Part shown: piece by piece, positions 1 through 64,000 of the stretch
How positions within the stretch are numbered: the first letter of the stretch is position 1
Layout of the letters: every line of letters starts with the position of its first letter
From: Prochlorococcus sp. AG-355-M18
Lineage (GTDB): Bacteria > Cyanobacteriota > Cyanobacteriia > PCC-6307 > Cyanobiaceae
Reading direction: 5' to 3'
NCBI GenBank assembly: GCA_003280725.1
Contig: QCED01000001.1
Location: 61,900 to 125,899, forward strand
DNA length: 64,000 nt
Notes under the pieces: generated by a model
Told to the model about the DNA's origin: nothing
Seen by the model: only the letters and a program-made list of their open reading frames with translations
Database searches by the model: none
Position numbers and translations under genes: made by a program

Positions 1-247
1 TCATTTCCAATATTCCTGATTCCTTCATAGACTCTTCATCAGTACAATCTACGACTCTAGCTTCAATCGAAGGTTCCAATTGTCTCAAATCATCAATAGC
101 TTTTTCCGAATAATCTGCAGCTAAAACATCTACACCATTATTAATAAGTTCTCTACAAACTGCAGTTCCAAATCTGCCAACGCCGACAACTGCAAAAGTG
201 AGTGCTTCATTTTCTCTCTTTTGAGACCACTGCCACCAATCAGCCAT
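1..247 (-). CDS. ktrA: TrkA/KtrA-type K+ uptake regulatory subunit (partial, runs off window start)
   Basis: Minus-strand reading gives MADWWQWSQKRENEALTFAVVGVGRFGTAVCRELINNGVDVLAADYSEKA..., a TrkA-N Rossmann motif GVGRFG; adjacent to a KtrB-like gene. Confidence 0.85.
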   Translation of the reverse strand, partial: MADWWQWSQKRENEALTFAVVGVGRFGTAVCRELINNGVDVLAADYSEKAIDDLRQLEPSIEARVVDCTDEESMKESGILEM

Positions 248-265
248 AATTAAATTCAGTCAATC

Positions 266-1669
266 CTAAACATAGAGATCAGCTCTAGGATAGCCAATTC
301 TCTTTTGTCTATCTATTCTACTCTTATAGAGCGCTTGCCAAAGTGCACTTAACAGCAACAGGATCCCAAGTCTTCCCACAAACATACCCACAATAAGAAT
401 AAATTGGCCAAAATGATTTAATTTTACAGTTAAACCAATATCAAAACCAACAGTTGCAAATGCAGATATACAAGTAAAAAGAATTTCCAGAAATGTGAAC
501 GATTCTTTTTTAACAAACGTATTAGTTGTACTTAGCAACATTGCCATTAAAAGAACAAAAAGTAAAGATCCAACTGTAATTCCAACTGCCTTGAGAATAA
601 CTTTGTCTGAAATTACTCTATTGCTAATAATTACATCTTTCTGCCCTCTTAAAGTTGATCTAGTTGCAGCCATTAAAGCAATAAATGTAGTTGTTTTTAT
701 ACCTCCACCAGTACCTCCAGTACTTGCTCCAATAAACATCAGTGTCATTAATAATAAGAGGCCCGTATCTGAGATAGAGTTCAAAGAAATCGGAAAATTT
801 GTAAAGCCTGCAGTTCTTGCACTAACTGTTTCGAAGATAGATGACAATAACCTCTCAAACAAATTCAAATCATTAAAAAATTGACTATTTAGCAAAGATT
901 CAGTAATAAAGAATCCTAATGATCCAAATAATATTAGAGACAAACTTGTCCTAATAACTAGTCTAGAATGAAGACTCAATTTTTTATATGAAAGATTTTT
1001 TTTATTACTCCAAATATCATCTATAACCCTCCATCCCAGTCCACCCATGAAAATGAGAAAAATAAATACAGTATTAACCAAAAAATTTGTTCTATAGTCT
1101 TGAAGACTATTAGACCATAAAGAAAAACCTGCATTGTTATAGGCAGATATACTGTGAAAAATAGAGGACCAAAGTCTTTCCCAATTATTTTGAATATCTA
1201 CAAATCCAAAAGAATATAAAACAATAGCGCCTAAAGATATGATACAAGTTGCAGTTATAGCAATGCTTTGAAAAGTTCGGCCAATACCTCCAACTCCGAA
1301 TTCATCAAGAGTTTTTCCTTTATCTAATCTAGTTCTTAGTTTTGTCCCCTTTACAACGAAACCTTGTAGAAATGTGGTAATAGCCATTAATCCAAGACCA
1401 CCTGATAAAAGCATAAAAGCCAAGAAAACTTGGCCAAAGAAGTTCAAATCAACGCCAATATCTATTATAGTCAAGCCCGTAACGGTTATGGCAGAGGTAG
1501 ATGTAAAAAATGCTTCCCACAAACCAACCTTTGAAGATGAACATAAAGGGGAACTTAAAATTAAAGTTCCAAAGAAAATAATAAACAATCCTGTAACGAT
1601 AGTAAATTGAGGTACAGATAGTTTTCTGTAAGCATCCTTTAACCTGTAAACATTACTTGTGAATTTCAC
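266..1669 (-). CDS. ktrB: TrkH/KtrB family K+ transporter
   Basis: 467 aa multi-TM protein with TrkH-like selectivity segments (TSTSAITVTGLT, SAYNNAGFS, SARTAGF, SAFATVGFD). Confidence 0.9.
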   Translation of the reverse strand: MKFTSNVYRLKDAYRKLSVPQFTIVTGLFIIFFGTLILSSPLCSSSKVGLWEAFFTSTSAITVTGLTIIDIGVDLNFFGQVFLAFMLLSGGLGLMAITTFLQGFVVKGTKLRTRLDKGKTLDEFGVGGIGRTFQSIAITATCIISLGAIVLYSFGFVDIQNNWERLWSSIFHSISAYNNAGFSLWSNSLQDYRTNFLVNTVFIFLIFMGGLGWRVIDDIWSNKKNLSYKKLSLHSRLVIRTSLSLILFGSLGFFITESLLNSQFFNDLNLFERLLSSIFETVSARTAGFTNFPISLNSISDTGLLLLMTLMFIGASTGGTGGGIKTTTFIALMAATRSTLRGQKDVIISNRVISDKVILKAVGITVGSLLFVLLMAMLLSTTNTFVKKESFTFLEILFTCISAFATVGFDIGLTVKLNHFGQFILIVGMFVGRLGILLLLSALWQALYKSRIDRQKRIGYPRADLYV

Positions 1670-1673
1670 GATA

Positions 1674-3482
1674 TTACCCGTAATTTAAAATTATCAATGC
1701 TGGCACAGTAAATGACATTATAAGTGTTAATCCTGCGCCGTATTTTGCTATATCAAAAAATCTATATCTTCCAGGACCATAAACCATTAAATTTGTTTGA
1801 TAACCCATTGGAGTCAAGAAAGATTGACTTGCACCAAATAAAACAAGCATTATTAAAGCGCTTGGTGAAATTTCTAAAACATTTGAGAATTCAATAGCAA
1901 CAGGCAAAATCAAAGCAACCGAAGCAGCATTACTTATAAATTGCGTAAGAATAACTGTAGATACAAAAATTACGACTAGTGCAAAATAAAGAGGCATTCC
2001 GTTAAGGGCAAAGTTTAGATTAACTGCAATTACATCTGCTAATCCAGTTATCTGCATAGCTACACTAAAACACGATAAAGATCCCAGCAATAAAATAACG
2101 TCTAACCTAATTGATTTTTGTATCTCTGCAGGTCTTAAACATCCACAAGCAACCATTGCAATCACTGCCAAAAGAACTGAACCTACTAATGGAATATTAG
2201 AAACCGAAGGCAAAACCACCATTCCTATTGCAATTGCAATCGATATAGGTTTTTTTATCAAAAAAGGTAAGTCATCTTCGAATTGATCTAAAATAAGTAA
2301 ATCATTACTAGCTTGCAAACCTCTTATTGAATCTAGCGGTGCTTGCAATAATAAAACATCTCCAGCCCTTAAAACAGCTTGGCCTAATCTCTCCTGAACA
2401 GTTTGCTGGCCTCTTCTTAATGCTAAAACTGTTGCATTATGACGCTGCCTAAATCTTAATTCTCTCAAACTTGCACCGGCTAAAGTTGAACCAGCTGGTA
2501 ACAAGGCTTCAAAGGTCTTAGTACCTTCATCATCTGAGAAAACATTAGCCCCATCAAATGATGTTTTGTTTTCTCCTAACAGAATAGTATGTTCCTGCTG
2601 TAGCCTAAATAAGTCTGCCCTTGTAACGCGGATTATTAATCTATCATTCGGTTCAATCTTTCTATCAGCCAAAGGAGGAAGAATAACTTTTCCATTTCGT
2701 TGCAATTCCAGAACATCAACGTCAAATCGTCTTTGCAATCTACTATTTCTGACAGATTGTCCAACTAATTCTGAAGTAGAGGGAATAGTAACTTCAGTAA
2801 AATATATATTCATATCACCATTTTTAATAAACTCCTTATCTCTCCCTCTATCTGGTAAAAGCATGTCAGACACAAGAATCATATAGGTTGTACCTATCAG
2901 CCATACAGGAATTCCAATTGAAGTCAAACTAAATAATTCCAAACCTCCGTAACCTAATTGTTGACTTATATCACTTACAAGAAGATTTACTGAGCTACCT
3001 AATAATGTCAGAGTTCCACCGAGTAAAGTAGCAAAAGAAAGAGGTAATAAAACTTTTGATGGTGATATATTTCTTCGCTCGCACCAACTTTCAATTAAAG
3101 GTAACAAAGATGCTACTACTGGAGTATTAGGTACAATTCCAGATATTGGAGCAATCAAAAAAGCTATTAAAGTAATTAATTTCCTTGGAGTTCGAATACT
3201 TTGAGAAGAAATCAATTCTCTTACTCTGTCTAAGGCACCACTTTTAAATAATGCTGAGGAAACTGCAAATAAACCCATAAGGGTAATTAAAGAAGGGCTA
3301 CCAAATCCAGCTAAAGCTTTTTCAGGAGAAAGAACCCCAGTAGATATAAATATTCCGACACATAACAAACCAGTCAATTCAGGTGCAATAGTATTTCTAA
3401 TAAACAATATTATTGACATTATTAAAACAACTACCGTTATAAACGCATCAAAATTATTACTAACTACTGCAATTAAATTCAT
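1674..3482 (-). CDS. SLC13/DASS-type permease with central TrkA-C (RCK-C) domains
   Basis: 602 aa; hydrophobic halves flanking two RCK-C-like segments (LVGQSVRNSRLQRRFDVDVLELQRNGK; LAGASLRELRFRQRHNATVLALRRG). Confidence 0.85.
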   Translation of the reverse strand: MNLIAVVSNNFDAFITVVVLIMSIILFIRNTIAPELTGLLCVGIFISTGVLSPEKALAGFGSPSLITLMGLFAVSSALFKSGALDRVRELISSQSIRTPRKLITLIAFLIAPISGIVPNTPVVASLLPLIESWCERRNISPSKVLLPLSFATLLGGTLTLLGSSVNLLVSDISQQLGYGGLELFSLTSIGIPVWLIGTTYMILVSDMLLPDRGRDKEFIKNGDMNIYFTEVTIPSTSELVGQSVRNSRLQRRFDVDVLELQRNGKVILPPLADRKIEPNDRLIIRVTRADLFRLQQEHTILLGENKTSFDGANVFSDDEGTKTFEALLPAGSTLAGASLRELRFRQRHNATVLALRRGQQTVQERLGQAVLRAGDVLLLQAPLDSIRGLQASNDLLILDQFEDDLPFLIKKPISIAIAIGMVVLPSVSNIPLVGSVLLAVIAMVACGCLRPAEIQKSIRLDVILLLGSLSCFSVAMQITGLADVIAVNLNFALNGMPLYFALVVIFVSTVILTQFISNAASVALILPVAIEFSNVLEISPSALIMLVLFGASQSFLTPMGYQTNLMVYGPGRYRFFDIAKYGAGLTLIMSFTVPALIILNYG

Positions 3483-3531
3483 ACAAAACTTATTTAACTC
3501 AATATACCCAAAAACAATATTTCAAAAAAGT

Positions 3532-4725
3532 TTAATTCGAATAATCTTTTTTAAGAAACTTTTTAAAAATAGATTTTTTTTGGAATATCCATGAAGATGC
3601 AGATTTTAAGCTTTCTGTAATATCAGGCAACTTGGAAGCATATATAAGTCTTCTTGCCTCAAAAGCCAATTTCCCAGATAAAGTAACCCCAAGCCCAGAA
3701 ATTGAAGCTTCGCCTATTCCTAAGCTAATCATTTCACCGTTGTCTTGAAATTCAAAGGGTAAAGGATCTTTTCCTTGAATTAAAAGTTCTAAATTATTAG
3801 CAAGATGATTTCCTTCCTGCATAGCGACCTGAGCAGTTATAGGTAAATCTTCCATTCCTTCAATAACTGAAATATCACCAATAGCAAAACAGTTTTTATA
3901 GTTTTCTATTTGCAAATTATTATTAACTAAAATTCGTCCAAATTTTTTTGTTATTTGATCAGTTTCTAAGTAAGACAAATTAGGTTTAACACCTGCTGTC
4001 CAAATAACAATATCTTTATCATAGGAAGTTATTCCAACCTCACTAGAAATAGTAATTTTAGTTTCTGAGACTTCTTTAACTGTGGAATTTAAAAGAACTT
4101 TGATTTTTCTTTTGTCTAATGCCTTCTCTGCTTGTTCTCTATTAAAAATTTTGTTTTTATTTAGGATTTCGTTTGATTTTTCTATTACATTAATTTCAAA
4201 TTGGTCTCTAAATATATCTTTAATTTTGCATGCCAACTCGATACCAGAGGGACCACCCCCAACTATAAATAATTTTTTATGCAACGAAGTATCTTGTGAT
4301 TGTTTTAAAAAAGAATTTAATTTATTTAAATCGTGAACATCATTAAAAAAATAACAATTTTCATCTACACCTTTTATAAAAAAACTATTTGGTATAGATC
4401 CTGTACAGATGACGAGATATTGATAACTTAATTTTAATTCATCACTAAATTCAAGAATATTTTCTTTGAAGGAAATCTTGGTTAAACAATTTCTTAAAAA
4501 AGTAATACCCGCATCAGAAAAAATATTTGCAAATTTTGGGGTGGCTTCCCAACTTCTTATCTCTTCACTTAAAACTTCGTACATTAAAGGTTTAAATATA
4601 AAGTTAGTTTCAGAATCAACCACAAGAATCGGTAAAGAAGGATTAAGATTCTTTAAATTCAAAGCAAATGTCATACCTGCAAAACCCGCTCCAACTATTA
4701 CTATTGGTTTTTGTAATGATTTCAT
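3532..4725 (-). CDS. Type II NADH dehydrogenase (NDH-2)-like FAD oxidoreductase
   Basis: 397 aa, IVIVGAGFAGMTFAL and FIVGGGPSGIELA dinucleotide-binding motifs, VIWTAGVKPN, CFAIGD. Confidence 0.88.
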   Translation of the reverse strand: MKSLQKPIVIVGAGFAGMTFALNLKNLNPSLPILVVDSETNFIFKPLMYEVLSEEIRSWEATPKFANIFSDAGITFLRNCLTKISFKENILEFSDELKLSYQYLVICTGSIPNSFFIKGVDENCYFFNDVHDLNKLNSFLKQSQDTSLHKKLFIVGGGPSGIELACKIKDIFRDQFEINVIEKSNEILNKNKIFNREQAEKALDKRKIKVLLNSTVKEVSETKITISSEVGITSYDKDIVIWTAGVKPNLSYLETDQITKKFGRILVNNNLQIENYKNCFAIGDISVIEGMEDLPITAQVAMQEGNHLANNLELLIQGKDPLPFEFQDNGEMISLGIGEASISGLGVTLSGKLAFEARRLIYASKLPDITESLKSASSWIFQKKSIFKKFLKKDYSN

Positions 4726-4820
4726 TAGAGAAATATTGTTATGCGTAAATGTATTATTAAACTATACGAATAATTTTTAAATTGAGCGAAATAAAATTAA
4801 ACTCATAATCAAACTGAAGA

Positions 4821-5543
4821 ATGATTGAAAAAATTCACAAAGATATCAAAACTAACTTGAGGAAATATAATCAAGATCTTGTAGATATGAAGCCTCAAGA
4901 AATGCTTACATGGGGTTATGAAAAGTTTGATAAACAATTTGCTATTACAACAAGTTTTGGTATACAGTCATCAGTCCTTTTAAATATGATCAGCAAATTA
5001 TCTCTACAAAAAAAAATCAAAATATTTTGGATAGATACAGGTTACCTTCCCCAAGAAACATACAATTACGCTGAAAAGCTTATTGATAGTTTATCCTTAG
5101 AAGTTGAAGTTCTGCAAAGTGAATTATCTCCAGCAAGAATGGAGGCCAAATACGGAAAACTTTGGGAAACAAAAAAAGAGAGTGATTTAGATAAGTATCA
5201 TGAATTGAGAAAGATAAAACCTTTAGAAAATGGTCTAGAAAAATATGATATTTCCTGCTGGGCAAGCGGTGTTAGATCAAGTCAAACAGAAAATAGAAAC
5301 AAAATGAAATTCATAGACATAATTCGTCAAAGGCTCTCTTTAAGACCTTTATTAAATTGGACAAATAAAGATATTTTTTATTATATGGAAGAGAATAATT
5401 TACCTGCCCATCCACTTTTTATCAAAGGTTATTCTTCTGTAGGAGATTGGCATTCAAGTAGTCCCGATGGTATGGAAACAAAAGGCAGAGATACAAGATT
5501 TGGAGGAATTAAACAAGAATGTGGAATTCACACTAATAATTAA
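4821..5543 (+). CDS. cysH: Phosphoadenosine phosphosulfate reductase
   Basis: 240 aa with IDTGYLPQETY, GVRSSQTENR and C-terminal ECGIH motif. Confidence 0.92.
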   Translation: MIEKIHKDIKTNLRKYNQDLVDMKPQEMLTWGYEKFDKQFAITTSFGIQSSVLLNMISKLSLQKKIKIFWIDTGYLPQETYNYAEKLIDSLSLEVEVLQSELSPARMEAKYGKLWETKKESDLDKYHELRKIKPLENGLEKYDISCWASGVRSSQTENRNKMKFIDIIRQRLSLRPLLNWTNKDIFYYMEENNLPAHPLFIKGYSSVGDWHSSSPDGMETKGRDTRFGGIKQECGIHTNN

Positions 5544-5558
5544 ATTGATCATAGAACA

Positions 5559-6248
5559 ATGGTCTCAGAAATAAATTTTTTATTTGTAGGCAATAGTAGG
5601 CATCATTGGGCTCAATATTCTAAAAATCAATCTAAATTCTTCCATACCAAAAAAGAGCAAAAAGTACCCGAAAATATAGATCTTGATCAATTAATTTGGG
5701 CTTCTGTAGGAAAACTTCCAAATTTTTTGCTGAGAAAAGAAAATGAAATACAAACTAAAGATATCCAATTATCAAATCTTCCTGATTATTTTGGGGTTGA
5801 TAGAGCTCTTGCCTGTATTGCAGCTCTTAAAATTATTGAAAACCCTTTCAAAAAAGATTTGCTAATTGCAGATTTTGGAACAATATTATCAATAACAAAA
5901 TTAAATTCAAATGGATCTATTATTGGAGGTCAACTTCTTCCAGGTTTTCTAACACAATTAAAATCAATGGAACAAAATACAAAAAATCTTAAAGCTCCCA
6001 AAAAATATGATATTCCTATCAAAGATTTTTTAATTAATACAGAAGAAGCAATCTTAAAAGGAATAATCAACTCTCTTACTGGCGTGATTAATAGTTTATT
6101 TAATCCCGAAAAGGATATTTTAATAATTTGTGGGGGAGACTCTCAATTAATCACAAAATCTCTAAAAATTAAAAAAGAAAATATTATCAATGCTCCTAAT
6201 TTAGTTATGGAGGGGATGATTATTCACCACCTGTCCATAAAAAATTAG
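5559..6248 (+). CDS. coaX: Type III pantothenate kinase
   Basis: 229 aa; GNSRHHWA, GVDRALA, ADFGTILSITKL, GGQLLPG motifs. Confidence 0.85.
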   Translation: MVSEINFLFVGNSRHHWAQYSKNQSKFFHTKKEQKVPENIDLDQLIWASVGKLPNFLLRKENEIQTKDIQLSNLPDYFGVDRALACIAALKIIENPFKKDLLIADFGTILSITKLNSNGSIIGGQLLPGFLTQLKSMEQNTKNLKAPKKYDIPIKDFLINTEEAILKGIINSLTGVINSLFNPEKDILIICGGDSQLITKSLKIKKENIINAPNLVMEGMIIHHLSIKN

Positions 6249-6712
6249 CTTAACCCAAGGTCTGCAATTATATGATCAGCCATTATTGCTGCTTTTACCT
6301 TTAAGTAAATTTTTTCGATGTTACCTTCAGTATCAATTAAAAAAGTATTTCTCATCATTCCCATATATTCTTTTCCCATAAATTTTTTCAGTCCATAGCT
6401 ATCGTAATCAGAAGAAACTTTGAAAGGTTCAGGATCAGTTAAAAGAATAAAAGGTAAATTAAATTTTTCTATAAACTTCTGATGAGAGGATGCATTATCT
6501 TTACTAATACCTAGCACAACAATATTATTTTTTTGGAGTAAATCCCAATTCTCTTTAAAATTACATGCTTCTTTAGTACATCCTGGAGTATTATCTTTTG
6601 GATAAAAATATAGTATTATTTTTTTACCTTTAAAATCACTAAGAGAAACTTCTTTCTCAAAAGAATCTTTTAATTTAAATTCTGGTGCTTTGTCGCCAAC
6701 CTTAAGAGCCAT
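6245..6712 (-). CDS. bcp: Peroxiredoxin, BCP/PrxQ family
   Basis: MALKVGDKAPEFKLKD..., FYPKDNTPGCTKEACNF; internal ATG at 6712 preferred over the longer ORF start at 6748. Confidence 0.92.
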   Translation of the reverse strand: MALKVGDKAPEFKLKDSFEKEVSLSDFKGKKIILYFYPKDNTPGCTKEACNFKENWDLLQKNNIVVLGISKDNASSHQKFIEKFNLPFILLTDPEPFKVSSDYDSYGLKKFMGKEYMGMMRNTFLIDTEGNIEKIYLKVKAAIMADHIIADLGLS

Positions 6713-7368
6713 TGAAATTATTAAATGAGTATGAATATAAAATACCAAAAATTTGGTTTTATGAGATTAAAGGTGTGCAAGATGTCGCAACTATAGAAGA
6801 AATTAAAACTGCAAAAAACTTAACAAATTCAAGATCAAAGATTTTCTTAGAAACAAGAGCTTATTTGCGCCAATCACTTTCAACACTTTTTGATTTAGAC
6901 CCCCTAGAAATTCCAATTAATGCTCAACCTGGAGAACCTCCAATTTTACCCTCTGGGATGGGAAATATCAGTTTAAGTCATTGTAAAGATGCCATTACTA
7001 TAGTCTGGCATAAAGACAAAATAGGAGTTGATATTGAGAGAACAGATAGAGATTTTAACCATATAAAATTTGCAAAAAAATATTTTTTTCATACCAATAA
7101 ATCAAATCATAATAATTATTTAACAAAAAATATGATATTAAATCAATGGTGTGCTGTTGAAGCAGCTATAAAATGGGATCATGGAAAAATAGCTAAAGAC
7201 ATTAAATATTGGGAATTTTTTGAAAAGCCTAAAGAGTTAATTCATAAGAAGAAAAATATACATTTAAATTATTCACAGGTTAACTTCCATAATTGGACTA
7301 TCGCTTTAGCCTACGCAGAAAGAACTTCTTTTAATCCTGAGATTATTTGTTGTTCGAAAAATTTTTAA
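6712..7368 (+). CDS. 4'-phosphopantetheinyl transferase (Sfp/HetI type)
   Basis: 218 aa with ISLSHCKD, KIGVDIERTDR and WCAVEAAIKW motifs. Confidence 0.88.
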   Translation: MKLLNEYEYKIPKIWFYEIKGVQDVATIEEIKTAKNLTNSRSKIFLETRAYLRQSLSTLFDLDPLEIPINAQPGEPPILPSGMGNISLSHCKDAITIVWHKDKIGVDIERTDRDFNHIKFAKKYFFHTNKSNHNNYLTKNMILNQWCAVEAAIKWDHGKIAKDIKYWEFFEKPKELIHKKKNIHLNYSQVNFHNWTIALAYAERTSFNPEIICCSKNF

Positions 7369-8654
7369 TTTTCTTTTCTTCTAAGCAGTTCTTCATATTG
7401 AGTTTTTTCCCATCCATTATTATTTGGTTCCCATATTTTTAAACCTCTTAAAGATTTAGGAAGATATTCTTGTACGACCCAATTACCTGGATAATTATGA
7501 GGATTTACATAACTATTAGAATTATTTTTTAAATGAAGTGGAACATCAAAAGCATTGGTAGATTTGATTGTTTCAATTGCTTTAAAAATACTTTTCGTAC
7601 TATTACTTTTGGGAGAAATAGCTAAATATAAAGAAGCCTGCGTTAAAAAATATAATCCTTCTGGAAAACCAACTCTATCAAAAGCATCACAACAGGATTG
7701 TACAACTACTATGGCATTAGGATCAGCTATTCCAATATCTTCACTGGCAGATATAAGTAGTCTTCTAAAAATAAAATTAGGATCCTCACCAGCCTCCAGC
7801 ATATTCGCAAGCCAGAATAAAGTTGCATCTGGATCAGAACCTCTTATGGATTTAATAAAGGCACTTATTACATCGTAGTGATTTTGACCATTTTTATCGT
7901 AAACAATATTTTTCTTTTGTAGTGCATCCTCTGCTATTGAAAGATTAATGTTGATTTCTTTAGCATCATTTTCAGCAGTTGTCTCTATCGCCATCTCTAA
8001 CGCATTGATTAATGTCCTTGCATCTCCGCCAGAAAATTTAATTAAATGACTTATAGCATCTTGAGTTAAATAAACCTTTTTTGAATCTTTTTGTTTTGAA
8101 TAGTGAGTAATGACTTTTTGTATTATTTTCTGCAAATCATTTTCTGACAAAGGAAGTAATGTGAAAATACGAGACCTGCTAACAAGCGCTTTATTAACAG
8201 CAAAGAAAGGGTTTTCAGTTGTAGCACCAATAAAAGTTATAGTTCCATTTTCTATTGAAGGTAATAAAGCATCTTGCTGAACTGATGTGAATCTATGAAC
8301 CTCATCGATAAATAAAATAGTTTTTCTTTTTGAATTTATTAATCTATCTTTTGCATTAGCGATTTCATTTCTTAATTCTTTAACACTTGATAATACTGCA
8401 TTTAACTTAATTAATTTTGACCGCGTATTAAAAGAAATAATTTCAATTAGAGTAGTTTTGCCAACACCCGGAGGGCCAGAAAAAATAAAATTACTTATCT
8501 TATCGTTTAATATTGCACTTCTTAAGAGCGAATTCTCATTCAGGATTGGTTGTTGACCAAAAAAATCCTCCAAATTCTTTGGTCTTAATTTATCTGCCAA
8601 AGGTGCATTGTTTTCTATTTGAGAATAATTAGTAAATAAATTTTCTGAATGCAT
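7365..8654 (-). CDS. rarA: Replication-associated recombination AAA ATPase RarA/MgsA
   Basis: 429 aa; ADKLRPKNLEDFFGQ, GPPGVGKTTL, FIDEVHRF, GATTENPFFAVN. Confidence 0.92.
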   Translation of the reverse strand: MHSENLFTNYSQIENNAPLADKLRPKNLEDFFGQQPILNENSLLRSAILNDKISNFIFSGPPGVGKTTLIEIISFNTRSKLIKLNAVLSSVKELRNEIANAKDRLINSKRKTILFIDEVHRFTSVQQDALLPSIENGTITFIGATTENPFFAVNKALVSRSRIFTLLPLSENDLQKIIQKVITHYSKQKDSKKVYLTQDAISHLIKFSGGDARTLINALEMAIETTAENDAKEININLSIAEDALQKKNIVYDKNGQNHYDVISAFIKSIRGSDPDATLFWLANMLEAGEDPNFIFRRLLISASEDIGIADPNAIVVVQSCCDAFDRVGFPEGLYFLTQASLYLAISPKSNSTKSIFKAIETIKSTNAFDVPLHLKNNSNSYVNPHNYPGNWVVQEYLPKSLRGLKIWEPNNNGWEKTQYEELLRRKEN

Positions 8655-8687
8655 TTAAATAAAATCAAAAAATCATTACTTTCAATT

Positions 8688-10325
8688 CTATGTAATTACT
8701 GTAGGAGTTTCCATTTGAGTAAGTTTTGAAATGTTCAATAAAGCATCTAAATCATCTATTAAAGGTTTCAAAGCGATTTGAGGATTTAACAAAAGATTCT
8801 GTTGAGGATCGAAAAACTTCTCAAAGTAAAGTCTTAATGTTGCACCCTTAGTTCCAGTTCCAGAAAGGCGCACAATTACTCGAGAATTATCATCAAGGAT
8901 CAATCTTAAACCTTGATTTTCACTTATGGAATTATCAACGGGATCTAAATATGAAAAGTTATCTGCAACTTTAACTAAATGGCCAGCAAAACTATTTCCT
9001 TTTAAATTTTCGAGCATAGAAGTTAGATTACCAAAGATTTGATAAGCAATATTTGAGGGAATTGCCTCATAATCATGTCTTGAATAATAATTCCTACCAA
9101 ATTGTTTCCAATGATTCTCCATCAAATCACTTACCGAACATTCTTTCTCAGCTAAAACTTGTAACCAATACAAAACTGCCCATAGTCCATCTTTTTCTCT
9201 GACATGATTACTACCTGTTCCGAAACTTTCTTCTCCACATAAAGTAATTAAATTAGAATCTAAAAGATTTCCAAAAAACTTCCAGCCGGTAGGTGTCTCG
9301 AAACAAGGAATATTTAATGCTCGAGCGACATTATCAACCGCTGAGCTGGTTGGCATGGATCGTGCCACACCTGTAATACCATCTTTATAACCAGGGACGC
9401 ATTTTGTGTTAGCAGTGATAACTGCAAGACTATCACTAGGATTTACAAAACATCCACTTCCTAAAATCATATTTCTATCTCCATCTCCATCGCATGCAGC
9501 ACCAAAACTATAAGATTTTTTATTTAATAACAAATCAGCCAAGTGGGATGCGTAAGTAAGATTAGGATCAGGATGTAAACCTCCAAAATCTTTTAACGGG
9601 TTACCATTCATGACACAATCTGGTGCAAGACTCATTTTTTCAACAAAAATATTTTTTGCATATGGGCCTGTAACCGCATTCATTGCATCAAAGATTAAAG
9701 AGAAGTCTTTTTTTAAAAAATCACTAATTTGATCAAAGTCAAAAATTTTCTCCATCAAATTAGAATAATCTGTTAATCCATCAATAATTGCTAAGGTAGT
9801 TTCGTCGTAATGATAAGTTCCATATTCACTAAAATCAGGTAATTGAATTTTACAAATTCTATAACTAGTTAGTAATTGTGAAGCCTTAAAAATCTTATTA
9901 GTAATTATCTCAGGAGCTGGGCCACCATTAGAGATATTCAATTTCACTCCAAAATCGCCATCAATCCCACCAGGATTATGGCTTGCAGAAAGAATAATTC
10001 CACCAATAGCGTTTTCTTTTCTAATTAAATGTGATGTCGCAGGTGTAGATAATAAACCGTATTTTGGAACAATAACCTTTTGAACTTTATGAGCAATGCA
10101 TATTTGGACAATTTTTTCTATTGCTTCAATATTGCCATATCTACCATCACCACCAACTACTAATGTTGAACCTTTTAAATCTCCTAATGATTGTAAGATT
10201 GCTTCAATAAAAACTTCTAGATAATGTTCTTCCTGAAATTTTAAAGTACTTTTTCTTAATCCAGAGGTACCTGGTTTTTGATCTAGAAAAGGAGAATTGA
10301 TATTAATTACACTCACTTGATTCAT
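8688..10325 (-). CDS. pgm: Phosphoglucomutase (alpha-D-phosphohexomutase family)
   Basis: 545 aa; KPGTSGLRK, LSASHNPGG, CDGDGDRNMILG, GEESFGTGSNHVREKDG. Confidence 0.95.
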   Translation of the reverse strand: MNQVSVININSPFLDQKPGTSGLRKSTLKFQEEHYLEVFIEAILQSLGDLKGSTLVVGGDGRYGNIEAIEKIVQICIAHKVQKVIVPKYGLLSTPATSHLIRKENAIGGIILSASHNPGGIDGDFGVKLNISNGGPAPEIITNKIFKASQLLTSYRICKIQLPDFSEYGTYHYDETTLAIIDGLTDYSNLMEKIFDFDQISDFLKKDFSLIFDAMNAVTGPYAKNIFVEKMSLAPDCVMNGNPLKDFGGLHPDPNLTYASHLADLLLNKKSYSFGAACDGDGDRNMILGSGCFVNPSDSLAVITANTKCVPGYKDGITGVARSMPTSSAVDNVARALNIPCFETPTGWKFFGNLLDSNLITLCGEESFGTGSNHVREKDGLWAVLYWLQVLAEKECSVSDLMENHWKQFGRNYYSRHDYEAIPSNIAYQIFGNLTSMLENLKGNSFAGHLVKVADNFSYLDPVDNSISENQGLRLILDDNSRVIVRLSGTGTKGATLRLYFEKFFDPQQNLLLNPQIALKPLIDDLDALLNISKLTQMETPTVIT

Positions 10326-10357
10326 ATTTTTAAGAAACTTCCAAAAATCTAACTAAA

Positions 10358-10528
10358 TTAATGAGGCATTTCGGAAGTTCTTAACATAGCGATAAACCAT
10401 AATGAAGAAATTAATAATGCACTAAGAATTCCATAGTTAACACCGAATTTAGAAATTGTAATTGGAACTATTAATGGAAAAGTTAATGCACCAAACAATG
10501 GAGTAAAAGCTACAATTTTTTTCAGCAT
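10358..10528 (-). CDS. Small membrane protein, 56 aa
   Basis: My reading: MLKKIVAFTPLFGALTFPLIVPITISKFGVNYGILSALLISSLWFIAMLRTSEMPH*; two hydrophobic stretches; below the ORF-track length cutoff. Confidence 0.6.
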   Translation of the reverse strand: MLKKIVAFTPLFGALTFPLIVPITISKFGVNYGILSALLISSLWFIAMLRTSEMPH

Positions 10529-10540
10529 TGATTTAATTTA

Positions 10541-11626
10541 TTAAAACCATTCAGTCTCAGCATTATCTTTTTCATTAGTATCGTCAAGTGGTGTAGATCT
10601 ATCAAATTTCATTGATATACTTTTTTCTTGCTCCCCAGATACATCAACAGCTTTAATATCATATTTTTGAGTCCCGTCTCTAAATGGAACTTGAATTCTA
10701 AAAGTGCCATCTGCAGCAAGAGGTACATCTTCGCCACCTATTGTCAGTTTTGCAGAAGGCTCTGTAGCTCCATAAACAATTAATTCAGCATCAGCAACGA
10801 GCCAAAAAGATCTATTTTTAACAATTCCGCTTCCAGAATCATTTAAACCTGATGACCATTTACCAACACCTGAGTCTGTAAGATTATCGTTTAGATTTGT
10901 TGAATTTAAATTTTCCATAAATTCTTCAGACCCAAATTTTCTTCTTAAAGGAATGCTAGTTGCTGCTTGGTATAACCTTTCATGCATACCATTTTGTTCT
11001 GAAACGACAGGATTAGAAATATCTGGGATTGACTCAAAAGTAGAATCTAAATTAAAGGGAACAAATTTATCAAGAATTTGTTCAGAAGGATGAGACCCAG
11101 GAACATGGCTTATCGAAGAAAATGCCAATGACATCCAGTTAAAACCATATTTGTAGCCTAATTCAACTTTATAATCTCTATCTGCAAGTGGGATCGGCAA
11201 GTACCATTCAGTACTATAACTATCAACTGCTATCTCCCTAAGTGTTCCCTGATTCAAGTTGCTTCCCTCAGAACCAGATGCATCAAATAATCGTAAACAT
11301 AATTTATTGGCTCCCAAAGATTGTGCTTTTTCTCTATCTGCATCGGAAATTTGCCAAAAAACATAAGCCCAATCTGGATCTCGGGGTAGGAAAACTACAT
11401 TTGTTTTAACTTCTTCACTACTGTTAAAAGCATTGGACGCAGAAGTTTCTTCAGATTTTGTCTGGGTAGCTGCAGTGTAAGTTTTTTTTGTAAATTTTTC
11501 TTGATATTTAAGTATTAAATCAACTAAAACGGCTTTTGTTTTACGACTGTACAGCGGGACAGATAACTTGCTTGCTTCTTGACGTAATTGTCTGAGGGTT
11601 AGTGAGAGTAATTGAACTTTATTCAT
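10541..11626 (-). CDS. DUF4912-type protein with N-terminal SAP/Rho-N-like helix pair
   Basis: PRDPDWAYVFWQISDADR...LRLFDASG is characteristic of DUF4912; N-terminus LSLTLRQLRQEASKLSVPLYSRKTKAVLVDLIL. ATG at 11626 chosen over an upstream alternative start at 11641. Confidence 0.75.
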   Translation of the reverse strand: MNKVQLLSLTLRQLRQEASKLSVPLYSRKTKAVLVDLILKYQEKFTKKTYTAATQTKSEETSASNAFNSSEEVKTNVVFLPRDPDWAYVFWQISDADREKAQSLGANKLCLRLFDASGSEGSNLNQGTLREIAVDSYSTEWYLPIPLADRDYKVELGYKYGFNWMSLAFSSISHVPGSHPSEQILDKFVPFNLDSTFESIPDISNPVVSEQNGMHERLYQAATSIPLRRKFGSEEFMENLNSTNLNDNLTDSGVGKWSSGLNDSGSGIVKNRSFWLVADAELIVYGATEPSAKLTIGGEDVPLAADGTFRIQVPFRDGTQKYDIKAVDVSGEQEKSISMKFDRSTPLDDTNEKDNAETEWF

Positions 11627-11913
11627 GATCCCATCAGCCACTTTAAATTCTCCGTTTTTGTTTGGGATCAGTATGTTCTTTTTTTTTGGGAATTGTGTGT
11701 CTTTTTGGCCTGTCGTCAGGATCCTCTGACTACTAAAAAATTCTCAAAATTGATATTTCTCTTCAAAACAGTTGGTATCAAAGCAATTAATTAATTTTCA
11801 GATCTTTTTGAAATGTAAATTAATTTTCTTTTTTTTTAAATTTTATTACCTAAATTTGTTAACGACTCAACAAAAATATATTTTTTCTTCGGGATCAGTT
11901 AAATAAAAAGAAT

Positions 11914-12267
11914 TCATCGTTGCTCAACTAAAGGTACTAAATCATCTATCTCTAAATCTTCAATACTTTTACCTATTTTTTTTGAAAAAGCACTTAATTT
12001 TGCAGAAGTGGATTCTAACTGCTCATAAAAAAGATCACTAAATTTTTTATCATCAAATTTTTTAGATTGGTTATCACACCATTCTCTCAGGAGATTTTTA
12101 TTTTGAGATTCCAAACTATTATCTACATTTATAATTTTTAAAATCTGAAGGCAATGAGCGAGAATTCTTAAATGATGTTTCTGCATTATAGGTAGATCAA
12201 GATTATCAATTTCTTGAATAGTTTCTATATTGAATGGGTTAGACAAGGGATCAAGATGATTAGACAT
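11914..12267 (-). CDS. Conserved-looking hypothetical protein divergent from sufB
   Basis: 117 aa intact ORF, soluble, two Cys, no recognised domain. Confidence 0.65.
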   Translation of the reverse strand: MSNHLDPLSNPFNIETIQEIDNLDLPIMQKHHLRILAHCLQILKIINVDNSLESQNKNLLREWCDNQSKKFDDKKFSDLFYEQLESTSAKLSAFSKKIGKSIEDLEIDDLVPLVEQR

Positions 12268-12362
12268 TAATTTTTAGTTTAAATAAAGGAAAAAAACTCA
12301 ATATTGGGGGTATCTTTCGTTAAAGTATATAAAGCTAATTGTAATAAGTTATTTTTAATAAC

Positions 12363-13805
12363 ATGGTCAACGAAAATTTAGTTAAAGATGTAGTAAAAGA
12401 GCCTTACAAATATGGTTTCGTTACTGATATTGAAACTGAAAAAATAGAAAAGGGATTAAATGAAGATATCATAAAATTAATTTCACAGAAGAAAGAAGAG
12501 CCAAAATTTCTTCTTGATTTTAGATTAAAAGCCTTTAAAAAATGGCAAAAAATGAAAGAGCCTGATTGGGCAGCATTAGGATATAAAAAAATTGATTATC
12601 AAGATATTATTTATTACTCTGCTCCTAAGCAAAAAGAGAAAATTTCTAGCTTAGATGAAGTTGATCCCAAACTTCTTGAGACTTTTGACAAATTAGGAAT
12701 ACCCCTCACGGAGCAAAAAAAACTCACAAATGTAGCAGTAGATGCTGTCTTTGATAGTGTTTCTATAGCCACAACTTTTAGAGAAGAACTTGCTGAACAT
12801 GGAGTTATATTTTGCTCAATTAGTGAAGCAGTAAAAAATCACGCGGATTTGATTGAAAAATATTTAGGTACAGTAGTTCCTGCTAGTGATAATTATTTTG
12901 CAGCACTAAATTCTGCAGTTTTTAGTGATGGTTCTTTTGTTTATATCCCAAAAGGTGTTACCTGCCCTATGGATCTATCTTCCTACTTCAGAATTAATAG
13001 TGGAGATTCAGGACAATTCGAAAGAACATTAATCATTGCTGAAGAATCAAGTTCTGTAAGTTATCTAGAAGGTTGTACAGCTCCAATGTTTGATACAAAT
13101 ACCCTACATGCAGCAGTTGTAGAGCTTATAGCATTAGACGATGCCTCGATAAAATATTCAACAGTGCAAAATTGGTATGCTGGTGATGAAGAAGGTGTTG
13201 GTGGAATTTTTAATTTTGTCACCAAGAGAGGAAAATGTTTAGGTAAGAGAAGTAAAATTAGCTGGTCTCAAGTTGAAACAGGGTCTGCAATTACATGGAA
13301 ATATCCTAGCTGTCTTCTTTTAGGGGAAGAATCTGTAGGAGAATTTTATTCAGTGGCTCTCACCAATAATCTTCAGCAAGCAGATACCGGCACGAAAATG
13401 ATCCATATTGGTCCTAAGACCAAATCAACTATTGTTAGCAAAGGTATTAGTGCAGGTAACTCAAAAAATAGCTATAGAGGTCTTGTCAAAATGGGGACAA
13501 AAGCTACAGGATCAAGAAATTACAGTCAATGTGATTCAATGTTAATAGGGGATCAAGCTTCTGCAAATACATTCCCTTACATCAAATCTCAACAACCCAA
13601 TTCTGAAATTGAGCATGAAGCAAGCACATGTAGAATCTCAGAAGACCAACTTTTTTATCTCCAAAGCAGAGGTATAGAATTTGAGGAGGCAGTATCTATG
13701 ATGGTCAGCGGTTTTTGCAGAGATGTATTTAATCAATTACCTATGGAATTTGCTGCTGAAGCAGATAAGTTACTGGCGCTTAAACTAGAAGGATCAGTAG
13801 GTTAA
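12363..13805 (+). CDS. sufB: Fe-S cluster assembly scaffold SufB
   Basis: 480 aa; [41 protein letters not shown]. Confidence 0.97.
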
Positions 13806-13826
13806 TTAATCAATTTCTAAACTGAA

Positions 13827-14612
13827 ATGCAAAGTAAAATGAAAGAATCAGATCCAATTTTAGAAGTTGAAAATCTCTCTGCATCTACTGATAATCTTCC
13901 AATTTTAAAAGGGGTTTCACTTACTGTCTATCCTGGAGAAATCCATGCCATTATGGGAAGAAATGGATGTGGCAAAAGTACTCTTTCGAAAATCATTGCA
14001 GGACATCCCTCGTATAATATTACAAACGGCGACATAAAATTTTTAGGTGAAAACATCAACTCTCTAGAACCTGAAGAGAGATCTCAATCAGGAATTTTTC
14101 TTGGTTTTCAATATCCAATTGAGATTCCAGGGGTAAGTAATCTTGAGTTTCTTAGAGTTTCAACCAATGCTAGAAGGAAATTCCTGAACAAAGAAGAATT
14201 GGATACTTTTGATTTTGAAGAATTAGTTAAAGAAAAGTTAGAAATTGTAAAAATGGATCAGGCATTCCTATCAAGGAGTGTGAATCAAGGCTTTTCCGGA
14301 GGTGAAAAAAAAAGAAATGAGATTCTGCAAATGGCTTTACTTGAGCCCAAGATAGCAATATTAGATGAGACTGATTCTGGTCTTGATATCGATGCTCTAA
14401 GAATAGTGGCATCAGGGATTAAAAAAATATCTAATGCACAAACTGGAATTATACTTATTACCCACTATCAAAGATTATTAGATGAAATTAAACCAAATTA
14501 TGTCCATGTTATGTCAGATGGACAAATCATAAAAACTGGCGAGAGTGATCTTGCCACAGAGCTTGAGGAAAAAGGGTATGAATGGACTGATAACTTTATA
14601 AAAGAGACATAA
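13827..14612 (+). CDS. sufC: Fe-S assembly ATPase SufC
   Basis: [47 protein letters not shown]. Confidence 0.97.
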
Positions 14613-14616
14613 ACAA

Positions 14617-15834
14617 ATGGAAATTATTGAAAAAATCAAAGCCAATAAATCGGATGATAACTTAACAGAAATACAAAAAATATGTCTACATAAATTACAA
14701 TCAAGCCCTCTCCCTAATCCTAAAAGTGAACTATGGAGACTTTCAAATAAATCAAAATTGTCAAACTTTTTAGATTACTCAGTTAATGAAAAAGATTCAA
14801 AATTTGATATACCATATCCGAAAAATTCTCAAAGTACTATTAGATTAATAATTGGTGAGAATTGCCAAATTAAATTAATAGAGAAAAATTACTCAATACA
14901 GCAATTAAGTGAGGATGAATTACAAAAATATATCAAGGAACAGATATCTTTTTTTAAGCAAAACGAAAATTGGAGTGACTTACTAAATCTGTCTTTAAGT
15001 TGTAAAAATAATATTTTGGGATTAAAAATAAATGGATCAAAAATTCCTCCTATTGAAATTTTTAGTCATGCATCAAGTAATTCTTTAAAAGCAAAAACCC
15101 TCGTAATATTTCTAGAAAAGAATTGTGATGTTGAATTATTACAAGTAAATCTTGGTAAAGAAAACTCTTCATTATCTCAATCAACTTTCTTTTGCTTGAA
15201 AGAAAATAGTTCCGTAAATCATGGTGTTGTTTCTTACGGTAAAAACAAATCCAATCTATTAAATTCTCTCAATGTAATTCAACAAAAAAATAGTACATAC
15301 AACTTGGGATCTTTACATTTCAAATTCAATTACGCGAGATTTGAAATTAGTATTAAACAATCTGCGGGAAACGCTAAAACAAATATCAAAGGTATGCAAA
15401 TAACAAAAAAAGATGAGCAAATTTCAACCTATACAAAAATAGAATTTAATGGCCCAAATGGATTTCTAGATCAAATTAATAAATCACTTGCTGATGATAA
15501 ATCACATGCAATATTTGAAGGTTCAATAATAGTTCCGAAAGTTGCCCAGAGAACTGATGCTTCCCAATTAAGCAGAAATTTACTTTTATCAAAGCTCGCA
15601 CAAATAGATACCAAACCGCAATTAGAAATAATTGCTGATGATGTCAAATGCAAGCATGGAGCTACAATTTCGCAACTAAATGAAGAAGAACTTTTTTATA
15701 TGCGAACAAGAGGGATCACATTAACAGAAGCAAGTAAACTACAATTAAGTTCTTACTTTCAAGAAATAATTTCATTTATTCCTATTTCAAAAGATAAATG
15801 GGATTTGCTTGATAAACTTTTAAATGAGAATTAA
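14617..15834 (+). CDS. sufD: Fe-S assembly protein SufD
   Basis: 405 aa; KCKHGATISQLNEEELFYMRTRGI, position between sufC and sufS. Confidence 0.95.
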   Translation: MEIIEKIKANKSDDNLTEIQKICLHKLQSSPLPNPKSELWRLSNKSKLSNFLDYSVNEKDSKFDIPYPKNSQSTIRLIIGENCQIKLIEKNYSIQQLSEDELQKYIKEQISFFKQNENWSDLLNLSLSCKNNILGLKINGSKIPPIEIFSHASSNSLKAKTLVIFLEKNCDVELLQVNLGKENSSLSQSTFFCLKENSSVNHGVVSYGKNKSNLLNSLNVIQQKNSTYNLGSLHFKFNYARFEISIKQSAGNAKTNIKGMQITKKDEQISTYTKIEFNGPNGFLDQINKSLADDKSHAIFEGSIIVPKVAQRTDASQLSRNLLLSKLAQIDTKPQLEIIADDVKCKHGATISQLNEEELFYMRTRGITLTEASKLQLSSYFQEIISFIPISKDKWDLLDKLLNEN

Positions 15835-17087
15835 TGGAAACGATTCAAAATTTTCCTGAAATAACGAAGAAAGACTTTCCTCTTTTAAATAAGAACTTAA
15901 AAAGTAATGAGCAAATTATTTATTTAGACCATGCTGCAACCACGCAAAAACCAGTGCAAGTCTTAAAAAAAATTGATGATTATTACAAAAACTTTAATGC
16001 TAATGTACATAGAGGTGCACATCAATTAAGTGCTAAAGCAACAGAAGAATTTGAAAATGCACGATATTTAATTAGCAAATATATAAAAGCGAATTCAACA
16101 AAAGAAATTATTTTCACAAGAAATGCTACTGAGGCAATCAATCTAGTAGCTCGATCATGGGGCGAATATTCATTAAAAGAAAATGATGAAATTCTATTGT
16201 CAATAATGGAGCATCATAGCAATATTGTTCCATGGCAAATGGTTGCAGCAAAAAATAAATGTAAATTAAAATTTATAGGTATAGATAAAGATGGAAAATT
16301 AGATATAGACGACTTTAAATCAAAACTAACATCTAGAACTAAACTTGTTAGTCTAGTACATGTTAGTAATACTCTAGGTTGCTGTAATCCAATCAAAGAA
16401 ATAACTAAATTAGCTAAACAAAAAGGTTCTTTAGTGTTAATAGATGCATGCCAAAGTTTGGCTCATCAAGAACTGGATGTAATCGATCTAAATATAGATT
16501 TTTTAGCTGGATCAGGACATAAACTATGCGGTCCTACAGGTATTGGTTTCCTCTGGTCAAGAAAAGAAATACTAGAAAAAATTCCTCCTCTCTTTGGGGG
16601 TGGCGAAATGATTCAAGATGTCTTTGAAGAGACAAGTACTTGGGCAGAGCTACCACACAAATTTGAAGCTGGAACTCCAGCCATTGCAGAAGCAATAGGT
16701 CTTGCAGAAGCAATTAATTATATTAACAATATTGGATTGAATGAAATTCATGAATATGAAAAGACTATAACTAAATATTTATTTGAAAGATTAAATCAAA
16801 TAGAAAATATTGAAATCATAGGCCCATCGCCGGAGATAGATCCAGACAGAGCCTCACTTGCCACCTTTTATATAAAAAATATGCATTCAAATGATATTGC
16901 TGAAATTCTTGATTCAAAAGGAATTTGCATCAGAAGTGGGCACCATTGCTGTCAACCTCTTCACAGATACATTGGAATTAAATCAACAGCAAGAATCAGC
17001 ATGAATTTCACAACTAATAAGGAAGAAATTGATATGTTTATAGAAAAATTAAAGGATACTATTGATTTTCTAAAAATCAATTCTTAA
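15834..17087 (+). CDS. sufS: Cysteine desulfurase SufS
   Basis: YLDHAATTQKP, HKLCGPTGIGFLW, SGHHCCQPLHR. Confidence 0.97.
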   Translation: METIQNFPEITKKDFPLLNKNLKSNEQIIYLDHAATTQKPVQVLKKIDDYYKNFNANVHRGAHQLSAKATEEFENARYLISKYIKANSTKEIIFTRNATEAINLVARSWGEYSLKENDEILLSIMEHHSNIVPWQMVAAKNKCKLKFIGIDKDGKLDIDDFKSKLTSRTKLVSLVHVSNTLGCCNPIKEITKLAKQKGSLVLIDACQSLAHQELDVIDLNIDFLAGSGHKLCGPTGIGFLWSRKEILEKIPPLFGGGEMIQDVFEETSTWAELPHKFEAGTPAIAEAIGLAEAINYINNIGLNEIHEYEKTITKYLFERLNQIENIEIIGPSPEIDPDRASLATFYIKNMHSNDIAEILDSKGICIRSGHHCCQPLHRYIGIKSTARISMNFTTNKEEIDMFIEKLKDTIDFLKINS

Positions 17088-19009
17088 AAATCCAAAGCAT
17101 TTTTTAAAAATTCCTGAGATTTTTGCATTACAATTTCTTTATTTTCAATATTTCTAAAACCATGCCCTTCATTATCAAAAAAAATAACTTCTGAAAATTT
17201 ATTATTCTGAATCAAAATTTGTTGAATTTTTAAAGTTTGTTTATAAGAAATAACTTTATCTTTTTTCCCATGAAACAATAAGATAGGTTTTTTTATTTTG
17301 TTAATATAATTTATCGGTGATCTATTTATATAATCATCATGATTTTTTGCATAATTTCCTACCAAAGAATTTAAATAATCTTTTTCAAACCTATGAGTGT
17401 GGTAATACATATCCTTCAAATCAATAACAGGATATTTACAAATTGCCGCTTTAAAAATAGACCCATATAATAAACAGTTCAAGGCAGTTAAGCCACCAGC
17501 ACTATTCCCAAAGATTACTACTTTTTCACTATCAACTTGATTTGATTTAATCAATTCAAGAGCTAGTGCTTTGCAATCATAAGAATCAACAAGACCCCAT
17601 TTATAATTCAACCTCTCTCTGTATGCTTTGCCAAATCCTGATGATCCTCCATAATTGACTTCAGCAACAAAAAATCCCTTCGAGGTCCAATATTGAACTT
17701 CAGAATTATATGATCCATCAAAAAATGCAGTTGGTCCGCTATGAGCTCTAACAAGGAGCGGTGGCTTGCTAAAGTTTTCAACAGACGGTTTATAAAGAAA
17801 AGAATGCGTAGATTGATCTTCAAAACCTTTAAACCAAAATGTCTCAGGTTTGGAACATTCTTTTATATTATCAATATATATCTGCTCGGAAAAATTTGAT
17901 GAAAGTTTTTCTGCGAAATCAATTTCCAGTACAATTGCAAAAAAATCAGATCCATAACCTTTTATAAGAACTTTTTTTAGAAAAACACTGAAGTCACTTA
18001 TTGAGGTAAAAGGAGTGAAAAATTTTTTAACGAATTGAAGATCTTTGTATTGTTCAACTACAAAATAATTTTCTTTTTTTGCTAGGCAAAATAAATTTTT
18101 TATAGTCCCTGAAAAAAATGTTATTCCGGAGACCCATTGTGGTGCTCCATATTCCATCAGATTTCTCTCTACTCTTTTCTTAATAAAAATATCCTCAATT
18201 TCACTAACATCTAAAAACAATAAGTTCCACCATCCAGAACTATCTTCAGAACATACTAAAATTGTTTCACTTATCCAATATGGTTGAAAAAAAGAAACGT
18301 TTTTTCTCGCATTTATCAGCTTATTTGAGAATTTTTTTATTTTTTTTATCTCTCCAGCTGAATCTATTTGAGCAAAAAACAGATCATTCCTTTCCCAGGG
18401 CATGTAAGGAGAATCCCACTCTATCCAAGAAAGTAAGTTAGCAGAACTATTAGAAGATAATTCGCCAGCAAAATTTTTAAATTTTTTTATTCGATGAATA
18501 TCTTGCTTGGTTTTTTTTAAGTTTAAAGAAAATAAATAATCTCTATTATTAATTTCGCAAATACCATACAATAAATTTTTTTCAGAAATGACAAATGAAG
18601 AATCGAAATTTCCATCAATTGATTTAGATAATTGTCTAGGTTCTTGAACTAAATCAAGATATTTATTTTGACTGCTATAATTTGACGCTGCCTCTTTAAA
18701 AATTTGAAGCCATACTGCTTTGGTAATCTGATCTATCCATAACAAATAAAAATTATTTTTAAAATTTATACATTTATAAGATTTACCACCATATCCATGA
18801 AAATTATTTTTAATATTATATTTTTCACTTGTTAATTTCTGAGGAGACGCTTCTTTGTCATTAAATGGTCTTGCAAAAATGGCATTTTCATTTTGGCCTT
18901 CTCCAACAACATCAATCCAAAAAATTGTGTCTCTAATAATAGTTAATTCCTTATAAGCTCTTTTTTTAGATTCAGTTTGCCTAACTTTTAACTTATCATC
19001 ATTACTCAT
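17084..19009 (-). CDS. S9-family prolyl oligopeptidase-like peptidase
   Basis: 641 aa; C-terminal alpha/beta hydrolase with GNSAGGLTAL nucleophile elbow and DNEGHGF. Confidence 0.85.
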   Translation of the reverse strand: MSNDDKLKVRQTESKKRAYKELTIIRDTIFWIDVVGEGQNENAIFARPFNDKEASPQKLTSEKYNIKNNFHGYGGKSYKCINFKNNFYLLWIDQITKAVWLQIFKEAASNYSSQNKYLDLVQEPRQLSKSIDGNFDSSFVISEKNLLYGICEINNRDYLFSLNLKKTKQDIHRIKKFKNFAGELSSNSSANLLSWIEWDSPYMPWERNDLFFAQIDSAGEIKKIKKFSNKLINARKNVSFFQPYWISETILVCSEDSSGWWNLLFLDVSEIEDIFIKKRVERNLMEYGAPQWVSGITFFSGTIKNLFCLAKKENYFVVEQYKDLQFVKKFFTPFTSISDFSVFLKKVLIKGYGSDFFAIVLEIDFAEKLSSNFSEQIYIDNIKECSKPETFWFKGFEDQSTHSFLYKPSVENFSKPPLLVRAHSGPTAFFDGSYNSEVQYWTSKGFFVAEVNYGGSSGFGKAYRERLNYKWGLVDSYDCKALALELIKSNQVDSEKVVIFGNSAGGLTALNCLLYGSIFKAAICKYPVIDLKDMYYHTHRFEKDYLNSLVGNYAKNHDDYINRSPINYINKIKKPILLFHGKKDKVISYKQTLKIQQILIQNNKFSEVIFFDNEGHGFRNIENKEIVMQKSQEFLKNALDF

Positions 19010-19086
19010 TTAAAAATTTTATAAAGAACGTAAATTAAAGTGCTAGTATTTTTATAGCTAAACTCTTAATTAAAAACTTTTTTAAC

Positions 19087-19692
19087 GTGGCAAACCATTT
19101 TTCACAACTTGCAAAAAAGTCAAGAACTAATGGAGGGTCAGAAAAAATTGAAAAAGAACAAACAGGTAAGCCATCTCTAGAAATTTATAAACTTGGTGAT
19201 GATGTATTAAGACAAAATTCCAAAAGAATAACTAAGGTTGACGAATCGATTAGAAAACTTGCTAGAGAAATGCTTCAAAGCATGTATGCAGCTAAAGGAA
19301 TTGGACTTGCAGCACCACAAATTGGTATCAACAAAGAGCTTCTTGTCATAGATGTAAATTTTGAAGATTCAGCAGCAGAACCTCTAATACTAATTAATCC
19401 AGAAATTACAGACTTTGGAACAACCCTTAATTCATACGAAGAAGGCTGCTTGAGTATTCCTGGCGTCTATTTGAATGTAATAAGGCCATCAACTATAAAA
19501 CTAAAATTTAGAGACGAAATGGGCAGGCCACGTAAAATGAAAGCGGATGGACTTCTGGCAAGGTGTATTCAACACGAAATGGATCACTTAAACGGAATAT
19601 TATTTGTTGATAGAGTTACATCAAAAGATGATTTGAACAAAGAACTTATAAAGGAAGGGTTTAACGAAACAGACGTAATATCTCTTAATTAA
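19087..19692 (+). CDS. def: Peptide deformylase
   Basis: GIGLAAPQIG, EEGCLSIPG, QHEMDHLNG motifs; GTG start. Confidence 0.96.
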   Translation: MANHFSQLAKKSRTNGGSEKIEKEQTGKPSLEIYKLGDDVLRQNSKRITKVDESIRKLAREMLQSMYAAKGIGLAAPQIGINKELLVIDVNFEDSAAEPLILINPEITDFGTTLNSYEEGCLSIPGVYLNVIRPSTIKLKFRDEMGRPRKMKADGLLARCIQHEMDHLNGILFVDRVTSKDDLNKELIKEGFNETDVISLN

Positions 19693-19696
19693 TCTA

Positions 19697-20038
19697 ATGA
19701 CTGAAACTACAATATTTCAAAAAATAATTAATGAAGAAATACCGTGCGATAAGCTTTATGAAGATGAGTTTTGTATTGCATTTAATGATATTCAAGCACA
19801 AGCACCAATACATTTTTTAGTGATTCCCAAAAAGCCAATTATTAGTTTATTAGATTGTATTAAAGAAGATGCAAATTTATTAGGTCATTTACTTTTTGTT
19901 GGTAGCAAAATAGCTAAATCAAAAAATTTAACTAATTGGAGAACAGTAATTAATACTGGTGCAGAATCCGGACAAACAGTTTTTCATTTACATATTCATT
20001 TTTTATCTGGAAGAAAAATGAATTGGCCCCCAGGTTAA
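19697..20038 (+). CDS. HIT family protein
   Basis: FQKIINEEIPCDKLYEDE, GQTVFHLHIHFLSG (HxHxH). Confidence 0.93.
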   Translation: MTETTIFQKIINEEIPCDKLYEDEFCIAFNDIQAQAPIHFLVIPKKPIISLLDCIKEDANLLGHLLFVGSKIAKSKNLTNWRTVINTGAESGQTVFHLHIHFLSGRKMNWPPG

Positions 20039-20084
20039 AACTCTCGGAAGAAAATTTTATGGGTTATAAATAAATAAAAACAAA

Positions 20085-20363
20085 ATGAATACACCAGATT
20101 CCTTAAATACAGAATCCAAAAACTTATTCAATTTAATCTTAAAAAATTGGGAAAATTTAGACGATTCACTTAAAACTAAGTTAATAAAAATTTGGAGAGT
20201 TTTAACTTATAAATGGCAATTACAAATTTTAATGAATTTGCCTTTTTTAATTTGGTGGGGACTTGATAAGTCAATTACTAAAGTTCATCAATTTGATATG
20301 TATATATTGAATTACCTTCATCTTCCTAACTGGGCACTTTCATTAATTGGCTTTGGTCAATAG
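20085..20363 (+). CDS. Hypothetical protein with C-terminal hydrophobic segment
   Basis: 92 aa ORF in a co-directional gene string. Confidence 0.6.
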   Translation: MNTPDSLNTESKNLFNLILKNWENLDDSLKTKLIKIWRVLTYKWQLQILMNLPFLIWWGLDKSITKVHQFDMYILNYLHLPNWALSLIGFGQ

Positions 20364-20406
20364 TCTTACTAAAAGATATAATTATTTTTAAAAACTAAAA
20401 TGTGTA

Positions 20407-22389
20407 ATGAATACAGCAGTTAATAATAAATCTAAAATTTTATTGCAATTACAAAAATTAAGGAGATTATCCCAACCTTTTTTCTTACCAATTGATCAAA
20501 ATAACGGGATACAATTCATTTGGCTACTATTCTCACTATTATTCTGCGTTGGAGGAATAGTTCTTGTATTACTTACAGGTCTGATCAATTTACTTCAAAA
20601 TTTTCAACCAGAATTATTAGAAAAATATTTTGGAGGTGTTGTAAGCACTCTTAATACAATTTGGTCTGGGAAATGGGGTTTAATATTCTCTGCGTTATTC
20701 GTAATAGGTTCTTCAAGTTTTTTTAGTTTTAAGCATCAACTAAAAGCAAAAAGATGGATACATTGGATTTTGTTAGGAGTAATTGTATTAATGCTTTTAG
20801 CGATTAATGGTATCAACGCCGGTATTGGTTTTATTGCACGAGATTTAACTAATGCACTAGTTCAAAAAGAACAAGATGGTTTCTATAGAATTTTAGCTAT
20901 ATACGCATCATGCTTTATTTTTGCATTACCAATAAGAGCTCTCCAAATTTTCTTCACTTTAAAATTGAGTATTATTTGGAGGGAATGGTTGTCAAAAAGT
21001 CTTATCAGCCAATATCTGACAAATAGAGCTTACTTTAAAATTAATCCAAATGATGAGCAAGCAACAGATGTTGATAACCCTGATCAGCGAATCTCTGAAG
21101 ACACAAAATCTTTTACTGAACAAAGCTTAACTTTCACTATTGGTATATTTGATGCCGTTTTGACATTTTCTCTTAATATATTGATCCTTTACACTATTAG
21201 TCAGACATTAACCTTTTCTCTATTTACATTTGCTGCAATAGCTTCTTCGCTTCTAATATATGCAGGAAAAAGATTAGTTAAAATTAATTTTGATCAACTA
21301 AGATATGAGGCTGATTTCAGATATGGCTTAGTTCACATAAGAAATAACTCCGAAGCAATTGCGTTTTATTCAGGAGAATACCCTGAAAATGTAGAAAATC
21401 AAAGAAGACTAGGCGTATTAGTAAAAAATTTCAACCTACTTATTATTTGGAAAACAATAATATTTACAATGAAAAGATCGACTAATTATGCTGGAGTATT
21501 TTTTCCATATTTAATTATGGCTGTTCCTTATTTCGCTGGAACTATTGATTACGGTAAGTTTGTTCAAGCAAATTTTGCATTTAATATGGTGGAAGGATCT
21601 CTATTTTTTATAGTTAATCAGATAGATGAACTTGCAAAATTTACTGCTGGGATTAGCAGGTTAGAAGGTTTTCAATCTGAGGTTGAGTTAATAAGTAAAG
21701 AAAAACCATCACAAAATAATATCTCTATTACTAACAAACCAGAAATACTTATTAAAAATATTGATTTGTACACTCCTGGGTCTAACAATCCCATTATTAA
21801 GGATCTGAGTATAAATATTAATAATAGTGATACTCTTTTAATCACAGGACCTTCAGGTTGTGGTAAGACCTCGCTATTACGAATGATTAGTGGTTTGTGG
21901 GAACCTGAAAAAGGATTAATCCAAAAGCCAAAAACAGGCGATTTACTTTTTATTCCGCAAAAACCATATATGATTTTGGGTTCACTGAGAGAGCAACTGT
22001 GTTATCCAACAGAAGTCAGCAAATTTAGTGACGAACACTTATTCTCTGTGCTAAAGGAAGTTAATCTAAATTCTATTCTTGCTAGATATCCAGACCTTGA
22101 TATAAAGCAAGATTGGCCGAGAATACTATCACTTGGAGAACAACAAAGATTAGCTTTTGCTCGGCTTTTACTAAATTCACCACAATTTGCGGTGCTTGAT
22201 GAAGCAACTAGTGCATTAGACATTGAAACAGAAAAATATCTATATAGTTTGTTGATAAAAAGAGAACTTTCTCTTATAAGTGTTGGACATCGTCCAACTC
22301 TAAAAGAATTCCATAATACTGTATTAGCTTTAAAGGGTAAAGGTAACTGGCAATTGATACCTACAAAAAACTATAATTTTGATAACTAA
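20407..22389 (+). CDS. ABC transporter, fused permease/ATPase of SbmA/BacA-ABCD (YddA-like) type
   Basis: 660 aa; TM half with RDLTNALVQK and ATPase with GPSGCGKTSLLRMISGLW, LGEQQRLAFARLLL, LDEATSALD. Confidence 0.9.
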   Translation: MNTAVNNKSKILLQLQKLRRLSQPFFLPIDQNNGIQFIWLLFSLLFCVGGIVLVLLTGLINLLQNFQPELLEKYFGGVVSTLNTIWSGKWGLIFSALFVIGSSSFFSFKHQLKAKRWIHWILLGVIVLMLLAINGINAGIGFIARDLTNALVQKEQDGFYRILAIYASCFIFALPIRALQIFFTLKLSIIWREWLSKSLISQYLTNRAYFKINPNDEQATDVDNPDQRISEDTKSFTEQSLTFTIGIFDAVLTFSLNILILYTISQTLTFSLFTFAAIASSLLIYAGKRLVKINFDQLRYEADFRYGLVHIRNNSEAIAFYSGEYPENVENQRRLGVLVKNFNLLIIWKTIIFTMKRSTNYAGVFFPYLIMAVPYFAGTIDYGKFVQANFAFNMVEGSLFFIVNQIDELAKFTAGISRLEGFQSEVELISKEKPSQNNISITNKPEILIKNIDLYTPGSNNPIIKDLSININNSDTLLITGPSGCGKTSLLRMISGLWEPEKGLIQKPKTGDLLFIPQKPYMILGSLREQLCYPTEVSKFSDEHLFSVLKEVNLNSILARYPDLDIKQDWPRILSLGEQQRLAFARLLLNSPQFAVLDEATSALDIETEKYLYSLLIKRELSLISVGHRPTLKEFHNTVLALKGKGNWQLIPTKNYNFDN

Positions 22390-22398
22390 AACATTTTT

Positions 22399-22650
22399 AT
22401 GAAAACTAGTAAAGAGGGAGATGAATTAGACAACATTTCTATTGATAACGATCTTAAAGAAGATAGCAAACTTACTGCTGAAGAAAATATTAATAAAATC
22501 ATTGATAATGATACAGATATTTATAAGTTTGGATGGAGCAATTATTCTGAAATAACTAATGGAAGGTTCGCTATGATCGGATTCCTAGCAATAATACTAA
22601 TTGAATTATTTAGTCAAGAATCTTTTTTAAAATGGGCAGGAATCTTATAA
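22399..22650 (+). CDS. High-light-inducible/chlorophyll-binding-like protein
   Basis: 83 aa with EITNGRFAMIGFLAIILIEL (ExxNGRxAMIGF signature). Confidence 0.88.
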   Translation: MKTSKEGDELDNISIDNDLKEDSKLTAEENINKIIDNDTDIYKFGWSNYSEITNGRFAMIGFLAIILIELFSQESFLKWAGIL

Positions 22651-23577
22651 TTAATCATCAAATCTAGAACTGTTATCTCTAGGTTTCTTTTTATTTGTAC
22701 CAACGCTATATCTACCATTTTGATTTTTCGAACTTGATCTAGCTGAAGAATTCACTCTACTAGTATCACGAGTTTTTCTTGCTTTATTAGCATCTTTAAA
22801 TGAAGCATCTTCTACTTGAGCTTTAGTAGTTTGCTGCCTAATAGGTGATCTTGCAGGTTTCTTTCTTAATGAAGAGGAATCATCAGGATTAGATGTATTA
22901 TCTTGTCTAGAAACTGTCCGATTCATTCTCGGTCTTGATCCTGTTTTAACATCATTGCGGGATAAATTCCGTCTTTCACCAAAGTTATTTCTTTCTGATT
23001 GGTTACTATTTCTATCTTGAGTATTCTGTCTTCTTCTGATAGGTTCATCATTTTCAAACTGATTAATTTCTCTTGTAGATTGCCTACTTCTACTTGCAGC
23101 TGAAGCAGGTATAGCTCTTGAAACATTTCTTCTACGAGATCTCCGCTCAGCAAAGTCTTCTTCATATTCATCTTCTTGAGGTTTAAATCTTCTTGATGGT
23201 CTTTCAGCTTCTTCAAACCTATCGTAATCGTCATTAAATCGACCTCTTGAATTTCTAGGTAGATCAGAAATAGGATCGTCATCAAAATAAGATGACCTTC
23301 TAGCTTGATCAGTAGCAACTCCCCTCAATCGCACACTTTCATATGCGAAAAAAACTGTAGTTCCTGCTAACAAAAACTGACCAAACTGAAGGATAGGATC
23401 TAATCTCCAGCCTTGAAAAAATAATATTCCCCCACACAAAAGTCCTATTGCTGCGAAGAAAACATCATAATCTCTTGCTAATGCAGGTTTAAAAGACCTT
23501 AAGAAATAAAGACCTCCACCACATACAGCGAGAACTATACCAACAATACTGGCCCAATTGAGACTAGCATTGACCAC
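22651..23577 (-). CDS. ycf66: Ycf66 family protein with Arg/Ser-rich low-complexity tail
   Basis: N-terminal MVNASLNWASIVGIVLAVCGGGLYFLRSFKPALARDYDVFFAAIGLLCGGILFFQGWRLDPILQFGQFLL; disordered R/S/N-rich C-terminus. Confidence 0.88.
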   Translation of the reverse strand: MVNASLNWASIVGIVLAVCGGGLYFLRSFKPALARDYDVFFAAIGLLCGGILFFQGWRLDPILQFGQFLLAGTTVFFAYESVRLRGVATDQARRSSYFDDDPISDLPRNSRGRFNDDYDRFEEAERPSRRFKPQEDEYEEDFAERRSRRRNVSRAIPASAASRSRQSTREINQFENDEPIRRRQNTQDRNSNQSERNNFGERRNLSRNDVKTGSRPRMNRTVSRQDNTSNPDDSSSLRKKPARSPIRQQTTKAQVEDASFKDANKARKTRDTSRVNSSARSSSKNQNGRYSVGTNKKKPRDNSSRFDD

Positions 23578-23657
23578 ATTCTTTCTCCAAAATTTATTTT
23601 TTTAAAGGGTACTTAAATTACCCTATATATATAGTGTACTTAAAACTTCTGCAAAAA

Positions 23658-23843
23658 CTAGCGTCTTCCAGTAGAAGTACGATCTAGAGAATCTTTCTGA
23701 CTAACAAAAATCAAAAATGCTGTAGCTGGAATAACTATAAGTAAAGCTGCAGCAATAAAACTACCTATCATTCCAACTGCTGAATTATTTGCAACTTCAG
23801 CAGAAAAATCAGCAGCTAGTAATAAATTTGAAATTTGAAACAC
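23658..23843 (-). CDS. psbX: Photosystem II protein PsbX
   Basis: 61 aa, single TM followed by [18 protein letters not shown]. Confidence 0.85.
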
Positions 23844-23923
23844 TTTTAAATATTAAATTCTCAACTTATAATACGAATTAAATACGTTTCGGTGGGTTAT
23901 TTATTAAGATGAATTAAATAATT

Positions 23924-24238
23924 GTGATTTCCTTGTTTGTAAACTCTCTCCAACTTTTAGATGTTAGTTTAGGAATTTCTTTATCATATCTATCTATTGT
24001 TTTTTTAATCAGATTAATTCTTACTTGGTATCCAAAAATTGATTTGAACAAAGGTTTATGGTTATTAATTTCAATACCATCAACCACTATTCTTAATTTC
24101 ACAAGAAAATTAATCCCTCCTATTGGAGGAGTTGATGTTGGACCCGTAATTTGGATTGGGATTGTAAGCTTTTTGAGAGAAATTTTAGTTGGTCAACAAG
24201 GTCTTATAAAACTTGCATTACATACACATATTTCATAA
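23924..24238 (+). CDS. YggT/Ycf19 family membrane protein
   Basis: RLILTWYPKID...STTILNFTRKLIPPIGGVDVGPVIW. Confidence 0.9.
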   Translation: MISLFVNSLQLLDVSLGISLSYLSIVFLIRLILTWYPKIDLNKGLWLLISIPSTTILNFTRKLIPPIGGVDVGPVIWIGIVSFLREILVGQQGLIKLALHTHIS

Positions 24239-24253
24239 AGATTATTTTATTAT

Positions 24254-25606
24254 TCATAAGTAATTTGGCAATAATTCCTCTTCTACGTATTTGGTATGTA
24301 TATTACCTTCCTTAAATTTAGCTTTATTCAATAAGGTTAGATGAAAGTTAATTGTTGTAGGGATTCCAGTTACTGCGCATTCATTTAAAGCCCTATTCAT
24401 ACGCTTAATTGCAGTATTACGGTCTTTCCCCCATACTATTAATTTACCAATTAATGAGTCATAAAATGGAGGTATTTCATAACCCGTATAAACATGACTA
24501 TCAACCCTCACACCAGGGCCGCCAGGAGGAAGCCACCCAGTTATTTTTCCAGGTGATGGTCGAAAATTATGAGAAGGATCTTCAGCGTTGATTCTACATT
24601 CAATAGCATGACCGTTTAAATGGATATCATCTTGATTAAATTCTAAATTTGCTCCGCTCGCGATTTTAATTTGCTCAGCTATTAAATCAACTCCTGTAAC
24701 CATTTCAGTAACAGGATGTTCGACCTGAATCCTAGTATTCATTTCCATGAAATAAAAATTATTATCATCATCAACTAAAAATTCAACTGTACCAGCTCCT
24801 TCATAACCGATACTTTTTGCAGCAGCAATAGCTGCATTTCCCATTTTTTTTCTTAATTCATGGTTAATTGCTGGACTTGGAGACTCTTCCAATAATTTCT
24901 GATGTCTTCTTTGAACTGAACAATCTCTCTCTCCTAAATGAACAATATTACCCGACCTATCCGCCAAAATTTGAATTTCTACATGTCTTGGCTTCTTTAT
25001 GAATTTCTCCATATATAAACCATCATTACCAAAAGCTGCTTCTGCCTCACCCTGAGCTGCTTTAAACATTTTTTCAAGATTATCAGCGTTTTCAACCAAC
25101 CTCATACCTCTTCCACCTCCTCCAGCAGTCGCTTTTATAATTACCGGATAGCCAATATCTTCTGCTAATTTATAAGCCTCATCAATATTTGACAACAAGC
25201 CTTTACTACCAGGTACTGTTGGAACTCCTACGGCTTCCATAGTTTCTTTTGCTGTAGATTTATCTCCCATAGATCTAATAGCTTTAGGAGATGGACCAAT
25301 AAACACTATGCCGTGATCGTTACACATCTCAGCAAATTTATCATTTTCAGCAAGAAATCCATAACCGGGATGAATAGCATCAACTCCTCTCGATGTAGCA
25401 GCGGCAAGTATATTTGGAATATTTAAGTAACTCTTATTACTCAATGAGTCTCCAACGCACACCGCTTCATCAGCAAGCTGAACGTGCAATGCTTTTTTAT
25501 CTACAGTGCTAAAAACTGCAACTGTTGCAATACCTAGTTCTCTACAACTTCTGACAATTCGTAAAGCTATTTCTCCACGATTAGCAATTAAAACTTTTTC
25601 AACCAT
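24254..25606 (-). CDS. accC: Acetyl-CoA carboxylase biotin carboxylase subunit
   Basis: [45 protein letters not shown]. Confidence 0.97.
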
Positions 25607-25865
25607 TATGAAAATTAAATTGAAGAAATGAAAATGACTTAAAACAAAAAATTATTTGCCAAAGTATTTACAAAATTTTTTAGTGATCAAAGGACATTTT
25701 TACAATACAACCTAGAACGTTATATATGTATAAATATTTTTTTTATGCAATAGAAAAAGAATTCATCATATTCAAAAATTCTCGAATAGAAATACATTCT
25801 TATTTCAGGCAATCATGTATTATGTCTTTAAGGTTTAAGCACCCTCCGGTGCTTGAAAACCCTTT

Positions 25866-25947
25866 GCGGACGTGGCGGAATTGGTAGACGCGCACGTCTA
25901 AGGAGCGTGTGGCTTAGGCCTTGCGAGTTCAAGTCTCGCCGTCCGCA
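25866..25947 (+). tRNA. tRNA-Leu, anticodon read as AAG
   Basis: Acceptor GCGGACG/CGTCCGC perfectly paired, D-arm GCG..CGC, anticodon stem CACGT/GCGTG with loop CTAAGGA, long variable arm, T-arm GCGAGTTCAAGTCTCGC; discriminator A. Confidence 0.93.
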
Positions 25948-25972
25948 TTTAATGTATTCTTGTTGAACTGCA

Positions 25973-27238
25973 ATGAAAAAAAAATCAGTTGCAGTAGTTA
26001 TAGTTTCTAATGGTCCTGGCGAATTAGCTACATGGGTAAGTCCTGTAGTGGATGAGCTTAACAAAATTAAAAAATCTCTAAATGATGACGATAAACTCGA
26101 TTTCACTCTTAGGTTAGTCCTTGTTCCTTGCCCAAATGCTACTGGGAAAGAATTTACAGTTGCAAATTCATGGAATAAATTCGAATTAATTACAAAATCC
26201 AAAAGTTTTTGGAAATTATTACTAAAGCCACGTTCCTTAGCGAATTGGCCTAAAAAAGGGGTAGTTATTTTCCTTGGTGGAGATCAATTTTGGAGCATTT
26301 TACTAGCTAAAAGATTAGGTTATTTAAATATCACATATGCTGAATGGATTGCGCGATGGCCACAATGGACAAACGAAATAGCTGCTATGAATGGAAAAGT
26401 AAAAGAGTTAATTCCTAAAAGATATAAATATAAATGTCAAATAATTGGCGATTTGATAGCAGATATCAAACTTAATAGTGAAATATCATTAAAAAATAAA
26501 GAAAACCACTTTATTGCATTGTTGCCTGGTTCTAAAAAAGCAAAGCTATCTGTTGGAATCCCTTTCTTCTTAGAAATTGCAGATCATATAGCTGAAGAAA
26601 ATAAAAATATAAATCTTATAATTCCTATTGCCCCAACTACTGATAAAAATGAATATTTATTTTTTCAAAGCGAGAGAAATCCAATTACAAAATATTATTC
26701 ATCAAAAATCAAAAAAATTAAAAATATTAAACACTCCAGTTTTGATTATGTAATTGAAACATCAAACAATACAAAAATTTATCTAATTAAGAAACATCCT
26801 TGCTATGAAATATTAAAAGAGTGTGATCTTGCGATTACAACTGTAGGAGCAAATACTGCAGAATTAGCATCCATTGCTCTCCCAATGGTAGTTGTCCTCC
26901 CAACTCAACATTTAAATATGATGAACGCCTGGGATGGTATTTTTGGAGTAGTTGGGAAAGTTTCATTCATAAATAGATTCCTAACTTTTATAGTTAAATA
27001 TTTTTATTTTAAAAAAAAGAAATTTTTTGCTTGGCCAAATATTAAAGCTAAAAAAATGATTGTCCCTGAAAGGATAGGAAATATTTCACCTAAAAAAATT
27101 GCAAAAGAAGTATTATTTCTTTTAAAAAATAAGAATCAACTAAAAAGAATTAGAGAAAATTTATATAAAGAAAGAGGCAATAGAGGTGCTGCAGAAAAAC
27201 TTGCGTATATGATTGTTAAATCAATAAAAAAACTTTGA
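25973..27238 (+). CDS. LpxB-like (lipid-A-disaccharide synthase-related) glycosyltransferase family protein
   Basis: 421 aa; VVIVSNGPGELATWVSPV, LLPGSKKAKL, LAITTVGANTAELASIALPMVVVLP. Confidence 0.75.
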   Translation: MKKKSVAVVIVSNGPGELATWVSPVVDELNKIKKSLNDDDKLDFTLRLVLVPCPNATGKEFTVANSWNKFELITKSKSFWKLLLKPRSLANWPKKGVVIFLGGDQFWSILLAKRLGYLNITYAEWIARWPQWTNEIAAMNGKVKELIPKRYKYKCQIIGDLIADIKLNSEISLKNKENHFIALLPGSKKAKLSVGIPFFLEIADHIAEENKNINLIIPIAPTTDKNEYLFFQSERNPITKYYSSKIKKIKNIKHSSFDYVIETSNNTKIYLIKKHPCYEILKECDLAITTVGANTAELASIALPMVVVLPTQHLNMMNAWDGIFGVVGKVSFINRFLTFIVKYFYFKKKKFFAWPNIKAKKMIVPERIGNISPKKIAKEVLFLLKNKNQLKRIRENLYKERGNRGAAEKLAYMIVKSIKKL

Positions 27239-27241
27239 CAA

Positions 27242-28285
27242 TTACCAGGGATCTTCAATTTCAAGATTTTCTGATTCTTTATTATCTTTAACCATGTTTT
27301 GTACATCCAATGGTTCAATATCTAAAGTTTCTGATGCATTTTGAATTGGTCTTTTAGAAGCTAAATTAGTCTTTGATGATTTCTTTTGCTGATAATTAAT
27401 ATTCTTCCCTTCATCTATTTGATCAACACTATTTTGATTCTCAATCTCATCAGAATAATCATTCTCCATATATAGCTTTTTTCTGTTATTTATTTCTTCT
27501 GCAGAATCCTTTATTTCAACATATTCAAGTTCATCATCATAATCTTCTTCATAATCATCTTGTTCAACAACTTCTTCATATTCTTGAACCAAATTGTTTT
27601 CTTGCTCTGATTCAGAACCAGAGAGTAACTGATTCTCCACTGGCACAAGATTTGCTGAATATCCATTTACTTCTCTTTCATCCCATGACGAACCTCCTAC
27701 TCCCAGTTTTTCAAGTAGTCCACTACTTAATTGGTTCAATTTCTCTTCAGCACCCTCATAAACAATAATCCGATCCGTGCCACTACTAACAATTTCCTCA
27801 ACAGGAATTTCCCACGTACTTAAAACTCCCTCACCTAAAAGTGGTACCCCGACTGCACCCATTACAAGAGAAATCAAATCCCCAGTCTCGATATCAAACG
27901 AAAATCCAAGAACTCTTCCTAAAAGTTGTCCAGATTCTGTAATCACCTGACAATTAATTACCTTTCCATATCTTTCCGGAGAAAAGCTTTCATTCAAAGA
28001 ATCTAAAGAGTCAACTAATATAACATCTCCAACTTGCTTTATACTTTCTAGGGGCATCCATTTTGGCAACCCTGGTAAAAATCTTGTAAGTGGATTATCT
28101 CTTAGTCCCAAAGCGACCACTTCTCTTCTATCAATATCAACAACAACTTCTCCAACTACGCCTAGACGCCTTCCAGTATCTGTAGTTATAACTTGTGTAC
28201 CCATCAATTCTGATCTTAACCATAAACGTTCGCTAGGAACAGGATTAGCGCTATTCATATTTGCAGATGTGTTAGACAAACTCAT
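27242..28285 (-). CDS. PRC-barrel domain protein with acidic C-terminal tail
   Basis: Two PRC-barrel-like segments (GTQVITTDTGRRLGVVGEVVVDIDRREVVAL; CQVITESGQLLGRVLGFSFDIETGDLISLV) then E/D-rich tail. Confidence 0.85.
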   Translation of the reverse strand: MSLSNTSANMNSANPVPSERLWLRSELMGTQVITTDTGRRLGVVGEVVVDIDRREVVALGLRDNPLTRFLPGLPKWMPLESIKQVGDVILVDSLDSLNESFSPERYGKVINCQVITESGQLLGRVLGFSFDIETGDLISLVMGAVGVPLLGEGVLSTWEIPVEEIVSSGTDRIIVYEGAEEKLNQLSSGLLEKLGVGGSSWDEREVNGYSANLVPVENQLLSGSESEQENNLVQEYEEVVEQDDYEEDYDDELEYVEIKDSAEEINNRKKLYMENDYSDEIENQNSVDQIDEGKNINYQQKKSSKTNLASKRPIQNASETLDIEPLDVQNMVKDNKESENLEIEDPW

Positions 28286-28330
28286 AGATACCTTTTTCTC
28301 ATTCTGACGTATAAATTTAAAAAAGTGTGT

Positions 28331-31300
28331 TTATGCAGCATTTGGTAACCCAACAACTTGTGTGTTAGCACCTCTCGCTTGTGCAACGCCGATTGTTCGT
28401 TCAGACGCACTTATCATAGGCCTTCTATGACTTACGACTATAAATTGAGCATTTGATGACTGATTAGATATTAATTTTGATAACCTTTCAACATTTATTC
28501 CATCTAAAAAGCTATCAACCTCATCTAATGCATAAAAAGGTGAAGGTTTATACTTTTGCAAAGCAAATAAAAAACTTAAAGCAGTTAGTGATTTTTCACC
28601 ACCTGACATAGAAGCTAATCTTCTGACATTTTTTCCCTTAGGATGAGCGACTAAAGTTAGGCCTCCCTCTAAAGGAGAATTAGGACTTTCCAGTTGCAGG
28701 AAACCATCTCCATCAGATAAATTTGCAAAAATTTCTCTAAAGTGTTTATCAACTTCTACAAATGCTTGCATAAAAGCCTCTTGACGCATAGTCGATACGG
28801 TTTCTATCCTAAGCAATAATTCAGATCTTTCATTAGATAAAATCTCTAATTTTTCTCGCAAAACATTTAATCTCTCAATTAATTCTTCTAATTCATCAAG
28901 GGCTAACATATTAACAGGTTCCAAGCTTTGTAGTCTTCCATTTATGATTGATATTTCTGATTGCAAAAAGTCAAGATTCTTCCCTTCATATTCTCCAAAC
29001 TTCGGGTAAGGATTAGGTAGATCTTTCTTATAATTCTCTAATTTTATTTTCTCGATCCTCATCTCTTCTTTAAGAGAATGCATATCCCTTTCAAGATATT
29101 CAAGCTTTAATAAATAATTATTATATTCTTGCCTTTTATTTGAAATTGAAGAATTTAATTCATCTCTTTTCCTTCTCAATAAACCTAAATCCTTCTCTAG
29201 GGAATTCTTTTGATTATCAAGAACTATAAGCTCTTTTTTAAATTTATCTTTTTTTTCTATCCATTCACTATGAGCAATTGCAAGTTCTTTAATAGATTCT
29301 TGCAAGTTTTTTTCTTCTAATAATGTAATTTTTAACGAATTATTAATACGCTCTTTATTTAAAGCAAATTGACTCTTCTTATCTATTAATGTATCTCTCT
29401 CTTTTATTAGTAATTCGAGTTTCTTATCAAGATTATTAAAATCGCTATTAAAAGCTATTAATGAAGATTTTTGATTTTTTTTGTAATTTTCCTTAAGAAT
29501 GATTTGCAACTGATCAGATTTCTTATAATAAGGCTTCAATTCATTTTTTAAACAATCTAACTCCTTAGCTAATGAATTATTAGCAATTCCAAGTTGTTTC
29601 AATCTTAGTTGACAGTCCTCAATTCTTTTCAAGACAATTTCAAGAGAGTTTTTATTAACTTCAATTTCTTTGTTGAACGAAGCACAATCCTCAATGATTT
29701 GGCTGCGGTTAGAATTTAAATTATTGAGTCTATTATTTTTTGTGATCAAATCATTATTTGACTCTTTTAAAGCTTCCTTAATAACCAATAATCTTTCTTT
29801 AATTGGAACAGAATCATCAAAATCATTATTAGTTCCAAATCTATAAGCTAAATCTTTATTTAACTTGCTACCGCCTGTAATAGCACCACTTGCTTCTAGT
29901 AATTCACCACCTAAAGTAACCAACCTAATTGTTTGTTTAGATAACCTTGCTGAGGCTAGATCTGAAAAAACCAAAGTATCTCCAAAAACATATCTAAAAA
30001 CATCTGAATAAACTTCATCAAAAGTAATTAGATTAATAGCCTTATCAATAAATCCAGGCTCTTTATTATATTCAACTCTTGAAATTGCAAAATTCTTCTT
30101 TTGACTTCTAATTCTATTTAAAGGCAAAAAAGTTAATCTTCCCGCCTTCTTCTTTTTAAGAATTTCAATTGCTTTAGCGGCAATATGATCATTGTCAACA
30201 ACAATTTGTCCGAGTCTATTTCCTGCTGCAATTTCTAATGCATATCTATTTTTATCACTGACTTCTCCAAGTTGAGCTACATAGCCATGTATACCCTCCA
30301 ACCCTGCTTCTAAAAGAATTCTGAGAGCGTAAGAACCTCTAGATTCATTTAAAGCTTCCTTTCTACTTTCAAGTCTAGATAAATCCTTTTCAAGCTTTAA
30401 TTGCTCGTTGTTTAGCCTAAATTTAGTTTTATTTAATAAATCAATTTCATTTTTTAAAGATTTAATGTCCGAGCTATTACTTACCAAGTTTTGATTATTA
30501 ATATCAGATGTCTTTTTTTTTCTTTGATTTCCCTCTAAAAGTTGCTCCTTTTCTAAAGCTAAAGAATTGATCTGAGAAGATATTTCGTCTTTTTGGATAT
30601 TATTTTGAATAGTTTCTTCTTCAACTCTCCTTTTTTTTATTTCCAAAGGATTAATTTTATTTTTTATACTTTCAAGCTCATCATTTAATTTTATATTTTG
30701 TTTTGAGAATTCTCCAGATTCTCCGGCTGCATCGGAAAGTTTTTTTCTGGATAATTTATGCTTTGAAGTAAGATCATCAATTTGCCGGTTCAATTGGTTT
30801 AATAAATTATCATCAAAATTTTCTTCTCTCATCTTTTCAGACTCGATATTTCTCTTTGATATTGCAATCTCATCCCTCTTCTTTTGTAATCTAATTCCCT
30901 CTTCTTTATTAAAATTTGATATCCTATCAAGCTCTCTCAAACTAGAATTAATACTGCCTATTTCAGAATTCACTTTTATCAATTTATCTTCTCCCTTCTC
31001 CTTAAGCTCGTCAACCAGTATTTTCAAAGCACTTTCTAAGACTAATATTTCTTTATTAATAGATTCTTTTTGTTCATTAAAAAATATTTTATTTTTTTTT
31101 ATTTCAGTTTCTTTTTTCTCAATAGATTCAACATGCTTAACTTGTTTATCAAAAATAAGAACTTTCTCTAATTCCATCATCTGCAGCAGTTTTGCCTTTA
31201 AATCTTTATATCGCTTTGCTTTTTCACATTCTTTTTCAAGTTTATTTTTACTTGATTGCAATTCATTTTCTAAAATTTCACACCTTTCTTGTCTTTCAAA

Positions 31301-31921
31301 AACATCATTTAATTTTGCATTAGTTTGTTCTATTCTTGTATCAAAAAGTGCGACCCCTGCTAATTCATCAATAAGATTTCTCCTTTCCTTATTATTCATT
31401 GATACTATTCTTGTTACATCACCCTGCATAACAACATTGCTGCCTTCAGGATCAACACTGATATCCCTTAATATTCTCTGAATTTGTTGCAAGGTACATT
31501 GTTTTCCGTCAGAAGTATAAGTCGAAGCATATGAACCGCCAGGCATAAGCCTTAATTTTCTAGAAACTACCCATTCTTTTTGACCCTTGTCAAGAGAAAT
31601 TTCGTCTTCTTCTAATTCCAAGGACGGCAAGTCCTCTCTGGGAGACCAATCTTGAATATTAAATTTTACCGATACATATGTTTCAGATGACTTACCCTCT
31701 TTAACTTTGGAGTTATTTATCAGATCTGGTAATCTATCTGCCCTCATCCCTCTACTATTAGCTAAACCTAAACAAAATAAAATTCCATCTAAAATATTAC
31801 TTTTCCCAGAACCGTTAGGCCCCGTAACCACCGTAAAACCCTCTTCCAGAGGAATTTTTACACTACCCCCAAAAGATTTAAAATTTTCAAACTCGACCTG
31901 ATTGATGTGTACCAATCTCAA
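28331..31921 (-). CDS. smc: Chromosome segregation protein SMC
   Basis: 1196 aa; VTGPNGSGKSNILDGILFCLG, central hinge, long coiled coils, LASMSGGEKSLTALSFLFALQ, ALDEVDSFLDG. Confidence 0.97.
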   Translation of the reverse strand: MRLVHINQVEFENFKSFGGSVKIPLEEGFTVVTGPNGSGKSNILDGILFCLGLANSRGMRADRLPDLINNSKVKEGKSSETYVSVKFNIQDWSPREDLPSLELEEDEISLDKGQKEWVVSRKLRLMPGGSYASTYTSDGKQCTLQQIQRILRDISVDPEGSNVVMQGDVTRIVSMNNKERRNLIDELAGVALFDTRIEQTNAKLNDVFERQERCEILENELQSSKNKLEKECEKAKRYKDLKAKLLQMMELEKVLIFDKQVKHVESIEKKETEIKKNKIFFNEQKESINKEILVLESALKILVDELKEKGEDKLIKVNSEIGSINSSLRELDRISNFNKEEGIRLQKKRDEIAISKRNIESEKMREENFDDNLLNQLNRQIDDLTSKHKLSRKKLSDAAGESGEFSKQNIKLNDELESIKNKINPLEIKKRRVEEETIQNNIQKDEISSQINSLALEKEQLLEGNQRKKKTSDINNQNLVSNSSDIKSLKNEIDLLNKTKFRLNNEQLKLEKDLSRLESRKEALNESRGSYALRILLEAGLEGIHGYVAQLGEVSDKNRYALEIAAGNRLGQIVVDNDHIAAKAIEILKKKKAGRLTFLPLNRIRSQKKNFAISRVEYNKEPGFIDKAINLITFDEVYSDVFRYVFGDTLVFSDLASARLSKQTIRLVTLGGELLEASGAITGGSKLNKDLAYRFGTNNDFDDSVPIKERLLVIKEALKESNNDLITKNNRLNNLNSNRSQIIEDCASFNKEIEVNKNSLEIVLKRIEDCQLRLKQLGIANNSLAKELDCLKNELKPYYKKSDQLQIILKENYKKNQKSSLIAFNSDFNNLDKKLELLIKERDTLIDKKSQFALNKERINNSLKITLLEEKNLQESIKELAIAHSEWIEKKDKFKKELIVLDNQKNSLEKDLGLLRRKRDELNSSISNKRQEYNNYLLKLEYLERDMHSLKEEMRIEKIKLENYKKDLPNPYPKFGEYEGKNLDFLQSEISIINGRLQSLEPVNMLALDELEELIERLNVLREKLEILSNERSELLLRIETVSTMRQEAFMQAFVEVDKHFREIFANLSDGDGFLQLESPNSPLEGGLTLVAHPKGKNVRRLASMSGGEKSLTALSFLFALQKYKPSPFYALDEVDSFLDGINVERLSKLISNQSSNAQFIVVSHRRPMISASERTIGVAQARGANTQVVGLPNAA

Positions 31922-31984
31922 GTCTCAATAGCTAAATAAGAATAACTAATTTGCAAAAATTCTCAATAGAAATATTACGATTAT

Positions 31985-32359
31985 TTATAAATGAATATTA
32001 ACTACTTTGCTCAATCTACAAGAATTACCCGAAATTTCAAACAAACCACAAAGAAGTTTACCGTCCAAAATGAATCTAAAACATTCGGATCCCAAGTTAT
32101 TAGAAACGTTTTTAAATAACCCATGATCGATTCTTTTTACTGAACCTCGATTCCCAGAAAGTTCATGCTCTAACCTAGATAACCATACTAGTCTATGATT
32201 TGGCTGTTGAACAATTTCTATAGAGGCTTTATTTAATAAAGGGAGTTTTAAAAATTTCCAAGTTAAACAATCTTTTCCATTTTCAACAAGAAAATCATAA
32301 TGAATCTCTAAAGTGTTAGAGGAATAAACTTTGTGTTCAAGCAAAACCCATTTATTCAT
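31985..32359 (-). CDS. Hypothetical protein, 124 aa
   Basis: Intact ORF in a gene-dense region. Confidence 0.65.
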   Translation of the reverse strand: MNKWVLLEHKVYSSNTLEIHYDFLVENGKDCLTWKFLKLPLLNKASIEIVQQPNHRLVWLSRLEHELSGNRGSVKRIDHGLFKNVSNNLGSECFRFILDGKLLCGLFEISGNSCRLSKVVNIHL

Positions 32360-32441
32360 TATCTATTTAATAAATAAATCCAATGTATTTTCAAAACAAA
32401 GTTGAGATAAAAAATAGAGTATTTAGAATGGTTCCTGTTAT

Positions 32442-32597
32442 TTAATTACTAGCATCAGGTACAAATCTTAAAGCGATGAATAGTAAACTTCCAGCTCCAG
32501 CGATAGCTGCGGCTACTAATCCAAAATCTGTAGGAATTGTGCGAGATGCAAAAATTAATGATGCAAATGTGATATCCATGATGAAATTTAAGCTCAT
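32442..32597 (-). CDS. Small one-TM protein, approx. 51 aa
   Basis: My reading: MSLNFIMDITFASLIFASRTIPTDFGLVAAAIAGAGSLLFIALRFVPDASN*; below ORF-track cutoff. Confidence 0.6.
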   Translation of the reverse strand: MSLNFIMDITFASLIFASRTIPTDFGLVAAAIAGAGSLLFIALRFVPDASN

Positions 32598-32768
32598 TTA
32601 ATAAATTCAGTAATAGCTTAACAAAACCATCTTGCAGAACAGAGGAGATAAATGAAATGTAAATAAACTTTTATATGTTTTTATTCAATATAATTCGCAC
32701 AAATCTTTAGATAAGGGTTCCAAATTAAGAAAATAGGGTCTAATCTTATGAATAAATAAGTACTAATA

Positions 32769-33230
32769 ATGGAGACTCACCATACTCCCAAAGAAATAGA
32801 AGAACAAAAAGATAACTCAGAACTTCCTAAACAAGAAGTTATCTCAGAGAAATGGTTGCTTGAAAAAATTGACAGTTTAATACCTTTAATAAAAGAAAAA
32901 TGGCCTAACATTGCGCAGCAAACCCTTGAAACCACTAAAGGAAGTATTGATGATTTAGTTGAAGTAATAGCAAGCCATAGTGGAACCTCAGCAATTGGAA
33001 TAAAAAGCCAACTATTTGAAATCATTGATTCAATACGAGAAAACAATTGGGAGATATCAGAAAAAATTGAACCTATCGAAAGTCAATTAGAAGAGTTATT
33101 AGAGGAACTTAATAATACACTTAGACCAAAAATAGAAAGTCCAATTAGAAAAAAACCAATATTATCTATTGCTATTGCCGCTGGTATCGGTTTACTAATA
33201 GGAACTCTCATTAGTGGTGGAAGAAAATAA
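32769..33230 (+). CDS. ElaB/YqjD-like membrane-anchored protein
   Basis: 153 aa; charged helical body then C-terminal glycine-rich TM with basic end (RKKPILSIAIAAGIGLLIGTLISGGRK). Confidence 0.65.
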   Translation: METHHTPKEIEEQKDNSELPKQEVISEKWLLEKIDSLIPLIKEKWPNIAQQTLETTKGSIDDLVEVIASHSGTSAIGIKSQLFEIIDSIRENNWEISEKIEPIESQLEELLEELNNTLRPKIESPIRKKPILSIAIAAGIGLLIGTLISGGRK

Positions 33231-33231
33231 T

Positions 33232-33618
33232 ATGGAAAAACCAAAAAATAAAAACTTTGCAAATACCGCTTCAAGAATTTCTGCTATAGCAAGTTCAGTA
33301 ATGGATTTGCATGTAAGAATAGCTCTTCAAGAAGTGGATAGAGAAAAAAGAAGATTAATAAGTGGTGGAATATTTTTGGCGATTGGCTGCACATTACTAT
33401 TATTAGTTCTAATTTCCATCCATATTATTTTTTATCTTTTTCTACAAAACTATAATAATTGGAATACTGAATATAATTTATTATTAATGATATTTATCGA
33501 TTTATTTCTTGCTGGCTTAAGTTTAAAGCTGGGAGGGAAATTAGCTAAAGGACCTTATCTTCCTCAAACATTGGAGGGATTAGGCAAGACAACCAAAGCC
33601 GTTTTAGGCAAAAAATAA
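33232..33618 (+). CDS. Phage-holin-superfamily/YqjE-like two-TM protein
   Basis: MEKPKNKNFANTASRISAIASSVMDLHVRIALQEVDREKRRLISGGIFLAIGCTLLLLVLISI...; directly follows the YqjD-like gene. Confidence 0.65.
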   Translation: MEKPKNKNFANTASRISAIASSVMDLHVRIALQEVDREKRRLISGGIFLAIGCTLLLLVLISIHIIFYLFLQNYNNWNTEYNLLLMIFIDLFLAGLSLKLGGKLAKGPYLPQTLEGLGKTTKAVLGKK

Positions 33619-33619
33619 A

Positions 33620-34744
33620 TTATCTTATTAAGTACTTTATCCATCTGCAATCAATTCCACCATTACTTACAGGAATTTTTAATGAAGATTTCATTTTCAA
33701 ATATTTTGTTAATTTTGGATTTCCACTTAGCAGCCAAAATTCCCATCTTGAAAAGTTATTCTTTAGGAAGTTCCCCATTTGTTCATATAAATCAATTAAT
33801 TCATTTTCATCGCCCAATTTTTTGCCATATGGAGGATTACATATAATGATCCCAGGTGTCGATTTTAATTGGAGTTTTAAAAAATCATTATTTATAAGTT
33901 CAATATAATTTTCGAGTCCTGCAAATGATGTATTTAATTGCGCCTGCTCAAAAACCTTTTTATTAATTTCGCAGCCTATAATCTTTGGTAATTTTCCATA
34001 AGTTATAATTTTATTTTTTGCCTTATTTTTTTCATTAAGATAAATATCTTTCCTAAAGTCCAACCAATTCTCAAAAAGATATACTTGATCAATATTTATG
34101 GGGACTTCAAGAAATTGGTTCACTGCCTCAATTAAAAAAGTTCCTGAGCCGCACATAATGTCCACTAAAGGTACTTTGCCATCCCATTGAGTCATATTTA
34201 TCAATCCAGAGGCTAAATTTTCTTTTAATGGTGCATTTCCAACTGCGGGCCTATAGCCTCGTTTATGTAGGCTTTCTAAACTACTTTGAAGACTGATAAT
34301 TGCTTTATTATTCTTTAGGTGAAGATGAATTATAAAATCAGGGTTATCTAAAGAAATATTTGACCTTTTATTCCAAACTGCCTTTTGTAAATCAATAATA
34401 GAATTTTTAACTTCAAGAGCAGTAAAATGTGTATGACTTAAAGAGGATGTTCTCCCAGTGACTTGAACATTAAACGTTTTTTCGTAGTGCAACCAATCTA
34501 ACCAATCAAATGAATCTCTAACACCTTCATATAAAGATTTTCTATCATAGCAGTTAAAACTTGCAATTTGTCTATAAAAACGAAAAGCCAACCTGGAATA
34601 GAAATGAACTCTATAAAAAGTATTCAAATCACATTCAAAATTAATAAATCTTTTGTAAGTATTAATATTAAAACCACCTAAATTTGATATTTCTTCAGCT
34701 AAATATTTCTCAAGTCCCTCTGGGGATGATGCGACTACATTCAT
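33620..34744 (-). CDS. RNA methyltransferase, THUMP/UPF0020 (RlmL-type) family
   Basis: MCGSGTFLIEAVNQF and IICNPPYGKKLGDE motifs; ATG at 34744 favoured. Confidence 0.9.
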   Translation of the reverse strand: MNVVASSPEGLEKYLAEEISNLGGFNINTYKRFINFECDLNTFYRVHFYSRLAFRFYRQIASFNCYDRKSLYEGVRDSFDWLDWLHYEKTFNVQVTGRTSSLSHTHFTALEVKNSIIDLQKAVWNKRSNISLDNPDFIIHLHLKNNKAIISLQSSLESLHKRGYRPAVGNAPLKENLASGLINMTQWDGKVPLVDIMCGSGTFLIEAVNQFLEVPINIDQVYLFENWLDFRKDIYLNEKNKAKNKIITYGKLPKIIGCEINKKVFEQAQLNTSFAGLENYIELINNDFLKLQLKSTPGIIICNPPYGKKLGDENELIDLYEQMGNFLKNNFSRWEFWLLSGNPKLTKYLKMKSSLKIPVSNGGIDCRWIKYLIR

Positions 34745-34799
34745 ATACGATAAAAACTTAATAAAAAAACTATTCAATACTCATTTTGCCTGTCAGAAT

Positions 34800-35080
34800 A
34801 TAAATGTCCAATTGGACTAGGTGATCTCAACCGATGTTTCGGACAGCGGTTCGATTCCGCTCAACTCCACTATTTGGGGTTGTAATGGTTTCGACGGGGC
34901 ATAAGGAAGGTGACTGAAGCCGGCTCGGTTAGAGCAAACACACAAATGCTAACAAAATCGTTAGTTTCTCCCGTCAAACAGCACCAATTGCTGCTTGATC
35001 CTTCAGGAGATGGGGTCATATCAGCCTTATCAACCAAATGATACGGGGAGTCTGGAAGGACTCCACTTTTTAAATTTCTC
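34800..35080 (+). ncRNA. ssrA: tmRNA, circularly permuted two-piece form (acceptor piece encoded upstream of coding piece); approximate ends
   Basis: Upstream piece ...CGGTTCGATTCCGCTCAACTCCA, 6-nt spacer CTATTT, then GGGGTTGTAATGGTTTCGACGGGGC; CAACTCC pairs with GGGGTTG; CTCAACCG (acceptor piece) complements CGGTTaGAG (coding piece); tag ORF 34948-34998 reads ANKIVSFSRQTAPIAA*. Confidence 0.95.
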
Positions 35081-35225
35081 AATAGTTGTAGTAGATAATT
35101 GATAATTTTGTAAATATTGCTGCAATTGCTTGTATTAAAAAGAATCTTTTTAATTTTATAAGTATAAATACTGAGAAGAATAGGTTTAAATTTATTTATC
35201 TTATTAAAAACTCCAATCTTACAAA

Positions 35226-35363
35226 ATGGAACCTAATAAAAACTTAAATGACTTATTACTAAATCTCAAACCTAAAGTTATTCGATTCACAGGTGAAAAA
35301 TTTCCTACTGAACTTTGGAATAGTAGTTATAAAATAAAAAAAAATAAAAAAATATCCAACTAA
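35226..35363 (+). CDS. Small hypothetical protein, 45 aa
   Basis: My reading: MEPNKNLNDLLLNLKPKVIRFTGEKFPTELWNSSYKIKKNKKISN*. Confidence 0.5.
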   Translation: MEPNKNLNDLLLNLKPKVIRFTGEKFPTELWNSSYKIKKNKKISN

Positions 35364-35371
35364 AAATTTAA

Positions 35372-36334
35372 TTAAATGCTTGAAAAAGGATTTTTAGGCA
35401 TTTTTTTTAAACAATTTTTTGAAATATCCTGAAGTATTGTAAATTCATCTTTATTTAAATTCCACTTGAATACATTCGAAACATCTATTACCTGAGATTT
35501 TTTTCGCATTCCTACAAGAGGGATAGTTCCTTGATAACAACACCAATTTATTGCTACTTGAGCTTGGGAAACTGATCTTTGATTAGCAATTTTTTTTAAA
35601 CACCTCCGCAATTCATAAGTTGGTTTTTTAAAGTTTTCAAACAAAGCATTACGAATAAAACTATTTTCTTTTTTTTCTTCTTTATCTGGATCAATGCAAA
35701 GTATTCCAAAGGATAAAGGACTATAAGCAAAGAGATCAATATTATTTTCTTCACAAATTTTTTTTACCTGGTATTGTTTTTTTAAATCTGGAGCAAGTAA
35801 AGAAAACTGTATCTGAACGCTATTTAGACTCTTCTCTCGTTTTGCCAAGAAATTAATTAATTTCGTCAACCTTTGAGGACCTATATTGGATAAGCCGATT
35901 TTAAAATCAAAACCTTGATCTTTTAAATCGCAAAGATTATTCAACAGACCTAATTCCTGCCAAGGGTTGTATTTTGCAGTTGACCAATGTAATTGCACTA
36001 TATCTAATTTATTATTGAGTCTTTCTAAACTCTTAAAAAAAGGTTTATTAAAACCTTTTTCACCAATTCTCCAGGGATAAGGTGCAAGTTTGGTTGCTAC
36101 TTGAATTCTTTTTTTTTGCGCAGATGGAGTTTCTTTTAAAAATTTGCCTATCAATGATTCACTTCTACCCTGAAGTTTCCCTGTACCGTAAGAATCTGCA
36201 GTATCAATTAGATCAAAACCTCTTTGCAACGTTTCATTATATGTCTCACGTAAATCATCATCATTTGCAGATTTGTAATTCCAAAATAGTTTATTTCCCC
36301 AAGACCAAGTACCTATTCCAATTCTTTTCTTCAC
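35372..36334 (-). CDS. Aldo/keto reductase
   Basis: LIDTADSYGTGKLQGRSESLIG, VQLHW, FAYSPLSFGIL. Confidence 0.92.
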   Translation of the reverse strand: MKKRIGIGTWSWGNKLFWNYKSANDDDLRETYNETLQRGFDLIDTADSYGTGKLQGRSESLIGKFLKETPSAQKKRIQVATKLAPYPWRIGEKGFNKPFFKSLERLNNKLDIVQLHWSTAKYNPWQELGLLNNLCDLKDQGFDFKIGLSNIGPQRLTKLINFLAKREKSLNSVQIQFSLLAPDLKKQYQVKKICEENNIDLFAYSPLSFGILCIDPDKEEKKENSFIRNALFENFKKPTYELRRCLKKIANQRSVSQAQVAINWCCYQGTIPLVGMRKKSQVIDVSNVFKWNLNKDEFTILQDISKNCLKKMPKNPFSSI

Positions 36335-36484
36335 TAGCCCATTTTAATAAAGCACTTTATAAGGTTAACTCAAAATATTTACCTCTTTAAAATATTTCAA
36401 AAAATAAGTTTTAAAGAATTAAAAATCAATTCCTCTTGACATTAAGAAATTATTCTCCAAAGTAAGAGAAATAAAAATAAAAAA

Positions 36485-37156
36485 TTGTTCATTACCATTT
36501 GCGGACAAAAAGGGGGGGTGGCCAAGACCTGCACAAGTATTCACCTTGCTAGTGTTTGGCATTCTGAAGGTAAAAAAGTTTGTATTGTAGATGCCGACAA
36601 GAATAGATCGGCATTAGCATATTCATCAAGAGGCAATCTTCCATTTCCAGTTTTCCCAGTTAGTTCAGCTGCTAAAGCATCTAGATCATCAGAAATCGTA
36701 ATAACTGATGGGCAAGCTAGCAGTGATCAAGAAGAACTTAAACACTTAGCTTATGGTTCAGATTTAGTTGTCTTACCTACCACTGCAAAAGCAAGATCAG
36801 TAGAGTTAACTGTTGAACTAGCTAATTTATTAAGCAACTTAAAAGTTAACCATGCAGTAGTAATAGTAAAAGTTGATTTTAGACAGCAAAAAGCAGCGCA
36901 ACAAGCCAAAGCAGCTCTAGAAAATTTTGGTTTATATGTTTTTGATACATTTATACCCTTACTTTCAGCGTTTGATAAAGCAGAAGCCTTGGGTAATGCT
37001 GTCTTTGAAGCTGTAGATGATTCAGGCAGATCAGATCCTCGTCGAATGACGGGCTGGTCTGCTTATTGTTCAATTGCCTCACAAATTCCATGCCTGATTT
37101 CGAAGCCCTCATCCGACACCAACAACTTAAACAACCAAAAACCAATAAGCGCTTAA
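36485..37156 (+). CDS. Orphan ParA/MinD-family ATPase (TTG start)
   Basis: ITICGQKGGVAKTCTSIHLA (deviant Walker A), VDADKNRSA, LVVLPTTAKA; no ParB-like gene adjacent. Confidence 0.88.
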   Translation: MFITICGQKGGVAKTCTSIHLASVWHSEGKKVCIVDADKNRSALAYSSRGNLPFPVFPVSSAAKASRSSEIVITDGQASSDQEELKHLAYGSDLVVLPTTAKARSVELTVELANLLSNLKVNHAVVIVKVDFRQQKAAQQAKAALENFGLYVFDTFIPLLSAFDKAEALGNAVFEAVDDSGRSDPRRMTGWSAYCSIASQIPCLISKPSSDTNNLNNQKPISA

Positions 37157-37332
37157 AAGTAGTTGATAATCCTAGTTTTGAGAAAGAGAAAAACCAATCA
37201 ACAATAATTACAAAATCTGGTTCTTTAGTTAATTTTTTTGTAGGTTTTATAGGTTCTGTAATTGGAACTTTAACAATACTGTTTCTTTATATTAATGAAT
37301 ATCTACCAATAGATTTTCTAAAACTTAAGTAG
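37090..37332 (+). CDS. Small protein with basic N-terminus and one TM, overlapping the parA-like 3' end
   Basis: ATG at 37090: MPDFEALIRHQQLKQPKTNKRLKVVDNPSFEKEKNQSTIITKSGSLVNFFVGFIGSVIGTLTILFLYINEYLPIDFLKLK*; 67 bp overlap in another frame. Confidence 0.7.
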   Translation: MPDFEALIRHQQLKQPKTNKRLKVVDNPSFEKEKNQSTIITKSGSLVNFFVGFIGSVIGTLTILFLYINEYLPIDFLKLK

Positions 37333-37485
37333 TATATTCGCTATTGATAAAGACGTATAGATTCAAAGTCATTCATACCAATGACTATCAAGTATAAAGC
37401 TAGTGTTTTATTAGCGTTTTGTTTTGATTTTCTTTGCTGAGACATACTGCTATGACTAAATCACTGTTTTATTAGTGCTTCATTA
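37329..37485 (+). repeat. Degenerate approx. 150 bp repeat, copy A
   Basis: GTAGTATATTCGCTA..GATAA...AAGTCATTCA...GCTGAGA.AT..TGCTAT.ACTAAA, collinear with copy B; start-to-'tgctgaga' spacing 106 nt in both. Confidence 0.65.
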
Positions 37486-37505
37486 ATAGTCAAAAAATGA
37501 CTATT

Positions 37506-38399
37506 TTAAGCAGCAAGATTTCTATATCTAGTAAATTGCGGTTCAAATAATAATTTAACTGTTCCCAAAGGTCCATTCCTATGTTTACAGGTAATAATTT
37601 CAGCAATACCTCTATCTTCAGTTTCTGGATTGTAATATTCATCCCTATAAATCATCGTAATAATATCTGAATACACTTCTAGTGGTTCAAAGTCTCTGAT
37701 ATCACTTAACATTGGTCTCTTATTTCTTCTTTTTTCTACATCCTTACTTAGTTGAGAAATAACAATCACAGGGACATTCAGTTCCTCTGCCATCCTTTTA
37801 AGACTCTTCGCTAATTTCAATAAATATTCTTCTCGATTCGATACATCTGAAATAGGCAAATAATCAAGTAATTGAACATAATCAAGGATTACAAGTCCTA
37901 AACTCTTTTTTTCTGACTCCTCCTTAATCTTTTGACAGATTGATTGCATCTCTTGAATTGAACTTATTGGTTGATCTGTTATGTGTAAGGGTAATTTGCT
38001 CAAAGAATCAATCCCTTCACTCAATAAAGACCATTCATCAAGTTGTAATCTGCCAGTTCTTAATCTGCCTGATTCTATTCCTAATTCCATTGATAAAAAT
38101 CTATTGGATATTTGTTCCTTACTTATCTCCAAATGAAATAGGCAAACTGGAAGATTCTGAGTTTTAGAAACATTCAAGGCCATATTCAAAGACAATGATG
38201 TCTTGCCCATTGCAGGTCTTCCTCCCAAGACAATCAATCCTCCCCTTGGTAAACCTTGAGTTAAAGCATCAAAATCATAAAATGATACTGGGATTCCAGA
38301 TTCACTATTACCTAAAGCACGACTTTCTATTTCTTCAAATTTAGTACTCAATATCTCTCCAATTACTTTTGTTCGTTCAGGTATACTTTCTTTTTCCAT
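37506..38399 (-). CDS. DnaB-like helicase, C-terminal RecA-fold domain only
   Basis: 297 aa; GGRPAMGKTSLSLNMA, LVILDYVQLL, PVIVISQLSKDVEKRRNKRPMLSDIRD, KHRNGPLGTVKLLF; lacks DnaB N-terminal domain. Confidence 0.85.
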   Translation of the reverse strand: MEKESIPERTKVIGEILSTKFEEIESRALGNSESGIPVSFYDFDALTQGLPRGGLIVLGGRPAMGKTSLSLNMALNVSKTQNLPVCLFHLEISKEQISNRFLSMELGIESGRLRTGRLQLDEWSLLSEGIDSLSKLPLHITDQPISSIQEMQSICQKIKEESEKKSLGLVILDYVQLLDYLPISDVSNREEYLLKLAKSLKRMAEELNVPVIVISQLSKDVEKRRNKRPMLSDIRDFEPLEVYSDIITMIYRDEYYNPETEDRGIAEIITCKHRNGPLGTVKLLFEPQFTRYRNLAA

Positions 38400-38507
38400 T
38401 TTATTTTTTTAGGGAAACTTATATAAGCGAACTCTGGAAAGAATGCAAATTAAGTTTTATAAAAAATAATATCCTAATAAAATTCTTAAAATTTAACTAA
38501 TTTAAAA

Positions 38508-38816
38508 ATGAAAAATCACTTTTTTAAGTTTAGTAAATTATTAATCTCGGTACCTTTTCCTTTTTTTATTAATAATGCTGTCTTTGCTTAAGGATATCAA
38601 TGTGATTTGAAAACTTTTGATGGCAGCAATTCTTAATTAAGAATAATTCCAGCGGTAAATGAATACGCAGTAATTTCTGAAGAAGTTTTTTTAGGAAATA
38701 TCAGAGTTATTGATAACAGTATCAATTTTCTACATATTTTTAATTCTCTGAAAAAAGAAAAGATGTCTATGCATATTGGAATAAATAAAAAAACAAAAGA
38801 ATTAATATTTAATTAA
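38508..38816 (+). pseudogene. Small secreted protein with two in-frame TAA stops
   Basis: One frame: MKNHFFKFSKLLISVPFPFFINNAVFA*GYQCDLKTFDGSNS*LRIIPAVNEYAVISEEVFLGNIRVIDNSINFLHIFNSLKKEKMSMHIGINKKTKELIFN*; stops at 38589-38591 and 38634-38636. Confidence 0.6.
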
Positions 38817-38884
38817 ATGGATCTTGTAAAAAATCAAACTAAGTAGAGTTATTTTATTTATTTTAGTGGTATCTGCTTAAAGCA

Positions 38885-39080
38885 TCCTTGTAATTGACTT
38901 TGCCAGGATGGATTTAGGGTTAGGTAGTATATTCGCTAGTGATAAGAATATATATACCAAAAGTCATTCAAGCAATTAATCTCAAGGATTAAGTTAGTTT
39001 AATATTGGTGTCATAAAAACTTTTCTAGATGCTCAGAAATGTTGCTATCACTAAACTAGTGTCATAAAAGTGTAATAAGA
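38885..39080 (+). repeat. Degenerate repeat, copy B (most complete)
   Basis: Right part matches copy A (37329 onward); left part catcctTGTAATtGA...ATGGATTtAG matches sequence left of copy C core (39799-39839). Confidence 0.65.
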
Positions 39081-39125
39081 CTAAAAATATTTAGTATTAA
39101 TTAACTAAATTAATATAATGGAAAA

Positions 39126-39707
39126 TTAGAAACCCTTATCATAGAATTGGGTAATTGCTTCATCCACTTCAGAAGTCGATATAAATGACCACATCTCAAC
39201 TGAATCATCAGCAAAGTAATAATTACAATTGATACTAATCCTGTGGTCATCTTTAGTATTTGCTTCTCTTCTTTGCGCTTTAAATTGAGGATATGTATCA
39301 TCTGCATTTATGAAAATAACATTATATTTTTCAGTAAATTTATTGACCAAAGTATTGCTTATTTTTTGACATGTTTCCATAGTTTTATATTCTCTGCGCA
39401 AAACAACCTCATGAATAAAGTTATTATTATCTATTGAAATTTCATATGTATCAAAATAAGGAGATTTTTGATTCCTTTTTAAGTAATTTGTAATGTCAAC
39501 AGTATAAAATCCTCCTAAAGTTTCTGTATGGTCATATTTTTCCCTTAAAATTCTTGATGGAAAATAATTTGTGATTGGTTCGTATGTTTCATATCCAAAA
39601 AATTCTTCAGATCTTAATTCATGAAAAACAACGCTCGTACAAAAAACAAAAATATAAATTAATGACTTACCAAGATTTAAATTTTTTATCATTAAATTAT
39701 CTTGCAA
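39126..39707 (-). CDS. Hypothetical secreted protein
   Basis: 193 aa with N-terminal hydrophobic signal-like segment (SLIYIFVFCTSVVFHELRSEE). Confidence 0.65.
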   Translation of the reverse strand: MQDNLMIKNLNLGKSLIYIFVFCTSVVFHELRSEEFFGYETYEPITNYFPSRILREKYDHTETLGGFYTVDITNYLKRNQKSPYFDTYEISIDNNNFIHEVVLRREYKTMETCQKISNTLVNKFTEKYNVIFINADDTYPQFKAQRREANTKDDHRISINCNYYFADDSVEMWSFISTSEVDEAITQFYDKGF

Positions 39708-39798
39708 CTACAAAAATCATAACTTAAATCAGAAAGCAAAGAACAACTTAAATTGCTCAATTAAATTTACTGTCATATAAGTATCATAGAGTTTTTGA

Positions 39799-39850
39799 TA
39801 TCCATGTAATCGATTGCCCTGCAATGGATTAAGACTTATGTAGTATATTC
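39799..39850 (+). repeat. Degenerate repeat, copy C, ending inside the argJ 3' end
   Basis: tatccaTGTAATcGA...ATGGATTaAG...GTAGTATATTC; GTAGTATATTC at 39840-39850 encodes the antisense-read argJ C-terminus EYTT. Confidence 0.55.
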
Positions 39851-41074
39851 CGAGTTTATTTCAACATACTTTTTAGAAAGATCGCATCCCCAAGCTTTAC
39901 CTTTCGATTCTCCAGAATTTAAATTAATTATAATTTGTACGATATCATCAACTAAATACCTACCTTTCATTTTAGACCTAATATAGTCTGTGACTTTATT
40001 CGAATCAAATTGTTTTAACTTACCCTTTTCCAAAATCTGAGCATTACCCATATACAAATCAACTTCATTTAAGTTGAATTTAACTCCAGAATTACCAGCA
40101 GCAGAAATGATTCTTCCCCAGTTAGGATCACAGCCATGTATTGCAGTTTTTACCAATGCAGAATTACAAATAGATTTAGCAACCATAATTGCATCATCAG
40201 TATTTTTTGCTCCTTTTACCAAAACTTCTAATAAACAATTTGCTCCCTCTCCATCCCTTGCAATATTTTTTGCCAAATTTTGACAGACAATATCAATCCC
40301 TTTTTGGATGATTGGAAAAAATCTTTTATCAATTTTCTCTCCAGCATTTATTGCTACGAATGAATCATTTGTGCTTGTCTCTCCATCCACTGATATTGCA
40401 TTAAACGATTTTTTAACTGCAATAGAAATCATTTTGTCCCATTCTTGTTTTTCAATACCCACGTCACAACTTAAAAAAGCAAGCATTGTAGCCATATTGG
40501 GGTAAATCATTCCGGAACCTTTTGCAAATCCTGCAATCTTTATCTTTCTACCTTGAATAACCGTCTCTATTAAAACTTTTTTCATGGTCAAATCAGTAGT
40601 TAAAATTGCCTCTGCAGCATTTTGAAAATTATTAACTTTTAATTCACTAACTAAATTTGGTAAATTTTTTACTAAATCATCTATTTTTATAGGAACACCA
40701 ATTACACCAGTTGAGCACATTAAAACTTCTTCATCTTTTATTCCTAAAAGTTCTGCAATCTTTGCAGTGGCAATTTGAAAGTGTTGAAGTCCAAGATTTC
40801 CTGTGCATGCATTTGCTTGACCGGAGTTAATTAGTATTGCTCGTACGAAACCCGAAGTTTTTTTAATCCTTTCTTCACATATATCCACACATGATGCACG
40901 AACAATTGATTGGGTAAACATCCCAGTAAAAATACTTCCTTCTGGAGCGAGTATCAATGCTAAATCTTTTTTATTAGAAGCTTTTAATCCAGCAGATATC
41001 CCAGCAAAAAGAAACCCATGCGGTGTTACATTACCTTCATCTATAAACGACCAAGTGGAATAAGGCTGGCTCAA
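39836..41074 (-). CDS. argJ: Bifunctional ornithine acetyltransferase/N-acetylglutamate synthase
   Basis: GSGMIYPNMATMLAFLSCDVGI, SVDGETSTNDSFVA, HGCDPNWGRI. Confidence 0.96.
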   Translation of the reverse strand: MSQPYSTWSFIDEGNVTPHGFLFAGISAGLKASNKKDLALILAPEGSIFTGMFTQSIVRASCVDICEERIKKTSGFVRAILINSGQANACTGNLGLQHFQIATAKIAELLGIKDEEVLMCSTGVIGVPIKIDDLVKNLPNLVSELKVNNFQNAAEAILTTDLTMKKVLIETVIQGRKIKIAGFAKGSGMIYPNMATMLAFLSCDVGIEKQEWDKMISIAVKKSFNAISVDGETSTNDSFVAINAGEKIDKRFFPIIQKGIDIVCQNLAKNIARDGEGANCLLEVLVKGAKNTDDAIMVAKSICNSALVKTAIHGCDPNWGRIISAAGNSGVKFNLNEVDLYMGNAQILEKGKLKQFDSNKVTDYIRSKMKGRYLVDDIVQIIINLNSGESKGKAWGCDLSKKYVEINSEYTT

Positions 41075-41149
41075 TCTTTTTATATTTTTTATTCATACTA
41101 ACTACTCTTGAATACTAAAGAAACAGGTAATTAGATTATTATTAAATAT

Positions 41150-41767
41150 ATGGATATTCTGCAAAAATTAAAAAATAACCAAAGAAGAATTGGTTTAACA
41201 GGAGGTATTGCGAGTGGGAAGACAACCATTACAAACTATATTAGAAAACATAAAAACATTCCGATATTAGATGCAGACAATTTATCAAGAGAATTAATCA
41301 AACCAAATACATATGGATATAAAAAAATTCTAGAATATTTTGGGAATCAAATAATTCATAATAAGAACTATTCGGAAAAAGCAATAAATAGAAAACTTTT
41401 AAGAAATATTATTTTTAAAAATTCAGAATCTAAAGAATGGATTGAAAAACTGCTTCACCCATTAATTAAAGAAAAAATGATAGACGAATGCAGCCAATAC
41501 AAAGATCATCAAACGATAATATTGGTTATTCCATTATTATTTGAAGCAAAATTTGAAGATATTTGCACTGAAATATGGTTAGTCAAATGTCCTAAAGAAA
41601 TACAAAAAAAAAGACTTATTACAAGAGATAAAATTAGCGAAAAAGAAGCGTATGAATCAATAAATCTTCAATTAAGTTTTGAAGAAAAAAGAAAATTTTC
41701 AGACATTATTTTAGATAATTCAGATGATCAAAATAAATGGATCGATACAATAAGCGAGCTTCTTTAA
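41150..41767 (+). CDS. coaE: Dephospho-CoA kinase
   Basis: IGLTGGIASGKTTITNYI, ILDADNLSRELI, VIPLLFE. Confidence 0.95.
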   Translation: MDILQKLKNNQRRIGLTGGIASGKTTITNYIRKHKNIPILDADNLSRELIKPNTYGYKKILEYFGNQIIHNKNYSEKAINRKLLRNIIFKNSESKEWIEKLLHPLIKEKMIDECSQYKDHQTIILVIPLLFEAKFEDICTEIWLVKCPKEIQKKRLITRDKISEKEAYESINLQLSFEEKRKFSDIILDNSDDQNKWIDTISELL

Positions 41768-41771
41768 AGCT

Positions 41772-43301
41772 TTAGCTATTCAATTTTTCTGAAAGAAGTT
41801 TATTTGCAAGTTTAGGGTCAGCTTTACCTTTTGTTCTTTTCATTAGTTGACCAACAAAGAAACCAAGTAATTTAGTTTTACCATTTCTAAATGCTTGAAC
41901 CTCATTTGGATGTTCAATTATAAGTTCATCAATTATTGGTAAAATACTTGAAGAATCAGATATCATAGCTAAACCTTTTTCCTCAACTAATTTTTTCGGA
42001 GAAATGTTTTTTCGAATTAGTTCAGGTAAAATTTCCTTTGCAATTTTTCCACTGATAGTTTTATTTGAAATCATGCTAATCATTTCAGCAAGATTTTCAG
42101 GGCTAAGTTTTAAGTCACTAAAACTAAGTTTATTTGCTTTTAAATAACCCACAATATCACTTGTTACCCAATTTGAAGCTAGTTTGGCATCAACTCCATT
42201 AGCTACTGTTTCTTCAAAAAAGTTTGCCATGTTAATTTCATCAGAAATTACCCTTGCATCATATGCAGATAACCCAAATTCAGTTACGTATTTATTTCTT
42301 TTCTTTGAAGGTAATTCTGGAATTTCTTTTAACCATATTTCTTTTTGGGCTTTTGTAATTTCAATTGGTCCCAAGTCAGGATCAGGAAAATATCTATAGT
42401 CACTGCTCCCTTCTTTCATTCTCATACTTTTTGTTAATTGCTTAGCTTCGTCCCATAACCTTGTTTCTTGGAAAATTTTTCCTCCATTTTCATAAACTTC
42501 TATTTGTCTGGATATTTCATAATCACAAGCCTTTTGAATTGCAGAAAATGAATTCATATTCTTTATTTCCACTTTGGTACCAAAAGGAGCATTAGGTCCT
42601 TTTCTAACTGAAATATTGACATCACATCGCAAAGAACCCTCTTGCATATTTCCGTCTGATACTCCTAGATATCTAACTGTTCTTCTAATCTCTGAAGCAT
42701 ATTCAGATGCCTCTTTACCTGATCTAATATCTGGCTTACTTACAATCTCACAAAGTGCTATTCCTGCACGATTGTAATCAACTAAGGAATACTTAGAACC
42801 AGCTAATCTGTCACTACCTGAATGGACTAGTTTTCCCGCGTCTTCTTCCATATGTAGCCTTTCTATACCAATTTTTTTGATATAAGGGTCTTTATCCTTT
42901 TCAATTATTTCAACCTCTAGCCAGCCATTTTCAGCTAGTGGCTCATCAAATTGTGAAATTTGATAATTTTTAGGAAGGTCAGGATAAAAATATTGTTTTC
43001 TATCAAATTTACAATGTTCTGCAACATTTAAATTTAATGCTAGAGAAGTTTTTACAGCATACTCAAGAACAGTCTCATTCAAAACTGGGAGAGTTCCTGG
43101 GAACCCACAAACTACAGGATCTATATGAGTATTAGGTGCATCACCAAAAGCAGTTGACGCAGATGTGAATATTTTACTTTTCGTATTAAGCTGTACATGA
43201 GTTTCCAATCCAATCACAGCTTCCCAAGATTCCAAATTGTTCATTATCAAAAGTCTCTTTCTTAATATTATTGGATATAAAGGAAAAGAGGACCAAATCA
43301 C
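41772..43301 (-). CDS. gatB: Asp/Glu-tRNA amidotransferase subunit B
   Basis: EAVIGLETHVQLNTKSKIF, YFYPDLPKNYQISQ, RCDVNISVR; likely start MNNLES downstream of the ORF-track start. Confidence 0.96.
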   Translation of the reverse strand: MIWSSFPLYPIILRKRLLIMNNLESWEAVIGLETHVQLNTKSKIFTSASTAFGDAPNTHIDPVVCGFPGTLPVLNETVLEYAVKTSLALNLNVAEHCKFDRKQYFYPDLPKNYQISQFDEPLAENGWLEVEIIEKDKDPYIKKIGIERLHMEEDAGKLVHSGSDRLAGSKYSLVDYNRAGIALCEIVSKPDIRSGKEASEYASEIRRTVRYLGVSDGNMQEGSLRCDVNISVRKGPNAPFGTKVEIKNMNSFSAIQKACDYEISRQIEVYENGGKIFQETRLWDEAKQLTKSMRMKEGSSDYRYFPDPDLGPIEITKAQKEIWLKEIPELPSKKRNKYVTEFGLSAYDARVISDEINMANFFEETVANGVDAKLASNWVTSDIVGYLKANKLSFSDLKLSPENLAEMISMISNKTISGKIAKEILPELIRKNISPKKLVEEKGLAMISDSSSILPIIDELIIEHPNEVQAFRNGKTKLLGFFVGQLMKRTKGKADPKLANKLLSEKLNS

Positions 43302-43323
43302 AAATAAAAATATTAATTATTAA

Positions 43324-44433
43324 ATGAAAGAAGAAAGAAAAAATTCAATATTAATTATCGGCGGCGGACTTTTAGGTTTATCTGTTGCTTATGAATTTTC
43401 TAGAAATAACTTCAAAGTTTTAGTTTTAAGCAAAAATAGAAATGAAGCTGCTGGATTTGTAGCTGCAGGAATGTTAGCTACTCATGCCGAAGGGCTTGAA
43501 GGTGAATTACGAAAATTTGGCCAAGCAAGTCAAAGTCTAATTCCAAAGTGGATAAAAAGTATTGAACAAGATAGTAATATAAAATGCGGTTTAAAAAAAT
43601 GTGGCATAGTAGTTCCCTTTACAAATAAAGAAGATCTTGAACAGTATCCCACTTATGAATATGGAAAATATTTAAATCACAAAGATCTTCAAACAGAAAT
43701 TAAAGGCATTAATTCTATTTGGAAACATGGTTTACTTTTTGAACAAGATGGTCAAATAGATAACCGAAGAAGGCTGATGCGTGCTCTTGAGAGAGCATGC
43801 TCGTTGCATGGAGTCGAATTTCAAGAAGGATCCGAAGTAAAGGATTTGACATTAGAAAAAAACAAAATTACTGGTGCAACAGTTTTATGTGCCACTGGGG
43901 AACTTAAAAAAATTTACTGCGAAAAAGCAATTATTTGCAGTGGTGCTTGGAGTAAAAAAATTTTTAAAAAAATTCCAGTGTATCCTGTGAAGGGGCAAAT
44001 GCTATCAATACAAGGTCCAACAAATTTTTTGAAAAGAGTTATTTTTGGTCCAACAACTTATCTAGTTCCTCGTGATGATGGACTTATTATCGTTGGAGCG
44101 ACAGTTGAAAAAGATTCACAATTCAATCAGGGTAATACTCCAGATGGAATAAAACAACTGCAAAAAGGCATTCACTCCTTATTACCAGAAGCTATTAATT
44201 GGCCACAAATGGAACATTGGTGGGGATTTAGACCTTGCACTCCAGATCTTAAACCAATAATAGGAAAATCAAAAATTGAAAACCTTTTTATAGCTACAGG
44301 ACATTACAGAAATGGAGTTTTATTTTCTGCAATAACAAGTGATCTTCTTTTGAAAATAGTTCAAAATAAAAGTCTCAAAGAAAAAGAAAAAAACTTTTTA
44401 GAAAAATTTAGTTTAGATAGATTTGAGATTTAA
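43324..44433 (+). CDS. thiO: Glycine oxidase ThiO-type FAD oxidoreductase
   Basis: ILIIGGGLLGLSVAYEF, AAGFVAAGMLATHAEG, GHYRNGVLFSAITSDLL. Confidence 0.88.
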   Translation: MKEERKNSILIIGGGLLGLSVAYEFSRNNFKVLVLSKNRNEAAGFVAAGMLATHAEGLEGELRKFGQASQSLIPKWIKSIEQDSNIKCGLKKCGIVVPFTNKEDLEQYPTYEYGKYLNHKDLQTEIKGINSIWKHGLLFEQDGQIDNRRRLMRALERACSLHGVEFQEGSEVKDLTLEKNKITGATVLCATGELKKIYCEKAIICSGAWSKKIFKKIPVYPVKGQMLSIQGPTNFLKRVIFGPTTYLVPRDDGLIIVGATVEKDSQFNQGNTPDGIKQLQKGIHSLLPEAINWPQMEHWWGFRPCTPDLKPIIGKSKIENLFIATGHYRNGVLFSAITSDLLLKIVQNKSLKEKEKNFLEKFSLDRFEI

Positions 44434-44436
44434 ATT

Positions 44437-44895
44437 TTAATTTTCAGATCGCCATTTCGAATCAGAAGTTTCCCACTCACATAATTCTTCTTCGTTAAAC
44501 CATAGATTAATTTCAAATTTTGCTGTTTCTTCGCCATCAGAACCATGAATTATATTCCTCCCAATATCAATAGCAAGATCTCCTCTAATTGTTCCTGGGT
44601 CTGCTTCAAGAGGCTTTGTTGGACCGATTAATTTTCTAGCACTCAAAATAACTCCATCGCCTTCCCAAACCATTGCAACAACTGGACCACTTGAAATAAA
44701 GTCAACTAAATCACCAAAAAAAGGTCTTTCTTTATGCACTCCATAATGATTTTGGGCTAGATCTTTTGATGGGATTAATTGTTTTAAACCAACCAACTTA
44801 AATCCTTTTTTTTCAAATCTGCCAATAATCTCAGAAACATATCCTCTTTGAACTCCGTCTGGTTTGATCGCAATAAACGTTCTCTCTTTGGTCAT
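44437..44895 (-). CDS. ndk: Nucleoside diphosphate kinase
   Basis: [31 protein letters not shown]. Confidence 0.97.
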
Positions 44896-45017
44896 TTAAT
44901 TAATAAGCACTCTATGTATATTCAACTTTTGGGTGGTAACTTGGCAAGTAATCATTAAAATAAAAGATATTGTTTTGAGTAATTTTCAAAAACATTTTTT
45001 AATCACTAAGACATAAA

Positions 45018-46964
45018 TTGACCAATTTTGAGCCGAAAAAATCAAAGAATATTTGGACTATTAAAGATAGTATTTCGACTTACAACATAGACAAATGGGG
45101 GGATAAATACTTCTCTATAAATTCTAATGGAAATATATCAGTAAATAAAGACATAAAGTCTGAAAATAAGATTGATCTTTTCAAGCTTGTCAAAGAACTC
45201 AAAAGTAGAGAAATAAATCCTCCATTAATTATAAGATTTAACGATATCTTGAAAGATCGAATAAATGCACTACATGATGCTTTTTTAAAAGCAATAAAAA
45301 CCTACAAATATGAGAATATTTATCAAGGCGTTTTTCCTGTCAAATGTAATCAACAGAAAAATGTATTGGAAAAGATTATAGAGTTTGGTAGCCAATGGAA
45401 TTTTGGTTTAGAAGTGGGAAGTAAATCAGAACTACTAATTGGCCTTGCACTCCTTGAAAACCAAAATTCATTATTGATATGCAACGGATATAAAGATAAA
45501 AAATATATTGAGATTGCTACTTTGGCCAGAAAGCTCGGCAAAAATCCAATAATAGTTATTGAACAACGAGATGAGGTAAAAAGAATTATTCAAGCAGTTC
45601 AAGAGCTTAAAGCGACTCCACTGATAGGAATTAGGGCAAAGTTATCAAGTAAAAGTAGTGGTAGGTGGGGCAAATCTATCGGAGATAATTCCAAATTTGG
45701 ATTATCAATCCCAGAAATTATGTCGACAATAAAAGAACTTAAAGAAGCAAATCTTATAAACGAAATGAAATTGCTCCATTTTCATATAGGAAGTCAAATA
45801 AGTGATATTGCTGTGATCAAAGACGCATTGCAAGAAGCCAGTCAAATATATGTTGAACTATGCAAACTAGGAGCCCCAATGCAATATATCGACGTAGGGG
45901 GAGGATTAGGGATAGATTTTGATGGAACTAAAACCTCCTCCAATACCTCTACTAATTATTCTCTTCAAAATTATGCTAACGATGTAATTGCAACCATAAA
46001 AGATTCTTGTGAATTAAATAATATCAAGCATCCAACCATAATCTCAGAAAGTGGAAGAGCAATAATTAGTCATTGTTCAGTTTTAATTTTTAATGTATTA
46101 GGAACAAGCCATGTAAGCTCCAAACTAAAAATTAATAATAAAAAAAATCAATCATTAATCATTTCTAATCTACTTGAAACTTTCTATGAAATAAAAAAAC
46201 TTAAAAATAAAAAAATAAATTTATCTCAAATAATTGAACTTTGGAATGATGCAAAAAAGTTTAAAGAAGATTGCTTAGTTGCCTTTAGATTAGGATTTTT
46301 AAGTTTAGAAGAACGAGCTTATGCCGAAGAACTGACCTGGGCTTGCGCAAAAGAAATTTCTAATAACCTAAATAATAATGAAATCAATCACTCTGATTTA
46401 TCTGAAATTACAGAAACTCTTGCATCAACTTATTATGCAAATTTATCTATCTTTAAATCTATTCCCGATAGCTGGGCAATCAATCAGATTTTTCCAATAG
46501 TACCAATACATAGGCACTTAGAACAGCCCTTCTGCAAAGGCAACTTTGCAGATTTAACTTGTGATTCAGATGGGAAACTAAATAATTTTATTGATGATGG
46601 AAAAATAAAATCATTACTAAATTTACATAAACCAGAGCAAGATAAAGATTATCTAATTGGTATTTTTATGACTGGAGCCTATCAAGAAGCATTAGGAAAC
46701 ATGCATAATTTATTTGGCAACACAAACGTTGTTCATATAGATATAAATCAAGATAATTCATATAAGGTAAAAAATATTATTAAAGAAGACAGTAAATCTG
46801 AAATTTTACAATTATTGGATTACAGTTCAGCTTCTTTGGTTGAAACTATAAGAATTAATACTGAATCAGCAATTGATCAAAAAAAATTAACTATTGAAGA
46901 AGCAAGGAAATTAATTGATCAAATTGAAATCAGTCTCAGAAAAAGTAGTTATTTATCAGAATAA
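45018..46964 (+). CDS. speA: Biosynthetic arginine decarboxylase
   Basis: 648 aa; [44 protein letters not shown] start. Confidence 0.95.
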
Positions 46965-49609
46965 CTTTCTAATGTTTTTTGCAAATGATTTTTAGCATAA
47001 TTTAAAGCCTCACTTAACTTATTAATATCTTTAGCACCTGCTTGAGCAAAGTTAGGCTTACCTCCTCCACCTCCAGAACACATTCTTGCAATCTCATTAA
47101 TTAATTTACCTGCATGCAATCCTATTTTTAATGCATCATCACCTAAAGAAACTACAAATAACAACTTTCTGTTTTCTGGATTTGGTATTCCCCCAAGAAT
47201 CACTATTGCTTTACTTCCTAAATGAGAAGTTAAATAAAGCGCTGCAGATTGCAAAGAATTTCCATCTAAGCCATCAATCTGATTTACTAAAATTGAAAAA
47301 GAATTTACTATTTCTGCGGATGATTTTATAGAAGAGTATTTAAAATATGCAATTTCATCTTTCATTTTTTGTATCTCTTTATTCTTATTAATGAGCTCTG
47401 CTTGCAAATTATGAACCCTTTCAAAAAGTTGATTAGGATTTGCTTTTAACAAATCACTTAGTTGATTTACTAAAGCATTTCTATCACTGAAATAGTCTAA
47501 TGCTGATTGACCTGATAATGCTTCGATCCTTCTTACTCCGGCTGAGATTCCTTCCTCACTAATTATTTTGAAAGAACCTAATTCGGAAGTAGTTTTAACA
47601 TGTGTGCCACCACAAAGTTCCATTGAAACTCCTGGTACATTAACAACGCGCACTTCTTCATCATATTTTTCTCCAAACATGGCGACTGCACCCTTTTCAA
47701 GAGCCTCACTCTTAGACATATTTTTTATTTCTAGGGCATGATTTTCCAGAATCCAAGAGTTAACTAAAGTCTCAATCTTAGAAATTTGATCTTTAGAAAT
47801 AGGATTAGAGGAATTAAAATCAAATCGTAATTTATTAAAGGCTACTAATGAACCTTTTTGTCCGACACTTTCGTTAAGAACTGATTTAAGCGCAGATTGC
47901 AATAAATGAGTAGCTGTATGATTTGCAGCAGCCTTAGCTCTATTAGAGGGGTTAACGTTAGTCTTAACTTTTTGTCCAATAGTTAATATTCCTTTTTTTA
48001 TAGTTCCGTAATGTAAAAAAACATTTTTCTTTCGCATAACATTATCAACCATAACCTCTACATCTGTTGAAAATATCGTTCCAATATCACCAACTTGCCC
48101 GCCAGATTCTCCATAAAAAGTTGTCTGATCAAGAATAATTAAAACTTTCTGCCCCTCAGTTGCTTGCTTAACTAATGTTGAATCTAAGAATATACCCTTT
48201 ATTTCAGCTTCCGAAAGGAGTGAACTATAACCATTAAAAACAGTTTTTGTAAAAAGATCTATTTCTCGTTCTAATGATCCCTCTAATGTCAAATCAATAT
48301 TACTTGAAGCAGCTTTAGCTCTCTCTTTTTGTGCATTCATTTCTTCTTCAAAACCCTTTACATCTACACTGATACTATTTTCTTCTGCAATTTCTACAGT
48401 AAGTTCTAGAGGAAATCCATAAGTATCATAAAGTTCAAAAGCTTTAAAACCAGAAATTAATTTCTGCCCTGAAGAAATTAACTCATCTAACAATTTCTCT
48501 CCTCTTTCAAGAGTTTCCCTAAATCTTATTTCTTCAATTTTTATCTCATTCAAAATTAGATCATTATTATTTTTTAAATCAGGATAATTATTTTTCATTA
48601 AATTGATCCCGACAGTAGCAATATGAGGTAAAAATTCATTTGTTATACCTAATAATCTCCCATGTCTGATCATTCTTCTAATAAGCCTTCTTAATATATA
48701 TCCCCTACCAAGATTACTTGCTGCTACTCCATCAGAAATTAAATGAATAACAGCTCTTGTATGATCACCAATGATTTTTAAAGAAATTTTATTTTTATCA
48801 TCTGAAGAAAAATAATCAATATTTGCAATCTCACAAATTTTTTGAATGATAGGAAAAATTAAATCTGTCTCATAATTATTTTGCTTTTTTTGTAGTATTT
48901 GAGCCATCCTTTCAAGACCCATTCCTGTATCAATATTTTTAAATTTTAAATCTGTCAATTTTCCATTAGGATCACGATTATATTGCATAAAAACAAGATT
49001 ATAAAATTCAATAAATCGATCTCCATCTTCTAAATCAATATTCTGCAGACCCTTTTCAGGATGAAAATCATAATAAAGTTCTGAACAAGGTCCACATGGA
49101 CCTGTTTTACCAGATGACCAAAAATTATCTCCCTCACCTAGTTTCACTATCCTATCTGGATGAATACCAATTTCATCTCTCCAAATTTTTGCAGATTCTT
49201 CGTCTTCGTGAAAAACACTCACAATTATGTTTTCAGCAGAAAGTTGATAAATATTAGTAACTAATTCCCAAGCCCATTGAATAGCCTCTCGTTTAAAATA
49301 ATCTCCAAAAGAAAAATTACCAAGCATTTCAAAAAAAGTGTGGTGTCTAGCTGTAACTCCAACGTTTTCTATATCGTTTGTTCTGATGCATTTTTGGCTA
49401 GATGTAGCCCTTTTTGATGGTCTTTCTTTTAAACCTAAAAAAACTGGTTTAAAAGGTAGCATTCCAGCAATTGTGAGCATAACCGTAGGGTCATCTGGAA
49501 TCAAAGATGCACTTGGAATGATTTTATGTAATTTTTCACTATAAAATTTTAAAAAAGCATTTCTTATCTCATCTCCAGTAACTATTTTTTTAATTAGTTG
49601 AGATGTCAT
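46949..49609 (-). CDS. alaS: Alanyl-tRNA synthetase
   Basis: [54 protein letters not shown]. Confidence 0.97.
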
Positions 49610-49728
49610 TTATCAAGAATAAGAAGATTAAAAATTAAAGAAAAGCGTAATTTCGGTTATTTCGCAAAAATAATCACGCGAATTTATATTCTATATAACT
49701 AAAGTTAATTTATAAAGTTAATTATTCT

Positions 49729-51504
49729 ATGATAGCCTCTGCTCAGACAAGTAATTCTAAATTGGCACAAACTAATAACAAGTTGACGGTTCAATCTCAA
49801 AACTTTGCTGATGATTCTTGTGCCATAAGATCTTTGGATTGGGATCGTAGTAGATTTGATATTGAATTTGGTTTAAGAAATGGAACTACTTACAATAGTT
49901 TTATTATTAAAGGCCAGAAACTAGCAATTATTGATACTAGTCACGCAAAGTTCGAAGAATTATGGTTTGAAGAATTACTGAAAAATGTAAATCCGCAAGA
50001 AGTTGATTATCTAATTACTAGCCATACAGAACCTGATCACTCTGGTTTAATAGGTAATCTTTTAGAATTAAACCAAAACATCACAGTAGTTGGATCAAAA
50101 TTAGCACTTAAATTTATTGAAGACCAAATACATATTCCCTTTAAACGTCTAGAAGTTAAAAGTGGAGAGTTTTTAAATCTCGGAACTAATCCTAATAGTG
50201 GTTTAGAACACAATATTGAATTTATAAGTGCACCAAATTTACATTGGCCAGATACCATATTTTCATATGATCACAGCACAAATGTTCTTTATACATGCGA
50301 TGCATTTGGACTCCATTATTGTTCTGACGAATTTTTTGATGCTGATCAAAAAGAAATATACGATGATTTCCGTTTTTATTACGATTGCCTTATGGGTCCA
50401 AACGCTAGAAGCGTTATGCAGGCAATTAAAAGAATAGATAAGCTACCTGAATTAAAAACAATAGCTGTTGGTCATGGGCCTTTGCTCCATAATCAGGTCA
50501 ATTTTTGGAAAGGAAAATATCTAGAATGGAGTAGTAATAAAAGCAAAGGTAATGATTTTGTGTCAGTCTGCTACATAAGCGACTATGGTTATTGTGATCG
50601 ACTAAGTCAAGCGATATCTCATGGAATAAGCAAAGCAGATGCTCAGGTCCAGTTAATTGATTTAAGATCTTCTGACCCGCAAGAATTAACAAGTTTAATT
50701 TCCGAATCAAAAGCAGTAGTCATTCCCACATGGCCAGTAGACTCAGATAATGAATTAAAAGAATCTCTCGGTACTTTATTTGCAGCACTAAAACCAAAAC
50801 AATTTACTGCGGTTTATGATGCATTTGGTGGAAATGATGAACCTATAGATTCTTTAGCAAATAAATTAAGAGAACTTGGTCAAAAAGAAGCTTTCTCTCC
50901 CTTAAGAGTTAAAAATATTCCAGATCCCATTGTTTATCAACAATTCGAAGAAGCTGGAACTGACTTGGGTCAATTGATCAATAAAAAGAAGAATATTGCC
51001 TCTATGAAGAGCCTTGATTCAAATTTAGATAAAGCGTTAGGAAGATTAAGTGGTGGATTATATGTAGTTACAGCGAGCCAAGGCGAAGGTTCTACATTTA
51101 GACAAAGTGCAATGGTCGCAAGTTGGATTAGTCAAGCAAGCTTTTCTCCACCAGGTATTACAGTTGCAGTAGCAAAAGATAGGGCTATTGAATCATATAT
51201 GCAAGTTGGGAAAGGTTTTGTTGTGAATATTCTGAGAGAAGATAACTATCAAAAAATGTTCAGACATTTTTTAAAAAGATTTGCCCCTGGAGCTGATAGA
51301 TTTGCAGATGTAGATGTAATTAGCAACATCGCTGAAGGAGGGCCAGTTCTTTCAGATTCGCTCGCCTTTTTAGATTGTAAAGTTAGTTCCAGGTTAGAGA
51401 CTCCAGACCATTGGATAATTTACGGAATTGTTGAAAATGGTAATGTTTCTGACTTATCATGCAAGACAGCAGTTCATCACAGAAAAGTTGCTAATCACTA
51501 TTAG
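49729..51504 (+). CDS. Flavodiiron protein with canonical diiron motif (Flv3-like)
   Basis: 591 aa; SHTEPDHSG, GHGPLLH, flavodoxin and C-terminal flavin reductase domains. Confidence 0.9.
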   Translation: MIASAQTSNSKLAQTNNKLTVQSQNFADDSCAIRSLDWDRSRFDIEFGLRNGTTYNSFIIKGQKLAIIDTSHAKFEELWFEELLKNVNPQEVDYLITSHTEPDHSGLIGNLLELNQNITVVGSKLALKFIEDQIHIPFKRLEVKSGEFLNLGTNPNSGLEHNIEFISAPNLHWPDTIFSYDHSTNVLYTCDAFGLHYCSDEFFDADQKEIYDDFRFYYDCLMGPNARSVMQAIKRIDKLPELKTIAVGHGPLLHNQVNFWKGKYLEWSSNKSKGNDFVSVCYISDYGYCDRLSQAISHGISKADAQVQLIDLRSSDPQELTSLISESKAVVIPTWPVDSDNELKESLGTLFAALKPKQFTAVYDAFGGNDEPIDSLANKLRELGQKEAFSPLRVKNIPDPIVYQQFEEAGTDLGQLINKKKNIASMKSLDSNLDKALGRLSGGLYVVTASQGEGSTFRQSAMVASWISQASFSPPGITVAVAKDRAIESYMQVGKGFVVNILREDNYQKMFRHFLKRFAPGADRFADVDVISNIAEGGPVLSDSLAFLDCKVSSRLETPDHWIIYGIVENGNVSDLSCKTAVHHRKVANHY

Positions 51505-51520
51505 AAAATAAGTCTTTGAA

Positions 51521-53323
51521 ATGTCAGATATTAATATAGGTTTACTTGCAGAAAATCAAAATTTAACAGAATTCGATATTACGGAAAATTTTTCTTGTGT
51601 AAGATTCTTAGACCAAAATAAAGAAAGATTTGAACTTGAATTTAACCTTGAAAAAGGAACCTCTTTTAATACTTTTTTCATTAGAAGTCATCAGGAACTT
51701 TTTATTATTTATCCACCTGAGAAACAATATTTAGATTCGTTTAATAAAGTAATTTCTAGGTTTTGCGATCAATTCAATTTAGGTAAAATCAACTTCATTT
51801 CTGGACATATTAATCCCCAAATTATTGAAACTATCAAGAGTATAAGCACCCAATTTCAAAACACAACTATTACTTGCTCTAATCCAGGTTATAAACTTAT
51901 TAGCGAACTTTGGAATCAAAGAAATCCTTCCTTAGAAAACTTTATTGAAATTCAATTACCTGAAATAAACATAATCAAAAAAGAACTTAATTTAGAATTA
52001 GATAACATTTCACTAGAGTTAATTCCTATTCCAACAGCACGTTGGCCTGGTGGCCTGATAATTTATGAACGTAATCAAGAAATAATTCTTAGTGAAAAAA
52101 TTTTCTCTGCACATATTGCATCTAAATATTGGTCTGAAACAAATCGAGTTAGTACAGAAATTGATAGGAAACATTTTTATGATTGCTTGATGGCACCAAT
52201 GTCTAATCAAGTAGTATCAATAACTGAAAAAATTGCCGATTATGACATTAAAACTATTGCACCATTACATGGTCCCGCGATCGAGTATAGCTTAAAAAGC
52301 TTTTTAAATGACTATATTAGATGGGGAGAGAATCTCTCAACCAATAATCATAAGATCGCCCTGATATATGCAAGTGCATATGGAAACACAGCTTCAATAG
52401 GCGATGCATTGGCAAAAGGGATAAATAGAACCTCCGTAGAAGTTGAAAGTATTAATTGTGAATTTACACCTAATGATGTACTTGTAAAATCCATCCAAAA
52501 TGCTGATGGATATTTAATAGGCTCTCCCACATTGGGTGGTCACGCCCCAACTCCAATAGTCAGTGCACTAGGAACATTGTTAGCAGAGGGCAATAGAGAT
52601 AAGCCAGTAGGAATTTTTGGAAGTTTTGGCTGGAGCGGCGAAGCTATAGATTTACTTGAAACAAAATTAAAAGACGGTGGTTTTAAGTTTAGTTTTGACC
52701 CTATTAGGATTAAATTTAGTCCCAATAAACCAAAGATCAAAGAGTTAGAAGAAATAGGAACTCACTTTGGAAGAAAAATTATAAAAAAAGCAAAGAAAAA
52801 ACCCAGAAAATCAGATACTGGAATGATTACAAGCAAAACGGATCCAAAGCTGCAAGCTCTTGGAAGAGTAATTGGTTCACTTTGTGTCCTGACAGCCTCT
52901 AAAGGCAAAGATGAGAATAATATCAAAGGAGCCATGCTTGCATCATGGGTTAGTCAAGCAAGTTTTTCTCCGCCTGGGTTAAGTATTGCAGTAGCAAAAG
53001 ACAGATCGGTAGAGTCTCTTCTACAAATAGGAGATTCATTCGCATTAAATATTCTTAGTGAAAAAGATTTTAAAGAACCTTTGAAAAGATTCACAAAGCC
53101 CTTTGCACCTGGAGAAGATAGATTTGAAGGAATGAATATTGAATTAACTCCTAATGAACAGATAATCATCCCTGAAGCGCTCGCATGGTTAGATGCTTCT
53201 GTAAAAGAGAGAATGGAATGTGGAGATCATTGGGTAATTTACGCCGAAGTACTACACGGTAATATACTAAAATCCGATAGTCTAACCGCAGTTCATCACC
53301 GCAAAACAGGCGCTAACTATTAA
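51521..53323 (+). CDS. Flavodiiron protein with degenerate diiron motif (Flv1-like)
   Basis: 600 aa, same architecture as the upstream gene but SGHINPQII where the partner has TSHTEPDHS. Confidence 0.9.
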   Translation: MSDINIGLLAENQNLTEFDITENFSCVRFLDQNKERFELEFNLEKGTSFNTFFIRSHQELFIIYPPEKQYLDSFNKVISRFCDQFNLGKINFISGHINPQIIETIKSISTQFQNTTITCSNPGYKLISELWNQRNPSLENFIEIQLPEINIIKKELNLELDNISLELIPIPTARWPGGLIIYERNQEIILSEKIFSAHIASKYWSETNRVSTEIDRKHFYDCLMAPMSNQVVSITEKIADYDIKTIAPLHGPAIEYSLKSFLNDYIRWGENLSTNNHKIALIYASAYGNTASIGDALAKGINRTSVEVESINCEFTPNDVLVKSIQNADGYLIGSPTLGGHAPTPIVSALGTLLAEGNRDKPVGIFGSFGWSGEAIDLLETKLKDGGFKFSFDPIRIKFSPNKPKIKELEEIGTHFGRKIIKKAKKKPRKSDTGMITSKTDPKLQALGRVIGSLCVLTASKGKDENNIKGAMLASWVSQASFSPPGLSIAVAKDRSVESLLQIGDSFALNILSEKDFKEPLKRFTKPFAPGEDRFEGMNIELTPNEQIIIPEALAWLDASVKERMECGDHWVIYAEVLHGNILKSDSLTAVHHRKTGANY

Positions 53324-53340
53324 ATTTATTTATCTAATTT

Positions 53341-53865
53341 ATGACTGAAACAAAAGATCTAATAATCATTACGGCTAGTTGTGGCAAAAATCTAGAACTT
53401 TCTGAAAAATTTCTTGAAAAAAGTAATGAACTTAAAATAAGTTCTGAAATTTTAGATCTTACCACTCTTGATATTCCTTTATTTAATCCAAGAATTCACA
53501 GCAAAGAAAATATTCCAAATGAAATAAAAGAATTAAAAAAAAAGCTTTTCAAGATTGAAAGATGGGTGATTTGTGCGCCTGAATATAATGGATCAATACC
53601 TCCGATTCTCTCCAACTTCATAGCATGGCTTTCTATTTCAGGAGATGACTTTAGAAATTTATTTAATGGTCAACCGATTGCAATAGCAACATTTTCTGGT
53701 GGCATAGGATTAGAGCTGCTGACCTCATTACGCATTCAATTAGTGCATTTAGGAAGTCAAGTATTAGGGAGACAACTTTTGTCCTCATACAGTAAACCTA
53801 TAGATACAAAAACTATTGAAGATATTATTCAAAGACTTTTACAAATGAAAAAATTAAAAACATAA
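53341..53865 (+). CDS. NADPH-dependent FMN reductase-like flavoprotein
   Basis: VICAPEYNGSIPPILSNFIAWLS motif. Confidence 0.88.
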   Translation: MTETKDLIIITASCGKNLELSEKFLEKSNELKISSEILDLTTLDIPLFNPRIHSKENIPNEIKELKKKLFKIERWVICAPEYNGSIPPILSNFIAWLSISGDDFRNLFNGQPIAIATFSGGIGLELLTSLRIQLVHLGSQVLGRQLLSSYSKPIDTKTIEDIIQRLLQMKKLKT

Positions 53866-53876
53866 ACTTTAAAAAA

Positions 53877-55670
53877 TTATAAATTTATTTCATTCCATAC
53901 TTTTAATATTTCTTTAGCCATTGGAAGTGCATGCACAGAACCGCCACCAGGAGTATTTTGTGCAAAAGCAACTATAAGTAACTCACTTTTCTCAGAAGGA
54001 GAAAAGCAAACAAACCAGGCATGATCTAGGCCACCTTCTCCATCTTCAGCAGTTCCAGTTTTGCCTGACACTGGAGGCAAATTTGAGACTCCATAATTAA
54101 TTGATACTCCAGTGCCAGACTCTACTACTTTCCTCAGACCGCTTTTGACTAATTGAATATTCTTAGGATTAATATCGATTTTAATACGTTTTTTATCTGA
54201 AAGATTTTCGTTATCTTTTTTAGTTAAATGGGGGGTGACTAGATAACCTCCATTAGCGATCGCAGCATATGCTCTAGCTATTTGAATAGGAGTAACTTGA
54301 ACAACAAATTGTCCAATAGACATACTCGCAATATCTTCTGGAACCCAAGGAGTTTTACCTGGCTCACCCCACCCTCTACCTTCTTTGGCCCATTCACTAC
54401 TAGCAACTAATCCTATATTTTCTTGTTCAGAAATTTCAATTCCTGATAAAGAATTAAAACCAAGTTTTTTGGAGACCTCATATATTTCATCAACTCCTAC
54501 ACCATATCCCACTTGATAAAAAAATGTATTACTAGAGACTCTTAAAGCATCTTCATAACCTATCACTCCAAAACCCAAATCATTGTGTTCACGAAAACAT
54601 TGACTACCATAAGTTATACACGCTTTCGTATCTAGCAAAGTATCTCTAGGGAATTTCCCACTTTCTAAGCCAGCTAAAGCCGTTACAATTTTCCAAACAC
54701 TTCCAGGATCATAAGCATTTAATGCCCTATTAAAAAGGGGCTTTTCGGGAGAATTAAATATCTTATTATATTCTTTTTCAGGTTTAAAATCCTTTGAAAA
54801 AAAATTCAAATCAAAAGTAGGCTTACTTGCCAAGGCTCTTATTGCACCATTTCTTGGATCCATTACTATTATCGCGCCAGCTTTTTTATCTTGAAGAACT
54901 TTCTCAGCGACTAATTGCAAATTCATATCAATTGTCAATTCAATATCATTACCTTGTATTGAGGGTTTTATACCCAATGATCTTTGAAATTTACCTAAAG
55001 AATTTACTTCCACCATTTCTCCACCCCACTCACCTCTTATAAAATCTTCGTAAACATATTCAATTCCAGTTCTCCCTATTAAGTCATTTAATTTGTAACC
55101 CTTCTTAGATAAAAACTTAAATTCTGATTCAGTAATTGGTTGAGTATAACCAATTACATGAGCAGCAACTGATTTATAAGGATAATTTCTAATTAATTTC
55201 GTCGCTATTTCAAAGCTAGATAAATTATCTTCATTTTCCTTAAATTTTATTAATTGATCTACATTTAAATCATCAAGAATAGTTACTAAAAGTTTTTGAT
55301 TTTTTAAACCATCAAAGTATTTTTTTTGTATTGCAATGGTATCAATATTTAGCAAATCAGAAATTCTTAGTTTATGTTTTTCCCAATTGTTTTTATTGAT
55401 AGATTGAGGCTTTATTATCAAAGAATATTTAACTCTACTATCAGCTAAAACATAACCATTTTTATCCAGTATTCTACCCCGTATTGGTTGCGAGCTAATA
55501 AGCCTAATCCTGTTCTCATCCGACATTTTCTTAAAAGATTCATAATTAAAAAGTTGTAAAAAGATTAACCGTAATACAATCAATAAAAACGAAATTGAAG
55601 AAAAAATGATTAGTACTACTGACTTTCTCTTAGATGTAATAAGTTTTTTATTAGGACTAGTTTTTTTCAA
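53877..55670 (-). CDS. mrdA: Penicillin-binding protein 2
   Basis: PIRGRILDKNGYVLADS, YDPGSVWKIVTAL, SSNTFFYQVG, SGKTGTAE. Confidence 0.94.
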   Translation of the reverse strand: MKKTSPNKKLITSKRKSVVLIIFSSISFLLIVLRLIFLQLFNYESFKKMSDENRIRLISSQPIRGRILDKNGYVLADSRVKYSLIIKPQSINKNNWEKHKLRISDLLNIDTIAIQKKYFDGLKNQKLLVTILDDLNVDQLIKFKENEDNLSSFEIATKLIRNYPYKSVAAHVIGYTQPITESEFKFLSKKGYKLNDLIGRTGIEYVYEDFIRGEWGGEMVEVNSLGKFQRSLGIKPSIQGNDIELTIDMNLQLVAEKVLQDKKAGAIIVMDPRNGAIRALASKPTFDLNFFSKDFKPEKEYNKIFNSPEKPLFNRALNAYDPGSVWKIVTALAGLESGKFPRDTLLDTKACITYGSQCFREHNDLGFGVIGYEDALRVSSNTFFYQVGYGVGVDEIYEVSKKLGFNSLSGIEISEQENIGLVASSEWAKEGRGWGEPGKTPWVPEDIASMSIGQFVVQVTPIQIARAYAAIANGGYLVTPHLTKKDNENLSDKKRIKIDINPKNIQLVKSGLRKVVESGTGVSINYGVSNLPPVSGKTGTAEDGEGGLDHAWFVCFSPSEKSELLIVAFAQNTPGGGSVHALPMAKEILKVWNEINL

Positions 55671-55681
55671 AGATGTAAAAT

Positions 55682-55825
55682 TTATTTAAATGTTATTTTT
55701 TCCAACAAATGAATCGTTGTTTTTATTTCCTTAAGTCTAGTGATTAAATTTTTGTAATCATTATTTTCAATATTAAGATTATTTTCGTCACTTTGAAAAT
55801 AATCTGGAGTTAAATTTTCGGGCAT
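55682..55825 (-). CDS. Small hypothetical protein, 47 aa
   Basis: My reading: MPENLTPDYFQSDENNLNIENNDYKNLITRLKEIKTTIHLLEKITFK*. Confidence 0.4.
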   Translation of the reverse strand: MPENLTPDYFQSDENNLNIENNDYKNLITRLKEIKTTIHLLEKITFK

Positions 55826-55932
55826 AAAATTAAACTTAGTAATGTCATTATTATATTTAATAGAATCTTAAATAAAAATCAATTTTTTCAAAATAATATT
55901 TAAGTCTGATAAAGAGTAATTTTCCTGAAATA

Positions 55933-56541
55933 CTAATTTAATTGATCTATATTTTGTTCAAAATAGGGATTACAACTATTCTTTGATATACCTAAAGACC
56001 ATCCGATAAATGAAGAAATTAATATCGTCACGATTAATGGCAAAATTGCTTGTTGCGTATTTTCAAGGCTAAACCATTCCCTCCAGCTACTAAAAAACCT
56101 TTCTCTTTGATATTTTCTTTTTTCATTATCTAATAATCTCGCTTTTTTAGCGAAAGATTTTTTTACCCATTTTTCAAAAGGAATCTTCTTTATAATCGCC
56201 ATTTTTCTCTCAACTTCTAATAGCTGTCCGGGACTAAGATAAGGATGAAATGTACTTATCAATTCAAGAGTTTTTAAAAACATCTCAACAGTTGCATCTT
56301 TTATAAGTTTTTGCTCATGAGTTAAATCAACCCACTCTACTTCTGGGTAAAAACGATTCCTATTAGCTTGAATTTGATCCTCTGACATTTGACCTGGTTC
56401 TCTAAGCCATCTATTGGTATTTTCGTCAAACCTACGCCAATACAAAAAAGGATTGATGAAGATTGTTTTACCGGATACCTTAACGACATCTTGCTGAAGA
56501 TGATTTGTTATCTTCCTTTCAGGATTTTTCGATTTTATCAA
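55933..56541 (-). CDS. Hypothetical protein with C-terminal TM
   Basis: 202 aa intact ORF; hydrophobic segment AILPLIVTILISSFIGWSLGI. Confidence 0.7.
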   Translation of the reverse strand: MIKSKNPERKITNHLQQDVVKVSGKTIFINPFLYWRRFDENTNRWLREPGQMSEDQIQANRNRFYPEVEWVDLTHEQKLIKDATVEMFLKTLELISTFHPYLSPGQLLEVERKMAIIKKIPFEKWVKKSFAKKARLLDNEKRKYQRERFFSSWREWFSLENTQQAILPLIVTILISSFIGWSLGISKNSCNPYFEQNIDQLN

Positions 56542-56621
56542 AAGTCTAAATTTATAACCTAATTAAAGATTATCTTTTATTTACTATTTTTCCAGAAATA
56601 TTAAAAATTCCTCTATGAGTA

Positions 56622-57335
56622 TCAATTTATCGATAACTGCCAACGCCTTTTTAAATAATTACAATATTCGCAATTTGATGAAGGTTTAGGGAAAATATCC
56701 GAACGTAATATATTGACCGTTTCGATTATCTTATGTTCTACCCATGCTGTAGAACAATCTAATCTAATTAGATGAACATCAAAATTTAATTGATTATTAA
56801 AAACCTTTTCATTTTTTTTGCCATTAAAATACAAAAGATAAGCCTCTTTTGCAACTTTAAAACCATTTTTTTTAAATAGCCACTGATACATTTCTAATTG
56901 TCTCTTATAAGCTTTTGCATATTCGTATTTATTAAAAGTGTCAGACCAATCAAAATTATTTCTTGATGTGGCTTTAACATCAACGACAATAAGATCACCA
57001 TTTTTTTTTTGCCAAATATCATCTACAGCTCCTCCAAAATCATAATTATGTTCAATTGACTTATACCTAATCCCTTGAAAATTACTTCTCCAAATTTCTA
57101 AATTTTTGTGTTTAAAAGGAACAGCATCAATATCATATTCAAAAAATAAAGGATGAGGCTCTTGAATTCTTCTATAATGATCAAATTCATTTTTACATAA
57201 ATTATCTACAGCAATATTTAAGGTAAATGGTAATGATGGTGGTTTTATTTTATATTTTTTATCAAGTACGCAACATCTCGGACAATTAAGATACTTCTCT
57301 ACAGTTGATCGACTTAATTTAATAATCTCGCTCAT
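56622..57335 (-). CDS. PD-(D/E)XK superfamily nuclease, Cas4/RecB-like, standalone
   Basis: LSRSTVEKYLNCPRCC, GGAVDDIW...GDLIVVDVKATS, RQLEMYQWLF, SSNCEYCNYL. Confidence 0.82.
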   Translation of the reverse strand: MSEIIKLSRSTVEKYLNCPRCCVLDKKYKIKPPSLPFTLNIAVDNLCKNEFDHYRRIQEPHPLFFEYDIDAVPFKHKNLEIWRSNFQGIRYKSIEHNYDFGGAVDDIWQKKNGDLIVVDVKATSRNNFDWSDTFNKYEYAKAYKRQLEMYQWLFKKNGFKVAKEAYLLYFNGKKNEKVFNNQLNFDVHLIRLDCSTAWVEHKIIETVNILRSDIFPKPSSNCEYCNYLKRRWQLSIN

Positions 57336-57585
57336 GACATCTTAAATATCATTTATAAGATTTCAATCTTTAATGAAATTCTCAAATCATTTAGAAAATT
57401 TAATAAATTACTAATACTCAATAAAAGCACTTAATTTTTACCTCTGAAATCTATTATTATCAATTGATTCATTGGAAAAGATTTTCTCGTAAAACCAGTA
57501 TAAATAATGTTATGGACATTTTTTATAATTTAACATGATGTAAATATGAATTAAATGTATAACTTTCGTTTATAAATATTTATTT

Positions 57586-58995
57586 TTAAACACAATTTTT
57601 ATTAATCCATTTTTGATTATTAACATTCTTATACCCTAACGATAATGCTTTTCTTGCATCAGAACAGGCTCCCTCTCGGTCATTAATTATTTCTTTCAAA
57701 ATACTTCTATTAAAAAAACTCTGTCCTTCGTTAGAATTAATTGAAATTGATTTGTTGTAATCAGAAATTGCTCCATAATAATCTTTTAATTTATCCTTAA
57801 AAAAAGCACGACTAAAATAAGCTTCTTCTTTATCTGGTTCAATTTCTATTGCCTTGTTTAAATCAAGCACACCACCTTCGAAGTCTCCTATTTTTCCTTT
57901 AGATATTGCTCTATAAAAAAGAAAAGCATACTTATTTGGATCAACTTTAAGATATTTGTTGAAAGTACTAATTGCACCATAATCATCATTCATTTTTGAT
58001 TTTGTAATTCCATAATTTAAAATTGCCGAAGAATCTAAAGGTTTTATTTTAATTGCCTTTGAACAATTTTCTAAAGCAGCGATATTATAATTTAAATCAC
58101 TTTGTGCTAAACATAACATATGGTACAAATACCAATTAGAAACACTATTGGGATCAAGATCAAAAAATTCAGGTTTCTTGTCCAAAAGACTAATAATCAA
58201 TTTTGAATTACCTTCCTCTTTGTTTAACTCTGTTGCCTTAACTAAATAATCATCAAGGGTTGTTAATTCTTTAGAATAACCAAAAGAATTTCCATTTTTA
58301 GAATTAATCAAAAATGAATTTGGTACTCCGATAGAATATGAAAAAGATTTATCTTTAAAGGACTTAGAAGTAGACATAGTATTAATCCCAACTAATTGCC
58401 CATAATTATCAAAAATGCCGCCGCCACTCATACCTGGTATGACTTTACTTGTATAAACTAATTGATTGCCTTCTTTTACTTTTACATTAGAACTTGCTAT
58501 GAGTTCTCCTTTTTCAAAATAAAAAATACTATCTGCAAAACCAGTAGCAAATAACGCATCACCTTTTTTTAAGGTTGATATATTTGAAAAATTTACCGTC
58601 TCATAGACCTTATCAGATTTAAAAGTAAATATTGCTAAATCTAAATTTTCAATTTGTTTAATGCTTTCTTTACTAACTTTATAGAAACTATAGTCAGCGG
58701 TACGAATTGTAAAAGGAATTTCTAAATCAATATCTTCGAATAGATGGAAGGCAGTTAATATTGTATATTTACTGCCATTCTTTTCTATAATTACCCCTGA
58801 TCCTGAATTAAGAGGCAAAATTATTTCTACCCCAGAAGATCTTGCTAAAGAAGAAATTTGATAAAATTTATTTTTTTCATTGCTTTCTTTTAAAATTCTG
58901 CCGATAGGAATAGATTTAATTTGTCCAATTAAAATTGGCGAAAAAATTATTATGATTATAAAAATAATTTTATTTGTCAGACTTTTATTTAACAA
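57586..58995 (-). CDS. Secreted trypsin-like serine protease fused to TPR repeats
   Basis: Signal-like N-terminus; SGSGVIIEKNGSKYTILTAFHLFED, LDLAIFTF, PGMSGGGIFDNYGQLVGINT; then TPR units ending DYYGAISDYNKSISIN. Confidence 0.82.
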   Translation of the reverse strand: MLNKSLTNKIIFIIIIIFSPILIGQIKSIPIGRILKESNEKNKFYQISSLARSSGVEIILPLNSGSGVIIEKNGSKYTILTAFHLFEDIDLEIPFTIRTADYSFYKVSKESIKQIENLDLAIFTFKSDKVYETVNFSNISTLKKGDALFATGFADSIFYFEKGELIASSNVKVKEGNQLVYTSKVIPGMSGGGIFDNYGQLVGINTMSTSKSFKDKSFSYSIGVPNSFLINSKNGNSFGYSKELTTLDDYLVKATELNKEEGNSKLIISLLDKKPEFFDLDPNSVSNWYLYHMLCLAQSDLNYNIAALENCSKAIKIKPLDSSAILNYGITKSKMNDDYGAISTFNKYLKVDPNKYAFLFYRAISKGKIGDFEGGVLDLNKAIEIEPDKEEAYFSRAFFKDKLKDYYGAISDYNKSISINSNEGQSFFNRSILKEIINDREGACSDARKALSLGYKNVNNQKWINKNCV

Positions 58996-59031
58996 TTTTT
59001 CTTAATCCATTTAACTTATATATTTAAGAGA

Positions 59032-59499
59032 TCAGTATTTATAATCACAAGTTCCATAATAATTACTAAAAGCAATACCCTCCTTATCATTAATAGAATT
59101 AACCTCAGTAATTTTTCTTGAATTTAAATCCAATGTTATTGCTGAAACATAGGTTCCACCATAGATTGAAGTCATTTTATCTGAAATTGCAATAATTGAA
59201 TTATCATTTTGGTATTTAATTGAATAATAAAAATCGAGATCATAATTTTGTCCCTCATAATAAACATTTTGCTTTCTTATTACTCTTTGATTTACTTGAT
59301 TAATTTCTAAATCCCAAGAAAAATTATTATTTTCCCAGTTTTCACTTTTATAAAGTTTAAAATGAGATTTTACATTACAAGTGAACCTAATCATTTTAGC
59401 ATTTACTTTTTCAGTAAACATAAAAAGAAAAAGTGGATTTATTAAAAAAGTTATGGGTATTAAAAAGCTAAAAAAATATTTTCTAAATTTTAAAGCCAA
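59032..59499 (-). CDS. Hypothetical secreted protein
   Basis: 155 aa, signal peptide-like N-terminus ending EKVNA. Confidence 0.7.
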   Translation of the reverse strand: MALKFRKYFFSFLIPITFLINPLFLFMFTEKVNAKMIRFTCNVKSHFKLYKSENWENNNFSWDLEINQVNQRVIRKQNVYYEGQNYDLDFYYSIKYQNDNSIIAISDKMTSIYGGTYVSAITLDLNSRKITEVNSINDKEGIAFSNYYGTCDYKY

Positions 59500-59667
59500 A
59501 ACTTTACAACAATAAAAAACTCTTAATAAGAAATTTAATTAAATTTGATTTATGCATAAAGAAAGAAAAATATTTTGAAATAAAATAGCAGCAAAAATAA
59601 ATAATAAAATCTTAGTTTTTTTCTAATTTTATATCTTTAGATTTAGCAAAATAAACCCACTTTATTT

Positions 59668-60340
59668 TTAACATTGATCTTTAACCCACTGAATAGTATC
59701 TTCATCACCAAATGTTATTGCTTTTCGCCAATCTGAACAAGCTCCATTTAAATCACCAATTTTTTCTTTAGCAATTCCGCGATTCTTGAAAGCAATTTCA
59801 TTGTCTGAAATAATTTCTATCGCTTTAGTATAGTCAGATATCGCTCCATAATAATCTTTTATATCTAACTTACGATTTCCACGATTGTTATAAGCGTCTG
59901 CTGCCGGTGTAATTTCTATTGCCTTGTTGTAATCAGAAATTGCTCCATAATGATCTCCTAAAATTGACTTTTCATTACCTCTATAAACATAAGCGTTCTC
60001 ATGCCTTGGATTAAGTTCTATTGCTTTTGTAAAATCAGATATCGCTCCTGAATTATCTCCTAAATTTGCCTTGCTCCATCCACGGTTATAATACGCGCTT
60101 GCGTACCTAGAATTAATCTCGATTGCTTTATTAAGATCAGAGATTGCTCCGTAATGATCTCCTCCTTTTGCTTTTTCATAAGCGATTAAAATAAAAATCA
60201 AAACTTTCTGCATTTACGTTTTCATGAGTAAAAAGCATGAAACTTGCGCTAGATAAAACTAAAACAGTTTTAATCATTAATGGTTGTCCAAATGAGATTA
60301 AAGATAATATTGCACCTATAAAAGCTGTTCTTTTTTTCAT
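59668..60340 (-). pseudogene. TPR-repeat secreted protein, frameshifted between signal peptide and TPR region
   Basis: 60340-start MKKRTAFIGAILSLISFGQPLMIKT...NAESFDFYFNRL* (stop 60176-60178) continues out of frame as AYEKAKGGDHYGAISDLNKAIEI...; intact paralog at 61694-62275 reads NAESADFYFNRALKKVYEGDYYGAISDYNK. Confidence 0.7.
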
Positions 60341-60734
60341 ATAAAAAATACTTTTAATTAATATACATACTTTTGAGAAAATCAACTTTTTACTATTTGA
60401 CTTAAGAGATAGAGAATGAGGAAGTTATAAAAACCTATTTAAAACCAAGCATATTAAAAAGATTGATATTACTTAAAAAGTATTTTGAATATTTTCTTAT
60501 GAAACCAATCAATTAAAATTATAAATGAATTCTTAAATTCAGTTTATTCCTAATCAATAGCAGGGTGGATTAGTATAAAAAAATAACATACTCATAATAA
60601 ACTTTTTTGAGTCGTGAATAACGCAGATTTTTCAAACTCAAAAATAACCACTGCGAAATATCTCAAGAAATGGACAAATATATGAGTTTTTCATGGAGTT
60701 ATAATATAAATTACTAATTTATTTCTATCCAAAT

Positions 60735-61340
60735 TTAGATTAAAAACAAAAAACATCCAGCAATAAATCCACTTACATGTCCCAATAAACTTACTCCAGG
60801 TAAGAAAGAGAAAATCAATCCTATAAGGCAAATTGACTTAGACATTTTTTGAACTTCATAATTAGATTTTAGACTAATTTTTTTACCTAAAAAATAATTC
60901 TTTCCATAAAAAGAAGTTAATAATAAGAATCCCAAAAAAGCATAAATTATTCCACTAAATCCTAAAGCAGCATAATTAGGATAGATATCAAAAAAATACG
61001 ATAAGATTTTTTCATAAATCCAAATTACAAAAAAAATTAAAAAAGAACTAATTAGAATAAATTTCAGATAAAACAACCTGCTTTTAATTCCTAGTCTTAT
61101 TAAAAAATATCTAGTGACAATTATTCCACCGAGATTACTTAATAAATGATTGAAATCTGCATGAATTAAAATTGATGTAAAAATTCTATAAGGTTGATCA
61201 CTAATTAATCTTGGGACAAAGTATAAAACTTCTTTATCGAAAACTTTAATTAAATCTGTAAAAATAAAAACTGATATTAGAGCAGTAGCGCTAAGTAAAT
61301 ACTGCCAATCATATTTAGATATTGAATTTTTAAAAGGCAT
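60735..61340 (-). CDS. Rhomboid-like intramembrane protease
   Basis: HADFNHLLSNLGGI, GFSGIIYAFLGFLLL (GxSG), LLGHVSGFIAGCFL. Confidence 0.78.
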   Translation of the reverse strand: MPFKNSISKYDWQYLLSATALISVFIFTDLIKVFDKEVLYFVPRLISDQPYRIFTSILIHADFNHLLSNLGGIIVTRYFLIRLGIKSRLFYLKFILISSFLIFFVIWIYEKILSYFFDIYPNYAALGFSGIIYAFLGFLLLTSFYGKNYFLGKKISLKSNYEVQKMSKSICLIGLIFSFLPGVSLLGHVSGFIAGCFLFLI

Positions 61341-61693
61341 AATATATAAATATCTTTATTTTAAATAAAAAATATTATCTATATATTGCACAATTAAAAA
61401 ACTTTGAAGACTATGAGAGTAAAAGAAATTTTATCGCATTGCTAAGATCTAAGTGAATCAAAGCAATGCTATGGCTTGCTAACTTAAAACTAATTAATTG
61501 AAGTTTTTACTGGGTTCTTAAAGTCCATTTATTCCTATTCAACAAGATTTATTATTTTTTTAATTTTAAAATCAATTGAATTCATTGACTTAAGTAAATA
61601 TTTATTCCCATACCAAAACTTTATAAAACCGAAAGAACCATTCTTGATGATTTGCCGCATAGATATATTTATTATTTATATTGAATAAATATT

Positions 61694-62275
61694 TTATTTG
61701 CACAATAATTCAACTGCACTAGAACCTTTACTGGATCCCAAAGACTTTCCTTTGCGAGCATCAAAGCAAGCACCTTTCTTATCTCCTCTAAGGAATTTTA
61801 CAACTGCTCTATTTATGAACGCTTGTTGATCTTTGGGATTAATCTTAATTGCCTGATTGCAATCAGATAGTGCTCCGTAATAATCTTTTAAATTCGTTTT
61901 TACTACACAACGACTAATATACATCTGATCATTATTTGGATTAATCTCAATTGCTTTATTTAAATCCAATAACGATCCATAATAATCTTTTAAATCTCTA
62001 CCCTTAATATTGCCACGATTATAATAAGCATTTGCATCATTTGGAATTATCTCAATTACTTTATTATAGTCAGATATGGCTCCGTAATAATCTCCTTCAT
62101 ACACCTTTTTGAGTGCCCGATTAAAATAAAAATCAGCACTCTCTGCATTTACTTTTTCAGGAAGAGAAAGCATAATCCCAGCAGTTGATAAAACAACACT
62201 AGTTTTAATTAGTAATGGTTGACCTATTGGAATTAAAGATAGTATCACTCCAATAAAAACAATTCTTTTTTTCAT
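61694..62275 (-). CDS. Secreted TPR-repeat protein
   Basis: MKKRIVFIGVILSLIPIGQPLLIKT... signal then repeats GDYYGAISDYNKVIEI, KDYYGSLLDLNKAIEI, KDYYGALSDCNQAIKI. Confidence 0.85.
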   Translation of the reverse strand: MKKRIVFIGVILSLIPIGQPLLIKTSVVLSTAGIMLSLPEKVNAESADFYFNRALKKVYEGDYYGAISDYNKVIEIIPNDANAYYNRGNIKGRDLKDYYGSLLDLNKAIEINPNNDQMYISRCVVKTNLKDYYGALSDCNQAIKINPKDQQAFINRAVVKFLRGDKKGACFDARKGKSLGSSKGSSAVELLCK

Positions 62276-62505
62276 ATGAAAATTTACTTTTAATCAATAT
62301 ACCAACTGTAAAGAAAACAGACTTTATACGATTTCTCTTAAGAGATGCAAAAAAAGGTGCTGCATAAAACTCACTCAAAACCGATAAATTAATGTTATTA
62401 CAGGTTTCATAAAATCCGTTTATTCACGCTCTATAGTCCTGAAATTTAAGTAAGAAAAAAAGTCTTTCATACCAATACCTCTCAAAGCATAATTTTAAAT
62501 ATTAT

Positions 62506-62563
62506 CTCGTGTGAAACCCATGTGAAACCACTTTTTAAATCGAGATTATTGAATAAAAACTAA
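62506..62563 (+). repeat. Intergenic repeat CTCGTGTGAAACC(CATGTGAAACC)ACTTTTTAAAT...
   Basis: Matches 63295-63339; carries an extra 11-nt CATGTGAAACC unit. Confidence 0.7.
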
Positions 62564-62574
62564 AAATTAATTTA

Positions 62575-62757
62575 TCAGTCGCAGTAAATTAAACAATTTT
62601 GATTTGTTGGATGTTCTCTACATTCTTTATCCCAAAAGTTTTGAAACTCAGGAGTACATTTTTCTAGTTCTTGTGGTGTCTCATTCAAGTTTAACCCTGC
62701 ATAATTAAATGCAGTTAGGTATCTTGGAAGAACATTGAATTGATTAAATAATTTCAT
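62575..62757 (-). CDS. Small Cys-containing hypothetical protein
   Basis: 60 aa: MKLFNQFNVLPRYLTAFNYAGLNLNETPQELEKCTPEFQNFWDKECREHPTNQNCLIYCD. Confidence 0.55.
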   Translation of the reverse strand: MKLFNQFNVLPRYLTAFNYAGLNLNETPQELEKCTPEFQNFWDKECREHPTNQNCLIYCD

Positions 62758-62918
62758 AAGACCCCCTAGATCTATATCTATATTGTCCTCCTATTAACTT
62801 AAAATTCATAGAGTATTATTACTCGATTAGAAATGCTTTGGGATATTATCAAAAAATTTTCATAAAGACAAACTATCATTCATAGAATCAATGAAAGAAA
62901 AATAATCCTTAAATTTTA

Positions 62919-63236
62919 ATGTTACGACTTCTTCCTTTACCAATTTTTATTGGCATTTATCTATTCTCTTACTTGAGATGTAAAAAAAATATCTCTGCTA
63001 GTGATAAGCAACTAAAAACATGCATTGATTGGGCATATTTAAAAAATTTACCTCTTCCTGAAAAACCTTCCTTCAACGAGTTTTATATTGTTTATATTTC
63101 CTCTTTCTTAAGATTTCCCTTTGGGATAATTATTCAAAAACTACCTGTCTCTAAAAAAGTAAGATACTACGAAAGAGAAATGAAATTAATATTTGATAAA
63201 TGGAATTTAGAAAAAATTAAAAAACTAAAAAACTAA
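62919..63236 (+). CDS. Hypothetical protein, 105 aa
   Basis: Intact ORF with hydrophobic N-terminus. Confidence 0.5.
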   Translation: MLRLLPLPIFIGIYLFSYLRCKKNISASDKQLKTCIDWAYLKNLPLPEKPSFNEFYIVYISSFLRFPFGIIIQKLPVSKKVRYYEREMKLIFDKWNLEKIKKLKN

Positions 63237-63294
63237 TTTATTAAAGTTGCCGAAAACTCCATATTTAAAACCCCTTCCATAGGATTTCAAAATA

Positions 63295-63339
63295 CTCGTG
63301 TGAAACCACTTTTTATATAGAATTTATTAATAAAACTAA
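63295..63339 (+). repeat. Intergenic repeat CTCGTGTGAAACCACTTTTTATAT...
   Basis: Matches 62506-62563. Confidence 0.7.
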
Positions 63340-63495
63340 GATATTGGATGCGAATAAAATTATAATAAAAAATAATTCAATCTATACCTGAATTTTGAAG
63401 GTAAGTTTTCCACTTAAATCAAAGTAAAACTGAAATTATAAATTATTTATACTTTTCGTTGTGACTATATGAACTATTTGTAGAGAATAAGTTTA

Positions 63496-64000
63496 TTAAC
63501 ATTGATCTCTTACCCATTCTGCAGTACTTTCATTTCCTAAAGAAGATGCTTTTCTCCAATCATCACATGCGCCTTTCATATCTCCTAAATTTTCCTTTGC
63601 AACTCCGCGATTCAAATAGGGATTTGAATAATTTGGATCAATTTCTATCGCTTTTGTTGCATCAAAAATTGCCCCATAATTATCATTTATTGTTCTTTTT
63701 GTCCAAGAAAGATTATTATATGCAGTTTTATTATTTTTATCGATAATTAGTACTTTATTAAAGTCATTAATTGCCCCCTCATAATCCTTTATCATGTGCT
63801 TTGAATATCCACGATTTAAATATGAACTTTCATTTTCAGGATCGATTTCTATCGCTTTTGTGTAGTCAGATATCGCTCCGTAATAATCTCGTAAATCACT
63901 TTTTGCTAAACCACGATTGAAATATACATCCGATGCAGGTTTAATTTCTATCGCTTTTGTGTAATCAGATATCGCTCCGTAATAATCTTTAAGATCAAAT
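63496..64000 (-). CDS. TPR-repeat protein (partial, runs off window end)
   Basis: Frame stays open past the listed 63795 start: DLKDYYGAISDYTKAIEIKPASDVYFNRGLAKSDLRDYYGAISDYTKAIEIDPENESSYLNRGYSKHMIKDYEGAINDF... Confidence 0.9.
   Translation of the reverse strand, partial: FDLKDYYGAISDYTKAIEIKPASDVYFNRGLAKSDLRDYYGAISDYTKAIEIDPENESSYLNRGYSKHMIKDYEGAINDFNKVLIIDKNNKTAYNNLSWTKRTINDNYGAIFDATKAIEIDPNYSNPYLNRGVAKENLGDMKGACDDWRKASSLGNESTAEWVRDQC

Follow-up and report, generated by a model that had tools for sequence, protein, structure and literature searches.

The ParA Gene and Its Surroundings

The window, meaning the whole stretch of 64,000 nucleotides of Prochlorococcus sp. AG-355-M18 that was analyzed, bears two overlapping genes on the forward strand. 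The first one, at 36485-37156 (+), starts with TTG and encodes a 223 aa ATPase of the ParA/MinD superfamily with a ParF-sized body (residues 1-206). The second one, at 37090-37332 (+), starts with ATG, is recognized by its conservation and by selection, and encodes an 80 aa predicted single-pass membrane protein, which we propose as a partner of the ParA. The reading frames differ and overlap by 67 nt (37090-37156, ParA stop codon included), the small gene starting inside parA at an offset that recurs in relatives. Opened mechanically, the small ORF begins at TTG 37066 (88 aa); the conserved start is the ATG at 37090. A preliminary description of this DNA had listed a 223 aa ParA with a deviant Walker A motif and an 80 aa ORF overlapping its 3' end by 67 bp in another frame, which proved exact from the ATG at 37090, and had noted no ParB-like gene nearby. 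None lies at the locus, and the Pfam ParB_N domain was found in 0/19 genomes of the genus, against 10/11 more distant cyanobacteria and 10/14 controls.

The larger protein is a ParA-family ATPase by both sequence and fold. It matches the Pfam families CbiA and AAA_31 above their curated cut-offs and, by alignment, contains the deviant Walker A motif KGGVAKT with the signature lysine K9 (36509-36529, +). Residues K9, G10, G11, K14, and T15 are invariant in 15 divergent ParAs, as are the Walker A' and B aspartates D36, D38, and D75. The AlphaFold (AF2) model has a pLDDT of 89.6 and is confident to residue 206; Foldseek ranked the Synechocystis ParA (3cwq) first, followed by ParF and the TP228 ParA-ParB complex (5u1g), with TM-scores of 0.82 against 3cwq and 0.77 against ParF. 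As in the ParF type, the 206-residue body is short, begins at the Walker A motif and has no N-terminal DNA-binding domain. The final helix ends at residue 206 and is followed by a tail (residues 207-223; 37103-37153, +), these last 17 residues being predicted as disordered from the model (pLDDT <50 for 210-223) and from the alignment, in which chromosomal and plasmid homologues have no tail and end at about residue 201-205. Disordered and unconserved among homologues, the tail is not the C-terminal amphipathic membrane-targeting helix characteristic of MinD. Literature on 3cwq, or on the Prochlorococcus gene of this ParA, yielded nothing relevant.

Concerning expression, the paired loci that were read start parA with TTG (120) or GTG (4), never with ATG. 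Since the small gene starts with ATG and parA does not, an excess of the small protein could be favored. A TTGACA at 36436-36441, ~48 nt upstream of the ParA start, is kept in most loci of the genus, and a similar ACTTGAC lies upstream of the ParA in two other genera; judged by its letters, this may be a promoter-like sequence.

Downstream, the region between the small gene and an argJ-like gene (37333-39835, the latter gene being at 39836) is a hypervariable insertion site with different accessory genes: across 62 loci of the genus, the ParA stop and the argJ-like gene are <200 nt apart in 30 loci and >4.6 kb apart at the extreme. In the window, a 297 aa DnaB_C-only helicase gene without the N-terminal domain (37506-38399, -) is inserted there. 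Such a gene occurs in 2/70 other loci of the genus, and a longer DnaB (464-aa open frame) is found elsewhere in the genome. Upstream, ARAGORN placed an asterisk-marked tmRNA at 34780-35089 (+), ~1.4 kb before parA, with the tag ANKIVSFSRQTAPIAA.

Reality and Architecture of the Small Gene

The small ORF is a real, uncharacterized gene under purifying selection. It was present in 122 loci from five genera, among which ParA identity falls to 63%, and in 121/122 its start precedes the ParA stop codon by exactly 64 nt. Its frame contains zero stops, compared with 7-8 stops per sequence in the two alternative frames there. Comparisons between other genera gave a dN/dS of 0.28 for the part outside the overlap and 0.25 for the part inside it; within the genus the corresponding values are 0.49 and 0.59, with few changes underlying them. 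Over the overlap, the ParA tail shows relaxed selection (dN/dS 0.76). Over its initial 36 nt, the overlap has a codon-position entropy of 0.11/0.07/0.46 when read in the small frame: variability concentrates at third codon positions of the small gene, each being a second position for parA. Accordingly, it is the N-terminus of the small protein, and not the ParA tail, that is selected there. The preliminary description had held that its proposal would fall if the small frame lacked purifying selection or if the small ORF occurred without the ParA gene in most genomes; the dN/dS values above indicate constraint between genera, and the small ORF was never found without its ParA.

Searches of Pfam, NCBIfam, and PHROGs matched the small protein to no family above cut-off. 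A phage origin was rejected, as viral contigs hold no relative, and so was a frameshift fusion of both genes, the small frame being closed far upstream of the ATG in several genera.

From its N- to its C-terminus, the small protein comprises a conserved segment, a variable linker, and a single predicted transmembrane helix with a glycine zipper. The residues M1 P2 D3 F4 E5 A6 L7 occur in every family member seen, and R9 (Lys in a single locus only), Q11, Q12, R21, and L22 are conserved as well, giving the consensus MPDFEAL[IV]RxQQ...RL. AlphaFold returned, with low to moderate confidence, a short helix at residues 4-14 and a long hydrophobic helix. The first of these covers the motif MPDFEAL[IV]RxQQ (37090-37125, +), which its conservation, its predicted helix and its likeness to plasmid partners lead us to propose as a ParA-binding helix; the candidate peptides are MPDFEALIRHQQLKQPKTNKR and MPDFEALIRHQQ. 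The second is the predicted transmembrane helix (37225-37299, +), with a 19-residue hydropathy of about 1.9-2.2 and the glycine zipper VGFIGSVIGT, in which G55 is invariant and G59 and T60 nearly so. Neither a ribbon-helix-helix (RHH) nor another Pfam domain was found above cut-off; the predicted transmembrane helix stands in its place. The single C-terminal transmembrane segment of the preliminary description is borne out by the AF2 helix and the hydropathy. Its Lys/Arg-rich N-terminus is not family-wide: the N-side of the membrane helix averages 6.8 K+R versus 7.6 D+E, and a hydrophobic/Arg motif is conserved instead. Basic charge varies across the family, which weakens the argument that a basic segment would activate the ParA.

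Linkage of the Pair, Distribution and Phylogeny

Pairing of the ParA and the small gene was matched by coordinates in a sample of 200 genomes of the taxonomic family. The 48 genomes with an intact ParA of this subtype are the same 48 that carry the small gene, each time over the 3' end of parA, and no strong small-gene profile match was found away from parA in these 200 genomes. The co-occurrence anticipated earlier was thus recovered in 48/48 genomes, with the overlap kept in 121/122 loci and across five genera. Within the genus, the ParA is present in 83/87 near-complete genomes, and the small gene was detected in 0/20 genomes without a ParA match (many of them incomplete; the same profile does detect it in the family sample). 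In the taxonomic family as a whole, the ParA family was found in 9/34 genera and 84/198 genomes. The small protein is a conserved, predicted single-pass membrane protein under purifying selection and inseparable from its paired ParA.

Synteny differs between genera. The pair is flanked in the genus by an aldo/keto reductase and the argJ-like gene and by other genes in other genera, remaining intact in at least five unrelated gene neighborhoods, which means that it moved or was retained as a unit. Three genomes have decayed copies of both genes at the same place, where a single deletion may have hit both.

In the tree, all ParAs of the taxonomic family group together, and their nearest relative is the plasmid ParA of Synechococcus elongatus UTEX 3055 (100/99). 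The paired ParAs branch off at the base, in an order that is poorly resolved. ParAs without the small gene come from three genera, sometimes with two copies per genome, and form one clade (100/99), a sister clade from the same taxonomic family with 51-61% ParA identity. As these unpaired ParAs form a single clade, the data suggest that the partner was lost once and not gained several times, a direction that we infer from sequence. The sister ParAs also indicate that the ATPase can work without the small protein or with another partner. In the genomes whose ParA lacks the small gene there was no strong profile match elsewhere, the scanned genomes of these genera held no MP[DN]FE start pattern, and no convincing ORF with motif and transmembrane segment was seen within about 4 kb of the unpaired ParAs. 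One subtype of the sister ParAs (L124-L133) has a conserved IGWDxTPxEQRAA-like tail, which may mark a different partner. Additionally, several orphan ParAs without a small downstream partner were noted in other cyanobacteria (L171-L191), ten of which form their own clade. An MPxFE pattern searched at the DNA level in other cyanobacteria matched unrelated proteins, hence the start motif alone is not diagnostic.

An N-Terminal Motif Common to Plasmid ParA Partners

In cyanobacteria, Thermus, Deinococcus, Rubrobacter, and others, plasmid ParAs of the same subfamily are followed immediately by a small gene, which in most cases overlaps by 4-8 nt. RHH proteins predominate among the DNA-binding partners encoded there. 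Ten of the partners were scanned with Pfam and comprised RHH proteins, one ParB-like protein, one DUF3102 protein, and several without match. Their N-termini present an aromatic residue, aliphatic residues at +3 and +4, and then a basic residue or Gln, as in MSRFDDLFKSAKK, MSKFARLLKEVKE, MSNFDAIIRAAKG, and MPNFEKLNRLQKE. The pattern [FY]xx[LIV] occurs near the N-terminus in 47/59 partners versus 37/276 other genes, and judging by sequence an [FY]xx[LI] helix motif appears common to the small protein and the plasmid partners. When scored with the profile of the small family, the 59 partners exceed 274 other genes with p 9e-16 and shuffled versions of their N-termini with p 3e-13, and after thinning to 43 partners the values are 9e-12 and 3e-9, respectively; these p-values overstate the number of independent cases, because the partners are related to one another. 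The top three partners outscore all 274 background genes. In the reverse test, a PSSM of the 59 partners placed single members of the small family moderately above background: 7/276 genes score as high as the small protein of the window, two of them apparently real partners, and the shuffle p ranges over 0.0003-0.08 across six members. An earlier PSSM from 24 partners was weak (shuffle p 0.05). The partner downstream of the UTEX 3055 plasmid ParA, the closest outgroup, begins with MPNFEKLNRLQK. This is the N-terminus of a DUF3102 protein downstream of an S. elongatus plasmid ParA (L276, 1596-2240), which is a possible non-RHH ParA partner.

N-terminal peptides of ParB are reported to bind ParA as short helices with hydrophobic residues around a central basic one (PMC12462528, PMC5393062, PMC12204374). 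In the low-resolution structure of the TP228 complex, the N-terminal part of ParB is a helix that fits into the ParA dimer crevice with its hydrophobic residues inward and Arg19 near the active site (PMC5393062). The Myxococcus xanthus ParB peptide cannot bind ParA without the hydrophobic residues that surround its central arginine (PMC12462528). McdB of Halothiobacillus needs its first 20 residues to bind McdA, and these residues also suffice (PMC12204374). The earlier proposal that the small protein is a ParA partner gains from the N-terminal motif common to the RHH and ParB partners of related plasmid ParAs, and loses the basic charge on which it had been founded.

Proposed Function and Alternative Explanations

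We consider it likely that the two genes constitute one functional pair of ParF/ParG-like descent, with a membrane-anchored partner that would dock on the ParA and stimulate it. Prochlorococcus genomes are small and gene-dense, and the small gene might accordingly be an unrelated membrane protein gene that overlaps parA through compactness, with no functional coupling. This explanation is unlikely, since compaction does not explain co-relocation: the pair is strictly one-to-one in five genera and unrelated neighborhoods, and the N-terminus of the small protein resembles the partner peptides of related ParAs. Those same relatives have RHH or ParB partners, and the closest solved one, 3cwq, is annotated as a chromosome-partitioning ParA, which would suit an ATPase for chromosome or plasmid partition whose DNA-binding partner has diverged and is encoded elsewhere, the small protein being an accessory. 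We regard this as a little less probable still, considering that the paired small gene is the only constant neighbor of the ParA and that a scan for ParB_N matched none of the 19 genomes of the genus.

Alpha-carboxysomes are expected throughout the taxonomic family. ParA systems position carboxysomes elsewhere, and McdAB has been reported absent from alpha-cyanobacteria (PMC8262871, PMC12918739); the pair could then be the missing alpha-cyanobacterial positioning system, an McdAB analogue with the ParA as McdA and the small protein as adaptor. It would be an improbable one, given the patchiness of the ParA family noted above and a partner predicted to be a membrane protein, when McdB is soluble and binds the carboxysome (PMC12918739). 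Finally, BY-kinases, which are P-loop relatives, depend on a membrane adaptor for activation, and a weak eps_fam match (E 0.005) was obtained, but a tyrosine-kinase-like pair (BY-kinase and membrane adaptor, as CapB/CapA) or another MinD-like signaling pair is very improbable: there is no tyrosine after Y194, the tail CLISKPSSDTNNLNNQKPISA has no tyrosine cluster, and the structure matches ParA and ParF first.

In a functional pair with a membrane-anchored partner, the cytosolic N-terminal helix MPDFEAL[IV]RxQQ would fit into the dimer crevice of ATP-bound ParA and, by analogy with the N-terminal peptides of ParG, ParB, and McdB, might stimulate ATP hydrolysis. The C-terminal glycine-zipper helix would anchor the small protein in a membrane and perhaps oligomerize it, the nucleoid being the other surface for ParA-ATP. 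Nucleoid-bound ParA-ATP could thus be captured and released at clusters of the membrane-bound partner, and the system would position a membrane patch or complex over the nucleoid, or tie the nucleoid to the membrane, with no parS plasmid being moved. The probable ancestor of the pair is a plasmid-type ParF/ParG-like module, in which the DNA-binding domain of the partner would have been exchanged for a membrane anchor. The preliminary description had suggested the membrane, in place of a parS plasmid site, as cargo or anchor; the distant relatives argue for derivation from a plasmid-type module.

More tentatively, the pair may represent a new positioning system in a genus without detectable ParB, composed of a plasmid-derived ParA and a glycine-zipper-anchored partner that keeps the ParA-binding peptide, and acting between nucleoid and membrane. 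If so, it would segregate or space membrane complexes, or tether the nucleoid, in the most abundant photosynthetic organism. The literature searched yielded no assigned chromosome- or organelle-positioning system for Prochlorococcus, and an ATPase-partner pair that is near-universal in the genus is a concrete candidate for one. The pair would also point to a modular design of ParA partners, in which RHH, ParB-like, DUF3102, and transmembrane modules all carry one short peptide at the N-terminus, and such modularity would make cargo swapping testable with a motif of ~12 residues.

Comparison with Known Systems

By the features tested, namely a ParB_N partner for ParABS and a soluble, carboxysome-binding partner for McdAB, the pair is neither ParABS nor McdAB. 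Like McdAB it combines a ParA-family ATPase with a partner, the first 20 residues of which bind the ATPase in McdAB (PMC12204374), but the small protein is predicted to be a single-pass membrane protein. MinD and MinE run an ATPase cycle at the membrane in which the small activator also contacts the membrane, a likeness proposed for our pair, but MinD binds the membrane through its own C-terminal amphipathic helix, whereas here the ParA tail is disordered and the partner has the predicted transmembrane helix. TipN, a membrane-anchored landmark that recruits a ParA-family ATPase, would resemble the small protein, and so would HubP, a membrane-anchored protein that recruits ParA-family ATPases (PMC8789113). 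Both, however, are large polar landmarks, whereas the small protein has 80 aa and its gene lies across the end of parA.

3cwq and the cyanobacterial plasmid ParA-RHH pairs (e.g., pSYSX) have a ParA of the same subfamily (~32-42% identity) with a short body and a related Walker A' region, and partners with the N-terminal [FY]xx[LI] motif. These partners differ in being mostly soluble and DNA-binding, with overlaps of few to ~40 nt, and the pairs are mostly plasmid-borne. Concerning mechanism, the pair appears, on sequence grounds, to work like the ParF-ParG type (type Ib, TP228; PDB 4dzz, 5u1g), which likewise has a small ParA of ~206 residues with the signature lysine and an adjacent partner gene. 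The ParF-ParG partner, too, joins a flexible N-terminal ParA-binding helix, putative in our case, to a separate C-terminal module (PMC5393062). That module is an RHH domain in ParF-ParG and a predicted transmembrane helix here, where no centromere site is known. Because its partner has no DNA-binding domain, the pair is not ParF-ParG by definition, and appears to be of that type in the way it would work.
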